Source: Aspidapion aeneum
Lineage: Eukaryota; Arthropoda; Insecta; Coleoptera; Brentidae
DNA length: 64,000 nucleotides
Direction of reading: 5' to 3'
Assembly: GCA_963576565.1 (NCBI GenBank)
Contig: OY755047.1
Location: 31,540,851 to 31,604,850 of the forward strand
Position numbers and translations under genes: made by a program. The notes under the pieces were generated by a model. It was not told the DNA's origin. It ran no database searches and worked only from the letters and a program-made list of their open reading frames with translations. Below are positions 1 to 64,000 of the stretch, in pieces; the first letter of the stretch is position 1, and each line of letters starts with the position of its first letter.

Positions 1-647
1 GACAGATCAAAAAAATTAAAAATGACAGTCGCGCCGCTTCAGCAAAACTGAACGAGCGGTTGGTCACCTTATTACCTATTAATGAACAAAAAACCGTGAG
101 CGTTCACCGCCGCGGATTCTGTGCTGCCGAATTCTATAGCGACATGTCGTCCTCTCTTTCTCTATATTGCTATTAGTAGGCAACAAAACATATCAATATG
201 GAATTCTACAGTGCACAAAATAAAGGTTTACCGTACAGAAAAGCATTGTTGAAGCGATTTTTATTTTCCGTTTGCCTGTGTCTACTCGATATGCCACGGG
301 GTGAAGGCGTCTGAATGGCTTGACCGTTAATAAAATTCTATTCTATTATTTTCAATTCTAGTCCGTTGGCTGTTATGATAACGCCGCATGCTTTGGCAGG
401 GCAAAGAGTCGGGTGTTGCACCTGCTTACATTATTGAAATAGTGTCCGGTTACCGACGTATTGTTTACATTCGGTTCAGATTTGGTTTTTATTTTAATTA
501 TTTTGCCCAATGTTCGCTGTGTATAGGTACGAGGATTTACATTATTAGCATATTATTATAATTTTCTTTTTTATGTGTGTATAAAAAATGGAGGGACGGA
601 AGTCCTGCGTCACCTATTGCGAAAGTCAAGAGCCGCCATGATAATAG
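1..647. other. No recognised gene or repeat boundary
   Basis: AT-rich sequence with no long open frame. I see no transposon protein motif, tRNA-like box or terminal repeat pair here. Confidence 0.5.
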
Positions 648-1305
648 ATAATCTTTAAAAAGTCATTTTAGTAGTAATGAATTTATGAGAACATGACTGC
701 AGACAGAATTAGCAATCTATAAAACAGAGGTTGAAAAACAAACTAAAATTTTAAAATTGACAGCACCCATTATGATATCTTTTATCTTGTTTTATCGTGC
801 AGATACGAGGCTTTTTAACGAATTAAAAAAGTCAAAAAATTCCTAAAACATAAGATAAACAAGCCAGAGTGTCAAATTTAATATTGTCCGCCATCTTCGA
901 TTTTAATATAACAGCAAATTTTGATAATAACCTTTCAAAGAAAATACATCTTTTCCACAACGCTTTTTGTTTTATTGAAATCAATTTCGTAAAAATCGGT
1001 AACGCAAACGTATAATCTGTAAAACAATGGTTGAAACAAAAATTAATATTTCGAAAACAACTAAACCGATTTTATTGATTTGTACCCTTGTGTGCGTGGG
1101 AAAGATTGACTTTTTTGCAAAATAAAAAACATTCTAACCGCCATCTTAAATTTCGAAATAGCAGACAAAATAATTAAAGCCTAACTCACTAACCAATTCT
1201 CCGTAAAGTGCAGTAACTGCACAACTGTTGTTTTCTTAAAAATCGATGATATAGTTCGAGACTAATAAAATAGACATTTTGTCCAGTTTTCTTTGGCCCA
1301 TCCGG
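648..1305. mobile_element. Partial copy of the foldback element found at 12450-14313
   Basis: This stretch matches the right arm of the palindromic element at 12450-14313. Shared landmarks are the segment AGTAATGAATT, the phrase AAACAATGGTTGAAAC, the CCGCCATCTT block and the terminal stretch TTTGGCCCATCCGG followed by TA. Only one arm is present, so this is a truncated, non-autonomous copy. No coding sequence is visible. Confidence 0.65.
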
Positions 1306-1447
1306 TATTTAAAAACGGTAATTTTAATTTTTTTTATCTTTTAAATTTTTATGATAAGAAACGAAAATTGGTTTTATAACTTAATTGAAAAACACACGGT
1401 TTAATGAGGTTCCTAACTGTGGGTTTTAGTTAAATTTTACTAAAGTA

Positions 1448-1768
1448 CAGTCCCGATTATCCGAAATAATGTGGACCAAAGTGATTTCGGATAATCGAAA
1501 TTTCGGTTAATCCGATTGTTTTTTTCAAACAAGGAGTTTGGGATGCCTATATCGTTAGATTGACTTAAAAACATTTGTAAGACTCTGTCGGCTAACTAAA
1601 ACATTTTAGACCGTCGTATTGCCGTGAAACCCCGAAGGGGACCACCTATCAGTATAGGTGAATCCCAGACGCGTTTCGTATAATGCGAATTTTTTCGTTT
1701 AATCGGGATTTTTGTTTTTAAAGTTTGTTTCGGATAAACCGGATTTCGGAAAATCGCGATTCGGATTG
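1448..1768. mobile_element. pogo/Tigger-like MITE, TA-flanked
   Basis: The left end reads CAGTCCCGATTATCCGAA and the right end is the near reverse complement, ending ATTCGGATTG before TA. Both ends abut TA, the target duplication of the Tc1/mariner/pogo superfamily. A second copy of the same family lies in the opposite orientation at 39456-39748; the two share an internal block about a CCCCGAAGGGG-like segment. No coding capacity remains. Confidence 0.8.
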
Positions 1769-1985
1769 TACTAATGTACTTATCTTCAAAAGCACTTATG
1801 GCCCCAAAATTGGTCTGCTAGATATAGGGCAAACATCAATAGATCTATTTCAAAAATAAAGCAATACTCATGTTCCTTTAAGACTGTTTGCACTTTGCAG
1901 TGCAGTTTTAATCGAATACGATAGTGTACCAGCGCAACATGAGCTCGCTGCGCCCGTGTCAAAAAAAGCACTGAGTACAACAATG

Positions 1986-2556
1986 CAGTGGCGACTCGGG
2001 AGGTAGTGCCACGGTGCCAGGGCAATACCCTATTTTGCTGTAAAAATACGGTTCTTTTTCATTTTTAAAATTTTATTTTATGCATTTCTTTTTAGTTTAT
2101 TAATTAAATGGTAACCCGGTGAAATTCTGTGTATCACACTCTGACTCAACGCGACGCGATGAATGAGCCACTAAAACCCAAAGCAGCGTAGAACACTCTG
2201 CCCAATGAGTGTGTGCCACTTTTTTGTTGGCTCCTTCGAATAGAGGTAGATTTTATCAGCAGCCTATATTAGCGACAGAGATAGAGCCAATTGGACATTT
2301 TAGCGTTATGTAGATAGGAAAAATCAAAGAAATTTTGTGCTTAGCACAGGCCATCAGTTAGTCGTATTACTCGCTTTGTTTATGTGCATGGAGCGTGGAG
2401 CATGGATGTTTTAACTTACGCCCTTTTCAATACATTTCAATTATTTCAGCAGAATTTTCTGATAAATTTTAATTCATTTTATGGCGGAATTTGGGTATGG
2501 TTCGTTTCTTAAAAAAATAGAATTAGAAACCCCAAACATAGGAGTAGTATAAACAT
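1986..2556 (+). mobile_element. Truncated hAT-type element related to 31955-32987
   Basis: The left terminus CAGTGGCGACTCGGGAGG resembles other hAT ends in the window. Similarity to 31955-32987 runs through GGTAGTGCCA, a TTTTATNCATTTCTTTTTAG stretch and an AGCGACAGAGNT segment. The part corresponding to the zinc-finger remnant of that element is missing. The sequence breaks off where the tRNA-bearing repeat at 2558-2866 begins, and I found no right terminus or matching 8-bp duplication. Confidence 0.6.
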
Positions 2557-2557
2557 C

Positions 2558-2866
2558 AAGTGAAATTAAAGAAAGAAAAATAAGAAAAAAGTTTTCTGTC
2601 TTCAGCCGGGACTCGAACCCGGAATGTACGCAAACGCTGTCCACATTAAGCCACCGAAGACTATACATAAATTTTCGGAAAACTTTCATCTATGCGTGTC
2701 TGCGGTATCTCAATACAAGAACGAGATACTCTTAGGGTATTTACTCGACCAAGCCATCCAACTGATCTCTATAATTCTTCCTTCCCACAGTCAAAGGTAT
2801 GAAAACTCAAAATTAGACGTAAAGTATCAACGTCTGAAAACATGAGATCACTTTTTCGTGTGTTAA
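2558..2866 (-). repeat. Dispersed repeat carrying an internal tRNA-like segment
   Basis: This ~310-bp unit matches 35125-35460 in the same orientation, including about 200 bp upstream of the tRNA-like part (block ACAAGAACGAGA, then ACTCGACCAAG) and a short T-rich tail ending ATTTCACTTG on the minus strand. The tRNA-like part is in the 3' half of the unit rather than at its 5' end, which is unusual for a classical tRNA-derived SINE. Confidence 0.7.
2598..2660 (-). tRNA. tRNA-like sequence (pseudogene) inside a repeat
   Basis: On the minus strand a 7-bp acceptor stem (TCTTCGG with CTGAAGA, one G-U pair), a degenerate A box and a perfect T arm (CCGGG-TTCGAGT-CCCGG) can be read. The anticodon arm does not fold well and the whole is only 63 nt. 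I read it as a degenerate tRNA-derived promoter rather than a working tRNA. Confidence 0.6.
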
Positions 2867-4665
2867 AATAATATCTTCAATTAAAAATTAAACAAAAATT
2901 AAAATTTTATGACTGCTCCAAAATGACGGTTTCTTTTCTATAAAGTTCCTAATTATGAGTTTTGATTTAAAATAAATTAAATTAAAAATTGGCGATCCAA
3001 TATGGCGGAATTTTCCTTTTATTGAGCGATACTAAATTTGTTTTGAATGTGTTTTTTATGAAAAATGTATTACGAAGGGGGCGGGAGGTTCAAAAATTCA
3101 AAATTTTTACGTTAGTTTAATAATGTTTCTTATGTAATAAATTTGGAATTTTAAAGGGTTAAAGGTCGCTGATTGACCTTAGGAAAATCTAATTGGCTGA
3201 TTAAAAATGGTTTACCTTTCCATTTATAAATACGAGTTGGCCCAGGGGCAAATTAGCAGCGGCAAATTTCCCCCATGACCACTATGCAAAACGCTAAAAA
3301 TTTTCTCACCCCCCCTCCCCGGAAATGAAAATCCTAGATCCGTCCCTGATTTATTTTATTTTCTGACTAATTAGTGCGGAAAAAAATATAATTTCCACAG
3401 TTTTTTTGTAGAATTATATTTAGCAACTCAATTAATTTAATCTCATTTGGCTTTAAATTTAAACTCGACCCGAACAACAAAACGCAGCAGTGGAAAAAAG
3501 TTAATTCGGCATGCGGATAAACTGGAGACGTAAGTTAGTTCAGAAAGTAAAAAGTTTATGTTGAGACACAAAAGAGAAAACTTAGTCTTTTACCCTAAGG
3601 CGATAAAATAAACAAGCTAGACGTTAATGATAAGGATTCAGTGGTAAATACCCTCTTACGCCAACCAAAAGTTATTCTGTGATGCTTCGTTTTTAAATAA
3701 TAATGCCGCAGTGCTGAATTTGCATGATAATATTTTTTTTTAATATAAGCCAATTTTAATGGGGCATAGCTTCTGGACCAATAGATCCATATAAAAAAAA
3801 CCGGGGAGGTGTGCCTCAGGGCTTCCTTAACCCTACTAAGTATTATTTTTTTTTTTTAGTTTTTAGATGTAAGCGCAGTGAAAATGAAAAAAAAAACACG
3901 AAAAAATGCAATTTTTTCAATATAAGATGATTTTATCAAGGTCAAACAAGGTCACGTCTGTCCCATTTTTTTCAATTTTGCTGTTTTAGGATATTAAGAA
4001 TCAACCAATGGACAAAATTTGTTTTCTGAAAAATACGAAAAAATAAAATATGTTGATATTTTGATAAATTTGCCGCCACTTTGGAAATAATGCAGGTAAG
4101 ACAAAAAACTTTTTCGACAATATTAGAACTTACCTTTTTATAGTTTTTTTCTAAATTTAGAAATTTTCACTCAATTGATATGGGAGTAGCAAGCACCAAT
4201 GTTGGGTTCTCGGAATATGTAATTTTCTTTGAGGCATTTTTCATAAGTCAAGTTAAAAAGCATTGAACGCCATAAAAATTTTACAGCGAATTTCTACAGG
4301 TCTTGTCTATACTCTAAAAGTTTTTTTGCTTTCCTTTTGATAAACCTTGAATTTTGATGATTTTTCTAATCAATCGAATCGTGTTGTTTTGAATAAATCT
4401 TAACATTTCAAGGTCGTGTGAATAAAATGACCTTGAAACAATTTTTTTTTAAATCACTGAATACAAATTATATAAAAACGAGTATTTTCTTGACTATATG
4501 GGTATAACCTGATTTTTGTCAATTTGTTTTCGGCATTATTTTTTAAATTTCCCCCACCTCTTCTACGGTAAAGCAAAATAGGGGCGCTGCAAGTCAAAAA
4601 TGTTGTATTCTTCCACTGACTATATGTACAAAATTTCATGCTTTTTTCCACGTGTCTAGGGTGTA
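2867..4665. other. AT-rich sequence, no gene seen
   Basis: No transposon protein, terminal repeat pair or RNA gene was recognised. There are many homopolymer runs of A and T and short open frames only. Confidence 0.45.
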
Positions 4666-4861
4666 CAGAGTGGTCCTAATTGGACACTTTTGATAGGAAA
4701 CGCCCATTTCTAGAGGAGATAGAAAAAAACTAACCTACATGTTACAAGCTCGATTTTTGTTATAAAAATAATGCCGAAAACCGCACATCGATATCTTGAA
4801 CTACTTAAAAGATATAGTGTGGTTTTCAATTCGGCACATTTTCGATCCACCCCTGTAACTA

Positions 4862-5047
4862 CAGTCGAACCTCTCTAACTCGAACCTCTATAACTCGAAC
4901 CTCTCTATAACTCGAACCTTTTAAATGGTCCCTGTACTTTTTATATGTATTTTAACCTCTTTAATTTGGAAATTCTATAACTCGAACTCTCCATAACTCG
5001 AACTGATTTGGTTGTCCCTTAGGGTTCGAGTTATAGAGGTTCGACTG
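4862..5047. mobile_element. 186-bp pogo-like MITE with TA duplication
   Basis: The terminal inverted repeats read CAGTCGAACCTCTCTAACTC and its near complement, each next to TA. Subterminal repeats of the form TATAACTCGAACC recur inside. It interrupts the left arm of the foldback 4666-10207: the arm's similarity to 10010-10207 continues directly on the other side. Non-coding. Confidence 0.88.
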
Positions 5048-5136
5048 TAGTTTATTTATGAATAATTTTTATATCTGTAAAAACATTATTTAGGCACTTT
5101 TTAGGAGCAACTAAACTGTGAAATTAAATTTTTTAT

Positions 5137-6162
5137 TATTATTTAGTCGGTTTAGAACATTTTTCTACGTTGTCCGACGCCTATTCTCCACCACCTTCGA
5201 TCCTGACAATCATCTTCTGTCAGATTTTTTTGACTCATTGATCTTTGGATTGACTGTTGCCATTCTAGTTTAGGACGCCCTCTTTTTCTGCGCCCTATTG
5301 GTTGCCATTCTAGGACCTGCTTTGGTAATCTTTCGTCGTTCATCGATGATTCGATTCGATTCCCATTCTTTCTTTTATGATCTCATTTCTTATGTGATCT
5401 GTTCTAGATATTCTCATTGATCTTCTTATTGCATCCATTTCGACACTTTCCATTTTTGTTTTGTATTTTTCTGTTACGCGACAAGTCTCTATTCCATACA
5501 ACAGCGTGCTTTTCACCATTGTTTCATATATGTTAAATTTTACATTCTTTTTTATCTCTCTGCTCCATAAAATACTGTTAAGACATCCAATAACCTTTTT
5601 TGCTTTTACTATTCTTTTTTCCAGTTCTTTACAGTCTGTTCCTGTCTTATCAAATGTGACACCCAAGTATACATACTCATTGTATGGAGATATTACTTGT
5701 CCATTGTCTAGTTCTCACTGGATTCGTTTCCAATACATAAGTACTGTGTCTTGTCCACGTTCACTGTTTGTCCCCACTTTTGGTATTCTTCCATTAACTT
5801 TCTCATCATATACTCCATGTCCTCTTTATCATTAGCTACAATTACTTGGTCGTCAGCAAACTGTAGTGTGTATATGGTAAATCGGTCGTTAAGTTGTATT
5901 CCCATGCCGTGCACTTTCCGTTTCCAGTTTTTTAGAGCTACTGCGATATATATTTTAAAAAGGGTTGGAGAAATACAACATCCCTGTCTTAAGCCTTTTG
6001 TTACCAGGAAGTCTTTTGAAAGTCGCTTTCCAATTTTAATTTCAGATTTTGACCCTTTGTATAGTTCTTTTATCGCTTTTATGTATGTATGATTGATATT
6101 AGTCTGCTCTAGCACTGTCCATAGTTTTTCTACTGGAACGGTATCATATGCTTTTTGTAGGT
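5137..6162 (-). pseudogene. LINE reverse transcriptase, C-terminal half
   Basis: This is the 3' part of the RT reading frame. From the 5' side on the minus strand come the end of RT motif A (AYD), a GLRQGCCISPTLF motif, the catalytic FADDQ box (near 5855) and NVDKTQYL. After a frame break there is a C-terminal region with LLYGIETCRV, and after another break GRPKLEW followed by a DRRWWR motif typical of LINE C-termini. Frame changes near 5700 and 5345 make it non-functional. The 5' half is at 8599-9533, displaced by the LTR element. The codon interrupted at the junction closes correctly if 6163-8602 is removed. Confidence 0.88.
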
Positions 6163-6299
6163 TGTAACGAAGTTACTAATTTCTATCTTTGTTAGGTCGG
6201 GGTAATTTAGGTTAAGTTGTTTTACAAGTCTCCTAAAGCATGGGCAGGTCTAATTTGTCGTAATCCATCGGCCGGGAGTAGAAATTATAAGTTATTGAG

Positions 6300-6755
6300 T
6301 CCAGATGCCGTGGGGGATATTCGTAGTTTGTCGGGATCATTCGGAAATGATCGGTTTTCTTTGATCCCCACCTCTGACTTCGTGGGGGTTAGTCGGAGCC
6401 ATTCGGAAATGATCGGCTTTCTTTGGTCCCCACCTCTAATGTCGTAGAAGTTAGTCGGAACCATTCGGAAATACTCGGCTTCCTTCGGTTCCCCACCTCT
6501 AATGTCGTGGGGTTAGTCGGAGCCATTCGGAAATAATCGGCTTTCTTCGGTTCCCCACCTCTAATGTCGTGGGGTTAGTCGGAGCCATTCGGAAAGGATC
6601 GGTTTACTTCGGCCTCCCACCTCTAATGTCGTGGGGTTAGTCGGAGCCATTCGGAAAGGATCGGTTTACTTCGGCCTCCCACCTCTGATTTTGTGGGGGT
6701 TAGTCGGAGCGTTTCGGAAGTGATCGGCTTTCTTTGGCCTCCCACCTCTGAAAAA
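6300..6755. repeat. 62-bp tandem repeat array in the putative U3
   Basis: Seven units recur with near-constant 61-63-bp spacing. The landmark TCGGAAA occurs near 6341, 6403, 6464, 6527, 6589, 6651 and 6713. Each unit holds ATTCGGAAATGATCGG, a pyrimidine stretch with CCCCACCTCT and GTGGGGTTAGTCGGAG. The array stops just before the TATTTAAG box, the place expected for LTR enhancer or insulator repeats. Confidence 0.85.
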
Positions 6756-6776
6756 CGAGCACTTCCGAAGAGAGGC

Positions 6777-6784
6777 TATTTAAG
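6777..6784 (+). promoter_or_regulatory. TATA-like box of the putative LTR
   Basis: TATTTAAG follows the 62-bp array directly. A plausible initiator (TTCAACC) lies about 30 bases downstream, near 6810. The plus-strand orientation agrees with the AATAAA motifs downstream. Not experimentally supported. Confidence 0.4.
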
Positions 6785-7029
6785 CAATCGACACATCGTG
6801 TTCAACCTTTTTTTTTATCCGTCATCGCCCGCCGTAGCAAGATTAAGTGATAAAACTAAACTCGAGATATTTCTAGTGCACCGGTACCGAGACTGGCAAA
6901 AGGTAAGTGCGTAGGCTATTTTTAAGTATTTATTTTACGCTGTTCTTTATATTTAATGCAAGAATGTTTTTCTTTTGCTGGGTAAATTGCAGACGGTTTT
7001 TCTAACCCCTTTTATTAAATTCGAATCTC

Positions 7030-8110
7030 TCTAATCCCGGACCCCTACCTTGGAGGCGATACAGGCAGGCACGCGTTCTTTAGAGCTGATTCCAAAGTTG
7101 GTAGATTTCCCCAAATCACCCTGATTTCCCGGACCCCTACCTTGGATGCCATACAGGTAGGCACGCGTCTTCCAGGGTTGATTTCAAATTGGTATATTTC
7201 CCGGACCCCTACCTTGGATGCCATACAGGTAGGCACGCGTCTTGTTGATTTTTAATTATTTTCCGGTCCAGAGAAAATGCAATTTCCTAGCTGGTGTAAA
7301 TAAGCTTGAGCAAAAGGAAAATTGTAGTTTCCAGTTAGACCCGTTTTGCTAATCCCGAACCACCCTAACTCCCGGACCCCTACCTTGGATGCCATACAGG
7401 TAGGCACGCGTTCTTTAGGGTTGGTCCCAAAGTTGATAAATTCCCAAATCACCCTACTCCCGGACCCCTACCTTGGATGCCATACAGGTAGGCACGCGTC
7501 TTGTAGGGTTGATTTAAAGTTAAAGTCCCGATTGGAAAACGATGCAATTTACCACCGCTCCGTACAATGAAACGGAGAAGTAATCTGTAGATTCTTGAGA
7601 CCCGTTTTCTTGAACTAAAACCACTCTAATCCCGGACCCCTATCTTGGATACCATACAGGTAGGCACGCGTTCTTTAGAGTTGGTTTCAAAATTGATAAT
7701 TTCCCAAATCATCCTGATTTCCCGGACCCCTACCTTGGATGCCATACAGGTAGGCACGCGTCTTCCAGGGTTGATTTCAAATTGGTATATTTCCCGGACC
7801 CCTACCTTGGATGCCATACAGGTAGGCACGCGTCTTTTTCCTGATTTTGCCCGGTTAAGACAATGTGCACTTTCCTCCTGGGTACAAGATAATTCGAAGG
7901 AAAACTGCACATTTCATCTTTAACCCGTTTATTAGACTCAAACCACTCTAATCCCGGACCCCTGTCTTGGATGCCATACAGGCAGGCACGCGTTCTTTAG
8001 GGTTGGTTTCTAAGTTGGTAATTCCCCAAATCACCCTGTTTTCCCGGACCCCTACCTTGGATGCCATACAAGTAGGCACGCGTCTTATACAGGGTTGATT
8101 TTAAGCATAT
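7030..8110. repeat. Array of a ~36-bp hairpin motif in a ~593-bp higher-order repeat
   Basis: About ten copies of CCCCTACCTTGGATGCCATA followed by CAGGTAGGCACGCG start near 7041, 7133, 7205, 7376, 7462, 7635, 7728, 7797, 7968 and 8047. Each can fold, CCTACCT pairing with AGGTAGG and an inner TGG/CCA. The spacing pattern repeats (roughly 92, 72, 171, 86, 173, then 93, 69, 171, 79), so the first ~593 bp were duplicated as a block. Sequence between the motifs is more diverged than the motifs. Confidence 0.85.
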
Positions 8111-8598
8111 TCCCGGACTAAAGAATCTACATTTTAACTACGACCAAACCGAGTAATAAAAGTGGTATTTGAGTTATAGAATAGCCAACGGACATGTAAA
8201 TCCGTTATATACCGTTTCGTGAAAGCATTATCGAATTGTTCTTTGCTGGAACTTTGAAAGGCATTCAATTGTGTCAAATTAAGACAAAGAAACCGCCTGT
8301 GCTTTGGGAATCCTGTTTAATTTGTTTAGAGTAAGAAAGTTATTAAAATTTGATTCTTGTAGCAAGGTTAGACAAATAAAAGTGGTACATTTTAGTTAAA
8401 TTGCCTAAACATTAATTTTCCAACCATTCCATGAACCCGTTTTCTCGACTGTCTAAAAGCTAGTCGTACTGGCCGGTGGAGGCTCTAAGCTCCCTTATTT
8501 CTTAGAGTGGCGCCCAAGATTCCGTCCGAAAGGGTGAAATATTGAGTGTCAAATGTAAAAGACCGAAGTTTGGCAACCCCGAACTAGGTCCCTTTACA

Positions 8599-9533
8599 AG
8601 GTCCACAAAGGTAACATGAGTCTCTATATTTCTGGCGCTCCTTTTTTCAATTACTTGTTTAAGACAAAAAACATTATCACTACAAGATCTGCCTGCACGA
8701 AACCCACTTTGCTCTTCTTCTTCTTGTTCATGAAAATCCTTCTCTATTAGATCTCTAAGAATCCTACCGTACAATCTACTGAGAGTACTAGTTACTGAAA
8801 TTCCTCTGTAATTGTTGCAATCCAGCTTGTTTCCTTTTTTATGTATTGAGGATATGAATGCAATTTTCCAATCATCAGGTACTGGATGTCCGTTTATGCA
8901 TTGATTGATAAAATATGTGAGATTTTCGATTAGTTTCTCTGATCCATATTTGAGCATTTCAGCATATATTCCTCCAGGTCCGCTAGCTTTTCCGGATTTA
9001 AGCTTTTTAATACTATTTTTTATCATTTCTTTTTCGATGATTACTTCCTCTCCGTGTACTTCTATGTCTCTCCTCGGAGAGGCTGCCAGATATTCGGGTC
9101 TCGTTTCCTGCAGCAGTCCCTTGTAGTGTTCTGTCCATTGTTCTGGTTTGATGATCTGGATGTTTACTTTTTCTTTTGTTGGGTTTTTCACTGTAGAAAT
9201 GAATTTCCATACTTCAGAACTCTGCCTACCTCCTACGTGTGTATTGATATCGTGGCATTTGCGCTCGAACAGTTCATTTTTTTCTGTGCGTATCAAATTT
9301 CTCAGCTGTCTTTTGGTTTCCCTGTAGATTTCTAGGTCTCTTTGTTCTTTAGTACATAGCCATTTCAAGTATGTGCGTTTTTTCTCTTGGACCATTTCCT
9401 GTATTTTTTCCGTCCACCACATCTTCATCATCAGCTTCGATGCTTGCTTCCTTCAAGCTTTTTATTATGTTTGTATATATCTCTTCAAATGAGTGTTCTG
9501 TGTTTATTAATTTTTTATCTAATCTGTTCTGAT
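8599..9533 (-). pseudogene. LINE reverse transcriptase, N-terminal half
   Basis: An open frame of about 280 codons on the minus strand covers the start of the RT domain. It shows GKASGPGGIYAEMLKYG, WKIAFISSIHKKG, NNYRGISVTSTLSRLYGRIL, QSGFRAGRSCSDNVFCLKQV and the beginning of motif A (FVDL), where the LTR element begins. Upstream of 9431 the homology continues to about 9533 in another frame, implying a frameshift near 9420-9440. There is no endonuclease domain, consistent with 5' truncation at insertion. Confidence 0.88.
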
Positions 9534-10309
9534 AAATTATATTTTATCTGTCATATTCATGTTACATATAGTTTGTATTTTTCTTATAAAGTGACCCTTT
9601 TTTATATGATTTTTGAAATCAGCGTAAAATTTTCTTTAAAATGATGTATCACCCTTAATATTTTATTTTTTTTATATATTTTTTTTTAAATTTCATAATT
9701 TTAAAATATTTTAAACCCATTCAACAAATTAAAAAAAGATAAAAAAAATTAAGAGGTAATTAAAGAATAAAAATATTAAAAACAATAAAAAAATATATAT
9801 TAAGTGTGACATGTCATTTTAAAGGAACTTTTACGCTGATTTCAAAAATCGAATTAAAAATGGGTCATTGAGTAAGAAAAATACAAACTTTATCTAATAT
9901 CTCAAAAACTAAAAATGAAAGATAAAATTTGATTTGACAGTTGGATTGGTCATAAAAAAGTGCCTAAACAATTTTTTTAGAGAAACAAAAAATATTTATA
10001 AATAAACAAGTTATGGGGCTGGGTCGAAAATGCGGCCAATTAAAAACCACGCTATATCTTTTAAGTAGTTCAAGATATCGATGTGCGGTTTTCGGTATTA
10101 ATTTTTTTACGAAAATCGACCTCGTAACATGTAAGTTAGTTTTTTTCTATCTCCTCTAGAAATAGGATTTTCCTATCAAAAGTGTCCAACCGAACCGGAC
10201 CACTCTGTTCAGCTCGGGCTAATAACCAAGTTCCCAAAAATTATGAGCATATTTCTTGTTGTTACTTATAGAAGATACGAGATAGGAAATCAGTATAATG
10301 GTTGTCCTA

Positions 10310-10560
10310 TACTGCCGTCCTTAGTAAGACCCACCTATCTGTAAAAAAATTAAAAATCAGTTAGGGCCGAAAATGGGTTCAAATAGGTTACTTTTATCTG
10401 TTTTTTAAGAGAAATACCAACATTTTTGTTCCGAAGTATTTTATTTTGAAAAACAAAAAAAATATTACTATGTACTCTTAGCAAGCATTTAAACTTTAAA
10501 CTCACTTTTCTCGAAATAAGTGAAAACGTAGATAGGTGGGTCTTACTAAGGACGGCAGTA
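10310..10560. mobile_element. 251-bp MITE with ~31-bp near-perfect inverted ends
   Basis: The first ~31 bases (starting TACTGCCGTCCTTAGTAAGA) are the reverse complement of the last 31. TA lies on each side (10308-10309 and 10561-10562), so a Tc1/mariner-type origin is likely. The interior is AT-rich and non-coding. The near-identity of the ends suggests a fairly young insertion. Confidence 0.88.
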
Positions 10561-10562
10561 TA

Positions 10563-11670
10563 TACAGGACTCTGATTATTATAGAAACCGGCAGAGAGTG
10601 TAGGGGTACCGAAAATATAACTGATCTATTTTCTCTGGTAAGGGATCAAAAGAATGTTTGATAAGTCCTATGCAAGTGTCTAGCTTTAGCACAGTTGCAT
10701 CAAAATATATTTGAATAAGCTCAGATCGCCGTGTGTGACCTGAACAAGACCTTAACGAAACAAAGTGCTAGCTTATTTATTAAACTTTTTTTACTCTAAT
10801 TTTTTTATATCGATGAATTATTGCGATGAATAGCAATATAAAAAATGAAAACTACAATGTTTTTTTTTGCTGACTCTGAGGTTCGTCAACAAAAGAAAAA
10901 CTAAATAAACCCAAAAATAAAAAATGCTTTTTTAAAAAGTTAAACTGTAGCTCAAGCTTTTTATAAAAAGTTTTTTGCTTCAAACTAACTTGTTTTTACA
11001 AAAAAGTATAACGGTTTTAAACAAACGTGAGAGCGAAGTAAGGTTTTAAAACACTCTCTGAATTTACGATCGCAAAGCGACCGCAAAACGCTAATTAGAG
11101 ATAAAAAGTGAACTCAAATAAAGTTAGAAAATAAACAGCCATACTTCCTTGAATAAAAGCAAAAAAATTTCCATAAATTTTCCTTTCTTTTCCTCTTTCT
11201 TTTATCATAAAATATAGCCTGACTGGTCACTTGGTGTCCGAAATTAGTCATTGTGGATACAAGGGTTCTTTTACATTTCATGAATGACAATACCAATGAC
11301 AACAAGACATCATCTTATCCTTATAAATTATATTTCTGTTGTAGAGACGTTGTTAAAAACGCAAACAAATGATCAAATCTAGCCAAGTATCTAAAAAAAG
11401 TAGGTATGTTCTTTTGTTTCATTCCGACTCCTTGATCTGTAGAACGTAACGGAGAATTCCAGAATGGTCTTTAATCGGTTTCGCTCTAGAGAAGATTATT
11501 ATTTTATAAAGTCAAGGAAATTACAGCAAAAATGAAAGATTAAATAATGTTTCTAGACTCTTCGTCTTACTGCCAAGTCCTAAGTCTATAAATTTGATCC
11601 TGACAGATCTACATTTTGGTTAAAGGTTTTATGAATAAATCCATGAATATATTCGCGAATTTATTTGAAA
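10563..11670. other. No recognised gene
   Basis: AT-rich with short open frames on both strands, none resembling a known protein. No terminal repeats found. Confidence 0.45.
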
Positions 11671-11677
11671 TCGATTT

Positions 11678-11995
11678 CTGTAGGGGAGGCCCTGAAGATT
11701 TTGGGAACCAATTTTTTTTCTTAGTCAGCAAACATCAATACAATTGTTTATTACAGAATCCAAAATAAGATATGAATACGAAGAACTCATTTTTTTAGTA
11801 ATAAAACTAGTTGTACTAGTAAAGGGTATACCTTATTTAACTAAAAAATATTCTGGCTAATCTCTAAGGATGGCAAATATTTCTGATAAGTAAAAAATGA
11901 TATGAAATGAGTGCCCTTATTTTCTTAGTTCTGAAAGTTTATAACATGATAGGTTGTATCATAACAAAAGATTAAAATACCATCTGGCTATTACT
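11678..11995 (-). repeat. Repeat with CTAAGAAAATAAG core (minus orientation)
   Basis: The minus strand matches 16050-16530. It shares ACTAAGAAAATAAG, the AGCCAGA motif and the segment GGAACTTATTTTCTTAGTC next to a GGGGAGG block. The two loci lie in opposite orientation about 4 kb apart. Confidence 0.6.
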
Positions 11996-12339
11996 TAAAA
12001 GCCCCATAGCCTTGCAAGAGTTATCTGATGCCCGTCAATTTGACACATTCAATTATATTAATGTCTCTCAGACCCAAAAGTGACTTGAAGAAAGTGATAC
12101 TGAACCGAAAGTGACGGAAACACAATTGTAAGGGATCAAAATTTACAAACGCGGCAGGAAGTAAATAAAAATTTACCTGCAATAATTAACGTTTGCGGCA
12201 TTATTTTCGCCACATTACGCACTGTTACGCCATAAGTCACCTTGATACCACAAACTACGATCACATAGCCGCACAGAGCGCCTGTCGGATTTTTAACAGT
12301 TTTTCTAGAAATAAACAAAAAACTGTACTGATAAATATC

Positions 12340-12440
12340 AGTGGCGCACTCAAGAATAAGTCTAAGGGGTGGCAAGGCCTCTGTAGGGTGGGCCTCATGA
12401 TGTCGTATTTTATGCTGGATGATGCCCTGGATGCGCCCAT
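12340..12440. mobile_element. 101-bp hAT-type MITE
   Basis: The ends CAGTGGCGCACT and ATGCGCCCAT are related inverted termini shared with 60228-60398. The flanks ATAAATAT (12332-12339) and GTAAATAT (12441-12448) agree at seven of eight positions, as expected for an aged 8-bp hAT duplication. Non-coding. Confidence 0.75.
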
Positions 12441-12449
12441 GTAAATATA

Positions 12450-14313
12450 CCGAGTGGCCAAAACCGGACAATTTTTTTTCATTATAGCTTTTGAAATATA
12501 CAATTGATTTTAATGGGACAAGCTGCACTTGATAGAGAATCAATCAGAGTTTTGACTAAAGATATTTTTTTGTCCGCCATCTCAAAATCCACGATGGCGG
12601 ACGATACTAAAATGTACCCTCCAAAGATGTTTGTTTATTCTTGTGTTGCGAACATGTTTTAAATATTTTTCTAAATTAGTGAAAAAGCCGCATTCTTACC
12701 ACGTACAACAAAGTATGAACTAGCAAAATCGGTTCAGTGGTTCTAAAACTAAATGTTTTTGTTTCAACCATTGTTTTACATATTATACGATTGCCTTGCC
12801 AATCATGTCTGCATTTATTTCCTAATAACTTCTTTACTACTTATCCGATCTTGATGAAATAAAAAACATCCTAATGAGAATTGACGCTTCTTAAAGATCA
12901 TGACCAAAATTTATCGCCGTCTTAAAATTCAAGATGGCGGATAGAATAATAATTGATTCTTCAAAATGACGTGTTTATTTTTATTTTCCGAAAATGTTTT
13001 AGTTTTTTTTTAATTTGTAAAAAATCACTACTTTTCCCTCACAAACGATGTAGAAATTAGTCAAATCGGTGTTGTGGTTCTCAAAAAATCTATTTTTGTT
13101 ATAACCATTGTCTTACTGATTCTACGATTGCATTGTCAATCCTGTCTGCATTCATTTTAGATTTTAGTAAAATAAAAAAAATCGTGGTGAGAATTAATTG
13201 CTCTTTAAAGATTGTTATCGGCATTTTCCGCCATCTTGGAATTTAAGACGTCGCACAGAATTATACTTGATCGTTCAAAATGGCGTGTTTTTTCTTATTT
13301 TGCGAAACTGTTTTAGATTTTTTATTTATAGGAAAACACTACTTATCTGCCGCATAAAGAGTTACAAATTAATAAAATCGGTGTTGTCTCACAAAATCGG
13401 ATTTTGTTTTAACCATTGTTTTACAAATTATACAATTGCATTGCCAATCTTGTTTGCATTCATTTCTTTATAAATTCATTATTACTGAACCGATTTTAGT
13501 GAAATAAAAACCATCATGGAGCAAATTTAAAAGATCAATCAGTTTGCGTCATGATGTTTTTTAGTTCACTCAAATCGGCTCAAAAATAATGAATTTATAA
13601 AGAACTGAATGGAGACAGGATTGGCAATGCAATCGTATAATTTGTAAAATAATGGTTAAAGCAAAATCAGATTTTGTGAGAACCACTTAACCGATTTTAT
13701 TACTTTGCACCTAAGCAGAAGAAAAGTAGTGCTTTTCTACAGACTAAAAAAAACTAAAACATTTTTCAGAAAATAAGAATAAACACGCCATTTTTAAGAA
13801 TTAAGTATGATTCTGTCCGCCATCCTAAATTTTAAGATGGCGATAAATTTCGATCATGATTTTTAAAAAGCCATCAATTTTGACCAGGATGTTTTTTATT
13901 TCATCAAAATCGGTTTAGTAGTAATGAATTAATAAGGAAATAAATGCAGACATGATTGGCAAGGCAATCGTATAATATGCAAAACAATGGTTGAAACAAA
14001 AATATTTTTTTTTAGAACCATCAAACCGATTTTGCTGATTCATACGGTGTTGTGCGTGGTCAGAACGCAGCTTTATTACTGATTTAAATAAATAATTAAA
14101 ACATGTTCGCAACACATGAATAAACGAGCATCTTTGAAGGGTACAATTTAATTTCGTCCGCCATCTTGCATTTTCAGATGGCCGACAAAAAATAGATTTG
14201 GGCAAAACTCTGATTAATTCTCTGTCAAGTGCAGTTTGTCACATTAAAATTGATGATATAGGTCAAAAGTTATAATAAAAATAAAATTGTCCGGTTTTTT
14301 TTGGCTCACCCGG
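12450..14313. mobile_element. 1.86-kb foldback element with TA duplication
   Basis: The left end CCGAGTGGCCAAAACCGGAC and the right end, complement CCGGGTGAGCCAAAA..CCGG, are inverted and both next to TA. The arms are complementary over roughly 900 bp. Each arm is built of repeated ~310-bp blocks. A block has ACCATTGTTTTAC, an ATTGCATTGCCAAT segment, ACCGATTTTAGTGAAAT and a hairpin of the form CCGCCATC...GATGGCGG. No protein motif was found; short open frames are by-products. A partial copy lies at 648-1305. Confidence 0.8.
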
Positions 14314-14509
14314 TACATAGAGAGAGGATATTCCAATAAATGTAAAAATAAGAATTTTCTTATATCGTGCACAATCTTTCTATTTCAAATTTATTTTTAA
14401 CCAAATTATAGGGTAAGGAAATGTAAGGATTGGTAAAGGCATGGCCGTGTACAGGAGAAGCTTGGGCCAAATATGATAAGTTACAACAAATATTTATTTT
14501 ATCTCACAC

Positions 14510-14765
14510 ATATACTATACTATAGCTATGGTGATCCTAATTTTTTCGAGAAAAAAAAAAGTTTCTCCGATTTCAAAATTTTTTATATATCTTTGCGTTT
14601 CAGATTATTTTGAAACTTTTTTTGTCGCGCCGTCTGTCTGTCTGTCTGATGTCTGTCTGTATATCTGTCTGTCTGTAACGACCAACGCGCATAACTCAAA
14701 AACCGCTTGCTAGATTTCAATGAAATTTGGTACCTAGGCTGGGTGTTGGGTCGAGATGGTCCCAT
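14510..14765 (+). repeat. Dispersed repeat with GTCTGTCTGTC core
   Basis: This contains AGCTATGGTGATC, a TTTGTCGCGCCGTCTGTC stretch and CGCGCATAACTCAAAAACCG. The reverse complement of the same arrangement is at 31135-31345. A related, weaker core is at 24880-24960. Family not identified. Confidence 0.6.
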
Positions 14766-14819
14766 TTAAAAATAAATAAAATCCACCAAACACAGGCCAA
14801 ATAAAAGGGTGGGAGAGAC

Positions 14820-15560
14820 TTCAAAAATTAGAGTTTGTATGAAAATATGGCGTGTGTGATATTAAACGAAAGGTAATTAAGTCTGGAGTTAAAGAAAATA
14901 CATTTTTGTTTAAAAATTTTTTTTCAAAAATTAGAGTTTACGTAAAAATATGGCGTGTGTGATATCAAACGAAAGGTAATTGACTTCGGGGTGAAACAAA
15001 ATACATTTTAATTTTTGTGTTTTTTAAGGGTGGGGGTAGATTTCAAAAATTTAAGTTTAAGTCAAAACATGGCTTGTGTGGTACCAAACGAAAGATAATT
15101 TAGTCTGGAGTTGAATAAAATATATTTCAGTTTTTAGTTATATAAGCTCACACGTACACTTAAACTAGTAACTAGTGTGAGCTTGGGGCCCCATATAATA
15201 GCAGAGTATTTTTTTGATGTATTAAAATGTGTATCGAAAAAAAGTTTAAAAAAATTGTGTGTGCTTAAGAACACACGGCAATACATTTTAATTTTTGTGT
15301 TTTTTAAGGGTGGGGGTAGATTTCAAAAATTTAAGTTTAAGTCAAAACATGGCTTGTGTTGTATCAAACGAAAGATAATTTAGTCTGGAGTTGAATAAAA
15401 TATATTTCAGTTTTTAGTTATAAAAGCTCACACGTACACTTAAACTAGTACCTAGTGTGAGCTTGGGGCCCCATATAATAGCAGAGTATTTTTTTGATGT
15501 ATTAAAATGTGTATCAAACAAAAGTTAAAAAAAAATGTGTGTGCTTAAGAACAAACGGCA
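14820..15560. repeat. ~110-bp subrepeats and a 280-bp tandem duplication
   Basis: A ~110-bp unit containing ATGGCNTGTGTGNTATCAAA CGAAAG-type sequence (two parts) recurs near 14840, 14950, 15065 and 15350. A larger block of 280 bp (15000-15279) is repeated almost unchanged at 15280-15560. It includes GTGTGAGCTTGGGGCCCCAT. No coding role is visible. Confidence 0.8.
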
Positions 15561-16049
15561 GAAGTGTAAACTTCAACAAGGCGAAATTAATAATACGAAA
15601 TACAAGATTTTTTGCGTTGTATATTGAGAAAGTAATATACAAAGTAAGAACATTTACATAATTTTATTATAATTGGGTATAAATTACTCTGGTAAATTTT
15701 GCTCTGAGTGGCCTTCATCTGCATCATCATATCCCTCTGCTGACTGCTCCTCTCACAGTTAGTTGACTTGAGCCGACTTCACCCGAATAAGCGTTACATA
15801 GCACCACAAAAAGTGCTAAATGCACCTAAAGAAGTTTACACTTCAATAAAGCCTTGCCGTCTTCCCCCCTTTTTCCCACCAACCATCATGATTGTGATAT
15901 TATATGGTATGTTTTATGTTACTTTTATACTGTAGTAACCGTTACCTAAATACGCACGTGTTACTTTTCTACCCTGTCGTTTGGCTACGTGGCCTGCAGG
16001 GTGTTTTTAACGCTTAGAGTTTTTCTGACGAGGCTTTCGTGATTGTAAA

Positions 16050-16530
16050 TAACAGCCAGAATAATTTACTCCATGACATTATAGTATAATCTACCATGTG
16101 AAAAAATTTCAAAACTAAGAAAATAAGTTCCTGATTTTCCAATTTTAAAGACGCCGCTACGTGCATTTTCCAACTTTGTAAATCAGCCAGAGTTATTTTT
16201 AGTTATAGTGTATTATAACATCAATTTATACTTTTAGTTCCAAGACTAAGAAAACAAGGGCACAAATCAGCCCAATTTTGGGACCCGAAAATTTTCAGCC
16301 ACGAATATTTCCACCACTTTAGATAAGCCAGAGTACTTTTTTTATAAAAATTTTGTAAAAAATTTAGAGCTAAGAAAATAAGTCGACTTACAATGTGTAC
16401 TGACCTTTTAAAACCATTGGAAAATCATCACCAGAATAAAAAATTGTTCATAATTATCACTAACAAAACATAGTTATTTATATACACAGACTAAGAAAAT
16501 AAGTTCCAAAAAATATTCATGACCTCCCCT
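16050..16530 (+). repeat. ~130-bp degenerate tandem repeat with CTAAGAAAATAAG core
   Basis: ACTAAGAAAATAAG or close variants recur near 16115, 16245, 16370 and 16490. AGCCAGA variants recur near 16050, 16193, 16326 and 16430. The period is therefore about 130 bp. An inverted relative lies at 11678-11995. Confidence 0.65.
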
Positions 16531-17813
16531 ACAACATTATGCGTTACCCTGACCCCTGAAGAAACTGTCCACAAACTTGTTTTTATTAGATGTTTGGATA
16601 TTTTGTCGCAATATTCCTTTTAATTCATAAAATTTTGATTATATTGGATGCTTTTCTGAAGACTCGGGCTATTTTTAATTTACTGAAAATGACAAAAATT
16701 AGTATGTGCGTTTTATCTTGAAAAAAGGTGTTTTATAATTAGTGCCTTTCCTCTAGATGTTTTATATTTCTTCGTTCATTAGGAACAAGCATCCGCACTT
16801 TTCGATACCAAAATTGCTAAAAATTAATTTTATAACTAAACGAGAAGTTTTCGTTTTAAACTCGCAAGGGTCTTAGTTCGTTAGTGCCGCTAAAAATGTT
16901 CTAGAAATATAAAATTAAAACTTGCCACGTATAAATTTAATGGCTCTAATTTCAACACGGAAACGTATAGCTCATCTTAAAATAAAAATAAAGTTTTTTA
17001 GCTCGATATAAAAAACGCTGTCAAGCGAATTAATATATCCCTTTATGGTTTTATATAATAAACTAAGGAAAATATGTGTAGATAGATATTTCCTTACTCT
17101 TTTCACCCTCAACATTCAACAATATTTCTACTATTAGTTTGATAAATGACAGTGTTTTCAATAGAAATCATGCTTCCCTAGGAAATCTAAGTAAACTATT
17201 GAATGCTTTTGCACTACCCAGTTCTTCTATTGCAAAAAAATAACTGCTAATGCAGCACTATATCAGTAACTTTAATTGCAAAGCAGAAGAGCAGTTATAT
17301 CAAACTTTGCACTGGAAACCGTGGATTGAAGTAAAAATTCGCCCGAGTGGAGAATTTACAGAACAAGCGCCCCAGCATGTGAAACCCGCTAAAGGATTCT
17401 GGAGAGTTGTTTTAATTTATTTTGATGAATTATATAAACTGGGTTTATAGATAGGGGTTAAACAAAAATTGTTACTGAATTGAATTAGTTTTTTTTGTTT
17501 GATTTGTTTTAGGTTACTTGTTAAAATTTGAAAATACGAACACAAAAGTTCAAAGACAATTAAACCACACCCAAGATTTTACATTTTAAGCAGTTTGAAT
17601 TTTCTATTTATTTAGGGTGTAGAAATATAGTGACATTTTTAGTATTGGAATTTATTCGATGAAAATGTTAAAACTGTTATTATAAAAAATTAAAATGTGG
17701 AATAATTCATCTAAAGAAAATCAAAATATCGTAATTACAACCGATATCTAACCGATTAATAGAAAATACATATTAAAAAATAAAAAATATCTTCAGTACC
17801 TCAAAACAAAAGT
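16531..17813. other. No recognised gene
   Basis: AT-rich sequence with only short open frames. No transposon protein, RNA gene or inverted terminal pair seen. Confidence 0.45.
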
Positions 17814-17821
17814 ATACCAAT

Positions 17822-20155
17822 CAGTGGCGTCGCGTGAGGTTTAAAAGTGGCGGTTCTGCAAAGTGGGGAACAAAGACAAATTTTTAAATACGTGTTAAAA
17901 ATAATAAAAACTTACCCAATTTTTAGATTTTGTAAAGTCACATTAATCGAACGTAAAATACAAATTTTAAGTTTTATTTTTAAACCGGTCGAACAATTTG
18001 TTTATTACCACACTTTTAATTTTTAAGGTTTATTATAGTCACTTCTTTTTATTTTTATATACAAGTTCAATACGTCTGTCTTTTTTATTGGCAAAACATT
18101 CAATCACTTTCTCTTTAAAGTTTTCAATTCTATTAATAAACTCACTTTCAATGGATAAAACTGCAAGCACTGTAAGGCGTTCTTCACTCATGGTATTACG
18201 CAAAAATGTTTTTATATGTTTAAGAGTTGAAAAGCTGCGTTCAGCTTCAGCTGTCGTCATTGGGGTAGTAATAATTATCTGTAAAAGTTTTTGAACTTCT
18301 GTAAATGCGTCTTCTAAATTGTTATTAACAATAAACTTTAAAAAGGCAGTAGCTCCTGTCATAGATCTATATTCCTCGCGAGAGTACATAATTGACAGTT
18401 CAGTTTTTAAGCGTTTTTTGTCCAAAATACTGTATGCCTCCGCTGCAATATCCAGTACTTTATCTGGAAAGTCAAATTCATACAAAGAAAATTTTTCTGA
18501 AAAAAATAATGTGGCTGCCACCAAATGACCAGAAAATTCGAACCTATCTTTGGCCACATTGATAATCACGTCACAAACTTCCAAAGCTGCAGCGCGAAGA
18601 TTTTCAATTGACGTTTCTGTTCGTCGGCGTTTTGGAACTGGCTCACTGACTGCTGTATTTAATTCTTTTTCAATTTTATAAACTTCACATTGCTTTATGT
18701 TGTTTATGTTTTTTTCAAAGAAATCAATGCAATTTTTAATTTCAACGGAGTCTGTGTCTCTCTTTTGAAGTTGGTTAAAAAGGATGTCAACATGAGGCAT
18801 AACATATTGAAAAAATGAATTTGGCATCGTGATCAGAAGGACACATAAATCCCCAGAAACGTTCAACAGGGTTAGTTTCTTTGACATACCGCAAGATAAC
18901 AGACATTTGAAACTGCGCTGAAACGTCTGTAGTCTCGTCCGCTATAACCGCGAAAAATGAAGCATCTATAAGTTCTTTTGTTATTTCCTGATAATAAACT
19001 TCCAGCATACACTGTAATAGTTCATTTTGTATTACCTTAGATGTGCCTTTAAATACAGTAGTTCGGTTCGGTTCGGTTCTACTTCAGGTCTAACTCCGCA
19101 GTAAAATTTAAAGGCCCCAAAAAGACGCCAGGATTTTTTGAGTCACTCGTTTCGTCGTGCCCACGTAAAGCTAGCTCAAATGCTCCACAAAATTTAATGC
19201 AATCTATAATTTTCGACAAAATATGTCTATTTTTAGAAACCTGCTCGTTATGCTTATCAATATTGAGCCAGTAAGCATTATCAAGTTGAGCTTGAATATT
19301 ATAGTTACCTAAAAGTCCTAGATGCATTAAGGTTAGGTGTAAGAATAGTCTGTGACTAAACCTTGCCTTATTTCTAATAAAAGTCGATTAAATAAATAAA
19401 TAACATTTAAAATATGTTGTTTACTAGCCTCATGTGATTTTGTCCGATCCGGTAAATGGTTCAAATCGTCAACACCGGAAATAGTCCACTTTGAGTCACC
19501 ACCAAATAACAAACAAGGAAAACAAAATAATTTGTTTTTTACACTGCACCCACAAATCCATTTAAAACGCGTATAAACATCGCGAGAAAATTTTCTTGTA
19601 TAGTTTTTGCCACGACTTTTTCCTCCATACGTTATTTTTAAATCTGGTAAAGGACGACCTTTTTGTTTAACTTTTAACTTATCGTCCAAAGGTAAACTCT
19701 TAAAATCCCGGAGAGTAATGGTTATATCCTCGGTAGTTTCCATGTTTTATTAAAGTCTTTTGTACCACACACCGCACTTACTCAAATAAATATTCACTCA
19801 AAAAAGTACCGTAATACCGTAAATTGAGTCAACACTCAAGTACAAATTTGCAGTTCCCATCTGATTTTAATGTAAACAGAAACAATGTATTATTTTCTCT
19901 ATAAATATATAAACGGGACACTACCCCGAATTTCAAAAATTTTGCATAGCTGCGACGTCAGTTGATTGGTTCTATCCTTTTAATTATATAGTACAATCTG
20001 TATTTATCCGTCCTTTATTCGGGGTAGTTTGATTAGCAGACCCGACAAACTCCAGCGCCACGAGAAGCGCCACGAGAAGAGACCGAAAAGCAAAGAACGT
20101 ATGCAGGCTTGCACCCGATAAGAGCCCCGCAGCCCTTATTGAATAACCGCCACTG
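17822..20155 (-). mobile_element. hAT element with intact ends and 8-bp duplication
   Basis: The 2,334-bp element starts CAGTGGCGTCGCG and ends TAACCGCCACTG. ATACCAAT lies at 17814-17821 and again at 20156-20163, a perfect 8-bp target duplication. It contains a decayed transposase on the minus strand. It is the longest hAT copy in the window; other hAT elements here have the CAGTGGCG terminus but different subterminal sequence. Confidence 0.93.
18039..19743 (-). pseudogene. hAT transposase pseudogene (ZMYM1-like class)
   Basis: Four pieces lie in order on the minus strand. The N-terminal piece (19743-19333) has a WICGCS...LFCFPCLLF zinc-finger motif. The second (19327-19079) has FCGAFELALRGHDE. 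The third (from about 19050 to 18845) has FKGTSK-like sequence, ADETTDVS with a catalytic aspartate, and VERFWGF. The fourth (to 18039) has the hATC dimerisation signature TTPMTTAEAERSFSTLKHIKTFLR. Frames change between pieces. A TTCGG microsatellite at 19064-19078 separates pieces two and three. A large internal part appears deleted near 18850, so later catalytic residues are missing. Not functional. Confidence 0.9.
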
Positions 20156-20387
20156 ATACCAATGTATCCTTCTTGTACTCACACATGGATCCCAGACCGG
20201 GACACGTATAAAACCAAAGATGGATACGGTAACAAAAGCCCAAAGATCAATGGAAAGACAAATGTTACATGTAAAGCGAACAGATAGAAAAAGGAATGAA
20301 TGAAAAAAACAACATAAACTTTTTAACCCATAGTTGGCCTATCACAGAATCACAACCAAAACTGGTTGGTTGGCTGGTTAACGTAAT

Positions 20388-20530
20388 ACCATGTTTCCAC
20401 CAATATGCATGCCCACCCCGATTTAAAAAACGCATCAGGTGACGCTGCATTTAAAACCGGTGCAAATCCAGGGGCCATCACGTGATGCGTTTTTTGAATC
20501 AAGGTGGGCATGCATTGGCGGAAACAAGGT
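20388..20530. mobile_element. Short inverted-repeat element (~143 bp)
   Basis: About 48 bp at the left (ACCATGTTTCCACCAATATG...) is complementary to the right end (...GCATTGGCGGAAACAAGGT), sharing GCATGCCCACC and AAAAAACGCATCA. Target duplications are not evident. Non-coding. Confidence 0.6.
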
Positions 20531-21096
20531 TATCTGGCGCTAATTAGCGCCTTTTGTTACCTTTAATCAAGCCCACAGCCTGATTAAAACTATCCTATTG
20601 AATACGAAGGCGTAACCTTCTGCACTAAACTGTTATCTTTTCGTAGGTCTATTCTCTTGTTTATTATATGTACTAAAATAGAGCAGGCTGTTGTATTTTC
20701 AGAATACTATTGATAAATTTTCCCTATGTATCTAAATGACTAAACCGCATGCTACTTATGTGGTTTTTGAATAGTTTTACCTTTGGACCCAGGCCCCTTT
20801 ATTCGCTTTTTGCGAGTGGTTTTAGGGCTCCTGAGTCTCTGACTCTATTTCTACTTCGGGATATTAGTCGAGAACAAAATAGCCGTTAATTTCCTTAGCG
20901 ATTTTTAGGGTTTGGTCTACATTTGATAACACACCTGATTGACGTTGGTGTTTATAACAAATGCTTAAGCTCTTATGATCGACAGAGTGATGAAATGTTT
21001 TATTACCAATAAAAATAAATGGATCCTTGATGGACCTGATACCTTCCTAACCCATTAGCACACCCCAAGAGAAGTCCATGTTATATTGGTCTTGAA
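20531..21096. other. No recognised gene
   Basis: No protein motif, tRNA-like box or inverted terminal pair was found. Confidence 0.45.
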
Positions 21097-21715
21097 AACA
21101 CAGTACTTATGTATTGGAAACGAATCAAGAGGGTTAAAACTAAACGATCGACAAACAATATCTTCATGCAATGAGTATGAATGCTTGGGTGTCACATTTG
21201 ATAAGACAGGAACAGACTGTAAAAAACTGGAAAAATGAATAGTAAAAGCAGAAAAGGATACTGAATGTCTTAACAGTATTTTATGGAGCAGAGAGATAAA
21301 AACGAATGTAAAACTTAACATATATGAAACAGTGATGAAAAGCACTCTGTTGTATGGAACATAGACTTGTCGCGTAACAGAAAAATACAAAACAAAAATG
21401 GACAGTGTCGAAATGGATGCAATAAGAAGATCAATGAAAATATCTAGTATAGATCATAAGGAAATGAGAACAAAAGAAAGAATGGGAATCGACGGCCATA
21501 TACAACGGATGACCGACGAACGATTATCAAAGCAGATCCTAGAATGGCAATCAATAGGTCGCAGAAAAACAGGGCGTCCTAAACTCGAATAGCAGCAGTC
21601 AATCCAAAAATCAATGAGAGAAAAAAAACTAACAAAAGATGATTGTCGGGATCGAAGAAGGTGGGAAATAGGCGTCGGACAACATAGAAAAACGTTCTAA
21701 TCCGATAAAGTAGTA
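21097..21715 (+). pseudogene. 3' fragment of the LINE family at 5137-9533
   Basis: The plus strand matches the 3' part of the minus-strand LINE from the segment after the RT FADDQ box to the 3' end. It retains SILWSREIK, STLLYG, DSVEMDAIRRSM and the GRPKLE motif, with stop codons near 21238, 21361 and 21590. It ends in a GTAGTAGTAC-type tail, comparable to the TAA-rich tail of the other copy. It starts abruptly, the usual 5' truncation of LINE copies. Confidence 0.85.
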
Positions 21716-22249
21716 GTACAGTATTGTACACTATTTTACTCAAAAATTTCATGAAAATCGGTTTAACGGTTTAGGAGGTATCATGCTACGGACAGACATA
21801 CACACAAAGACGTCAAATAAAGCAAAAAGTTTCAAGCAACAGAAAAATTGAAAACTTTTTCTGAAAATTAAAAAAAACTTTTTTGAAGTGTGGTATACAT
21901 CATCTACAGAGTCTTCTCTACTATCCATCCACTCTTCAAACATCAGAAGTAAAGAGTTTCAATAGGTGGGGATTTCTTGCAAAATCCCTTACCCCAATCT
22001 TCGCAAGAACCACGCGATAAACTAAAAGTTGGGGAAAGGGAAGATATTTTATGTTTCTCCTTTGCGAGGATTTCAAATGTAGACTCGACCTAATAGTTAT
22101 GACAAAACAGTATACAACACGCAGTTAAAGCGCTTGGGGTAAACTACCGCGGCAGGGATTCAATTTTCTGCTTTATTACTCCTAAAATTTATGTTGGACG
22201 TAACTTCAGGGCACCAAGGCACAAAAGAGAAATTTCAGCGATAATTTAG
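21716..22249. other. Short dispersed repeat trace, otherwise nothing recognised
   Basis: Around 21735-21800 there is ATGAAAATCGGTTTAACGG followed by CGGACAGACATACACACA, a phrase with relatives near 24900. The rest shows no gene. Confidence 0.4.
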
Positions 22250-23960
22250 CTGCTTTTTTGCGTTTTTTAACGTCGATTATTTGAGATGAATACTAAAATT
22301 GAGGTCAAAGAAATTCAGTCTACGAGAACGTCAATATTTATGAGTTAGTTTATTCAAGATGAATAAAGCTTGGCTTAGACGATGCCTCCTATTTTTGTAT
22401 AAATCCATTTCAATTATATGCATATTTGATGTTTACAAAAGTTGATCTATGGATGCCTCGAGATTTGGAACAGACGTAGAGAACTTGCAAAGACATTGAG
22501 CTCATATATTAATGGTGTTCACGTCCTTTACTCTTGTACATACCAACCAAACCAGACCGAAAAAGATTTACCAAAGCATGGCGATCTACCTACGTCTAGG
22601 GACATAAGTCAATAGAAAAGAAGATGGGAAACAACTGGGCATATAGCCATAGAAGAGCTGACAATTAGAGAAATCCCCCTCGCATCAATGACGGTCAGCA
22701 GAGCCCAGACACGTTGGAGGCTCAAAAAGAGATACATCGTCTACATCCCAGATGGAAAATCGTGGCAAAGCCCAGATATAATGGATGAAAAAATCGGTTT
22801 ATTTGCCAGAAGGATAAATCCAAACCATCAGCGAGGAAAACTATAAGAGCAAGAGTTTTTCCATGTAACAACTAGGAGTTCAGCAACGCTACTTGCTCAG
22901 AGAGCAGGTTATTGTTCTTCAAGCAGAAGTGTAGGTGATAATAAACTCCAGAATAGGTCAGGAATGGTAAAGAAGAGCAATTATATATATGAGTTGACAG
23001 CCAGCCCATGTCACTCTGAAGGCGCACAGCGCACCTGAAATTGCTGGCGGCTTGGTGGAAAGAATACGCAGAGGCACTAAAAACCCTAGATGATGGCAAA
23101 CGGGTGACCTTGGTTTAGATTCCGGGGAATACAGGAGTACGAAGCAACGAGAACGTAGTTAATAATTTAACTGCTTTTTTACAATTTTTAACGTCCAATA
23201 CTTGGAATAAATACTAAAATTGGGGTCAAAGAAATTCAGTCTGCGAGGACGTCAATATTTATGAGTTAGTTTATTCAAGATGAATAAAGCTTGGCAATTT
23301 CAATTATATGCATATTAGGTGTTTACAAAGGTTGATGTATGAATGCCTTAAGATTTAGAACAGCCGTAGAAAACTTGCAGATATTGAGCTCATATACCAA
23401 TGCTGTTCACATCCTTTACATTTGTACACACCAACCAAACAAGACCAAAAAAGATTTAGTACTAAAGCATGGCGACCTACCTACGTCTAAGGAACCTAGG
23501 TGATTAGAGAGGATCTAGCTATAGAAAAGCTGATAATTAGAGACATCCTTCTCGCATCAATGACAGTCAGCAGAGCCTACACACATTGAAGCTCGAGAAG
23601 CGATAAAAAGTCTATATCCCAGATAAAAAAGTGTGGTAGAGAGCATATATAATGTATGAGAATAGCACCTTATTTGCTACTAGGATAAATCCAAACTATC
23701 AATGAGAAAATCTATAAAAGCAAGAGAGAGAGAGAGAACAACTAGGAGATCAGCAAAGCTACTTGATCCGAGAGCAGGTTATTGTTTTTCAAGCAGAAGT
23801 ATAAGTGATAATAAACTCTAGAGCAGGCCAGGAATGGCAAGGAAGATCAATATATATGATTTGACAGCCATGTCACTCTGAAGGTGCCCAGCGCACCTAA
23901 AATTGCTGAAGGCTTGGTTGAAAGAGGCACTAAATTCTAGATAAAAATTTCAAATCTATC
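22250..23960 (+). repeat. Diverged ~900-bp tandem duplication of a LINE segment
   Basis: The unit at about 22250-23160 is repeated at 23163-23960. Shared blocks are CAATATTTATGAGTTAGTTT, ACCAACCAAACNAGACC, GCATGGCGANCTACCTACGT and AGAGCAGGTTATTGTT. The second unit has lost several internal pieces. Coding traces of an RNase H domain appear in both, more clearly in the first. Confidence 0.75.
22680..23160 (+). pseudogene. LINE RNase H remnant
   Basis: Reading the plus strand in changing frames shows RWRLKKRYIVYIPDG, then LQAEV, then LLAAWWKEYAEAL, then IPGNTGVRSNEN preceded by a stop. The last motif corresponds to the WIPGHxGIxGNE box of RNase H domains in Jockey/I/R1-type LINEs. Several stops and shifts make it a pseudogene. 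A further eroded duplicate lies at about 23540-23960. Confidence 0.6.
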
Positions 23961-24755
23961 TGTATCTTGCCCTCTTGTAGTAATAATTGTTAAAGCGGTC
24001 CAGTTTTTCAAAACATATAGATGAAGCACATAATACCTACACAATTGCTATCGCAATGGAGAACACAAGTTATAAATGGATAAATGGGCTCTTTAAAGAC
24101 CCACTAGATTATAATCCAAATAAACCCCTGTTTTCAACTCATTAGTCGGAAAAGATTCCGACGATCCGAATTAAAATAACGGCGTTAGTTAGATTCGGAT
24201 TCTATCACCTTGGTACAGTCAATTGAGAATATACAAGATCTGATTTAGTTAAAAAGTAGCAGGTAAATAGCGACCAAGCACTTTTTACAAATACTCTTAA
24301 CCGCCACCCATTTACTACAAGGACATGATAAACCCATAAACTAGAAGGAAAAAAGAAAGAAAAGAGCAACTCAATCTTAACTCCACTATTAAATTTTGTT
24401 TACAATGGAGAACGCGAAGAGTATGCACTCCATTTTCCATTAAAAATGCAAGTACTTTCCTTAACGTGTGTCATCTCAGGAACGTAAAAGAGTTGATGTA
24501 GAGTGGAATCGCTAATGCGAAGCTTGGCCACTTTTATATTCTGGTCTGCTGATAGTCCAAGAGATTAAATTATTATTTACGATTTAGAAGCCCTTTGTAC
24601 AGAGTGACCCATACCGCCCTCTCTTTTAAGCCTAATCCATTTTTACATTTAACACCTATTTATATTTCTCTGTTTAGCTGTGTTATTTCCCTAGACTACA
24701 GCACGGCCGGATCCTGTAATAAATTGCAATATTGTCAAAGGCTGATATTTTTACC
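23961..24755. other. No recognised gene
   Basis: I see no coding motif or repeat boundary. Confidence 0.4.
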
Positions 24756-25370
24756 TTCCTAGCTCGCGTAGCAATGGCTTGAGAAGGTATTATTTTCAAC
24801 GAAAACATTTTTTTTGAGATAACGCCCAAAATGTGTTACTTGGCTGTATTTTGACCTATTTTAGCAATATCGTCGTAATATCTGTCTGTGTGTGTGTATA
24901 TTATTTCTGTCCATAACACGATAGCTCCTAAACCGCAGAACCGATTTTCATAAAAGTTTCAGGTAAAATAGTGTTCGACACTGTAACGAGCTGATTAGAT
25001 TTGTTGTTTTCGGAAAAAAGTAGACTACAACTACAATTTGCTCAATAATTTGTGTTGTACCTAAAAACTTCGTAAGAGCTTTAGTTTCTGAGATAGCCTG
25101 GAACTGTTTTCAAGGCTAATATAATATCATGGCTTCACTTGAAGTTGTAATTGTTTTGTCAGCCATTTGCTTTTCAGCAAACGTATTTTACAAATTACTT
25201 TCAAACTATTTCCACTTCATAATTTTTTTATTATTTGTGTAAATATGTCAATCTTTGACAGTGTTCGATGCAAAAAGTATCCTAGCCCGCGTAGGAATGA
25301 CTAGAGAAGGTATTATTTTTGACCAAATTTGTGTTAGGTTTTATTTGGGTGTATTTTGACCTATTGTCGA
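24756..25370. repeat. Pair of direct repeats around a GTCTGTGTGTG segment
   Basis: The segment 24756-24860 (CCTAGCTCGCGTAGCAATGG ... GAGAAGGTATTATTTT ... GTATTTTGACCTATT) recurs at 25268-25370. Between them lies a segment with CATAACACGATAGCTCCTAA ACCG and CCGATTTTCATAAAAGTTTC, related to the dispersed repeats at 14510 and 31135. Family unknown. Confidence 0.55.
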
Positions 25371-25656
25371 AAAACGATTTTGTGCTTTTGGGGATCGCCA
25401 GTCTTCAAACAACCTTATCAATATTCATTTATAGTTTATAGTCAGGAGCCTAAGCCACTTTTGTCTGCATTTTTACGTACCGTAATGAAACTTAGCACGA
25501 TTATAGTACAACACAATAGTATTATTTTACGAAGTGGTGCTCATCCCGAACTCAGTGTAGAGTAAAGATACAGGGTGTTTTATTTTATATTGCATCTATC
25601 TGATTAAAATTCTGTATAAAATGCAAATGTAAAGTTAGAGCAATGAAACTTGTATA

Positions 25657-26141
25657 CAGTCCAAATTATAGGCATTGTAATGACGTCATTTTTGTTTATC
25701 TTTGTTTAGTATATTATAAACAGCGGCAACAATAAACTTTAAAAAAAAGTACTGTCTATGATTAATTCATTTTTTAAATAGGTAGGTAATTGGTTATGTG
25801 AAGTATCCGTCACTGTTAATCAAAAACATGAGTTTGTCGGAAATTATATAATTATTATCAACTTGTCGGAAATTATTTTAAAAAGTTGTAAAATGCCGAA
25901 AAACAAACATAATAGGTACAATGAACAATCGCAGCTGATAATTTTAAATATATTGCCTTTTTTTCAACTGGAAAAGGAACAAGTTCGACATGGAATCGCA
26001 CTTCAATTTGAGAATGTGATATAGCGAGCCGCAGATGCAACAAAATTGAGCCCAACAACGATAGTAAATATAAAAAATATCTACGCCATACGTTTTTTTC
26101 TCACCTGGTGACGTCATTACAAATGCGTATAATTTAGACTA
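25657..26141 (+). mobile_element. Internally deleted Tc1-like element
   Basis: The left end (CAGTCCAAATTATAGGCATT, then GTAATGACGTCA) is complementary to the right end (GACGTCATTACAAATGCGTA, then TAATTTAGACTAT). TA adjoins both sides. The interior retains the start of a transposase at 25893. At 485 bp it is a deletion derivative. Confidence 0.75.
25893..26087 (+). pseudogene. N-terminal helix-turn-helix part of a Tc1/mariner-like transposase
   Basis: From an ATG the frame reads about 65 residues with one stop: NEQSQLIILNILPFFQLEKEQ early and RAADATKLSPTTIVNI after the stop. The second segment fits the RAA.AT.LS.TTI helix-turn-helix pattern of IS630/Tc1-type transposases. The catalytic domain is absent. 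The terminal repeats 200 bp away on each side support the assignment. Confidence 0.6.
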
Positions 26142-28870
26142 TAATCCACTTTTATTTGATAAAAAAATTATATTGCTTTATTTTCTTTCAAGAAATAAAA
26201 AACAATTCATTTTTTTTTGATAAATTTTTGGTGTTAATATTTTTTCCGCTAACTAAATTTGTGGAACAAGAATAAAACTAAACGACGCGTAGGTGAGTTA
26301 TAGTAAAAAAATAATTTTTAAAAGTAGTATCAACAATCCATAAAAAATTTATATATAAATAAAAGCTGTCTTATGTAATTAGGTAAAAAGTTAGTTAGTT
26401 ATTTTAATTTTAATTTTATAAAAAATATTTTTTACATAATGTGCATTATCATTATTTTTCAAATATTTATTTAATTATCACTTCTGACAACCAATCTCAG
26501 ACAGGGTGCAATTATGTAATTTTATTAAAAGTGTATGCTCCGTTGCCCAAGAATTGGCAGATTATTTTAAAAATTAAAAATTCTAGAAACTTGAATCCAC
26601 TTTTACTTGAGTTCTTAAATTTTATTATTGATATATCTTCTTTAGCTTGGTCGGGTATTTTTAATAACCCCTGGCGTAGAAACAGATTAAAGTGTCAGTT
26701 TTTGACATATCGTGTAAACAGTTTGACGTATTGACTTAATTAATATTTATTTTGGTTTAGAATACTAAATTACCTAGAAGCTACACGACTACTTTAGACG
26801 AAATAAGATTTTAACAATTTATCCTCCTACCTTTTGCTCCCTCTCCCCCTCAAAAAAAAACCTTAGTTCCAACCTTTAATTTTTATAGATTTTTTTGAAT
26901 TTAAAAGCCACCTAGCTAAAAGAAAGAAAACTTGTACTCGAAAACTAATTTTATATTCAATTTACCAAACTTTTTCTGTCCCACCTCAAGTATGCTGTAT
27001 CTTGCCGTGCACTGGGTTCCATCGGAGCACCACTTCTAAAATGGCATTTCTAGGTGTATGTTACCTTTGTGCCAAATTTCGTCACGGTACGAAAAAATGC
27101 AGAAAAGCCCCTAAATGTTCGTCTTAGGCCCCGAACTATTAAGACTTGTAATGTTAAAATTTCGTTTTATTTTTAAATGATTTATAATGTGAATACAAAT
27201 GTTCTTGCAATATTACAAACAGGAACCGGTCAGGACACATTTTTCTGGGCGCTCTACTGTTCAACTTTCACACACCTACTGATACCGCTAATTGACCATT
27301 ACCTCGGAATTACAACTTTCTTCCCGCGTCCACATTTATTGGCGATTGCCCGTTGCCAACGCCAAAATTGCTGACACATCGAAGCAAAGTTCATTCAATG
27401 ACTTTTGTGAGGTACTAGATCAGTGCGTCATCAGCATTTTGGTAAAAGATAGAAACAATTTATTTTAAGAAATATCTGATTTAGTGCTAATATGCTAGCT
27501 AGGAAGGTAACACCTAAGTCATGGATTCATTTATTTTTTATTTACTTTGCTTTTATGTTTAGACCTATCTAGTTTAGTATGTAGAGATCAATGGCTACAT
27601 CAGATATTTTGCGGTTATGTGTTGGTCTATGTCATTAAGCACAAGAATTTTCCCATAAGCAAAGTGTCGGGCGAACACATCAGCTTTAGCATTTTTAAAG
27701 CGCTCTAGAAGAAAAGCTATATTTACCACACAGTTTAGTGTATACAGCCTGTTCCATTCCAATTCTTTCTACGAGAAGTCGTAAGTGCGAGATATAATGT
27801 TAAAATAAATCTACCTTTTTTAGTTATAATTTAAACAATCAGGTTATCTTGAGAAATTAGGTTTTAAAAACACAAACTAGCCTTCACAAGTTTATCTATT
27901 TTAGTTATCTAAATAATTATAAAACAGCACAAAATATTAAATTTTATATTTTATCATTTGTCACGAACGATAACAATTTTGTTATGTAAATAGACAAGAT
28001 TTATCTTAATAAACCAGATTCAACATTTGATAGTTGTTCTCACTTTATCTACTTAAGTTTACTGTACCATGAGCCTTATTGATCATTGCAAGGTGTGAGG
28101 CTGCTCCCTGGTAGTAAACTCGTTACTTTAATTCTTATTGTCCCGCTACTTAACCAAGCCGAGTTAATCAAGCGTAATTATTAAGCACAGCTTGCACATT
28201 GGTCCTTCGAACCGGATGTGTGTATATAATTCAAAAGTACATGAAAAAGATAGCAATTTTCCTACATCCATTCAACGCTTTCGCTAGGAGAATTTATAAT
28301 GTATGCACGCTGTTTTCTTTCTCTGCCTTGTACACTTAGATCATATATCTTGTCTCACGCACTCGTGATTTTTTGATTAATGAATTGTGTTGAAAAACCC
28401 TGTATTCATGCATATTTCATTATTAATCTTGTGAAGAAAAGATCTTTTCCTGGCTTGTGTATTAAACAAACAAAAAAAGACCACCGACAGGATTGACCCA
28501 AGACTAAGCAGACAAAAGACTTGTTTTCGAGAACCGAGAGACCATAACAAAAACTGATAAAAAAAGGTATATTGCCCTTTTGTAGAGACACAGATTACTG
28601 TTAAACAACTTCCAGAGGTTAAGTTTTAGCAAACAAGACTTATTTTACTAATCCATTAATATTACTTATGCGTATGAACTAAACCTAATAAATTTTAAAT
28701 CGGTGTGACGGTGCCAAAGTGTTCCTTTCCTTTCAAATCCTTTGTTAATAGTGAAGAGCTACACTTACCTCACAAATATAGGTGTTAGATAGACTTTTGA
28801 TGGTGACCGCATTAACTTTTTTTTATAATGTTTGAGACTCAAGATTGCTGAAAAAATAAAATCTAATGTC
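26142..28870. other. No recognised gene
   Basis: A long AT-rich stretch. Open frames reach at most about 97 codons (26441-26734) with no recognisable motif. A GTGCCAAATTTCGT phrase near 27070 is reminiscent of dispersed insect repeats but was not matched elsewhere in the window. Confidence 0.4.
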
Positions 28871-30423
28871 CAGCGTGTCCCATTTTCAATGGGATTAAAT
28901 GGGTAACTCGGTTGTTATTAAAGATATTGATTTTCTGATTGCACCTTACCGTGCTCTTTTTTTGAGCCCTTAAAAATGATATAATCAGATTTTTGCTATA
29001 CCCCGTAGTTTTGCTAATACAGGTAGTTTTTTAAAAAATTGCATTTGTAATAATCTCTTATATCTCGCTTATTTTGCAAGATATATTTATTCAGTAAAAA
29101 CCTTTTTATTGCAACTTTTTTAGAAGAAAATAATGATTTTGTCGGGTTTTTAAAATATTGTTTAGTTTTTGAGATATGGTATTTATAATAAAAAAATTAA
29201 ATACGGACCTGGATTTTTTTATTACTATTTTGATTGGTTTTGTGCTATTATTATCACAAAATAGTAAAAATTAAAATTTTTCTTGTTTTAAGGTAAAAAA
29301 AATATTTAATATTTAAAAAAAAAATTAATCCGAACCTGGAAATTTTCAACATAAATATAAAATAAAAATTGCTAGTTCAACGGTTTTTAGTTTAACTGTT
29401 TGAATACTTATAGCAAATTAAAATGGTTTTACGTTAATTAAAAGATTTATTTGAAACAAAGTCTACGACAAATACAAAAAAAAATAACGAAATATAAAAA
29501 ATAATAAATCATTTTTCTTTAATGATATAAATGTTCAAACTGATTGCCATTATGTGTAAGACATTGTTGGTTTATTTGAGTAATTTTTCTTAACGCATTT
29601 TGCATAAAAATATTTTTGCCGTTTGAATATTAAGATTTTGTTGCTTGAACATATCACATTTTTCAAAATCTGGATATGGTCGATTTCTAGCCATTTTAGA
29701 ATAATTTTGAGTGAGCCATTCACAAACATGACAAGTAAAATAAAAATGTTAATTCCACGCTTTTGTTTTTCCATGTTGAAGTAAATTTCATGAGTTGCTG
29801 TGCTACCATCAAATAATTACTATCATATTATTTTTGTAACTTTTTAATGTTTTTTACTTTATGTATAAATCTTTGAATTAACGTTGTAAAACAGATAAAC
29901 TAAAATCGTTCAACTTGCAATTTTTAATTTATATTTACGTTGGAAATTTCCAGGTTCGAAATATTTTTTTTTAAAGAGTAAATATATTTTTTTGAACCTT
30001 AAATCAAAAAAAATATAAAAGTTTTATCATTTTAAGATAATAATAGTATGAAACCAATCAAAACAGTAATAAAAAAAATCCAGGTCCGTATTTAATTTTT
30101 TTATGATAAATACCATATCTCAAAAACTAAACAATATTTAAAAAAACTGACAACGTCACTAATTTCTTCTAAAAAAGTTGCCGTAAAAAAGTTTTTACAG
30201 AATAAAAGTATCTTGCGATATATAAGCGAGATATAAGAGATTACCAAAAACACAATTTTTTCAAAAACTCCCTGTATTAGCGAAACCACGAGGTTAGGCA
30301 AAAATCTGATTACACCATTTTTAAGGGCTCAAAAAAAGAGCACGCTAAGGTGCAATCAGAAAATCGATATCTTTAGTAATAACCGAGTTTCCCATTTAAT
30401 CCCATCGAAAATGGGACACGCTG
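28871..30423. mobile_element. 1.55-kb foldback element
   Basis: The termini CAGCGTGTCCCATTTTCAAT and ATGGGACACGCTG are inverted. Arms of about 540 bp are complementary, including GGTGCAATCAGAAAATCGAT against its complement, AAAAAAAGAGCACG, and CCAGGTCCGTATTTAATTTT. A ~480-bp centre separates them. TA follows the right end only; the left flank is TC. The CAGCGTGTCC start resembles the mariner-like MITE at 62402-62902. No transposase seen. Confidence 0.78.
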
Positions 30424-31134
30424 TACTAATAAAACAGCTAGTTAGGAAACAGAAATTGGGACATATTTATTTTAATAAAAATTTATGAATTTGAAAATAA
30501 AACTTGACTTTTGATGTGTAAACATTTCCCTGACTTTTATTTGGGAATTTTTGACAAATGAAATCAAACATGACATGCTTTGACAGTTCATTTAAGGTCG
30601 CTTATTTACCGCCATGATTTTGATTGGTTTTCGAATTTTCTTATCAATTAAATTACCACCGTTCGTTGTAAGATAAGAGCGCCTATACTTTTTCTTTCCA
30701 AACATTGTTAGAGTATAGCGATCCGATGTTTGGTCCTTTTATTTTAAAAGACATTGATGGGCTTGTCCTGACTCTATTGTATCCAAATATGTCAACATAC
30801 CGGACTCTACTCTAGACATGGCCGCTTTGATGCTTAAGGAAGGCATATTATGCAGCCAATCGGCTCTCAAAGAAACAGGGCACACAAAAACACTAGCTGA
30901 AAAGTGCGTTACCATGCCCATGCTCCATAGCTACAGTCTGGATCAAACGGTCACTTCAATGGAAAATTACCCCCCCCCCCCCCCCCCCAAGCAAATAATA
31001 TATGAACTTTTAGTTCATAAATAGAGGGGTCACCTGATAATTACTCCTTCCCTCTAGAAAAGAACACTCTGCCAATTAATGGGCACCTAAACTCACGCAA
31101 TCATACGCCTAACCTTGTTTTTTGGCCTATGTCC
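30424..31134. other. No recognised gene; poly-C tract
   Basis: An uninterrupted run of about 19 C is at 30970-30988. Short open frames flank it without known motifs. Confidence 0.45.
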
Positions 31135-31345
31135 GGTAGATTTTATTCATTTATACTAAATTTAATTAAAATCGGGCTAGTACTTTTAGTTAGTTATGCG
31201 CATTGGTCATTACAGACAGACAGACGGCGCGACAAAATAGTTTCGAAATCTCCTGAAACCCAAAGTTATATAGAAGTTTTTTAAATCGGAGCAGCTTTAT
31301 TTTCTTATTTTTGACACGATCACCATAGCTCACAATTCTATAGTT
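31135..31345 (-). repeat. Inverted copy of the dispersed repeat at 14510-14765
   Basis: The minus strand carries AGCTATGGTGATCGTG, GTCGCGCCGTCTGTC and ATGCGCATAACTAAC, the same order as at 14510-14765. Confidence 0.6.
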
Positions 31346-31946
31346 ATAGTATACGTATGAGCTTAAAAAAACTCACAAATAATTTTTTCATCGACCATGA
31401 CCCCCCTCCCTAATTTTTGATCAAGATTCGCGCTTGCCAACATTTTTAAACTAGCAAAAACCTTTCATTTTGAAATTTGTATTGGCGAACTTGGCTTTAC
31501 TTTTATCTCAATTCTTTTTACGGAACACCATTTTCGCGTACTTGGCTTCTTTTATATTAAACGTTTTTGTTGTGATATATATATTTTGAAATTTTTTTCT
31601 TTATTACATAATATGCATAAGATTAAACAAAATTGCGGGGTAGACAAACTTTTACGATTTTCTGCAGGTATGAACATCGCCTGCATGCAACATTTATGTG
31701 CGTTTTACGTTACTCCCTGAGCCGTTAAATTTACCTAAGAATGTGACATCTTTACGTAAGTGCTGATGTTTTTTTACCGACGAAATGACACGAGGTGTGC
31801 TTTAAAAGAGGAAGGTTGTTTTTGCTCTTTTATGTTATGACTGTAATTTCAAGAGGAAGGTTATTTAAAATTTTCGCAGGTTTCGGTACAGTTCTAAATA
31901 AAATATTTCTCTAAATAAATAGTGTATTATAAGTCAACGGTATAAA
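31346..31946. other. No recognised gene
   Basis: AT-rich. The octamer-containing phrase AGAGGAAGGTT occurs near 31808 and 31851, close to the hAT insertion whose duplication is GAGGAAGG, so the target itself may be a short local repeat. Confidence 0.4.
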
Positions 31947-31954
31947 GAGGAAGG

Positions 31955-32987
31955 CAGTAACGGCTCGTGGGGTAGTGCCATGGCACTGGCTTAGTTTTCT
32001 ATTATGCTTGTTATTTTATACATTTCTTTTTTAGATAAAATATGGTGCCTGTGCAATCCAGTAGATCACACTCCGAATCCATAATGCACCACGAATGTCT
32101 GGCCGGGCCCGCTGGCTGCCATTAAAACTCAGAATGTGTGGAGGTGGAATGTGTGCCGCTTGTCTGCTGGCGCCGTCGAACAGAGAGAGATTTTTACCAG
32201 TGGCCTGTATGAGCGACAGAGTTGAGTAATTTTTACATTACTTTATTGAAAGAAATCAACGAATATGTGCCGGGCACGCCAGCAGCCTGCCAGCTTCTTT
32301 CTCTATGCTGCTCTTCTTTGGCCAGCCAGTTGAGCCAGTTAGTCGTCTTGTTCTTGCGCGTGGAGCCTGTAGCTTTAATTTACGCCCTATAAATTACGCA
32401 ACAAAGAAGACACAGGTATACTCTGCATATTTTTCTACTTTTTAAGTAAATACGAATAAAATAAGGGTGTAAAACAATTTTTTTGTGGTTTTTCACTAGA
32501 GGAAAAATAAAAAATTAAAGAACGAGGCCGGCCACCACCTGATTTAAAAATTGAAAAACAAAGTGCAAGTGGACAAAAATCGCGTTGTCGTAAATTTAAT
32601 AAAACTGTTTATGATAAAAATAATTGGTTGTGTGGTTGCGAGGAAACAAATAAACTGTTTTGTAAATACCTATACCTAAAGACTCCCCATGAATCTATGA
32701 CAAACTATACCTGCGGGTAAATTAATTCAGCAGAAATTTCGATAAATTTTGAGTCATTTCATGGTTTAATTTAGGCAGATCTGGGTTAGTTTCTTTAAAA
32801 AACTAGGGTTAAAAATCCTAAAAATAGTAAACATAATAAAAAAGTATGCACCCTTGGTTTTGCACCACTAAAAAAATTGATCAAGGCATGTTTTTAACGA
32901 ATTTTCAATAAAAAATTGACGCAACACCCCGAATTGTGTTTGTCTATCAAAATTCATCATTCATTGTATGAGCAAGAGCCGCCACTG
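31955..32987 (+). mobile_element. 1.03-kb hAT derivative with perfect 8-bp duplication
   Basis: The element begins CAGTAACGGCTCGTGG and ends AGAGCCGCCACTG. GAGGAAGG lies at 31947-31954 and 32988-32995. It retains a small piece of the transposase N-terminus and is otherwise non-coding. The truncated element at 1986-2556 is its closest relative here. Confidence 0.92.
32527..32670 (+). pseudogene. hAT transposase zinc-finger remnant
   Basis: The plus strand reads RPPPDLKIEKQ, then YDKNNWLCGCEETNKLFC. This matches the order RPLPDLKI ... WICGCSVKNKLFCF in the hAT transposase at 19333-19743. Only the N-terminal DNA-binding finger remains, and the frame closes soon after. The rest of the transposase has been lost by internal deletion. 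Confidence 0.75.
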
Positions 32988-32995
32988 GAGGAAGG

Positions 32996-33694
32996 TACTT
33001 TTATACCTAGTCGAAAAGTGTTTAGCCTGACTTTAGTTAACTTATTTGATTTTATTTCAATTATGTTTTAACAATTAAGTTACAATATTATACGGAACTA
33101 TGTTGTTTAACTTCCGTGCAATATTAACAACTTTAGCTTGGTTTACCCTAAAAACTGTATGTGCTTGTCTGTTGAACCAAAAGAATAAAAACCTATAACT
33201 CTCAAATTTTGGTCCTTAAAAGTATTTTTCAGGTGTTGCCAAAAAGTCAACATTTCATCTCGTTAGAACTCATCAAGCTTAAGCACCCACCATTTTAATT
33301 AGCATTATCTAAAAAGGTATTAAATGTTTTTATTAAAGCCGCGTGCCTACGCATTTTGTGCTAGTTTTAGAAGTCATAATGATTTCACTTATTTTGTTTC
33401 TCATTATAAGTCAGTGATCTCCAAATACTAAATTAGATAGAAATTTTACATAAAACAAAGTTAGGCAAAAATATTGCAAAGGAGGGGTTGGTTGCGTGCA
33501 CGTTTTTTCAAATGCAAAAATGGAAATTTTGTATTTGAAGAAATAATAAAAATATTGGATATTTTTGTAGAGAGAGCACGCTGCACTAAAATTGCTTTTT
33601 CTGATTCTATATCCACCCAGTAAATTATAAGGATTTAAAAATTCGCAGATGTTTGACTATTTATGACGTTCAAAGTTTGTTAAATAATCTAAAC
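32996..33694. other. No recognised gene
   Basis: No motif, RNA gene or inverted terminal pair seen. Confidence 0.4.
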
Positions 33695-34346
33695 CCCAAC
33701 TAACATTTATAGTAGCGGCTACACACTCCAAAGAGTTTGCGACTATCTTATAGTAGAAATGTGGTGATCCCAACCCAAATTCGGCTAAAACTTTTTAGTT
33801 TTGTTTACTATCTAGTATCACGAAAAAGTAGAGCTTTGGTAAAAACGACCCTCTAAACTACTTGATTTCTTTATAGCCCATTTCTATAATCTTCTCTACC
33901 ACGATGGGTCGTAGTCAAAGTTTTACTTTTTTTTAGTCGTTATTTCCTAGTCGCCTTGATTTTTATATGTTACTTAATTACCACTACAAGACTAAGATTC
34001 ATTGAAGTCGCACAAAATTGTATCCGACGAATACATTATAACTTTATTTTTTACCACAAAAGTGTGTGACATCGAAGTAACATTTGATGTAATAATGTAG
34101 AGAAAATAACTTTTTGCAACAACTTTAAAGCCATAACTACTTAAATTTTTTTTTAGTGTCGATCTCTTTCTTTTTCTAAAATTAAATGTCCATATTAAAC
34201 ACCATTTTGTGGAGTTAACTGTCAATTATGAAAACATAACGTTAAATAGCACAACAAAAAAAAATCCATCAGCTACGAGGAATCGGCTTAATTTTACAGG
34301 CTGTCTGGTGAAGGTGTCGTCGCAAAAACTTTAAATGTTAGTTGGG
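33695..34346. mobile_element. Possible DNA transposon derivative with CCCAACTAACATTTA ends
   Basis: The left end CCCAACTAACATTTATAG and the complement of the right end (CCCAACTAACATTTAAAG) match at 17 of 18 positions. Flanking bases do not give a clear target duplication. The ~650-bp interior is AT-rich with no transposase motif. Superfamily unknown. Confidence 0.5.
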
Positions 34347-35100
34347 ACTACCCAAAGCACTTTGGCTTGCAGGAAAGCTAGTTTTAGCTTCTATTTTTAC
34401 GAAAAAAAACAAACTAAAAAATTACACATATCACTGACAATAAGCATTTTACTGCCAATTAAAATGTGATCACCATATCTGTATATACATAAAAAGTCAT
34501 CATTTTTAATATTATTAAAATATAAATTACACAGAACATACTTGATGGATATAGCACTTGAATGAAAAAGGCATATTTTACAATTCTTGCATGTCACTCT
34601 AAAAAACTTTTTAAATCTTTGCCTCAGTATCCTATATACGTAATGTATACCAGTTACGTCGTATATAATTCATGTTTATAAGCTTATAATATTTTCAAAA
34701 GCTTTAGGCTTAATTTCTATTCTGGAAAAGACATTACGTATTCCTGCCTTTGTTTCTATTTGTGATTCAAAGAGAAAATAACAAAGTTTTGAAAATTACC
34801 TTAATTATTAACAAAGTTTCAGTTCAATTAGTGCGGAATGGCATTGCAATCTTCGGGTTCAAAATAGAACGGAAGTGAATACAGAAAACTTTACAGTACA
34901 TGTCGTTTGACCCGTGTTTCCTATTTAAATGTTAAAATTAAGTTTCACCTCTCAGAACAATTGCACTTTGGAAACAAAAATAACGCTTGTTTATTGTTCT
35001 TATTCTAAATTAAAATAGGATAGGATTATATTTTGTTTATTTTAGAAATATGAGTTGGAATATTTTCATTTAGTATGTAGTAAAAATAATAACCAAATAC
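34347..35100. other. No recognised gene
   Basis: AT-rich, no motif recognised. Confidence 0.4.
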
Positions 35101-35179
35101 CAAATTGCAAATAATGCAAGGACCTAAAACTATAAACAACAAGTGAAATTAAATAAAAAAAAATAAGAAAAGGTTATCC

Positions 35180-35250
35180 GCATCGGCCGGGGATCGAACC
35201 CGGGATCTCTTGCTATCTAAGCAAACACTCTACCACTGAACTACCGAAGC
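35180..35250 (-). tRNA. tRNA-Gly-like sequence with AGA in the anticodon position
   Basis: The 71-nt minus-strand sequence folds as a cloverleaf. The acceptor stem GCTTCGG/CCGATGC has one mismatch, the D arm contains AGTTCAGTGGTAGAG, the anticodon stem is TTTGC/GCAAG and the T arm CCGGG-TTCGATC-CCCGG is perfect. Length and body resemble tRNA-Gly, but the loop TTAGATA would give AGA, a Ser anticodon, without the long variable arm of tRNA-Ser. Because the surrounding 300 bp is repeated elsewhere, I take it as a repeat-borne tRNA-like element. Confidence 0.6.
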
Positions 35251-35561
35251 CATACATACATTTTTCGGAAATCTTACATCTTTGCAGGCCGCGGTGTCTC
35301 AATACAAGAACGAGAAACCCTCAGGGTATTAACTCGACCAAGTCATCCAACTGATCTTTCTAAATTCTTCTTTCCCACTGTCGAAGGTATGATAACTCAA
35401 ATTAGACGTGAAGAATCAACGTCTGAAAGCATGAGATCACCTTTTCGTGTGTTAAAATTTCTGATCGCAAATGGGCAATTTTGCCAATTTAATTATCAAA
35501 TAGCGAATTGCAAATAATGCAAGGACCTAAAACTATAAACAACAAGTGAAATTAAAGAAAG

Positions 35562-35628
35562 AGTAGTTCAGGTGTAGAATGTTTGCCTAGATAGCAAGAG
35601 ATTCCGGGTTCGATCCCCGGTCGAAGCA
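35562..35628 (+). tRNA. Partial tRNA-like sequence in a repeat
   Basis: The plus strand keeps AGTTCAGGTGTAGAATG, the TTTGC-CTAGATA-GCAAG anticodon arm and the perfect T arm, but the 5' acceptor strand is replaced by a GAAAGA sequence. It is the same family as 35180-35250 and probably non-functional. Confidence 0.55.
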
Positions 35629-35689
35629 GAAAACTTTTTTCTTATTTTTCTTTCTTTAATTTCACTTGTTGTTTAAAAAAATAATAACT

Positions 35690-36650
35690 TATGGAAAGAA
35701 AAAATATGAAAGATGTCCTGTGTGTGTCGATAAAAATCAAAGAGAATTTTATACTTCACACAAAGGTGTGTGTGCTTTGCTCGCGAGTGTCAGAAAGAGT
35801 TGGTTTTGGTTAGTTTCCAACTTACACAAAATAGCATCTCCAGACGTATGTTTCTGTGTGTTTCACGTCATCAGTGGAGAACAGCATACGTAGCTAAGCC
35901 AATTTGAACCAAAACCAATTCCTAAATATGACATACTCGCATCCGTGAGATACGAGCAAACTTAAAGGTGTGGCCATCTAGCGATCTGGCTCGAGCACTC
36001 GAAAGTTGAAGCCCACTGGTCTGGTCTTCTCTGAGACGCAGCTGCGCCATCTATAGACAAGTTTTGTCCATTGAATGTGGTTTTAAAACCACGTAATTAC
36101 GTAACAGCTAAAGGGCTGTACTGCCCAAAGCATATGCAACGAAAAAAGATGAAAGATGTGCTGTGTGTGTATGGATAAAAATCAAAAAGAATTTTATTCA
36201 AATTTTGTGTGGTTCAAATGCTGTTCTCCACTGATGACGTGAAACACACAGAAACGTACGTCTGGAGATGCTACCTTGTGTAAGTTAGAAACTAACCACA
36301 ACCAACTCTTCCATCTCTTTCTGACACTCGCGAGTTAAGCACACACACCTTTGAGTGAAGTATAAAATTCTTTTTGATTTTTATCGATACAGACACAGCA
36401 CATCTTTCACCTTTTTTCTTTGCATATGCTTTGAGCAGCACGGCCTGTTAGTTGCTATGTAAACAAGTGATTTTAAAACCATATTCAATGGACGAAACTT
36501 GCCTATAGACGGCGCAGCTGCGTCCCAGACAAGAGGATGCCAGTGTGCTTTAACTTTCGAGTACTCGAGCCAGATCGCTAGATGGCGCCACACCTTTAAG
36601 TTTGCTTGTATCTCACGGATGCGAGTAATTCACATATAGGAGTTGGTTTT
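35690..36650. repeat. Palindromic arrangement of a GAGTTGGTTTTGG repeat
   Basis: Block A (about 35695-35890, with GAGTGTCAGAAAGAG and TCACGTCATCAGTGGAGAAC) is inverted at 36222-36420. Block B (about 35905-36130, with CACACCTTTAA-type sequence, GATCTGGCTCGAG, GCAGCTGCG and AAACCAC) is inverted at 36425-36640. An extra short direct piece of A lies at 36140-36215. A single copy of block A recurs at 40066-40200. No protein motif is evident. Confidence 0.7.
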
Positions 36651-36865
36651 GGTCTACCAATGTACATTTTTTTAAACTTTTTTAACTGCAGTGGGCACAT
36701 ATTAGTAAAAAATATTTTGTGCTCAACTCTAGACTGAGTCCTCAACGAATCGCGATTGTCTGGTAACAAAAGAGTGCTTTTGGTCAGGTTTTTTGTCAGT
36801 CTGTTACCCTTGCCCTTATTCAGCGCAAGCACAGCAGCGTTCTGCCATGTTATTATTTTTATTTA

Positions 36866-37075
36866 GGGCTCCGGAACGAAATAGCGATGTACAAAATAGC
36901 GGGTATTAAAATAGTGGTATCAAAATAGCGACAATCAAATTAGCGATGTAACAAAATAATGATTGTCAAAATCATCAAACATGCTTGACTTTTTTTCCGG
37001 GACCCTAGAAGGTGTGAATCGAAACCGAACCCAACCAAACTGAATTCAGTTCGGTTCAGTTACACGCTTAAATTT
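36866..37075 (-). repeat. Repeat of CGCTATTTTGATA-type units (minus orientation)
   Basis: Starting GGGCTCCGGAACGAAATAGC, this holds several AAAATAGCG units about 15-20 bp apart, then CCGGGACCCTAGAAGGTGTG and AACCGAAC. The same order occurs inverted at 52250-52680. Confidence 0.7.
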
Positions 37076-38150
37076 GACGGAAGAATTTATCAAATAATAA
37101 TAATATAACCTTATACGGATCACCTCACTGACCAGGCAAAACCCAAATTTAAACTGAAGGAAGCCCGATGCGATCACTTAAAACGACTTTTACCGAATCA
37201 ATCCGACAACCTATTTCTACAATTTAAATTATATTGGCACAAATTTTTATTAAAAAAATTACATTTTATCTGTGTAAATTTATTACCCAATCGGTTTCTC
37301 CACAACGCTGTTGAGATTAATTTTACTATATTACATATTTTTACACAAAGTAAATTACACAATCCAATTGGTAAAACTAACACAGATGTATTCATTTTTT
37401 TTCAACAATTGTTTTATATTTTTGCACAATTTAAGTTGCACAGCGTATTGAAAATTTTTGCATGGAGATTTTTCTCTGTGTGGCCTATGAGTATTAAAAA
37501 AATACACTTAAAGCGGTTGGTATCAAGTCTATAGACTTGATAGTCTATAGACTTGATACTTAAAAACCAGGTCTAAAATGCTAGGTTTTAAGGTCTTAGT
37601 AAATATTGCTGATATTGTCCACAGGTTCCAAAAGCGCAAACCGGCATAAATAGTTGCAAAATTGCCGTCTAATAGTTTTTAAATGCATCAAATATGCCCA
37701 TAAATTTGTCTTTAAATACAGCAATACTTTTGTCTTTTTAAGGCCATCTTGTTAAACAAAGAAGAGAAATATTTGTACCATACTTTCTTCGTAATACTAA
37801 TTCACGGAAAAAACGAATTATATCCTTTACAGTATATATCGTTAAGAATAAGTGTATCTATTGTATTATATTATGTAGATAGGAATAAGTTTAAAGTTAT
37901 GACTTGATTGATTGATTATTTTGTTTGGAAATAAGGAAGTTATTTTCAACATTTAGAGGGGTGCAAATGCTTCTCCCTGTGTACGCCCATGGGAAAAGCG
38001 CTGCTGCGCGCGCGTAGAATAAAGGTAAGAGGACCAGACTGGCAAAAAACCTGACCAAAATCAGTCTAATAAGGAGCTCGCAGACTACCGTAAGATAACT
38101 TAGATATATTCTGGCCTGAATAAAATGAGGCACAAAAGAGATGGCTATCC
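37076..38150. other. No gene; contains a perfect 17-bp hairpin
   Basis: AT-rich. The only structure I see is the inverted repeat at 37520-37559, listed separately. Confidence 0.45.
37520..37559. repeat. Perfect 17-bp inverted repeat with 6-nt loop
   Basis: GTATCAAGTCTATAGAC is followed by TTGATA and then its exact reverse complement. Role unknown; the arms themselves contain the palindrome GTCTATAGAC. Confidence 0.85.
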
Positions 38151-38159
38151 TTCTCTGTC

Positions 38160-38466
38160 CAGTGGCGTGCTATAATTTTTTAATTCATCATTATTAGTTA
38201 ATAATTTTATATTTTACTCCTCCTAACTCTTTTTTTCCTGCTCCATGCCTTATTTCTCTTAGAAAGAAATATTTTTTCAAAACTGTCATACTTATTATAT
38301 TATATAGAGATTCACCTATTTCATTAGGTAGGTGCGTACAAATCAAGAAACCTAAAAAAATACCAATTGACTTTCTAATAATAGCAAAAATCCGAAACCA
38401 TTCGTTATATCTTTAAAATTGGAACTCCACACAGTTTTAGTTAAAAAAGTAAATGAGACGCCACTG
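38160..38466. mobile_element. Possible old hAT-type MITE
   Basis: CAGTGGCGTGC at the left and GACGCCACTG at the right form inverted ends like other hAT elements here. The flanking octamers do not match well, so the pairing of these two ends is uncertain. Two ~65-bp units containing GAAACCCAATAAAAG lie just to the right, near 38505 and 38571. Confidence 0.35.
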
Positions 38467-38639
38467 TTTCTTTTTATTGGTGCAGAATGTGTATGATAAC
38501 AATAGAAACCCAATAAAAGGGTGTAAATTGTGAACGGGCCGGGGTCGCTTTCAGCCCACCGGTAACAATTGAAACCCAATAAAAGAGTGTGAATAATCAA
38601 CGAGCTGGAGTCCATTTCGTTAAACGTACCAGACGAGTA

Positions 38640-39448
38640 CCGTCTTTCTTGTAATTTTAATTTTGTTCATGGTAAATTTGCTAAAAATGAAGACTACCCA
38701 GTAAGATGCAAGAGCTGTAAACAGAGGGAGATAGATTGAGTTGAGCCATCTCCTTTGCGCCTCTTTTTATTCTGGTCGGACTATACGTATGCTGCTTACG
38801 GGAACTTGTTCAAGTGCGCTTGCGCATCTCTAACTAATCTCACGATTACGTACAAACACGAAGCACGGCATAAATTGTATTATAAAAATAAAAAACGTTT
38901 AGTCAGTTCTCTTCATAAAATTTTTTCTAACAAATTCAGCAAACAAAACTATTTAACAAAATATGTGCAAACGTGCAACTTCTAGCGTTAGTATAATCAA
39001 AAACTTTGGATATGTTGGTTTTAAGAAATTTCATTAAAACTTTGAATATTTAACTATTCAAATTTTGTAGAGTAAGGGTGTAAACTATGACGACTTTATT
39101 TAACTTTAAAATTAAATACAACAAAATAATATTAAACTAAATGAAAAAGTTAACCATCTGGAAAACACTATTTGCGCTCATACAGAAAAAAATGTTTAAA
39201 AAAGTTGGCCAACATGCTGAATTTTTTATATACTTATTTGAAAACGGATGGTTTATAACATATAGGGTAAAAACATGGGCGCACTAAGGGAGGGGCCTCG
39301 GAATAATGGAAACGTATAAAACTTAAGGTTTTGTTTTTTAGGTTGGTTCTAAAAAAATGTTTAGAAAATCTAAGAAAAGTGGTTGTCCTTGGTTAATATC
39401 TAGATTACAAAGCTCCTATATTGCACCAATTTGGTCTTAAATTATAAG
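38640..39448. other. No recognised gene
   Basis: Short open frames only; no motif or terminal repeats. Confidence 0.4.
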
Positions 39449-39455
39449 TACAGTA

Positions 39456-39748
39456 CAATCCCGATTATCCGAATCGCGATTTTTCGAAATCCGGTTTATC
39501 CGAAACAAACTATTTAAAAACAAAAGTTCCGAATAACCGAAAAAATTCGCATTATACGAAATGCGTCTGGGATTCACCTATACTGCTAGGTGGTTCCCCT
39601 CGGGGTTTCACGGCAATACGACGGTCTAAAATGCGAATTGTTTTAGTTAGCCGACAGAGTGTTACAAAATGATATACGCATCCTATACTCCTATTTTCCA
39701 AAACAAAATCGGATGAACATGAACATTATTTCGGATAATCGGGACTGT
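39456..39748. mobile_element. pogo/Tigger-like MITE, inverted relative of 1448-1768
   Basis: The left end CAATCCCGATTATCCGAATC and the right end, complement CAGTCCCGATTATCCG, are flanked by TA. Internal blocks such as CTCGGGGTTTCACGGCAATA CGACGG match 1448-1768 in opposite orientation. Confidence 0.82.
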
Positions 39749-40065
39749 ACTGTATTTATAATTTCTAAATAGACACCAAAAAAAGATTTATAAAATTCTG
39801 TAATAACATACAGAATGTTTCATTTAAAAAACCATCGAATTTTTGACATTTAGAATTTTTTTTTTGACATTCTCACTTAAATATTCTAAAACTTTGTTAA
39901 AAATGCTGAAACTTTTGTATTTATCGTATTTTGATATCTATTTAAATAAACGTTTTGGATATGGTGTAAAAACATACGGGAAAACCCTGTACCTATTCTA
40001 CTATAAATAACTTAATTGAAACCTAGTTACGTTATGTTAAACAGTTATTATTTTTTTTAAATAAT

Positions 40066-40200
40066 TTTATGCGTCACACAAAGGTCTGTGTGAGAAGGAA
40101 GAGTTGGTTTTGGTTAGTTCTCAACTTACACAAGGTAGCATCAGCAGACGTACGTTCTGTGTGTTTCGCGTCATCAGTGGAGAACAGCATACCTTGGTAC
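40066..40200 (+). repeat. Solitary copy of block A of the 35690-36650 repeat
   Basis: It shares GAGTTGGTTTTGGTTAGTT, CAACTTACACAA and GTGTTTCGCGTCATCAGTGG with 35760-35890. Sequence on either side is not recognised. Confidence 0.65.
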
Positions 40201-40707
40201 ATCAAAAAAAACCCAGTTTTTTTTATTTTTTTATTTGTCAAACACACTGTGTTTATTATATTACAATCAAGTCAGTAAGACTAATTAGCAATTTTGTTTT
40301 AACTTAATTTACTAGAAAAGTCAGATTTAAACTTAGGGTTCACTCAACAGTTCTCCCCGCTTTGTTTAGTCTGTAACTCACAATTGTGTTGTGTTTATAG
40401 CATTATTTTGTTTTACGTAATTCACTTAGTTTACTAGCTCAAACGGCTTTACTCTTTTTAGTCTTCGAACTAGCATAGTATTCTCTAGAAGTTGTATAAA
40501 AAAAAACCCAGTGACACATTCTATATTCTTTGCTCTCTGTAACGATTTCATGTCACGTATATGTAAATATCAACTTACAATATTTCCAACTAAAATTTTG
40601 TGAAAAACGTAGAGCGCTTAATCGGACATCAACGTGCAGTTTTTTATAAATACTCTTTGAATTTCTAACTATTTAATATAAACTGGCATTCTTAATTAAG
40701 CTACAGG

Positions 40708-41345
40708 CAAGCACGGATCTATAACTGACCAGATTAAATTGGCATTAGATACTGGCAATGCCAAGCCTTTTCGTCAGCAACCTTACTTTATGTCCCCGTG
40801 TATGCAAAAAAATCTTTATGATGAATTAGATTCTGTGTTGGAAAGGGATGTCATTGAAGAACCACCGAGTCCTTGGTCATCTACTGTTCTTTTGGTAAAG
40901 ATGAAGAACAATGAACATTGTTTTTTTCACGACGTCGCCATTTAAACGAATGCCTTCAAAAAGATCCAGATTCGCTTCAACGCATTGATAGAATTCTTTA
41001 TAATCTTCTAGATGCTTCTTACATAATATCTTCTATAGATTTTCGTAAAGCTTATTGGCAAATTCCTCTGGATAAGGGAAACAAACAAAAAACTGAATTT
41101 ACTGTCCTCGGCAGTGGGCCCGACCGTAGCTAAGATTGTTTTAGATATTTTCATTTCATTTTCATTAATACAAATATAAAATAGCATATAATACATGGGG
41201 TCTCGGGCCCCCCAAAACTGGCTCGGGCCCACCCCGAAACTTTTTTCTATATACGATACTGGTCCTCGGACGAGGTCATTTTCAGTTTAAAGTTGTTCCA
41301 ATTGAACTTTATAACTCTGCGCAGACGCAGAGCAGTAATAGTCAA
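40708..41345 (+). pseudogene. Gypsy (Ty3)-type reverse transcriptase remnant
   Basis: The plus strand shows a short region typical of the Gypsy pol reverse-transcriptase N-terminus: a TGNAKPFRQ motif, a VIEEPPSPWSS motif, then after a frame break near 40915 an R/LNE-type segment, DRIL and a SIDFRKAYWQIPL motif containing the first catalytic aspartate. The frame is cut at 41112-41261 by a hAT MITE and resumes with a GHFQFK motif. It then dies out. No LTRs, protease, RNase H or integrase are recognisable nearby. Confidence 0.85.
41112..41261. mobile_element. 150-bp hAT-type MITE inside the Gypsy remnant
   Basis: The element starts CAGTGGGCCCG and ends ATACGATACTG. GTCCTCGG is at 41104-41111 and 41262-41269, a perfect 8-bp duplication. 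The right subterminal GAAACTTTTTTCTATATACG is shared with 55563-55748, so both belong to one MITE family. Deleting the element plus one octamer restores the host frame. Confidence 0.92.
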
Positions 41346-41418
41346 ATAAAAAGTTATTTGTAATATATTTTTTTTCTAGGGGGGTAATCCTGTGCATACT
41401 TTTTTTGTCTAGAAGGAG

Positions 41419-42435
41419 CAGTGGCGGTTTCTCACATGTGCACGTGCACTCCTAAATTTTACTTTAAAAAATATTAAAATTTGATCATTCTTTAATTTAA
41501 TTAATAATTACCCCAAAAGGAATTCACTAAAGACTGGAATATTAACTACAATTAATACTCGGTACATATGTGTTTGTATTCGTGTTCAACCTGCCTGCGA
41601 TGAATGGATATTCTCGTGGTTACATTCTTTACTTTTAGTTACTGGAACCAAATTTCCTGCACTGTGGAAGTTATGTCCCAATAGAATTTTACAGTACATG
41701 AATCTGAGCCTTCCTTCGGCCGTGCTCTTCTACATAAATTAGCCTCGATGCCGCCCGCACCCTGGTGATGTCCACTGTGGCCCCGGTTACCATTGCAGAG
41801 GTACAGCAGCTCCCGCGCACCTGTAATTAGTGCGCTTGGACAACTTGAAATTGTCGGTCGGGCGCGGGGTGGGCGATTTGTTTTGATTTCGACGATTTAG
41901 TCTACGACAATGATGGAAGTTTCTAATTATGATAGCATTAGCGTGCAAAATTTAAAGACAATTGCTAGAGGCAGTGGTTACGATGCCTATGACAACCGCA
42001 GAAGCAGAAGGTTGTTTCTCTACCCTAAAGAGAATTAAAACTTTCCTTAGGAGCACAATGGGTGAGAATAGATTAACTGCCCTAGCAATGTTATCTATTG
42101 AGAAAAAAATGACTCAAGAAATTCCAAAGTTCAATGAATTGGTTATAGAAGAATTTGATTCAAAAAAGGACAGACGCCTTCATTTTCAATACAAGACGTG
42201 TTTGTGAAAGGTAGAAACTAGGTATGATACATTTATTATTTATTTATAAAAACAATAATAACAGGTAAGTAATATCTAACTAACTAACTTATTTTTTAAT
42301 TATCTCAAAATTATATGATATGACGGCCCACTCGATGGCCTAAAAAGTTAGGCGTGACACTCAAAAAAAAATATCGCCTGCGCCCCTTTTTTTTGGGTTT
42401 GTACCCCCAAAGCTTTTTACCACGCACCGCCACTG
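41419..42435 (+). mobile_element. 1.02-kb hAT derivative with perfect 8-bp duplication
   Basis: It starts CAGTGGCGGTTTCTC and ends CACCGCCACTG. AGAAGGAG is at 41411-41418 and 42436-42443. Only the transposase C-terminus remains inside, so it is a deletion derivative that would depend on transposase from another copy. Confidence 0.93.
41962..42207 (+). pseudogene. hAT transposase C-terminal (hATC) domain remnant
   Basis: About 80 codons are open and read MPMTTAEAEGCFSTLKRIK, then TFLRSTM, RLTALAMLSIE and a final KKDRR. These match the hATC dimerisation region of the transposase at 18039-18887. Upstream catalytic parts are missing. The short frame is intact from 41962 to a stop at 42207, but nothing shows it is expressed. 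Confidence 0.85.
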
Positions 42436-42443
42436 AGAAGGAG

Positions 42444-42720
42444 TAATTACCACGTTACGCCCTCCCCCGCCCTCAAATCCGCGCTTGGCTACAGGGTATT
42501 TATCATTAAGCTAACCATATATTACTACGAAATCATAAAGATATATTTTTTCAGAGGTCATGTAGTTTTCCCATTTTCCCTCTTTTTTGTAGTACCTCCT
42601 AGACTCTAAAATACAATAAAATATTTGTTTAATTTAGAAAGTTCCTTGAACATACAAATACTTGACCAAAATAATGAAATGTAATGATTAGTTATGCAAG
42701 AAAAGACCTTTAAATAAATC
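42444..42720. other. No recognised gene
   Basis: Short AT-rich spacer after the hAT element. Confidence 0.4.
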
Positions 42721-42722
42721 AT

Positions 42723-43140
42723 GTGCGTGGTATGGTCGTTGGCTTCACATGCAGAAAGTGTCAGGTTCGCGTCTCTAAGAACGATGCAAAAACAAGAAAA
42801 AAAGTCTCGTCGCCCTACCGCTCACTTCCTTTTCAGCGTTCAACAGTCGTCATCGAATTAGCGTGCGATGCGATGCACGCAAAATATAAGTTGACCTTGA
42901 ATATCGAGAATATGCTTAGGTATAGTCCAGGAGCCGACACGCAGCCAGCCGAGGAACTAGGAATAATAATCCAGGAGCCTGATATAAGTGCTAAATAGTT
43001 GGTACCAGGATGGCGCCAGCATAAATCTCCTACAGTCAACTTACGACGACCACGACTGTTGCACTGAAAGGGAAAGAAGTCTACACAGATTAGGTTAAAT
43101 AAGATTCGTAAAAAAGATGGGACACTCATTCTATGCCTCT
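42723..43140 (+). repeat. Possible tRNA-derived SINE
   Basis: The start resembles Pol III boxes: TGGTATGGTCGTTGG could be an A box and GGTTCGCGTCT a B box, 40 bases apart. The body is GC-richer than its surroundings and ends near a T run around 43140. No second copy is in the window, so the call is tentative. Confidence 0.28.
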
Positions 43141-43217
43141 TTTTTTCGTTCCTGACTTATCGAGAGCGGCGCTGCAATCGCCCAGCTAGCAATTTTAAAA
43201 ATTAAATTTTCATTGCA

Positions 43218-43270
43218 CCAAAATGTTTGCATTGTTTCATATCAAAAATGAAACAATGCAAATATTTTGG
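43218..43270. ncRNA. Perfect 23-bp hairpin, pre-miRNA-like or tiny MITE
   Basis: CCAAAATGTTTGCATTGTTT-CAT is followed by a 7-nt loop and its reverse complement. All 23 positions pair, one as G-U. The size fits a pre-miRNA stem, but perfect pairing is also typical of short foldback repeats. It lies about 190 bp before the hammerhead array. Confidence 0.35.
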
Positions 43271-43657
43271 CAGTAAATTCAAAAAATAAAACTACATTAT
43301 GTATGTGGGTAGGTATTTATTATAAATAACCCTTTTAAAACTTTATTAAAAGAAAATTAATTATATTTTTATTATATAATTCAACACACTAAATATGTAA
43401 TACCAGTATTATAATTAATCTCTCTTAATAATAAACATGTGTGTTTCTTACATATATTAAACGGACTATAGTTGTTTTCTTTTATTTGCATTCGATCTTT
43501 TCATTGATCGATATTGTTTAGCAGTGTTTTTGCCTGCTTTTGGTTTCTTGTTTCTCTCGTATCTCGGTAGATGGCGCCTCTTGCTATAGTTCGCTCACTA
43601 ATTACATTTAATTAGATACAAAACCGTCTGATTAACTTCGCAAGATTTGTCACATTG

Positions 43658-43719
43658 ACCAGCAGTGTTCTGAGGAGTCCCATAAGGACGAAACGGTTAA
43701 CTGTCAACACTTATTAGGT
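43658..43719 (+). ncRNA. Hammerhead ribozyme, type I (copy 1)
   Basis: All core elements of the family are present. Stem I is AGTGTT (43664-43669) with AACACT (43706-43711). It continues past an internal loop (AGC against TATTA) into ACC/GGT. CTGAGGA (43670-43676) fits CUGANGA. Stem II is GTCC/GGAC with a CATAA loop. GAA is at 43690-43692. Stem III is ACGG/CTGT with a TTAA loop. The cleavage triplet GTC ends at C43705, so predicted self-cleavage is between 43705 and 43706. The open stem I defines type I. The short stem III suggests it may work better as a dimer. Confidence 0.88.
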
Positions 43720-44172
43720 GTCCATTAGATCTTGGACCCCCGTGAGGTTAAGCTTTCAGGCTACCCACGGAAAAATATAAGAGAAACAAAAAACTCCTTT
43801 TTGCCCGATTAGCCACGAAACTTGTTTGATTTTTAAATTCACGGGTACGAAATTCCACGTTTGTTAGTATTATTTGGCTTAAAAATTCCGTTGATTGACG
43901 CTCACTGTCTTGAAGACGGATAAAAATGCAATCTGTGTTGATCCGGCCTGAAAGACAAAGAGCTGTCGTAGGTCACGGACTATAGTTGTTTTCTTTTATT
44001 TGCATTCGATCTTTTCATTGATCGATATTGTATAGCAGTGTTTTTGCCTGCTTTTGGTTTTTTGTTTCTCTCGTATCTCGGTAGATGGCGCCTCTTGCTA
44101 TAGTTCGCTCACTAATTACATTTAATTGGATAAAAAAACCGTCTGATTAACTTCGCAAGATTTGTCACATTG

Positions 44173-44234
44173 ACCAGCAGTGTTCTGAGGAGTCCCATAA
44201 GGACGAAACGGTTAACTGTCAACACTTATTAGGT
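44173..44234 (+). ncRNA. Hammerhead ribozyme, type I (copy 2)
   Basis: Core and stems are identical to copy 1: CTGAGGA at 44185-44191, GUC ending at 44220, stem I strands at 44179-44184 and 44221-44226. Cleavage at copies 1 and 2 would release a 515-nt RNA (43706-44220). Confidence 0.88.
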
Positions 44235-44686
44235 GTCCATTAGATCTTGGACCCCCGTGAGGTTAAGCTTTCAGGCTACCCACGGAAAAATATAAGGGAA
44301 ACAAAAAACTCCTTTTTGCCCGATTAGCCACGAAACTTGTTTGATTTTTAAATTCACGGGTACGAAATTCCACGTTTGTTAGTATTATTTGGCTTAAAAA
44401 TTCCGTTGATTGACCCTCACTGTCTTGAAGACGGGTAAAAATGCAATCTGTGTTGATCCGGCCTGAAAGACAAAGAGCTGTCGTAGGTCACGGACTATAG
44501 TTGTTTTCTTTTATTTGCATTCGATCTTTTCATTGATCGATATTGTATAGCAGTGTTTTTGCCTGCATTTGGTTTTTTGTTTCTCTCGTATCTCGGTAGA
44601 TGGCGCCTCTTGCTATAGTTCGCTCACTAATTACATTTAATTAGATACAAAACCGTCTGATTAACTTCGCAAGATTTGTCACATTG

Positions 44687-44748
44687 ACCAGCAGTGTTCT
44701 GAGGAGTCCCATAAGGACGAAACGGTTAACTGTCAACACTTATTAGGT
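44687..44748 (+). ncRNA. Hammerhead ribozyme, type I (copy 3)
   Basis: The same core: CTGAGGA at 44699-44705, GUC ending at 44734, stem I strands at 44693-44698 and 44735-44740. Cleavage at copies 2 and 3 would release a 514-nt RNA (44221-44734). Confidence 0.88.
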
Positions 44749-44893
44749 GTCCATTAGATCTTGGACCCCCGTGAGGTTAAGCTTTCAGGCTACCCACGGA
44801 AAAATATAAGGGAAATAAAAAACTCCTTTTTGCCCGATTAGCCACGAAACTTGTTTGAGTTTTAAATTCACGGGTACGAAATTCCACGTTTGT

Positions 44894-45462
44894 CAGCCCA
44901 ACAAGGTTTAAAATTTATAACTCACAACCAGTGGATAGACATCAGCGAAGCTAAAGGGGCCCTGGCCCCCTCTGTTGGATCTCAGGCTGCCCTTATGTAT
45001 TGCAGGGGTCCCCTCGATCACTACTAATAAAAAAATACAGATACAATATATGTGTATCACAGAAAGCATAGACGTAGGCCGCAGCCCCCTTCAGGCTAAC
45101 TACGCCGATGAAATTGGGCTTTTTGTTAAAACAAACCTTGCAAATTTATTTTATAGGTTATGTTATATACTTACTTGAGATTAGTAACAAATTGTTGAAT
45201 TTTTGGCTGGCTGGTAAAATTTGGTTTCCTATATACCAAAAATGTTGGTAAAAGCCGTAAAAATTGCAGTAAAAAACGAAAAAATGGAATTCCAGAAAAT
45301 TCGAGACCGATCAGCTGGTTTCTACCGAAAAGGTGGGCGGTAGCGGGTTGGGTGAGGAAGAGCGGTGGTCTACGGTGGCGCTGCCATCGACTGGTAAGTG
45401 AAGCTCGAGTGACCAGGCCCTGGAAGTTGCCATTAACCAAGTTCTTCTAGGACGACAGCGAT
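44894..45462. other. No recognised gene
   Basis: Patches of higher GC (GGGGCCCTGGCCCCC near 44955) but no motif or repeat pair that I can support. Confidence 0.4.
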
Positions 45463-45740
45463 ATTAGATATATGCAAGTCTAACATGTAGCAGAATCACC
45501 TTTCGGAAGGGGTACAAAAGCGTGGGTCCACTGTGTATACCTGCTACGCAGTATAAACATCCCTGCCCTCGACAAACAGGTGCCAGGGAAAATTAGGTCC
45601 TCTTAGAGAAAGAAAATTTGCATCCTAAGGAGTACGTGCTTTGGTATATGATGTACGGACAAATCGGGATTTGTGAAGGCATTGTGCCGAGTCGCTAGAC
45701 CAAAAATGGTCTCCCCACCACTACTACTACTACACAAGAA
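45463..45740 (+). repeat. Possible 3' end of a non-LTR retroelement with ACT tail
   Basis: A ~280-bp stretch with higher GC ends in CACCACTACTACTACTACAC followed by A-rich sequence. Trinucleotide tails of this kind are common at LINE 3' ends. No coding part is visible, so the family is unknown. Confidence 0.35.
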
Positions 45741-47760
45741 AAAATCTTTAAAAAAATCATATAACATAATATATAATCTTGTAACTATTTTTTTTTAACA
45801 AAACTTATCGTAAAATACAAAATGAAGGCAAAGATTTAGTCATAATAATATAACCGAGATTGTCGCTTAAAACCTTTCGAAATGTTCAAATGATAGCCAT
45901 ACTGAATCCTGAATTTTGAAATTCAAATTTCAACGCAAGTGTCTAAACACAAACTTCTTATAACTTCTTTGTAAAAGATAATTTAAATAGTAAACAAAAA
46001 TAATAATAAAAATAAAATAAAACCATTATAGAGCATAAAATAATTATTTCTGATCTGGTTTGTGAGGAACCAGCACTGAAGCTGCATGGCCTCGCTAAAT
46101 ACCTAGGATTTTTTTGTGTTAAGAAATTTTGATTCTTTAATGAGGAAATAAGGCGACTGAAATCTTAGCAAAAAATTAAAGTGTTTCATCCACCCAAGGA
46201 ACAAAAGTCTCTACAGTAAAGGGAAGAAATTCAAAGCGGTCTTCTAGCGTTTGATATTTGCAATGTTCTTCTCCGCTAAACGTTATGTAGCAACAGAATT
46301 ATTAGACTTAAAATTTAGGTATGTCCTGTGTGTGTACGTTTTCTATATACAGTGGTTTGAATGTTTCTGTCTAATTGTTTGACAAAAACATCGTTTGACA
46401 AGAACATCCAAAAAGCTGCGTTTATAATTCAAAGTAAAGAAGTTTTCAGTCAACCTAGCACTGACATATCAAACACTTCGTCATCTTTCTCACGAACGGA
46501 CCTAAACAGCATTTGGTAAATTCGTCCGGAGACCTAAAAAACGAAAAAGGGGTAGGTATGTTTCTGCAGTTAGTCCAAAAGTGATTTTATTACCCAAAGC
46601 TAAACTATTTGTATTAAAGATATGCCACTTCGTGAGACCAAAGAGTTGCATGAGAACAGTCAGACCGCAAAATATTTAAATTTTCGTAATTTGGTTAGTT
46701 AGGTCCCTTCTTGAGAAAGGTGATGATATGGAAACCAATTCTTAGGGGAAACAAGCGCCGTAGAATTAAAAAGAGAGCGAGCTGTCATGCCTCACTGCAC
46801 ATTAAGTAGTATAAGTAAATTGTTTAGTTTACACTTGAAAACGGTTAAAGATACTAACCAAAACGTCGTGTTGATAATGGAAATCCGAAATTTTGTTTCC
46901 AGTCGTAAATATATTTAAGAGACCTTTAAACTAGTTTTTACTAGTCTTACTTTCCCTATTCAAAATATAGGGAGTAAAGTTTACCACTCGAATAAGATGC
47001 GTGCTACAAAAATTTTAATGAAGCCAGAAAATGTTCTTCTTGCAAACGAAATCGACGTGTTTAATGGCTTTTCCAAAAACGTACGAATGATATCCAAAAA
47101 AGCATTTTTAGGTTAAAAAACAACCTGTTTGTTGATACGAATAGTTTTCTAATACCCAAAGAAAAATACTAGCTACATTTAATCGAACAGAAAAATTAGG
47201 TAAAAAGTAGTGTTGCAAATACAATGTAATCTAGCATAAGGTCCCATAATCTCTGCAAGTGTCTTATCGTAAATTGTGAGACTGACAGAATCTAATTTTG
47301 CCTAAATATTACAGCTTTTATATCTTCCGAAAATGTATTGCTGGCTACTTCCATTAATTATTTGTAAAATATTACTCTACATTTATTTTTACCTTTGGTA
47401 TACAAATAGGGTCTTTAACTTGGGCTTAGTATTAATTTATTCTGGACACTAAAACTCGATCTTCTTGTCTTATAATTTATAGACGACCATCAGAACCTCT
47501 TTAATGGTTTTCAACGACGACGGACAGAGTCTAACTTTCTCGCTATTTTCTATGTTTCAGCACTGGAAATTTATCTCTGTCGTCTCGTTTGTAATATATA
47601 GGCGATCAAGGAAATTTTGAAATAATAGAGAGCAACAGCGACTGGTACGTAAGCGATGTAGTGCCACATGGCTTCCAAAAAATAATAAACTTTTTTACAT
47701 AATCTAATTAAAATATTTTCTATTGCAAATATAAAAGTTCACAAATTGGTTATGGAAATG
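45741..47760. other. No recognised gene
   Basis: Two kilobases of AT-rich sequence with short open frames. No transposon termini, RNA genes or protein motifs recognised. Confidence 0.4.
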
Positions 47761-47764
47761 AATT

Positions 47765-48690
47765 ATCTATAGGAAAGACGCCTTTTTGCAATGAATTCTA
47801 TAGAAAGAAACCGCAACGAAAATGGCCATTGCTCAGCTCTAAAAGAATAACAAAAACGAAATTGATTACATACTAACTACTGAAAAAAACATCGTGACAG
47901 ATGTAACAGTCCTAAATAGCTTTACAACAGGCAGTGATTACAGGATGGTCAAAACGAAAATCTGCGTTGATAGCAATGTTGAAATGCAAAGAAAAATTAA
48001 TAACAACGATGAACAACATGACATGAATAAACTTACACAAAATAAAACTATATACAAAGAAACGCTAATGGATCAGCTAATGCAAAACTTAAGATACGAA
48101 AATGAAAATCTAGATGAAATAAATGATTCGCTGAAAAGAGCTATGACCAAAGTAGGAAAAGATGTCGCACAAAAAGATAAAAAGAGGGGAAATTGTATAT
48201 CAGAAGAAATTAAAATATCGATGAAAAAAAGGCGGAACCTGAAGAAAAAAGTAAAAAGGACATCGATCGAATACACGGAAATAAATAAACTATAAGAAAA
48301 ATAATTTAGAAAACAATAAAAAAAAAGAATTGAGACAGTTAAAGAAAATAACAGAAATATAAAATGTCTAAGAGCGATTCTAGATAGATATGAAATAATG
48401 AAAATAAAGAATATTGACGGTATAGAAACTAACGTTAAAGAAGATATTAGAAATATCACACAACGATTCTTTACAGAACTGTATTAAAAACAAAGGGAAC
48501 CATCACGAGAAATAATGAATAAACTCCAAACAAAAATAAAGAACATAAATTCAGAACTAAAACCTGAAATAAGCAAAGCATAGTGATAAAGCTCCCCTTT
48601 GTATTCTGAATAAAATATCCAAAGAAAAAATAGTCCCAAACAACTGGAAATAATCCATATCTACTCAATTTTTACTTTAAAGGCGATTCT
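47765..48690 (+). pseudogene. LINE endonuclease C-terminus and RT linker remnant
   Basis: The plus strand reads NEFYRKKPQRKWPLL, then in the next frame KNEIDYILTTEKNIVTDVTV followed by TGSDYRMVK. These match the RKW..., NEIDYI and SDHR motifs at the end of LINE apurinic-type endonucleases; the usual H is Y here. A linker continues to about 48295. Further on, after frame changes, come RRAILDRYE-like sequence, ITQRFFTELY and VPNNWK of the RT N-terminus. No RT catalytic core follows. Confidence 0.8.
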
Positions 48691-48874
48691 CTCAGTTTTG
48701 TTATCGACGGCAGAACTGGACCTCCGAAAACTAAAGGACACAGAAATTGGCTTGGATGCGTTGGGGCCAGCAATATCCTACGGGTGCCGTAGCTATCCAT
48801 ACCACGTAGGGTATTGGAAGTTCCGTAACGATTCTGTACATCGCAGTTTGACACTGATACTGATATCGGCAAAT

Positions 48875-49097
48875 AAAGAGAGATGGTTTTTTACCCTATT
48901 ATTGGAAATTGTGGTAACAACTTCCATGACAACATTCAAGGCCAAACGATGTTTTTTACACTAAAATGAATTAAAACAATTTTTTGAAATGCAATGACCG
49001 TTTAACAGCTCTTTTCATGCTATTTAATAAAAAAGTAAATCTAAAAAAAACGATTTTTAATGACAAAGTGATTACAACATTTTTGAAATAAGGTAAG
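48875..49097 (+). pseudogene. Eroded hAT transposase C-terminus
   Basis: The reading LLEIVVTTSMTTFKAKRCF followed by a stop, then KQFFE and PFNS in broken frames, matches the hATC region TTPMTTAEAERCFSTLKRIK of the better copies at 18039 and 41962. Several stops are present. No CAGTGGCG termini were found nearby. Confidence 0.65.
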
Positions 49098-49334
49098 TAT
49101 TTTTTCTTGCAAAAATGTTATGTTAAATATTACGAATAGCCACTAGTAAATGGCCCAATATATATGTGTGGCGGTTTGGTAAGAGTAATCATTTTAGTGA
49201 CGGATTTAATAGGTGCATGTGATTAGAGAACTCCGACATTCTTCTATAGGAAACTAGGAAACAATTTTCTAAGCTAAATACTATATTCTCTCTTTTTTTT
49301 GTTCATATGAAAATTATTTATTAAGAGAAGTCTC

Positions 49335-49560
49335 GCGCCCATGGATTCCAGGTCACATAGTGATTTCTAGAAACGACAAAGCTAATAACTGGCAAGAGAT
49401 CTAAGCAAATATTTATTGGTCCTAAACCCTGCCGAGTGCTGATTAGTGGAAAAAAGAATAAACTGGCGACTGCTCAAATTATACTGCATACCTCAGGAGC
49501 ATTCGTCTACTCCCATAAACCGCAAAATGTGAATAGGGAAGAGAAATTAGTAATTATATA
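49335..49560 (+). pseudogene. LINE RNase H tail remnant
   Basis: The plus strand reads PWIPGHIVISRNDKANN, equivalent to the WIPGHxGIxGNExAD box of LINE RNase H domains. After a stop and frame change comes IGPKPCRVLIS, equivalent to the GPEP motif. Only this tail is recognisable. Confidence 0.5.
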
Positions 49561-49769
49561 CACTTTACACTGTGCCAGGAGGGAAAATAAGGTGTGAGAA
49601 GAGAAGTATTTATTTGAGATGGAGATGGGTTTTTCAGTAAAATTATCTTTCTTCTTTTTGATTTCCATTAATCAATAAAATAACACGCAAAATAGATATG
49701 AAAACAAGAGAGAGTTTCTTTAAAAGCTGTAAGAGCTGATATTATTAGTTCCTGATTCCTAGGCTAACC

Positions 49770-50640
49770 ACTCCATTAATTTCGTTCCCTGGACAAGTTT
49801 GTACAGGTCTTTAATGGAGTAGTCCCCAGTCGCCATTGGGTCTAGTTCAACTTCCCCAAATATTAGGTGCCTTTTTCTGATTGCATAGTCTGCAACTTAG
49901 GTCTCCTTAATAAAGGCCCATCCTGTTTATGTCAACTTTGACCGCCAAATGGCCGGTCATGATTCCTATTATGGTTCTCACTTACATCCTACTGTAACTG
50001 AGCAGGTCTTTAGTGAGTTTGGCATCATGCCTTCAATAAAGGCTCTGCTGTGTCTTAGCCCCTGTCTTTCTAACCAGGGAGTTTTATATTTTTCCCTTAC
50101 CCAGAGTTTGAACTTACCCCCAGGTCTGGCTCTGGTCCAATATATTTTTCTGACGATTCTTGTCTTGCTAGTTCGTCAGCTTTTTCGTTTCCTTGAATAC
50201 CTGTGTGTCGTAGCACCCATATTAGTTTTATTATATGGCGTTCTGCCAGTTTCACTAGTTTAGCATGGCATTGCCACACTAGCTTTGTGGTAACCTTATG
50301 AGCGCCCTGTGGGCCACCTGGCTATCTAAGTATATAGATGTGGTCTCACTGAAGTATTTCTTTCTATTATTCCCTCTTGCGTATTCTAGGATGGCAAAGA
50401 TTTCTGTTTGAAAGACTGTCGGGTAATGTCCCAGTGGAAAATGCAAATATTCTCTCCTAGGCCTGTCCCCGAATAATCCTGCCCCACTACCTTCATCCGT
50501 CTTTGATACGCCTGTATACCAGATCAATCTTTACTTTGGCAGTGGGTTGTTTTGTCCATGCTGCTCTCTCCTGTATGACTGTTGGTCCATATAGGTACTT
50601 TGGATCTCATGTGTAGGGTTGGTATATACAGAAACCCTTC
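49770..50640 (-). pseudogene. LINE RNase H domain and C-terminal knuckle (Jockey/I/R1-like)
   Basis: On the minus strand an open piece (50527-50279) has YTGVSKT...GSGAGLFG, YPTVFQTEIFAILEYA and YLDSQVA, an RNase H fold. The next piece (50279-50097) has the H/GNEKADELAR box and GPEP. Further on, in broken frames, come MTGHLAVKVDINRMG and CRLCNQ, the start of a CCHC-type knuckle. The usual TDGSK catalytic D appears as G (YTGVSKT), one of several lesions. Reverse transcriptase is not seen upstream. Confidence 0.82.
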
Positions 50641-52249
50641 CTCCTCTCCTTAAGTTAGTATAGTCTTGACTTTTACACTTAAAGTCGAAAAGATAAGATA
50701 ACATGAGTTAAGTCAGAGCTCATTAGTCGAACTATATGGGTTGGGTTAGGTTTAAACTTAAGCGGTAAAACCTTCGGCGAATCGGACGTCGGTAAGACGG
50801 CCGTTTCCATAATTGTTAGGTTTCGCTTTAAATAAATTGTACCGAAGATGGTTCTGATATGCTTTAACTTCTTCGTTGGCAAACATATAGAATTGCGCCT
50901 TTATGCACACCGTCGCATAATTACACCTTTGGACGGGAAACCTCAACCATGTCGTTTATTTTAGATCACTATGACTGACCGTCGAAATATTTACCCAATC
51001 ATAGAAGGCTCTTTACTTTAAACTTACAGGTTTAATCGCGGATCTTATAAGTAATAATATCCTACGGTACCCAGAATAGGCGTCTTAAAGGGCGGTAAAC
51101 TTCAAAGTGCGAAGCGAATGTGGTTCAACGGAGTAGGTTACTTGTTGCTATACTATATATTACTATAATACTTACCTTGGCAACCTTTTTTTTTTTGCTT
51201 TTTTTAGTAAATAATGCTCATTAAGTAATAAAAAGCGGCTGCGGAAACTGTGTTGTTTCTCCTGACTGAACTTAATACTTAAAATCAACTGCTTCTAAAA
51301 GATTATCCGGATTGCTTATATGCGCCATCTAGTGTTACCGCTCGCGGGAGTTTAAGACAAGAATTTCTCAATAAGAGAGTATTTTTATCTCGTTTTGTCT
51401 CATGTTTCATTAGAGAGAGAGTTCCCTCCAACGAGAAATGCGTTCTCTCATCGAGACGAATATTTGTTTTTATCTTGCATGACGAGAGGAGGCAAGAGAA
51501 GGTCTCGTCTCGCGGCAACATTGATGTCATCTAAATAGATGCTTTGAATATTTTTCGGGTTTCCTTGAAATTACGCGGCGCACGCAGAGGCATAATACCT
51601 CGTGCAATAAAAGACTGGTAGGGTTACTGGAGAAACGTGGCCGAGTGCGAAATAGCTTTTTCACTAAGGAGCTCTAAAGCTACCACTCAATCGGGCAACT
51701 GCTGTAAACAATATTGAGCATGAAAGCAGCTGACGCAATGAGGTGGGGGAATGGCCCTTAATGGATATTAAAATGAAAGAAAAGGAGCTAAAGCTACAAA
51801 AGAAGGGTACCATAGAAATGGAGTAATTCTGTTGTGGTTTGTTTTTTTTTTGGCGGTCCTAGCTACTTTTTATCACAATTTTAGTTTTATGTTTTAACGA
51901 CAATTTAATTTTTTTAAGGCACTGTTAAGTTTTGCGCGATTGCGGCTTATTAATTTATTTTTTAATTAGGTTTAGTTTACCGCTAATTAGCAAGTTGTTT
52001 TAGATCGACAAGGGCCTTAAGTTGATGCCTTAAGGAAGCAAAGATTAACCCTCTTAAGTGCATTCGACTGAATCAAAATAACGACGAATGCACACAGAAA
52101 AGTCGCGGGCTGTTGAAATAGAATAAATTTGGACCATTTTTACGTATTTGCAGCAAAATCTTTTCTCCCACCTCGAAGCACACGAATAAATAAGAACCCC
52201 GAAGCACTCTAACATTCCGCGGGCCGTTCGCATGATAGAGGTGTTTTTT
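50641..52249. other. No gene; GAGA/TCTCGTC-rich segment
   Basis: Around 51340-51525 there are many AGAGAG, TCTCGTC and CGAGAC words, with GTTACCGCTCGCGGGAG at one side and TCTCGTCTCGCGGCAAC at the other, possibly weak inverted ends. Nothing else recognised. Confidence 0.35.
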
Positions 52250-52680
52250 GCATAATACTTCGGTTCGGTTTGATTCGGTTCGGTTCGCCTTCACATCCTC
52301 TAGGATCCGAGGAAAAAGGTCAGGGAAGTTTTCGTTTTTGATAAAATATGCTGGTTCGATTCGGTTCTTTTCGGCTCGGTTCGGTTCGGTTCGGATTTAC
52401 ACCCTCTAGGATCCCGGGAAAAATAGGGCATAGTAGAAATAGGGATATTTTGTGTATCGATATTTTTTCGCACGACCTGTTCTGGTTACATGCTATTTTG
52501 GCCTGCGCGATTTTGTCTGCGCTATTTTGATACATCCCTATTTTGATAGTCGCTGTTTTGTTACATCGCTATTTTAATAGTCGCTCTTTCATTTCATTGC
52601 TATTTTGATAGTCGCTATTTCGATACCGCTATTTTGATTCCCGCTATTTTGAACATTGCTATTTCATTCCGGAGCCCAGA
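52250..52680 (+). repeat. Repeat of CGCTATTTTGATA-type units with GGTTC microsatellite
   Basis: It begins with GGTTCGGTT-type repeats and CACCCTCTAGGATCCCGGGA, then about a dozen units such as CGCTATTTTGATA and TTACATCGCTATTTT, and ends ATTTCATTCCGGAGCCC. It is inverted relative to 36866-37075. Confidence 0.75.
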
Positions 52681-55550
52681 ATCAGCAGCCAGGGGTTTTA
52701 GTGTCATTTGAAGAGGAAGAAGATTACTGCTTCTGAACCTCGTCTGTAAGTTCTTTGATGGTGACCTTTCAATCTGAGGCTTTTAAGCATTAATGTGGCT
52801 TTTCGTACACGGTCCTTGATGCTATGCAATAACGTGCCGAGATTAAAGGCCCACGTGGTCATCTGCATGTCCGTCCGTCAGTCTATCGATGAGGCATTTT
52901 GCTGGCAAGCTTAATATCATTATGTCTCAGACTTAAGCTACATTTACATTGACATATTGTCACTAAGGTGCAACCCGCCCTTAAAGGCAATACAATATTT
53001 GCAAGTTATTCTTAATATTTTTAGGTAGCATGATTTTAATTATTGGGAGAACCTGTAAATCAATTGACATCAATAGAAATAAATGCAATTCAGCTATAAA
53101 AGTTTGTAACCAGAATCGAAGTAGGTTACCCAGGACTTTTTGACATGGACTCGCGAGACCACAGTACGGTGAGGTTTCGGGTTCTTTTCCTATAACAAGT
53201 ATCAGATCGGATGCTTGCGTAAACTTAACAGCTATACGGGCGGGTGACAATTTTTGGGCGTTAACCGTGGTTTGGTGCAAGTTGGTAGCGAAAACTGCAG
53301 ATTCAGGTAAGTTTGGATTTTTGTCCACCTGAGCCAACGAACCAAGCCTTTGTAAGCCGAGTTACTTGATTTGATTCCAGAATACAGGTTTTAGTCCCAG
53401 CTATTATTTTATCTGCATCTCTTAACTTTAAGCAAAGATCCTTGACGACTCGAATCGATATAACTCCGTTAGACCGATTCGACCGGAACGGTATCAAATA
53501 GATTGTTAAGTAACGAATAAGACTTGGGGTTATAAAGTAGTGATAGGTAATTAAAGACCTGCCAATACCAAAAACCAACCCCTTGGCTCCCCTTATTCCT
53601 GATAATATGCATATACATTGGACCATTTACTAAAACATTTAAAGATAAGCGGCGTTCACAAATAGACTCAACTCACGCAGTTTTAGAGAATACACTCCAA
53701 TCGCGAGTACTAGAGAGAGTAGTGGCAAAGAAGATATATTAACAAGAAGCGACAAAACCTAAATGGATGATTTTCTATGACCACAGTATAGCTATATACG
53801 AGTACAATGCCCCCTTAATTTATAGTACATAATTTTTTCTGTTTAAAATAATTAAACCATCAAGCAGTGTTACCATTGATATCGACTCGAAGTTAATGAG
53901 TGTCATTTGGTCCAAGTGTGCAGTCACATTTTGTTTCCCGTATAAACAATGCTTTGAGTGACAGTTTTTCGCTTCTTGTTCATATATCTTCTTTGGTAGT
54001 GGAGCGAGTCGCACCAGGATCATTCACAGTTTTATTCTTGTAAAACTGGACGGTTAAATTTCGTGCGTGTGAACCGTGCATTTAAACACCAAAAGTGTTT
54101 TGTTCCTCGCATAATTGGTGTGGAATTTGGATTTTTAGACAAGCTTAAAATTTTTGTGGTGCTGTACAAGCTTCTCTGATAAAAAATTTCAGCTGAACTT
54201 GCACCACACGACTAGTTTGACCGGTGCACCACGCGTTCTATAAATTTGTGTCTTATGAGCATTCACACACGCGTTTAGGCACTCGTGATTGGAACGTCCA
54301 GTCTAAAAATGAAATACAGGGATAAAACGGGATATCGCAGTTTTACGTAATATGCGTAAGAATAAAACCTCTTAATATCAGATGTTTTATCCCCATGACT
54401 GGTTCAACCCTCTGCAATATGATTGGTGCCGGTCGGCTGAGCGTAAGTTGAGTTTTGCTCAACATGTGATGTTGTGCGCTGTTTATTGTAAGAATAGTTT
54501 TCGCATTTTGTTTACATTGAACAATTAGTGGGTTAACGTGTTGCCCATAACATTAGCCCTTTACTGTGTATGATTTTTGTTTGAATTTGGACAGAAAACG
54601 GAGTACTTTGTTATACCTATAACCTATAATACCTAGTAACCTATACCCCATTTTGTCCCAAAAATATTTTCTTAATTTTTTTGGTACACTGAATGTTGTA
54701 TTTTATGTTGTCTTTGCAAAAAATGGACGCAAAATTCTTGCAGGAGAGTCGACAGTGATGACTATGTCGATGTAATTCTTTAATTTTGTAAATACTAAAT
54801 TTAATTACTATATTTTTTAGTTTATATTTTTTACAATTTTTTTTTAATAAGTATTTTCATCTTGGTTAGTGTTTTAATAAATAACACTTGTCTTATAAAA
54901 ATATTGATAATAAATTACACAATCGCCCTGTCCGTTTCGCAACATATAGTTATGCGGGGCATAATGAGCCAAAGTCAACTTTTTACAAAAATAAGAATTA
55001 AAGTATGATCGAGTTCTAAATCATTTAAACTGATAAATAAAACTTAAAGATAAAATATCTCATTTAATGGGACAAACAAGCCTATAAAAAAAGTATCTTA
55101 TTTTGCCCCCCTTTTCCCTAAACGGTATTATTGCTTAAGCTAAAGCAAAAATAGATTTTCGTCATGAAGCTTAGCAAATGCAAGCAGAAAGAAAGATTGA
55201 TTTTGAATTTTAAAATAAAAACGAAGAAATACCTTTAATTTTGTCTCAAATGTTTAAATTTGTTTAAACATATCCTCTAAAATTGGTCTAATGTATAGGA
55301 AGTTACAGGACTGTCAATTTAAAAGTAAATTAAGCACGTCGGAAATTGAATGTAAATGTAGCTTTAAACATTTAATAAAGGAGCTACAATTTAATTTGGT
55401 TCGGTTGTTAAAGTTAAAAAAACAGTAGTAAGTAAAATGCTAAGTAAGACATCAAAACAGTTATTAGCAAAGAGAGAAACAGCTAATATGAAAGTCATAA
55501 AAAATCCAGCCCATTTAGGCAAAATTATCCTTTTACATCAAACATTCTAG
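52681..55550. other. No recognised gene
   Basis: The longest open frames (52981-53337 and 53303-53626, minus) show no motif I recognise and overlap each other. No transposon ends found. Confidence 0.4.
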
Positions 55551-55562
55551 CAATGTTGGGGA

Positions 55563-55748
55563 CAGTGGCGTATAAGCCTGCCCCCCCCCCCCCGAAACTA
55601 AGATTTTTTAAAAGATTTTCTTCATATTTCATGAATACAAACAAAAAATAAAATAAAATACGGCCTCATGAGTTCTCGGCCCCGGGGGGGGGGGGCTCGG
55701 TTCGGTTCGGGGGGGGGGGGGCGAAACTTTTTTCTATATACGCCACTG
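55563..55748. mobile_element. 186-bp hAT-type MITE with poly-C/poly-G tracts
   Basis: The ends are CAGTGGCGTATA and TATATACGCCACTG. GTTGGGGA lies at 55555-55562 and 55749-55756, a perfect 8-bp duplication. Inside are a run of C near 55582 and runs of G near 55685 and 55711 separated by CTCGGTTCGGTTCGG. The right subterminal part is shared with 41112-41261. Confidence 0.93.
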
Positions 55749-55756
55749 GTTGGGGA

Positions 55757-56053
55757 TATTGTTAAAAATATAATGCTGAATGAACCTTGATATAAATTTG
55801 TTAAATTTGAGTAAATGTGCCAACAGAGTTATCATTTTAGGAAGAATAAAGAAACACCCAGCTACTTTCTACTACCTAAACAAATCACTCTCCCAATTCA
55901 ACTTATCATGAAAAGGCTTAAGTATATTCCTTTCCTTCCTTTTGTTTCTATGCAAAAAAAGGCCACGGTATGGGATCGTTCTTTATATGAAGAGAAAAGC
56001 CGAGATAAGACCATCACCGTATAATTATAAAGTCTGACAAGGGTAAAAACATA
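55757..56053. other. No recognised gene
   Basis: A 69-codon open frame without known motif; otherwise nothing seen. Confidence 0.35.
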
Positions 56054-56127
56054 TACAGTGAAACCGCCCATAAGCGGACACTCACGGTTCCGTCGATTTT
56101 GTCCGCTTATGAGAGGGAACTGCGAAA

Positions 56128-56131
<4 letters not shown>

Positions 56132-56205
<74 letters not shown>
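56132..56205. repeat. (AT)n microsatellite
   Basis: About 74 bp of uninterrupted AT dinucleotides inside the Tigger-like element. Confidence 0.98.
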
Positions 56206-56207
<2 letters not shown>

Positions 56208-56221
56208 CAATTTCCGTTGCT

Positions 56222-56345
56222 TGAGTTTTTCTATTAAATTTTTCAGCGATCTTTCGTGCTGGTAGATGTTCCTTCTCCGAAACGTTAACAACTTCCATTT
56301 TTTCACGTAAACTAAGAAGTTTTTTACTTGGCGCCACTTCATAGA
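56222..56345 (-). pseudogene. CENP-B/pogo-type DNA-binding remnant
   Basis: The minus strand reads KLLSLREKMEVVNVSE, then ARKIAEKFNRKTQATEIV, a pattern of the N-terminal CENP-B helix-turn-helix of pogo/Tigger transposases (leucine-serine-LREK start and a KTQxTxIV second helix). The frame then runs into the AT microsatellite at 56132-56205. The DDE domain is absent. Confidence 0.75.
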
Positions 56346-56731
56346 GATCTACCCAACTGAACAATAAAAATAAAACACACAGTCCCGACCGAATAAAATA
56401 TGTTGTAAATACGAGAGAAGTATTTAGTCTCCGCATTAAAACGGAAAGAGGTAATTCCCTGGCTGCAGAGTGCGTTGTTGCCAACATACTACATAATATT
56501 AATGCCCATGAGGTGCGCCCCGTACCGTTGTCAGAGGTTTGCGTCCGGTTAAGGGAGGTTTCAGAATTTTTTAACCAAAAAAAATTGTCCGCGTCCGGTT
56601 GTTAGAGTGTCCGGTTATAGGAGTGAAATTTACAGGTAATGAAATAGGGAAAAGCTTGGTTCCAACAAATTTGTCCGCTTAAAGGGAGTGTCCGCTTATT
56701 AGAGGTGTCCGCAAGGAGAGGTTTCACTGTA

Positions 56732-58064
56732 CATAATATTCCAATACACACGCTAATTGCCAATGCATGATACAAACATAAGTCCTTAAGAAAAATGTCC
56801 TAATTGGTTGCTTTCAAACACATATATGCATATTGTTTCCATATATACATACTATTACGTATTATTATTCCAATACCCACCGTACCTTACGATGTATGAT
56901 GCAAACATATTTCAAGTAACAATATCAATGGACATATGGTTATACTTTTTGCGGTCCTTAAGATAAAATGTCCTGATTGGTTATACATTTACACATGCAT
57001 ATTATTTTATTTATTAATCATCAAATCATCGTTAAATCATCAGCGCCCAATTTGGTAACTATGTATTTTTCGTATCTGTATTTCTGACTGTTTGCATCAA
57101 ACGCCAGTCATTGTGTAAATGGTTGACAGGGAGTATTGGAATATTACGTATATGGATAAAAACAATTAATTTCTTACAACCTAGAAAACCACCACGCATA
57201 AATAATTTTAAGCACAGCAACTTCAAATGATTATATTCATACATCCAAATCACTTTCTCAAATATTATATCATCCTTCTTCTCATATTTCGTGAAACTAG
57301 AAAAATAAGCTTATTTCTTAAGTCAGTTCTTACATGGTCATTTTTGGAAGCATTGAAGTTTATGTGTATTTAGTGAAAGATACGTCAATTATCTGGTTGG
57401 AATCACTTGTGTATTGGCCGCTATTTCGGACAAGTAATTATGGTTTTCATTGAAGAGACACACAATTAAATGTCCTCAAAACAGAAAACAAGGTTTATCA
57501 TCAATGCGCTCCAAGTTATATAGACAATCGAGTGCATGACATAACTTCAAATCGGTTTCTAGTTTAAGGGTACTGAAGCAGTTGGACAAAAGGCATATAT
57601 ATCAAGCTTTTATCGCAATTGACCAAATACAAGTAAGAATTTAATGAGCAAGACAGGGATGAAAATAGAATTTCGGTTTGGTAAGTCCGGACACATGCAA
57701 CATCGCAAAAATATTCTATTTGCTTGTCTTGGATAAAAAAGGGCAGTGGCGGCGCAAAATAAAAATTGTGAATTCCACTAGCATTTTTCTATCAACAATT
57801 TTCTGTTTGAATAATAAATAATTCATGAATACTTACTTGTGTATACTGTGTTTACAAAATTCTCTTCAGTCAAAAAAAGAGTAAAAAGACTTTGTTAGCA
57901 TACTAAGTGCAGTGGATGTATTAAAATTATTGTTTTCATCTTAGAAATTTACAAATGTTGTACCTTCCAGGTAAAATATTTTCTCAACCCTTCTGTTCTT
58001 GGGTGGACTACAAGTTATGCTCGAGTCAGATGAAATTTCGGAACTAAAAATTTCAATTCGGAAT
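56732..58064. other. No recognised gene; lone hAT-like end
   Basis: CAGTGGCGGCGC at about 57744 resembles a hAT terminus, but no partner end or octamer was found. Otherwise only short open frames. Confidence 0.4.
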
Positions 58065-58065
58065 G

Positions 58066-59539
58066 GGACAACTGGGCGCCAGGCCAACTCGGCGCCGCCA
58101 ACAGGGTGCCACGCTGGGCCAACTCAGCGCCGGACTATTTTTTTTTCGATAAAATGTGCAGATAAAAAACAAAATAAATATGTTATTTATACAAAAATTT
58201 CAACATCTATTAAGTCGAGTGTTGAAATTTGGTAGGTGTAGAGCTCGGCGTAGAGTTCTGGTAACCTGGTGGATTTCTTTATTTTTAAACCGATTTGTCT
58301 CAAACTTGAAAGTTTGCAGTGTTTGAGATCACTTAATACCGTTTTATCCTCAAACTTAAAAAAATTAAAATGGCGGATCCTCAGAATACTCTAAGGGCGA
58401 ATCCAAAATGGCGGATCCAAATATAGATCTTGGCAGTGTTTCAACTCGCTGAATATGATTTTTGACTCAAACTCAAAATGGCGGATTTCTTTATTTTTAA
58501 ACAGATTTGTCTCAAACGTGAAAGTTTTAAATGACGGATGGAAAATGGCGGATTTTTTTATTTATGCACCGATATGTATCAAATATCAAACTCATAAATA
58601 ATTTAAAATGGCGGATCCAAAATGGTGGACTTTGCTGATTATCATTTTTGCCTTAAACTCATAGAAAAATCAAAATGGCGAATCCAACATGACAGACTTT
58701 AACCGATTTGTCTTAAGCTTAAAATATTACATTTCTTTCTTTAAACTTGAGTCATATTTTGAATTAAGCTATAAAAGTCTGCCATTTGCAAGTGTGAGTC
58801 ACAAATTGTATTAAGTGACCTTAAGCAGTGCAAACTTCCAAGTTTGAGACTTTTGAGACAAATCCGTTGAAAAATAAAGAAACCCACCATTTTGGATCCG
58901 CCATTTTAATTTTTTTAAGTTTGAGTATAAAACTGTATTAAGTGATCTCAAGCACTGCAAGCTTTCAAGTTGGAGACAAATCCGTTTAAAAATAAAGAAA
59001 TCCACCATTTTGGATCCGCCATTTTGAATTTTTTATCAGTTTGAGTCAAAAATTATAATCAGCGACTTGAAACACCGCCAAGTTCCATATTCGATACATA
59101 TCAATGCATAAATAAGAAAGTCCGACATTTTGGATCCGCCATTTTAATTTTTTTAAGTTTGAGGGTAAAACTGTATTAACTGATCCCAAACACTTCAAAC
59201 TTTCAAGTTTGAGACAAATCGGTTTAAAAAAGAAATCCGCTATTTTGGATTTGCCATTCTTGTAATCAAAAACGTAAATTTTATGTTATCAGGTTACCAG
59301 AACTCTAGACCTACCAAAATTTCAACACTAGACCTAATGGAGTTAACCCTAACAAAACCAAATTTCAAGAATATTACGTAAAGGATTTTTTAAAGATGTT
59401 TAATAATAATATATCTATTTTGTTTTTCATCTACACATTTTATCAAGAAAACATATTTTAATCCGGCGCCCAGTTGGCCCGGCGTCCAGTTGGCCCGCCG
59501 CCCAGTTGGTCGCGCCGAGTTGGCGGCGCCCAGTTGTCC
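58066..59539. mobile_element. 1.47-kb foldback with GGCGCC-rich repeated ends
   Basis: The left end GGACAACTGGGCGCC and the right end GGCGCCCAGTTGTCC are inverted. Each end carries several ~16-bp units of the type GGCGCCCAGTTGGCC in tandem. Internally 58135-58260 pairs with 59320-59470 (CGATAAAATGTGCAGAT-type sequence). The arms contain many AAATGGCGGATCC and TTTGTCTCAAACTTGAAAG words in opposite orientation. No coding sequence and no clear target duplication. Confidence 0.78.
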
Positions 59540-59544
59540 TAGAC

Positions 59545-60219
59545 TGCAACACATTTCAGGACAATCTGTTATTAAAAAATAATCTTATAAGTGCGGAGAA
59601 GTGACACTTCGCAGAAAAAACTATCTATCGTGACGCTACTGAACTTTCTCGTATTTTAGCAAAAACTATCCGCCAAGACGACTTACCCATGAAATGTTGT
59701 TTTTTTTATCGATTTTTTTCTTCTTTTGCACAAAAAACAATTTCGGACCATGTTTGAACTGAAATAGTTACTTCTAAACTTGTCTTTAAACGTTTTTAAT
59801 ATTTCTTTTTGTAATATTCCCGCACAAAATTCAAAAAAATTCATTTCCGTACTTAGACAACATTGTCTATCAGTTTTCCCTGTATAAACCGACTAGCAGG
59901 TTGAATCACTCAAAATACGGCAGGTGGATTAAAAGTAGACAGCTGCTTTTCTGTCGCACTTATGCCGTCAGTGTGAAAGAGATAACAGTACCCATATATT
60001 ATCTAGGGTATTATTAGCATGCAAAATCAGCCTATCTTTGTCCGTTTCATATGTTCAATAGTGTCTATCTCTGTTTTTATTGTAAAAGAAATACCCGCCC
60101 CTAGAAACCAAATTGGATAGGGTCAATAAAAAATGCCTTGTCTTTCCGTCTGAGTATATAATGCTAAACCCATATCACTAAAAGTTATAGGTGCAATTGT
60201 TGAACTAAAGACACTTCTT
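59545..60219. other. No recognised gene
   Basis: No motif, RNA gene or inverted terminal pair seen. Confidence 0.4.
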
Positions 60220-60227
60220 GCTATTTC

Positions 60228-60398
60228 CAGTGGCGCACTCAGAAATATGTCTTGGGGGGGGCCTCTTGGGGGGGGGGGGGGGCCCGAAGCATCATGATGT
60301 CGAATATTAAGCTATTTTTTGTGTTTTTTCTAAAACATGTCGAAAATATGTAAAAAAATCTAAGGCTTGGGGGGCCGCCCCCCCCTTAGTGCGCCCAT
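60228..60398. mobile_element. 171-bp hAT-type MITE with long G and C runs
   Basis: It begins CAGTGGCGCACTCAG and ends TTAGTGCGCCCAT. GCTATTTC is at 60220-60227 and 60399-60406. Runs of G (near 60254 and 60269) and C (near 60378) occupy subterminal positions. It is the same family as 12340-12440. Confidence 0.85.
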
Positions 60399-60558
60399 GC
60401 TATTTCAGTTGAAAACCCGCAGTTCTTCAATTAGGTATTGCCTAGTTGGCTCCTTTGCAACTTATCATTACAAAGTAACTCTTTCTTTGTGCCTATCATA
60501 CATGGTGGTGAGTAATTATTATTTTCTGGAAGGGGCTTTAGATTCGCTGGTGACTTAA

Positions 60559-60800
60559 TAGAGAATTATTGAGATAAAGCCAGGCTATTATAGTGCCAGG
60601 CACAATTTTGACACTTCACATTGTAATATCAGCTGTGATCTTTTAACACACGGCCTTGTTTACTATATGAACCGGAATAAATAGTGCCTTCTTTTATTAA
60701 TTGAAAATAAACGACAAAAGTTTTAAATTCGAGTTTGGTATTTCAATTTTGAAGGATGCCTGGCATAATTATAGCCTGGCTGTATTTCAATAATTCTCTA
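60559..60800. mobile_element. ~242-bp MITE flanked by TTAA
   Basis: The left end TAGAGAATTATTGAGATAAA and the right end, complement TAGAGAATTATTGAAATACA, match closely for about 44 bp, including AGCCAGGCTAT and TGCCAGGCA. TTAA is at 60555-60558 and 60801-60804, the duplication of piggyBac-type elements. No coding part remains. Confidence 0.8.
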
Positions 60801-60804
60801 TTAA

Positions 60805-62007
60805 CAAAAATCAAAACAATAAACTAAGAAAATATAAAAAAAATACATCTAAGAGGAGACTAAAAAGTTATTATTGTACTTAATTAGTTTCGGTACCCAT
60901 CCACGAACAGGCAGCAGATGTAAAGGCTGTGATGCGGCATTTAGGCACCTGCTTCACAGTCTCAGGATCGCGAGCTGTCTAATTTTTCGATATACACATA
61001 CAATCCATTGCATAGATGTACGTATTTTGCTGTGGTATATGGTGAACTTTTTGATCTGCAGCCCATGGACTGTCACGTAATTATAAATTAAAATAAAGGT
61101 AAAAATAAACACAAAATAAACAGGCTTAATAAGCCTGGATTTTGCAACACAGACAAAAAATAAAATAGAAAAAACGCTGTTTTACACCCGTATTCGAGCT
61201 GGTAGTGAGAAAGTAGAGAAGAAGACAAGAAGTTTCTCGTCATTCCATCATGTGCAGCGAAATAGGTGAAAAGTGGGTATTTGTTTTTCATTCAAATACT
61301 GCCTCAAACCATGCCGCGTATTACATATATGGTATTACGAGGGAAATAGCTGTCAAAATGTAGCAAATATATTTTTTGTCACGTTTGAGGGAAGGGATTT
61401 TCCAAGCCGTAGCATGGTGAAAGAAATTGCTTTTGAAACACACCCCTCCCTTACTTGTTTCGCTGGAGAAGCCATCAATTTTAGTTTGTGGCTAACACGG
61501 TACTACATATTATAAAAAAGAACAAGCTAAAAAAAAGGATTATACGTTACGTAGTTATCGTCTAAATTTTTTAATTTTATGTACAACTACCCTCGATCGA
61601 TTTTCTTTACGAACTATTGAAAGAAAAGATCGCCGCGCTAGGTGTCATAAATTTTCTCCGTCTCCTTTACCGGGGCGCACAGAGGACAGGTACTGGCTCT
61701 GGGTCTGGCTATCCTAAAACAATGGGCGTAACCATGTGTAAACTTCTATCCTCGAAGTTTGAGACTATTTTGCACTATCACTTGCTATGTGGTTTTTAAT
61801 AACACCCTGTATAACAGCAACATAAAGTCAGTATCTCATACTATAACGGATGCCAATTCTGGAAAGTGACATCGAATCTGATTGAAAAACTGCAGACAGT
61901 TGAAAAAAACTCATCTCATGGGGTCAGAACTTTTACTAGCTAACCTAGAAATTCTATAAAAACTAAATAATTGACTTGTTTTGGAATTATATAATATTTA
62001 TGTTTTG
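60805..62007. other. No recognised gene
   Basis: Several open frames of 60-80 codons without recognisable motifs. No transposon ends found. Confidence 0.4.
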
Positions 62008-62400
62008 TTATTTTCGCAGTATTTGCTCGGTTGTCCCACTGAAGTACCTAGGGGGTAGGCTATCGGACCAGGGTCCCCCAGGCGTCAAAATTCAGGTTTC
62101 AAAATTATAGAAAAATAATAATTTTAAATTTTTTTGTAACTACACACATATGTTGGCCCCCAAATATATTTTCTTCGTGCGTCACTGGTTGTCCGTTGGG
62201 CTTTTCCATTGACTTCTATACCCTCTTTCAGGGCTTTATACAACTCAATGGGTTTTTCTGATTCTAGAAAATCGTCATCATTACGTTTTTTGATTGAAAT
62301 GTTGTTGACTTTTGAGGTCGTCTGCGTACAATCGTAATATTGAATTTTAAATGAAATTTTTGGATAATTAAAAACAAATATTTTTGTTAGCGACCTTAAT
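62008..62400 (-). CDS. Possible coding fragment or exon, interrupted by a MITE
   Basis: On the minus strand, sequence from about 62400 to 62195 is open and charged in a protein-like way (KKRNDDDFLESEKPIELYKA near 62240-62300). The hAT MITE 62037-62186 interrupts it. Without the MITE and one octamer the frame continues for five codons to a TAA at 62008. A CAG at about 62325 could be a splice acceptor. I do not recognise the protein; it may be a host terminal exon, an unknown transposon fragment, or chance. Confidence 0.3.
62037..62186. mobile_element. 150-bp hAT-type MITE
   Basis: GGTTGTCC occurs at 62029-62036 and 62187-62194, a perfect octamer duplication. The ends CACTGAAGTACC and GTGCGTCACT are only loosely inverted, so the family is less certain than for the CAGTGGCG elements. 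Confidence 0.65.
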
Positions 62401-62401
62401 A

Positions 62402-62902
62402 CAGTGTGTCCCCGTATTGAGTGCTGGTAAGGTACAAATGAAAAATTTGATTTTGATTTTGAGATTCTGTGAATTGCTCCTGCTTGGTTGCAAACTAAGA
62501 GGTTAAAAAAATGAACCAAATCAATTAATAAACATGATGGCTTAGTAGGCTGATTTTATAAAAGGTGTTAAGAGTAAAGTACCTTTGTTTTAAAAGATAT
62601 CGGAAAAGGTTACAAAAAGAGTTGTTTAGAATCAAAAATTACGGTATGCTTAATTTTCAGAAAAAGTAGCAAATAAATTTTTCTTAAGACGATTTTTACC
62701 TGATTTTTCTGAAAATTAAGAATCAGCTGTAACTTTTAATTTTTAACACTTTTTATCGAACCAACCTACTAAACCTCTATATATTAATTGATTTGCTTAT
62801 TTTCTTACCATGTTAGTAGGGGCGTTTCCCAAAAAATCAGAAACTAAATCGAAAATTTCTTGTCATTTATACCTTACCTGCACTCAATCTGTGGACACAC
62901 TG
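62402..62902. mobile_element. ~500-bp mariner-type foldback MITE
   Basis: CAGTGTGTCCCCGTATTGAG at the left and its near complement (CTCAATCTGTGGACACACTG) at the right are both next to TA. The arms pair for about 75 bp and a second inner palindrome lies at 62590-62770 around TTTTTCTGAAAATTAAG. No transposase. Confidence 0.82.
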
Positions 62903-63109
62903 TATAACGGAAATCGCGTCATATTGACCCTTACAATGATAATGAGATTATTATTTAACTTGCCAATCCCAATTCGGCAAGGACAAGACCTCTTCGGAAA
63001 CTTCGCCAAAGTTTGGCGTGACAGCTTTTGTTTGAGTAAATTTTAACTTTATTTGCACAGTAAAGCAAATCTAAGGATTACCACTGGCAGAGAGGGACAA
63101 CAATAATTA

Positions 63110-63365
63110 TACAAGGCGGATCAATTAACAAGGTTTTATAAAAGATCTACGAATACAATTTAAATAAATATAGCATTTAAGTAGATTCTAAACAGGCTTT
63201 TGACAGCGTAAATCAGTAGGAAATAATGGAGGATTCAGCTACTTTGGGAATCCCCTCAAAATAAATTAAGATTATCTGCGTTTCTATTTAGAGTTCCACA
63301 GATATAACAAGAATAAATAACCAATTCTCAGAGCCATTTTGTGTAACTTTAGGAGTAAGGCACAC
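63110..63365 (+). pseudogene. LINE reverse transcriptase scrap around motif A
   Basis: The plus strand reads VDSKQAFDSVNQ, then a stop, then LGIPSK, and near the end FSEPFCVTLGVR. These are in the order of RT motif A (VDF.QAFDSV), GIP.KL and the F.V..GVRQG region of LINEs. No other LINE part is attached. It ends where the ribozyme-repeat copy at 63379 begins. Confidence 0.7.
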
Positions 63366-63378
63366 GATGAATTAATTT

Positions 63379-63536
63379 ACGTTTGTTAGTATTTTGTGGC
63401 TCAAAAATTCCGCTGATTGACGCTCATATCTGAAAGTGGGTAAAAACGCCAATCAGCGTTGATCTGATCTGAAAGGCAGTAGTGCTGTCGTAGGTCACGG
63501 ATCGTTTCTTTTTCTTTGCAATCGATCTTTTCATCA

Positions 63537-63612
<76 letters not shown>

Positions 63613-63915
63613 CGGTTTATACTCGCTTCTTCTTGTTCTAGTTTCTCTTGTATCTCCGTAGATGGCGCTTTTTACAAGGGGTTTCTCACTATAGATGTAA
63701 GATGAGAGACAAAACGATTTGATGAATTTCGCAAGGGTGTCACATTGACCAAGCAGTGTTCTCAGGAGTCCCATAAAGACGCAACAGTTAATTGCCAACA
63801 GGTTGTTAGGTGTCCATTAGATCTTGCACCCCCTTTCGAGTTACGCATGAAAAAATATGAGATAAACAAAAACTTCTTTTTACCCAATTTGCCTTGAAAA
63901 CTTATTTGATTTTGG
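63379..63915 (+). repeat. Diverged single copy of the ~515-bp hammerhead repeat
   Basis: It matches the array unit from ACGTTTGTTAGTATT through CTGTCGTAGGTCACGGA, GTAGATGGCGC, and GGTGTCCATTAGATCTTG to about 63915, with many substitutions and a TA microsatellite inserted in the unit's TCGATATTG region. The ribozyme core (63755-63800) is damaged: CTCAGGA instead of CTGAGGA and GCAA instead of GAAA. Confidence 0.85.
63538..63610. repeat. (TA)n microsatellite
   Basis: About 73 bp of AT dinucleotides inside the diverged hammerhead repeat, at the site where array copies read GATCGATATTG. Confidence 0.97.
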
Positions 63916-64000
63916 CGATGCGTTATTTTAATTACTGTTTCATCTGGTCCTTGAAACTTCTGTTAGGATAATTGAGACAAGCGGCTTTATTGGCAACAAA

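Follow-up and report, generated by a model that had tools for sequence, protein, structure and literature searches.

A dispersed 514/515-bp hammerhead repeat of Aspidapion aeneum, best interpreted as a new metazoan non-LTR retrozyme family whose insertions resemble those of Penelope-like elements

The closest described counterparts of the repeat presented here are the metazoan non-LTR retrozymes (Cervera & de la Pena 2020, PMC7229834), which, in the available portions of that account, are short non-coding tandem repeats of low GC content with a type I hammerhead, occurring as many dispersed copies devoid of LTR and ORF, with duplications of more than 4 bp when any are present. The repeat shares these features and differs by its unit size of 514/515 bp, compared to 150-450 bp in the metazoan retrozymes (RNAs of ~170-400 nt), a span which is an observed range and not a definition. 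Head-to-head arms and two alternative 3'-end groups are not described in the accessible part of PMC7229834, and a word search of it found neither "inverted" nor "head-to-head". The pDo500 satellite of Dolichopoda cave crickets, likened here by its description (PMC2837043, seen in part), also possesses a repeat of ~500 bp, a type I-like hammerhead and a G-U pair in stem III, but is described as satellite DNA, without a dispersed insertion anatomy. Plant LTR retrozymes, according to the sections available of PMC7229834 and PMC7761336, are likewise non-autonomous hammerhead elements thought to move via RNA circles; they differ by their type III hammerheads, LTRs with PBS and PPT, 4-bp duplications and Gypsy-type machinery.

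Penelope-like elements (PLEs) are named as candidate movers of metazoan retrozymes in PMC7229834, PMC7761336 and PMC11722881, where, as far as these texts were accessible, the mover is only a suggestion, LINEs or PLEs, drawn from co-occurrence. PLE insertions, in the available part of PMC3846280, consist of a direct and an adjacent inverted pLTR with an 8-10-bp duplication and an optional 31-bp tail at one inverted end; a partial tandem joined by microhomology and an inverted copy, both devoid of duplication, are also reported there. In vitro, a PLE protein cuts and extends both strands, prefers ATT and uses two adjacent internal start sites, matching a tail of 30-40 bp (PMC11167929, in the portions available). 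As far as published descriptions were accessible, the present family resembles the EN+ PLEs in its head-to-head inverted arm, short target duplication, optional tail of ~30-40 bp at one end, tandem tendency and type I hammerhead. It differs from them in a repeat unit without any RT or GIY-YIG ORF and without homology to the fetched PLE families. In addition, PLE hammerheads are minimal forms whereas that of the unit has a 4-bp stem III, and the target duplication measures 10-13 nt here against 8-10 bp in the PLEs of PMC3846280, as far as that source was seen.

The window, i.e., the whole stretch of 64 kb that was analysed, contains at 43462-44893 a succession of 2.8 tandem units, two complete and the third represented by 403 nt, with a period of 514 or 515 bp, organized as follows.

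43462..43975, + strand: unit 1, 514 nt; reference for unit positions
43976..44490, + strand: unit 2, 515 nt; 98.4% identity to unit 1
44491..44893, + strand: unit 3, 403 nt, 3' end missing, stopping one base past site B; 98.5% identity to unit 1
43664..43711, + strand: type I hammerhead motif, copy 1 (RF00163, 24.7 bits, E 0.0035); predicted cleavage after C43705
44179..44226, + strand: type I hammerhead motif, copy 2 (RF00163, 24.7 bits, E 0.0035); predicted cleavage after C44220
44693..44740, + strand: type I hammerhead motif, copy 3 (RF00163, 24.7 bits, E 0.0035); predicted cleavage after C44734

The tandem repeat of ~515 bp announced by the preliminary description is thus real, and so is its claim of an identical, complete type I hammerhead motif in each unit, since the 48 nt (AGTGTT CTGAGGA GTCC CATAA GGAC GAA ACGG TTAA CTGT C AACACT) have the same letters in all three. 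They would form a stem I AGUGUU/AACACU, a stem II GUCC/GGAC and a stem III ACGG/CUGU over UUAA, around the core CUGAGGA and GAA, and the three cleavage positions predicted earlier agree with this placement of the motif. A search with Infernal against Rfam (1701 bases versus 4227 families) returned Hammerhead_1 for each copy, a match beyond chance; an Rfam scan at the gathering score lists no hammerhead because 24.7 bits lies under the curated cut-off of 34. The preliminary description had proposed this very search and had reckoned with a sub-threshold score caused by failing stem pairings: the score does fall below threshold, yet the pairings hold, none of those named being broken in the array. 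Scanned on both strands with a strict motif, the 64 kb yielded the three hammerheads of the array only. The hammerhead is not the minimum-energy fold of the 48-nt core (-8.5 against -9.1 kcal/mol), nor of a 66-nt stretch (-9.1 against -16.9 kcal/mol), and nothing unusual distinguishes it from shuffles. The unit has a GC content of 39.5% and a longest stop-free run of 74 codons; the array contains no ORF of 110 aa and no RT or GIY-YIG coding sequence, so that the unit is not a Penelope-like element itself.

Throughout the 1.286-Gb assembly (149 contigs), a 42-nt hammerhead pattern gave 13,804 matches with up to 3 mismatches and its reversed control none; the genome-wide copy-number check proposed beforehand thus yields more than 10,000 copies of the 42-mer at this tolerance. 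A 28-mer located further on in the unit, upstream of site A (see below), occurs 18,708 times. Of the exact copies on contig C1, the first 100 in the list fall into 63 clusters within 12 Mb, 40 of which hold a single exact copy, and loci usually comprise one to a few units. The 514/515-bp family is dispersed and is not a satellite: long homogeneous arrays at few sites do not occur among these 63 clusters of C1. The exact hammerhead had no match in viral contigs.

Among the copies studied, which were chosen by their likeness to the unit of the window and whose divergence is biased low, the 48 nt of the hammerhead differ by 0.7% per site compared to 2.4% over the whole unit, and 93 out of 120 hammerhead copies are identical. 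A special conservation of the hammerhead is only suggested by these values, because several other 20-nt bins are equally low. An old copy also lies in the window.

63379..63913, + strand: older, diverged copy with a decayed hammerhead core, in three pieces of 77-88% identity; its 3' end lies near site A and an (AT)n run interrupts it

Three old copies were found in all and checked for covariation, with no compensatory change; two have a decayed hammerhead and one (L049) is devoid of the hammerhead part. The most fitting reading of the 514/515-bp repeat is that of a new metazoan non-LTR retrozyme family, and the earlier suggestion that it may belong, as an undescribed member, with the tandem hammerhead repeats and the retrozymes of metazoans is supported by the dispersed loci of one to few units and by the target duplications found at most two-armed loci.

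From the listed matches at least 38 loci were grouped, and letters were obtained for 29 of them, the window included. Depending on the locus, units occur in one orientation or in two arms joined 5'-to-5', with their 3' ends pointing outward: 14 loci are two-armed with both outer ends readable, in three others, also two-armed, one end cannot be read (the fetched stretch cuts L046 and L056, and the second arm of L051 goes no further than unit position 261), 11 show one orientation and one (L054) is cut. The 3' ends fall into two groups, which define two sites in the unit.

43821..43828, + strand: site A, CTTGTTTG, unit positions 360-367; one 3'-end group of insertions elsewhere; a putative start of reverse transcription
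43857..43863, + strand: site B, ACGTTTG, unit positions 396-402; the other 3'-end group; the array of the window stops here (44892/44893)
43802..43847, + strand: 6-bp stem TGCCCG/CGGGTA around site A, predicted in the minimum-energy fold; z-score +1.4, no more stable than shuffles

The ends of the A group follow ..CGAAACTTGTTTG, with the last matched unit position at 359-380, and those of the B group follow ..TTCCACGTTTG, with the last matched position at 402-418, plus 425 in L047, a locus with an uncertain B side owing to a flank similar to the unit. The modal sites of the two groups are 35 nt apart, and neither group is precise to the base, as the ranges show; in L032 the end lies 8 nt short of site A, and in L057 ~16 nt beyond B. 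At the fetched loci these ends are followed by neither poly(A) nor a simple-repeat tail, and the fold of the A/B region is not better than that of shuffles. Genome-wide counts of exact 28-mers (15,031 preceding A, 10,312 in the A-B interval) were considered as evidence of a step at A and dropped, the apparent step being confounded by uneven conservation because the 28-mer further upstream reaches the 18,708 occurrences given above.

All 14 readable two-armed loci combine one outer end at A with the other at B, an outcome expected 6 times in 100,000 if both ends were chosen independently. A second set of loci, none among those fetched, was built on contig C1 by mapping exact 28-mers that precede A or lie between the two sites. 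Its 17 mixed-strand clusters are all head-to-head, and 14 of them pair an A-like end with B, two pair A-like with A-like and one B with B (P 0.006 under independence), bearing in mind that mutated B ends count as A in this set, because an end was termed A-like when it lacked the exact B marker. When four marker lists were pooled over the first 9 Mb of C1, 83 clusters were obtained, of which 22, overlapping the second set, are mixed, and 22/22 are head-to-head. The exceptions to the A/B rule are the three clusters out of 17 in the second set, plus L051. The one-armed loci distribute as six ending at B (the window included), four at A (L037 with a small deletion) and one in between (L045).

A direct repeat of 10-13 nt occurs at the outer ends of 12 out of 15 two-armed loci (the 14 readable ones and L051), its length including microhomology because some of the bases could be the element's own; among 210 control pairings of ends from different loci, only two gave a repeat of 10 nt or more. 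L043 shows, by eye, an 11-nt repeat with one mismatch, and the two-armed L031 has no target duplication. The duplications are mostly AT-rich. At the 11 one-armed loci the repeats reach only 4-7 nt, as in the control; contrary to these, L081, which is not one of the 29 loci, contains a one-armed fragment that seems by eye to be flanked by a 13-nt duplication. At the junctions of the arms (n=17), 1-4 nt of common sequence are found in 11 cases, none in one and extra bases in five.

Concerning the 5' ends, nine of the 11 one-armed loci (L033, L036, L037, L041, L044, L045, L052, L055 and the window at 43462) begin at unit positions 385 to 12, a span of ~28% of its length; among them, L041 and L055 have a common start at unit position 460.

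PLEs are present in the same genome, with at least 91 GIY-YIG matches (150 of 633 candidates scored). Out of 24 PLE loci examined, 23, i.e., all but L066, were sorted by eye into five families, and the six fragments tested all contain Pfam domains, RT in one and GIY-YIG in five. One PLE fragment gave nine hits, of which the two with a named source come from Cylas and Dendroctonus. Hammerhead-like motifs were recognized downstream in PLEs by a loose pattern or by eye; under the strict scan of the first 12 PLE loci, no motif of a PLE's own passes and only the retrozyme copies inside L065 do. Copies of the commonest PLE family stop, by eye, at two places ~33-34 nt apart, and a 6-bp stem can be drawn by eye around the first end site both in this family (GAACCA/TGGTTC) and in the retrozyme (TGCCCG/CGGGTA). 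Compared at low stringency with the fetched PLE families, the unit gave only pieces at E 0.01-0.5, apart from the insertions in L065 and L081.

The family thus displays the Penelope-type features: two 3'-end groups ~35 nt apart, head-to-head arms with a tail at one end, and a short duplication. Because its insertions have the anatomy published for PLEs, the 514/515-bp repeat is likely a non-LTR retrozyme moved in trans by a PLE enzyme, a reading to which we assign a probability of roughly 0.6. In such a cycle the array would be transcribed, and the hammerheads would cut the RNA into monomers of ~514 nt, to be closed into circles by a host ligase, as the motif and the published retrozymes suggest. 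A GIY-YIG/RT protein would then make a staggered cut in mostly AT-rich DNA, leaving 3' overhangs of ~12 nt, in keeping with the duplications of 10-13 bp. Each of the two 3' ends would prime reverse transcription at an internal position of the RNA, in most cases A for one end and B for the other; the array ends observed at these sites point to such starts. Travel round the circle may produce the tandem units, as the variants common to a locus indicate, and the two cDNAs would finally be joined 5'-to-5', often through 1-4 nt of common sequence. Where one arm only is made, the other junction would usually be devoid of duplication, and the array of the window would be a one-armed insertion of this kind, ending at B. 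Some properties of the PLE protein in vitro, namely the equal use of the start sites by both strands, starts that are not homologous to the cut DNA and the dispensable cleavage by the hammerhead (PMC11167929, as far as available), would weigh against this cycle.

More generally, animal retrozymes may be RNA-circle parasites of PLEs. The circle would offer both start sites in a mimic of the PLE start structure, on which a PLE dimer would place the two ends of a 12-nt staggered cut, one at A and the other at B; both cDNAs would circle before joining, and the rule of different start sites would be general to PLE integration and legible here in thousands of insertions. We offer this extension tentatively, at somewhat short of even odds.

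The nature of the template is the point on which a first alternative departs, since the repeat could also be moved by PLEs from a long uncut multimeric RNA, ribozyme cleavage and circles being irrelevant to insertion. According to the accessible part of PMC11167929, PLE ribozyme mutants insert normally in vitro and unprocessed RNA is the main substrate. No array 5' end lies within 5 nt of a predicted cleavage site at 28 loci, as an uncut template would also give. The unit variants bear upon this question. Over 75 near-full units, the mean difference amounts to 1.3% within a locus versus 2.0% between loci, and the alleles that vary within a locus and also occur in at least two other loci number 39, compared to a mean of 186 in 500 shuffles (144-235). 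With gapped columns left out, ten such alleles are found in at least two other loci against 164 private ones, and the trend persists when partial units are included (69 versus 244). Private alleles fixed in a locus were observed five times and never in 500 shuffles, three of them in L040 (14 near-full units, both arms) and two in L034 (4 units). The own arms of a locus are the closest pair in only 4 out of 15 two-armed loci; few sites distinguish the loci. Units of a locus therefore carry alleles specific to that locus and rarely alleles common to others, which speaks against the uncut template, with a weight reduced by the fact that private alleles are fixed in two of the eight loci with three or more near-full units, the other six having none, and that a homogeneous array could yield such an RNA. 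Variants and 5' ends together are better explained by a single unit copied over and over, for instance from a circle, than by a run-off from a cut linear monomer, and are also compatible with a homogeneous uncut multimer; on balance, we consider the uncut template unlikely.

A LINE-type reverse transcriptase could also have moved the retrozyme, the two-armed loci being then the product of ordinary twin priming. Fragments of such reverse transcriptases are present, in the window as well, and duplications of ~12 nt suit LINEs too. In twin priming, only one of the two outer ends corresponds to the 3' end of the RNA, whereas here both outer ends belong to group A or B in 14/14 readable loci, and these ends carry no poly(A) or simple-repeat 3' tail, which leaves the LINE explanation with little probability.

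Another possibility is that the unit represents the pLTR of a further PLE family, in the form of an internally deleted derivative multiplying with that family, given that PLEs carry hammerheads in their pLTRs, lie in tandem and abound in this genome. As no likeness to the unit beyond chance was seen, two inserted copies aside, in the 23 assigned PLE loci, which come from a capped list of candidates that leaves room for further families, and as the unit has no ORF, its longest stop-free run being the 74 codons already mentioned, such an origin appears very improbable.

Finally, amplification at the DNA level, as a satellite or a DNA transposon with an incidental hammerhead, to which the tandem units, the similar outward ends TAACAAACG and TCAAACAAG and the duplications flanking many loci could be ascribed, is hardly credible and was set aside, as was LINE twin priming, on the evidence against each, which here consists of the dispersed loci (40/63 clusters with a single exact copy among the first 100 listed on C1), the 11/29 one-armed loci with variable 5' ends and unit number, a duplication length varying from 10 to 13 nt, and the origin of both ends in one internal region.

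For the proposed retrozyme moved in trans by a PLE enzyme, the known part is the kind of element, represented here by a new family, and the new part, as far as the literature was seen, is an insertion anatomy that ties a retrozyme to the PLE mechanism, with the A/B rule at many loci. No report of PLE-type ends for a retrozyme was found in the titles and abstract openings searched, and a prior publication is possible. The DNA anatomy of the family points to PLEs as the mover, its more than 10,000 copies allow the A/B rule to be tested, and the same test is applicable to the retrozymes of coral, mussel and axolotl. If PLE enzymes do copy the repeat, the open question of who moves animal retrozymes would receive an answer. 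The family also bears on PLE integration, with its two strands and two start sites, and on RNA circles as a template.

Some minor features complete this picture. Among the 24 PLE loci, two contain a retrozyme insertion within the PLE coding region (L065:1-1460 and L081:1783-1866), and the commonest PLE family (L060-L064, L067, L068 and L070) adjoins (TA)n and (CA)n microsatellites. The window further contains two reverse transcriptase (RVT_1) fragments at 5708-6172 (-) and 8502-9452 (-), a C-terminal fragment of a hAT transposase, with relatives of mixed origin, at 18039-18941 (-), and a 62-bp tandem repeat at 6338-6749 (6.6 copies, 89% matches). Two tRNA-like matches in opposite orientation, 35179-35250 (-) and 35564-35620 (+), with 52.8 and 31.5 bits, respectively, are possibly tRNA-derived repeats.
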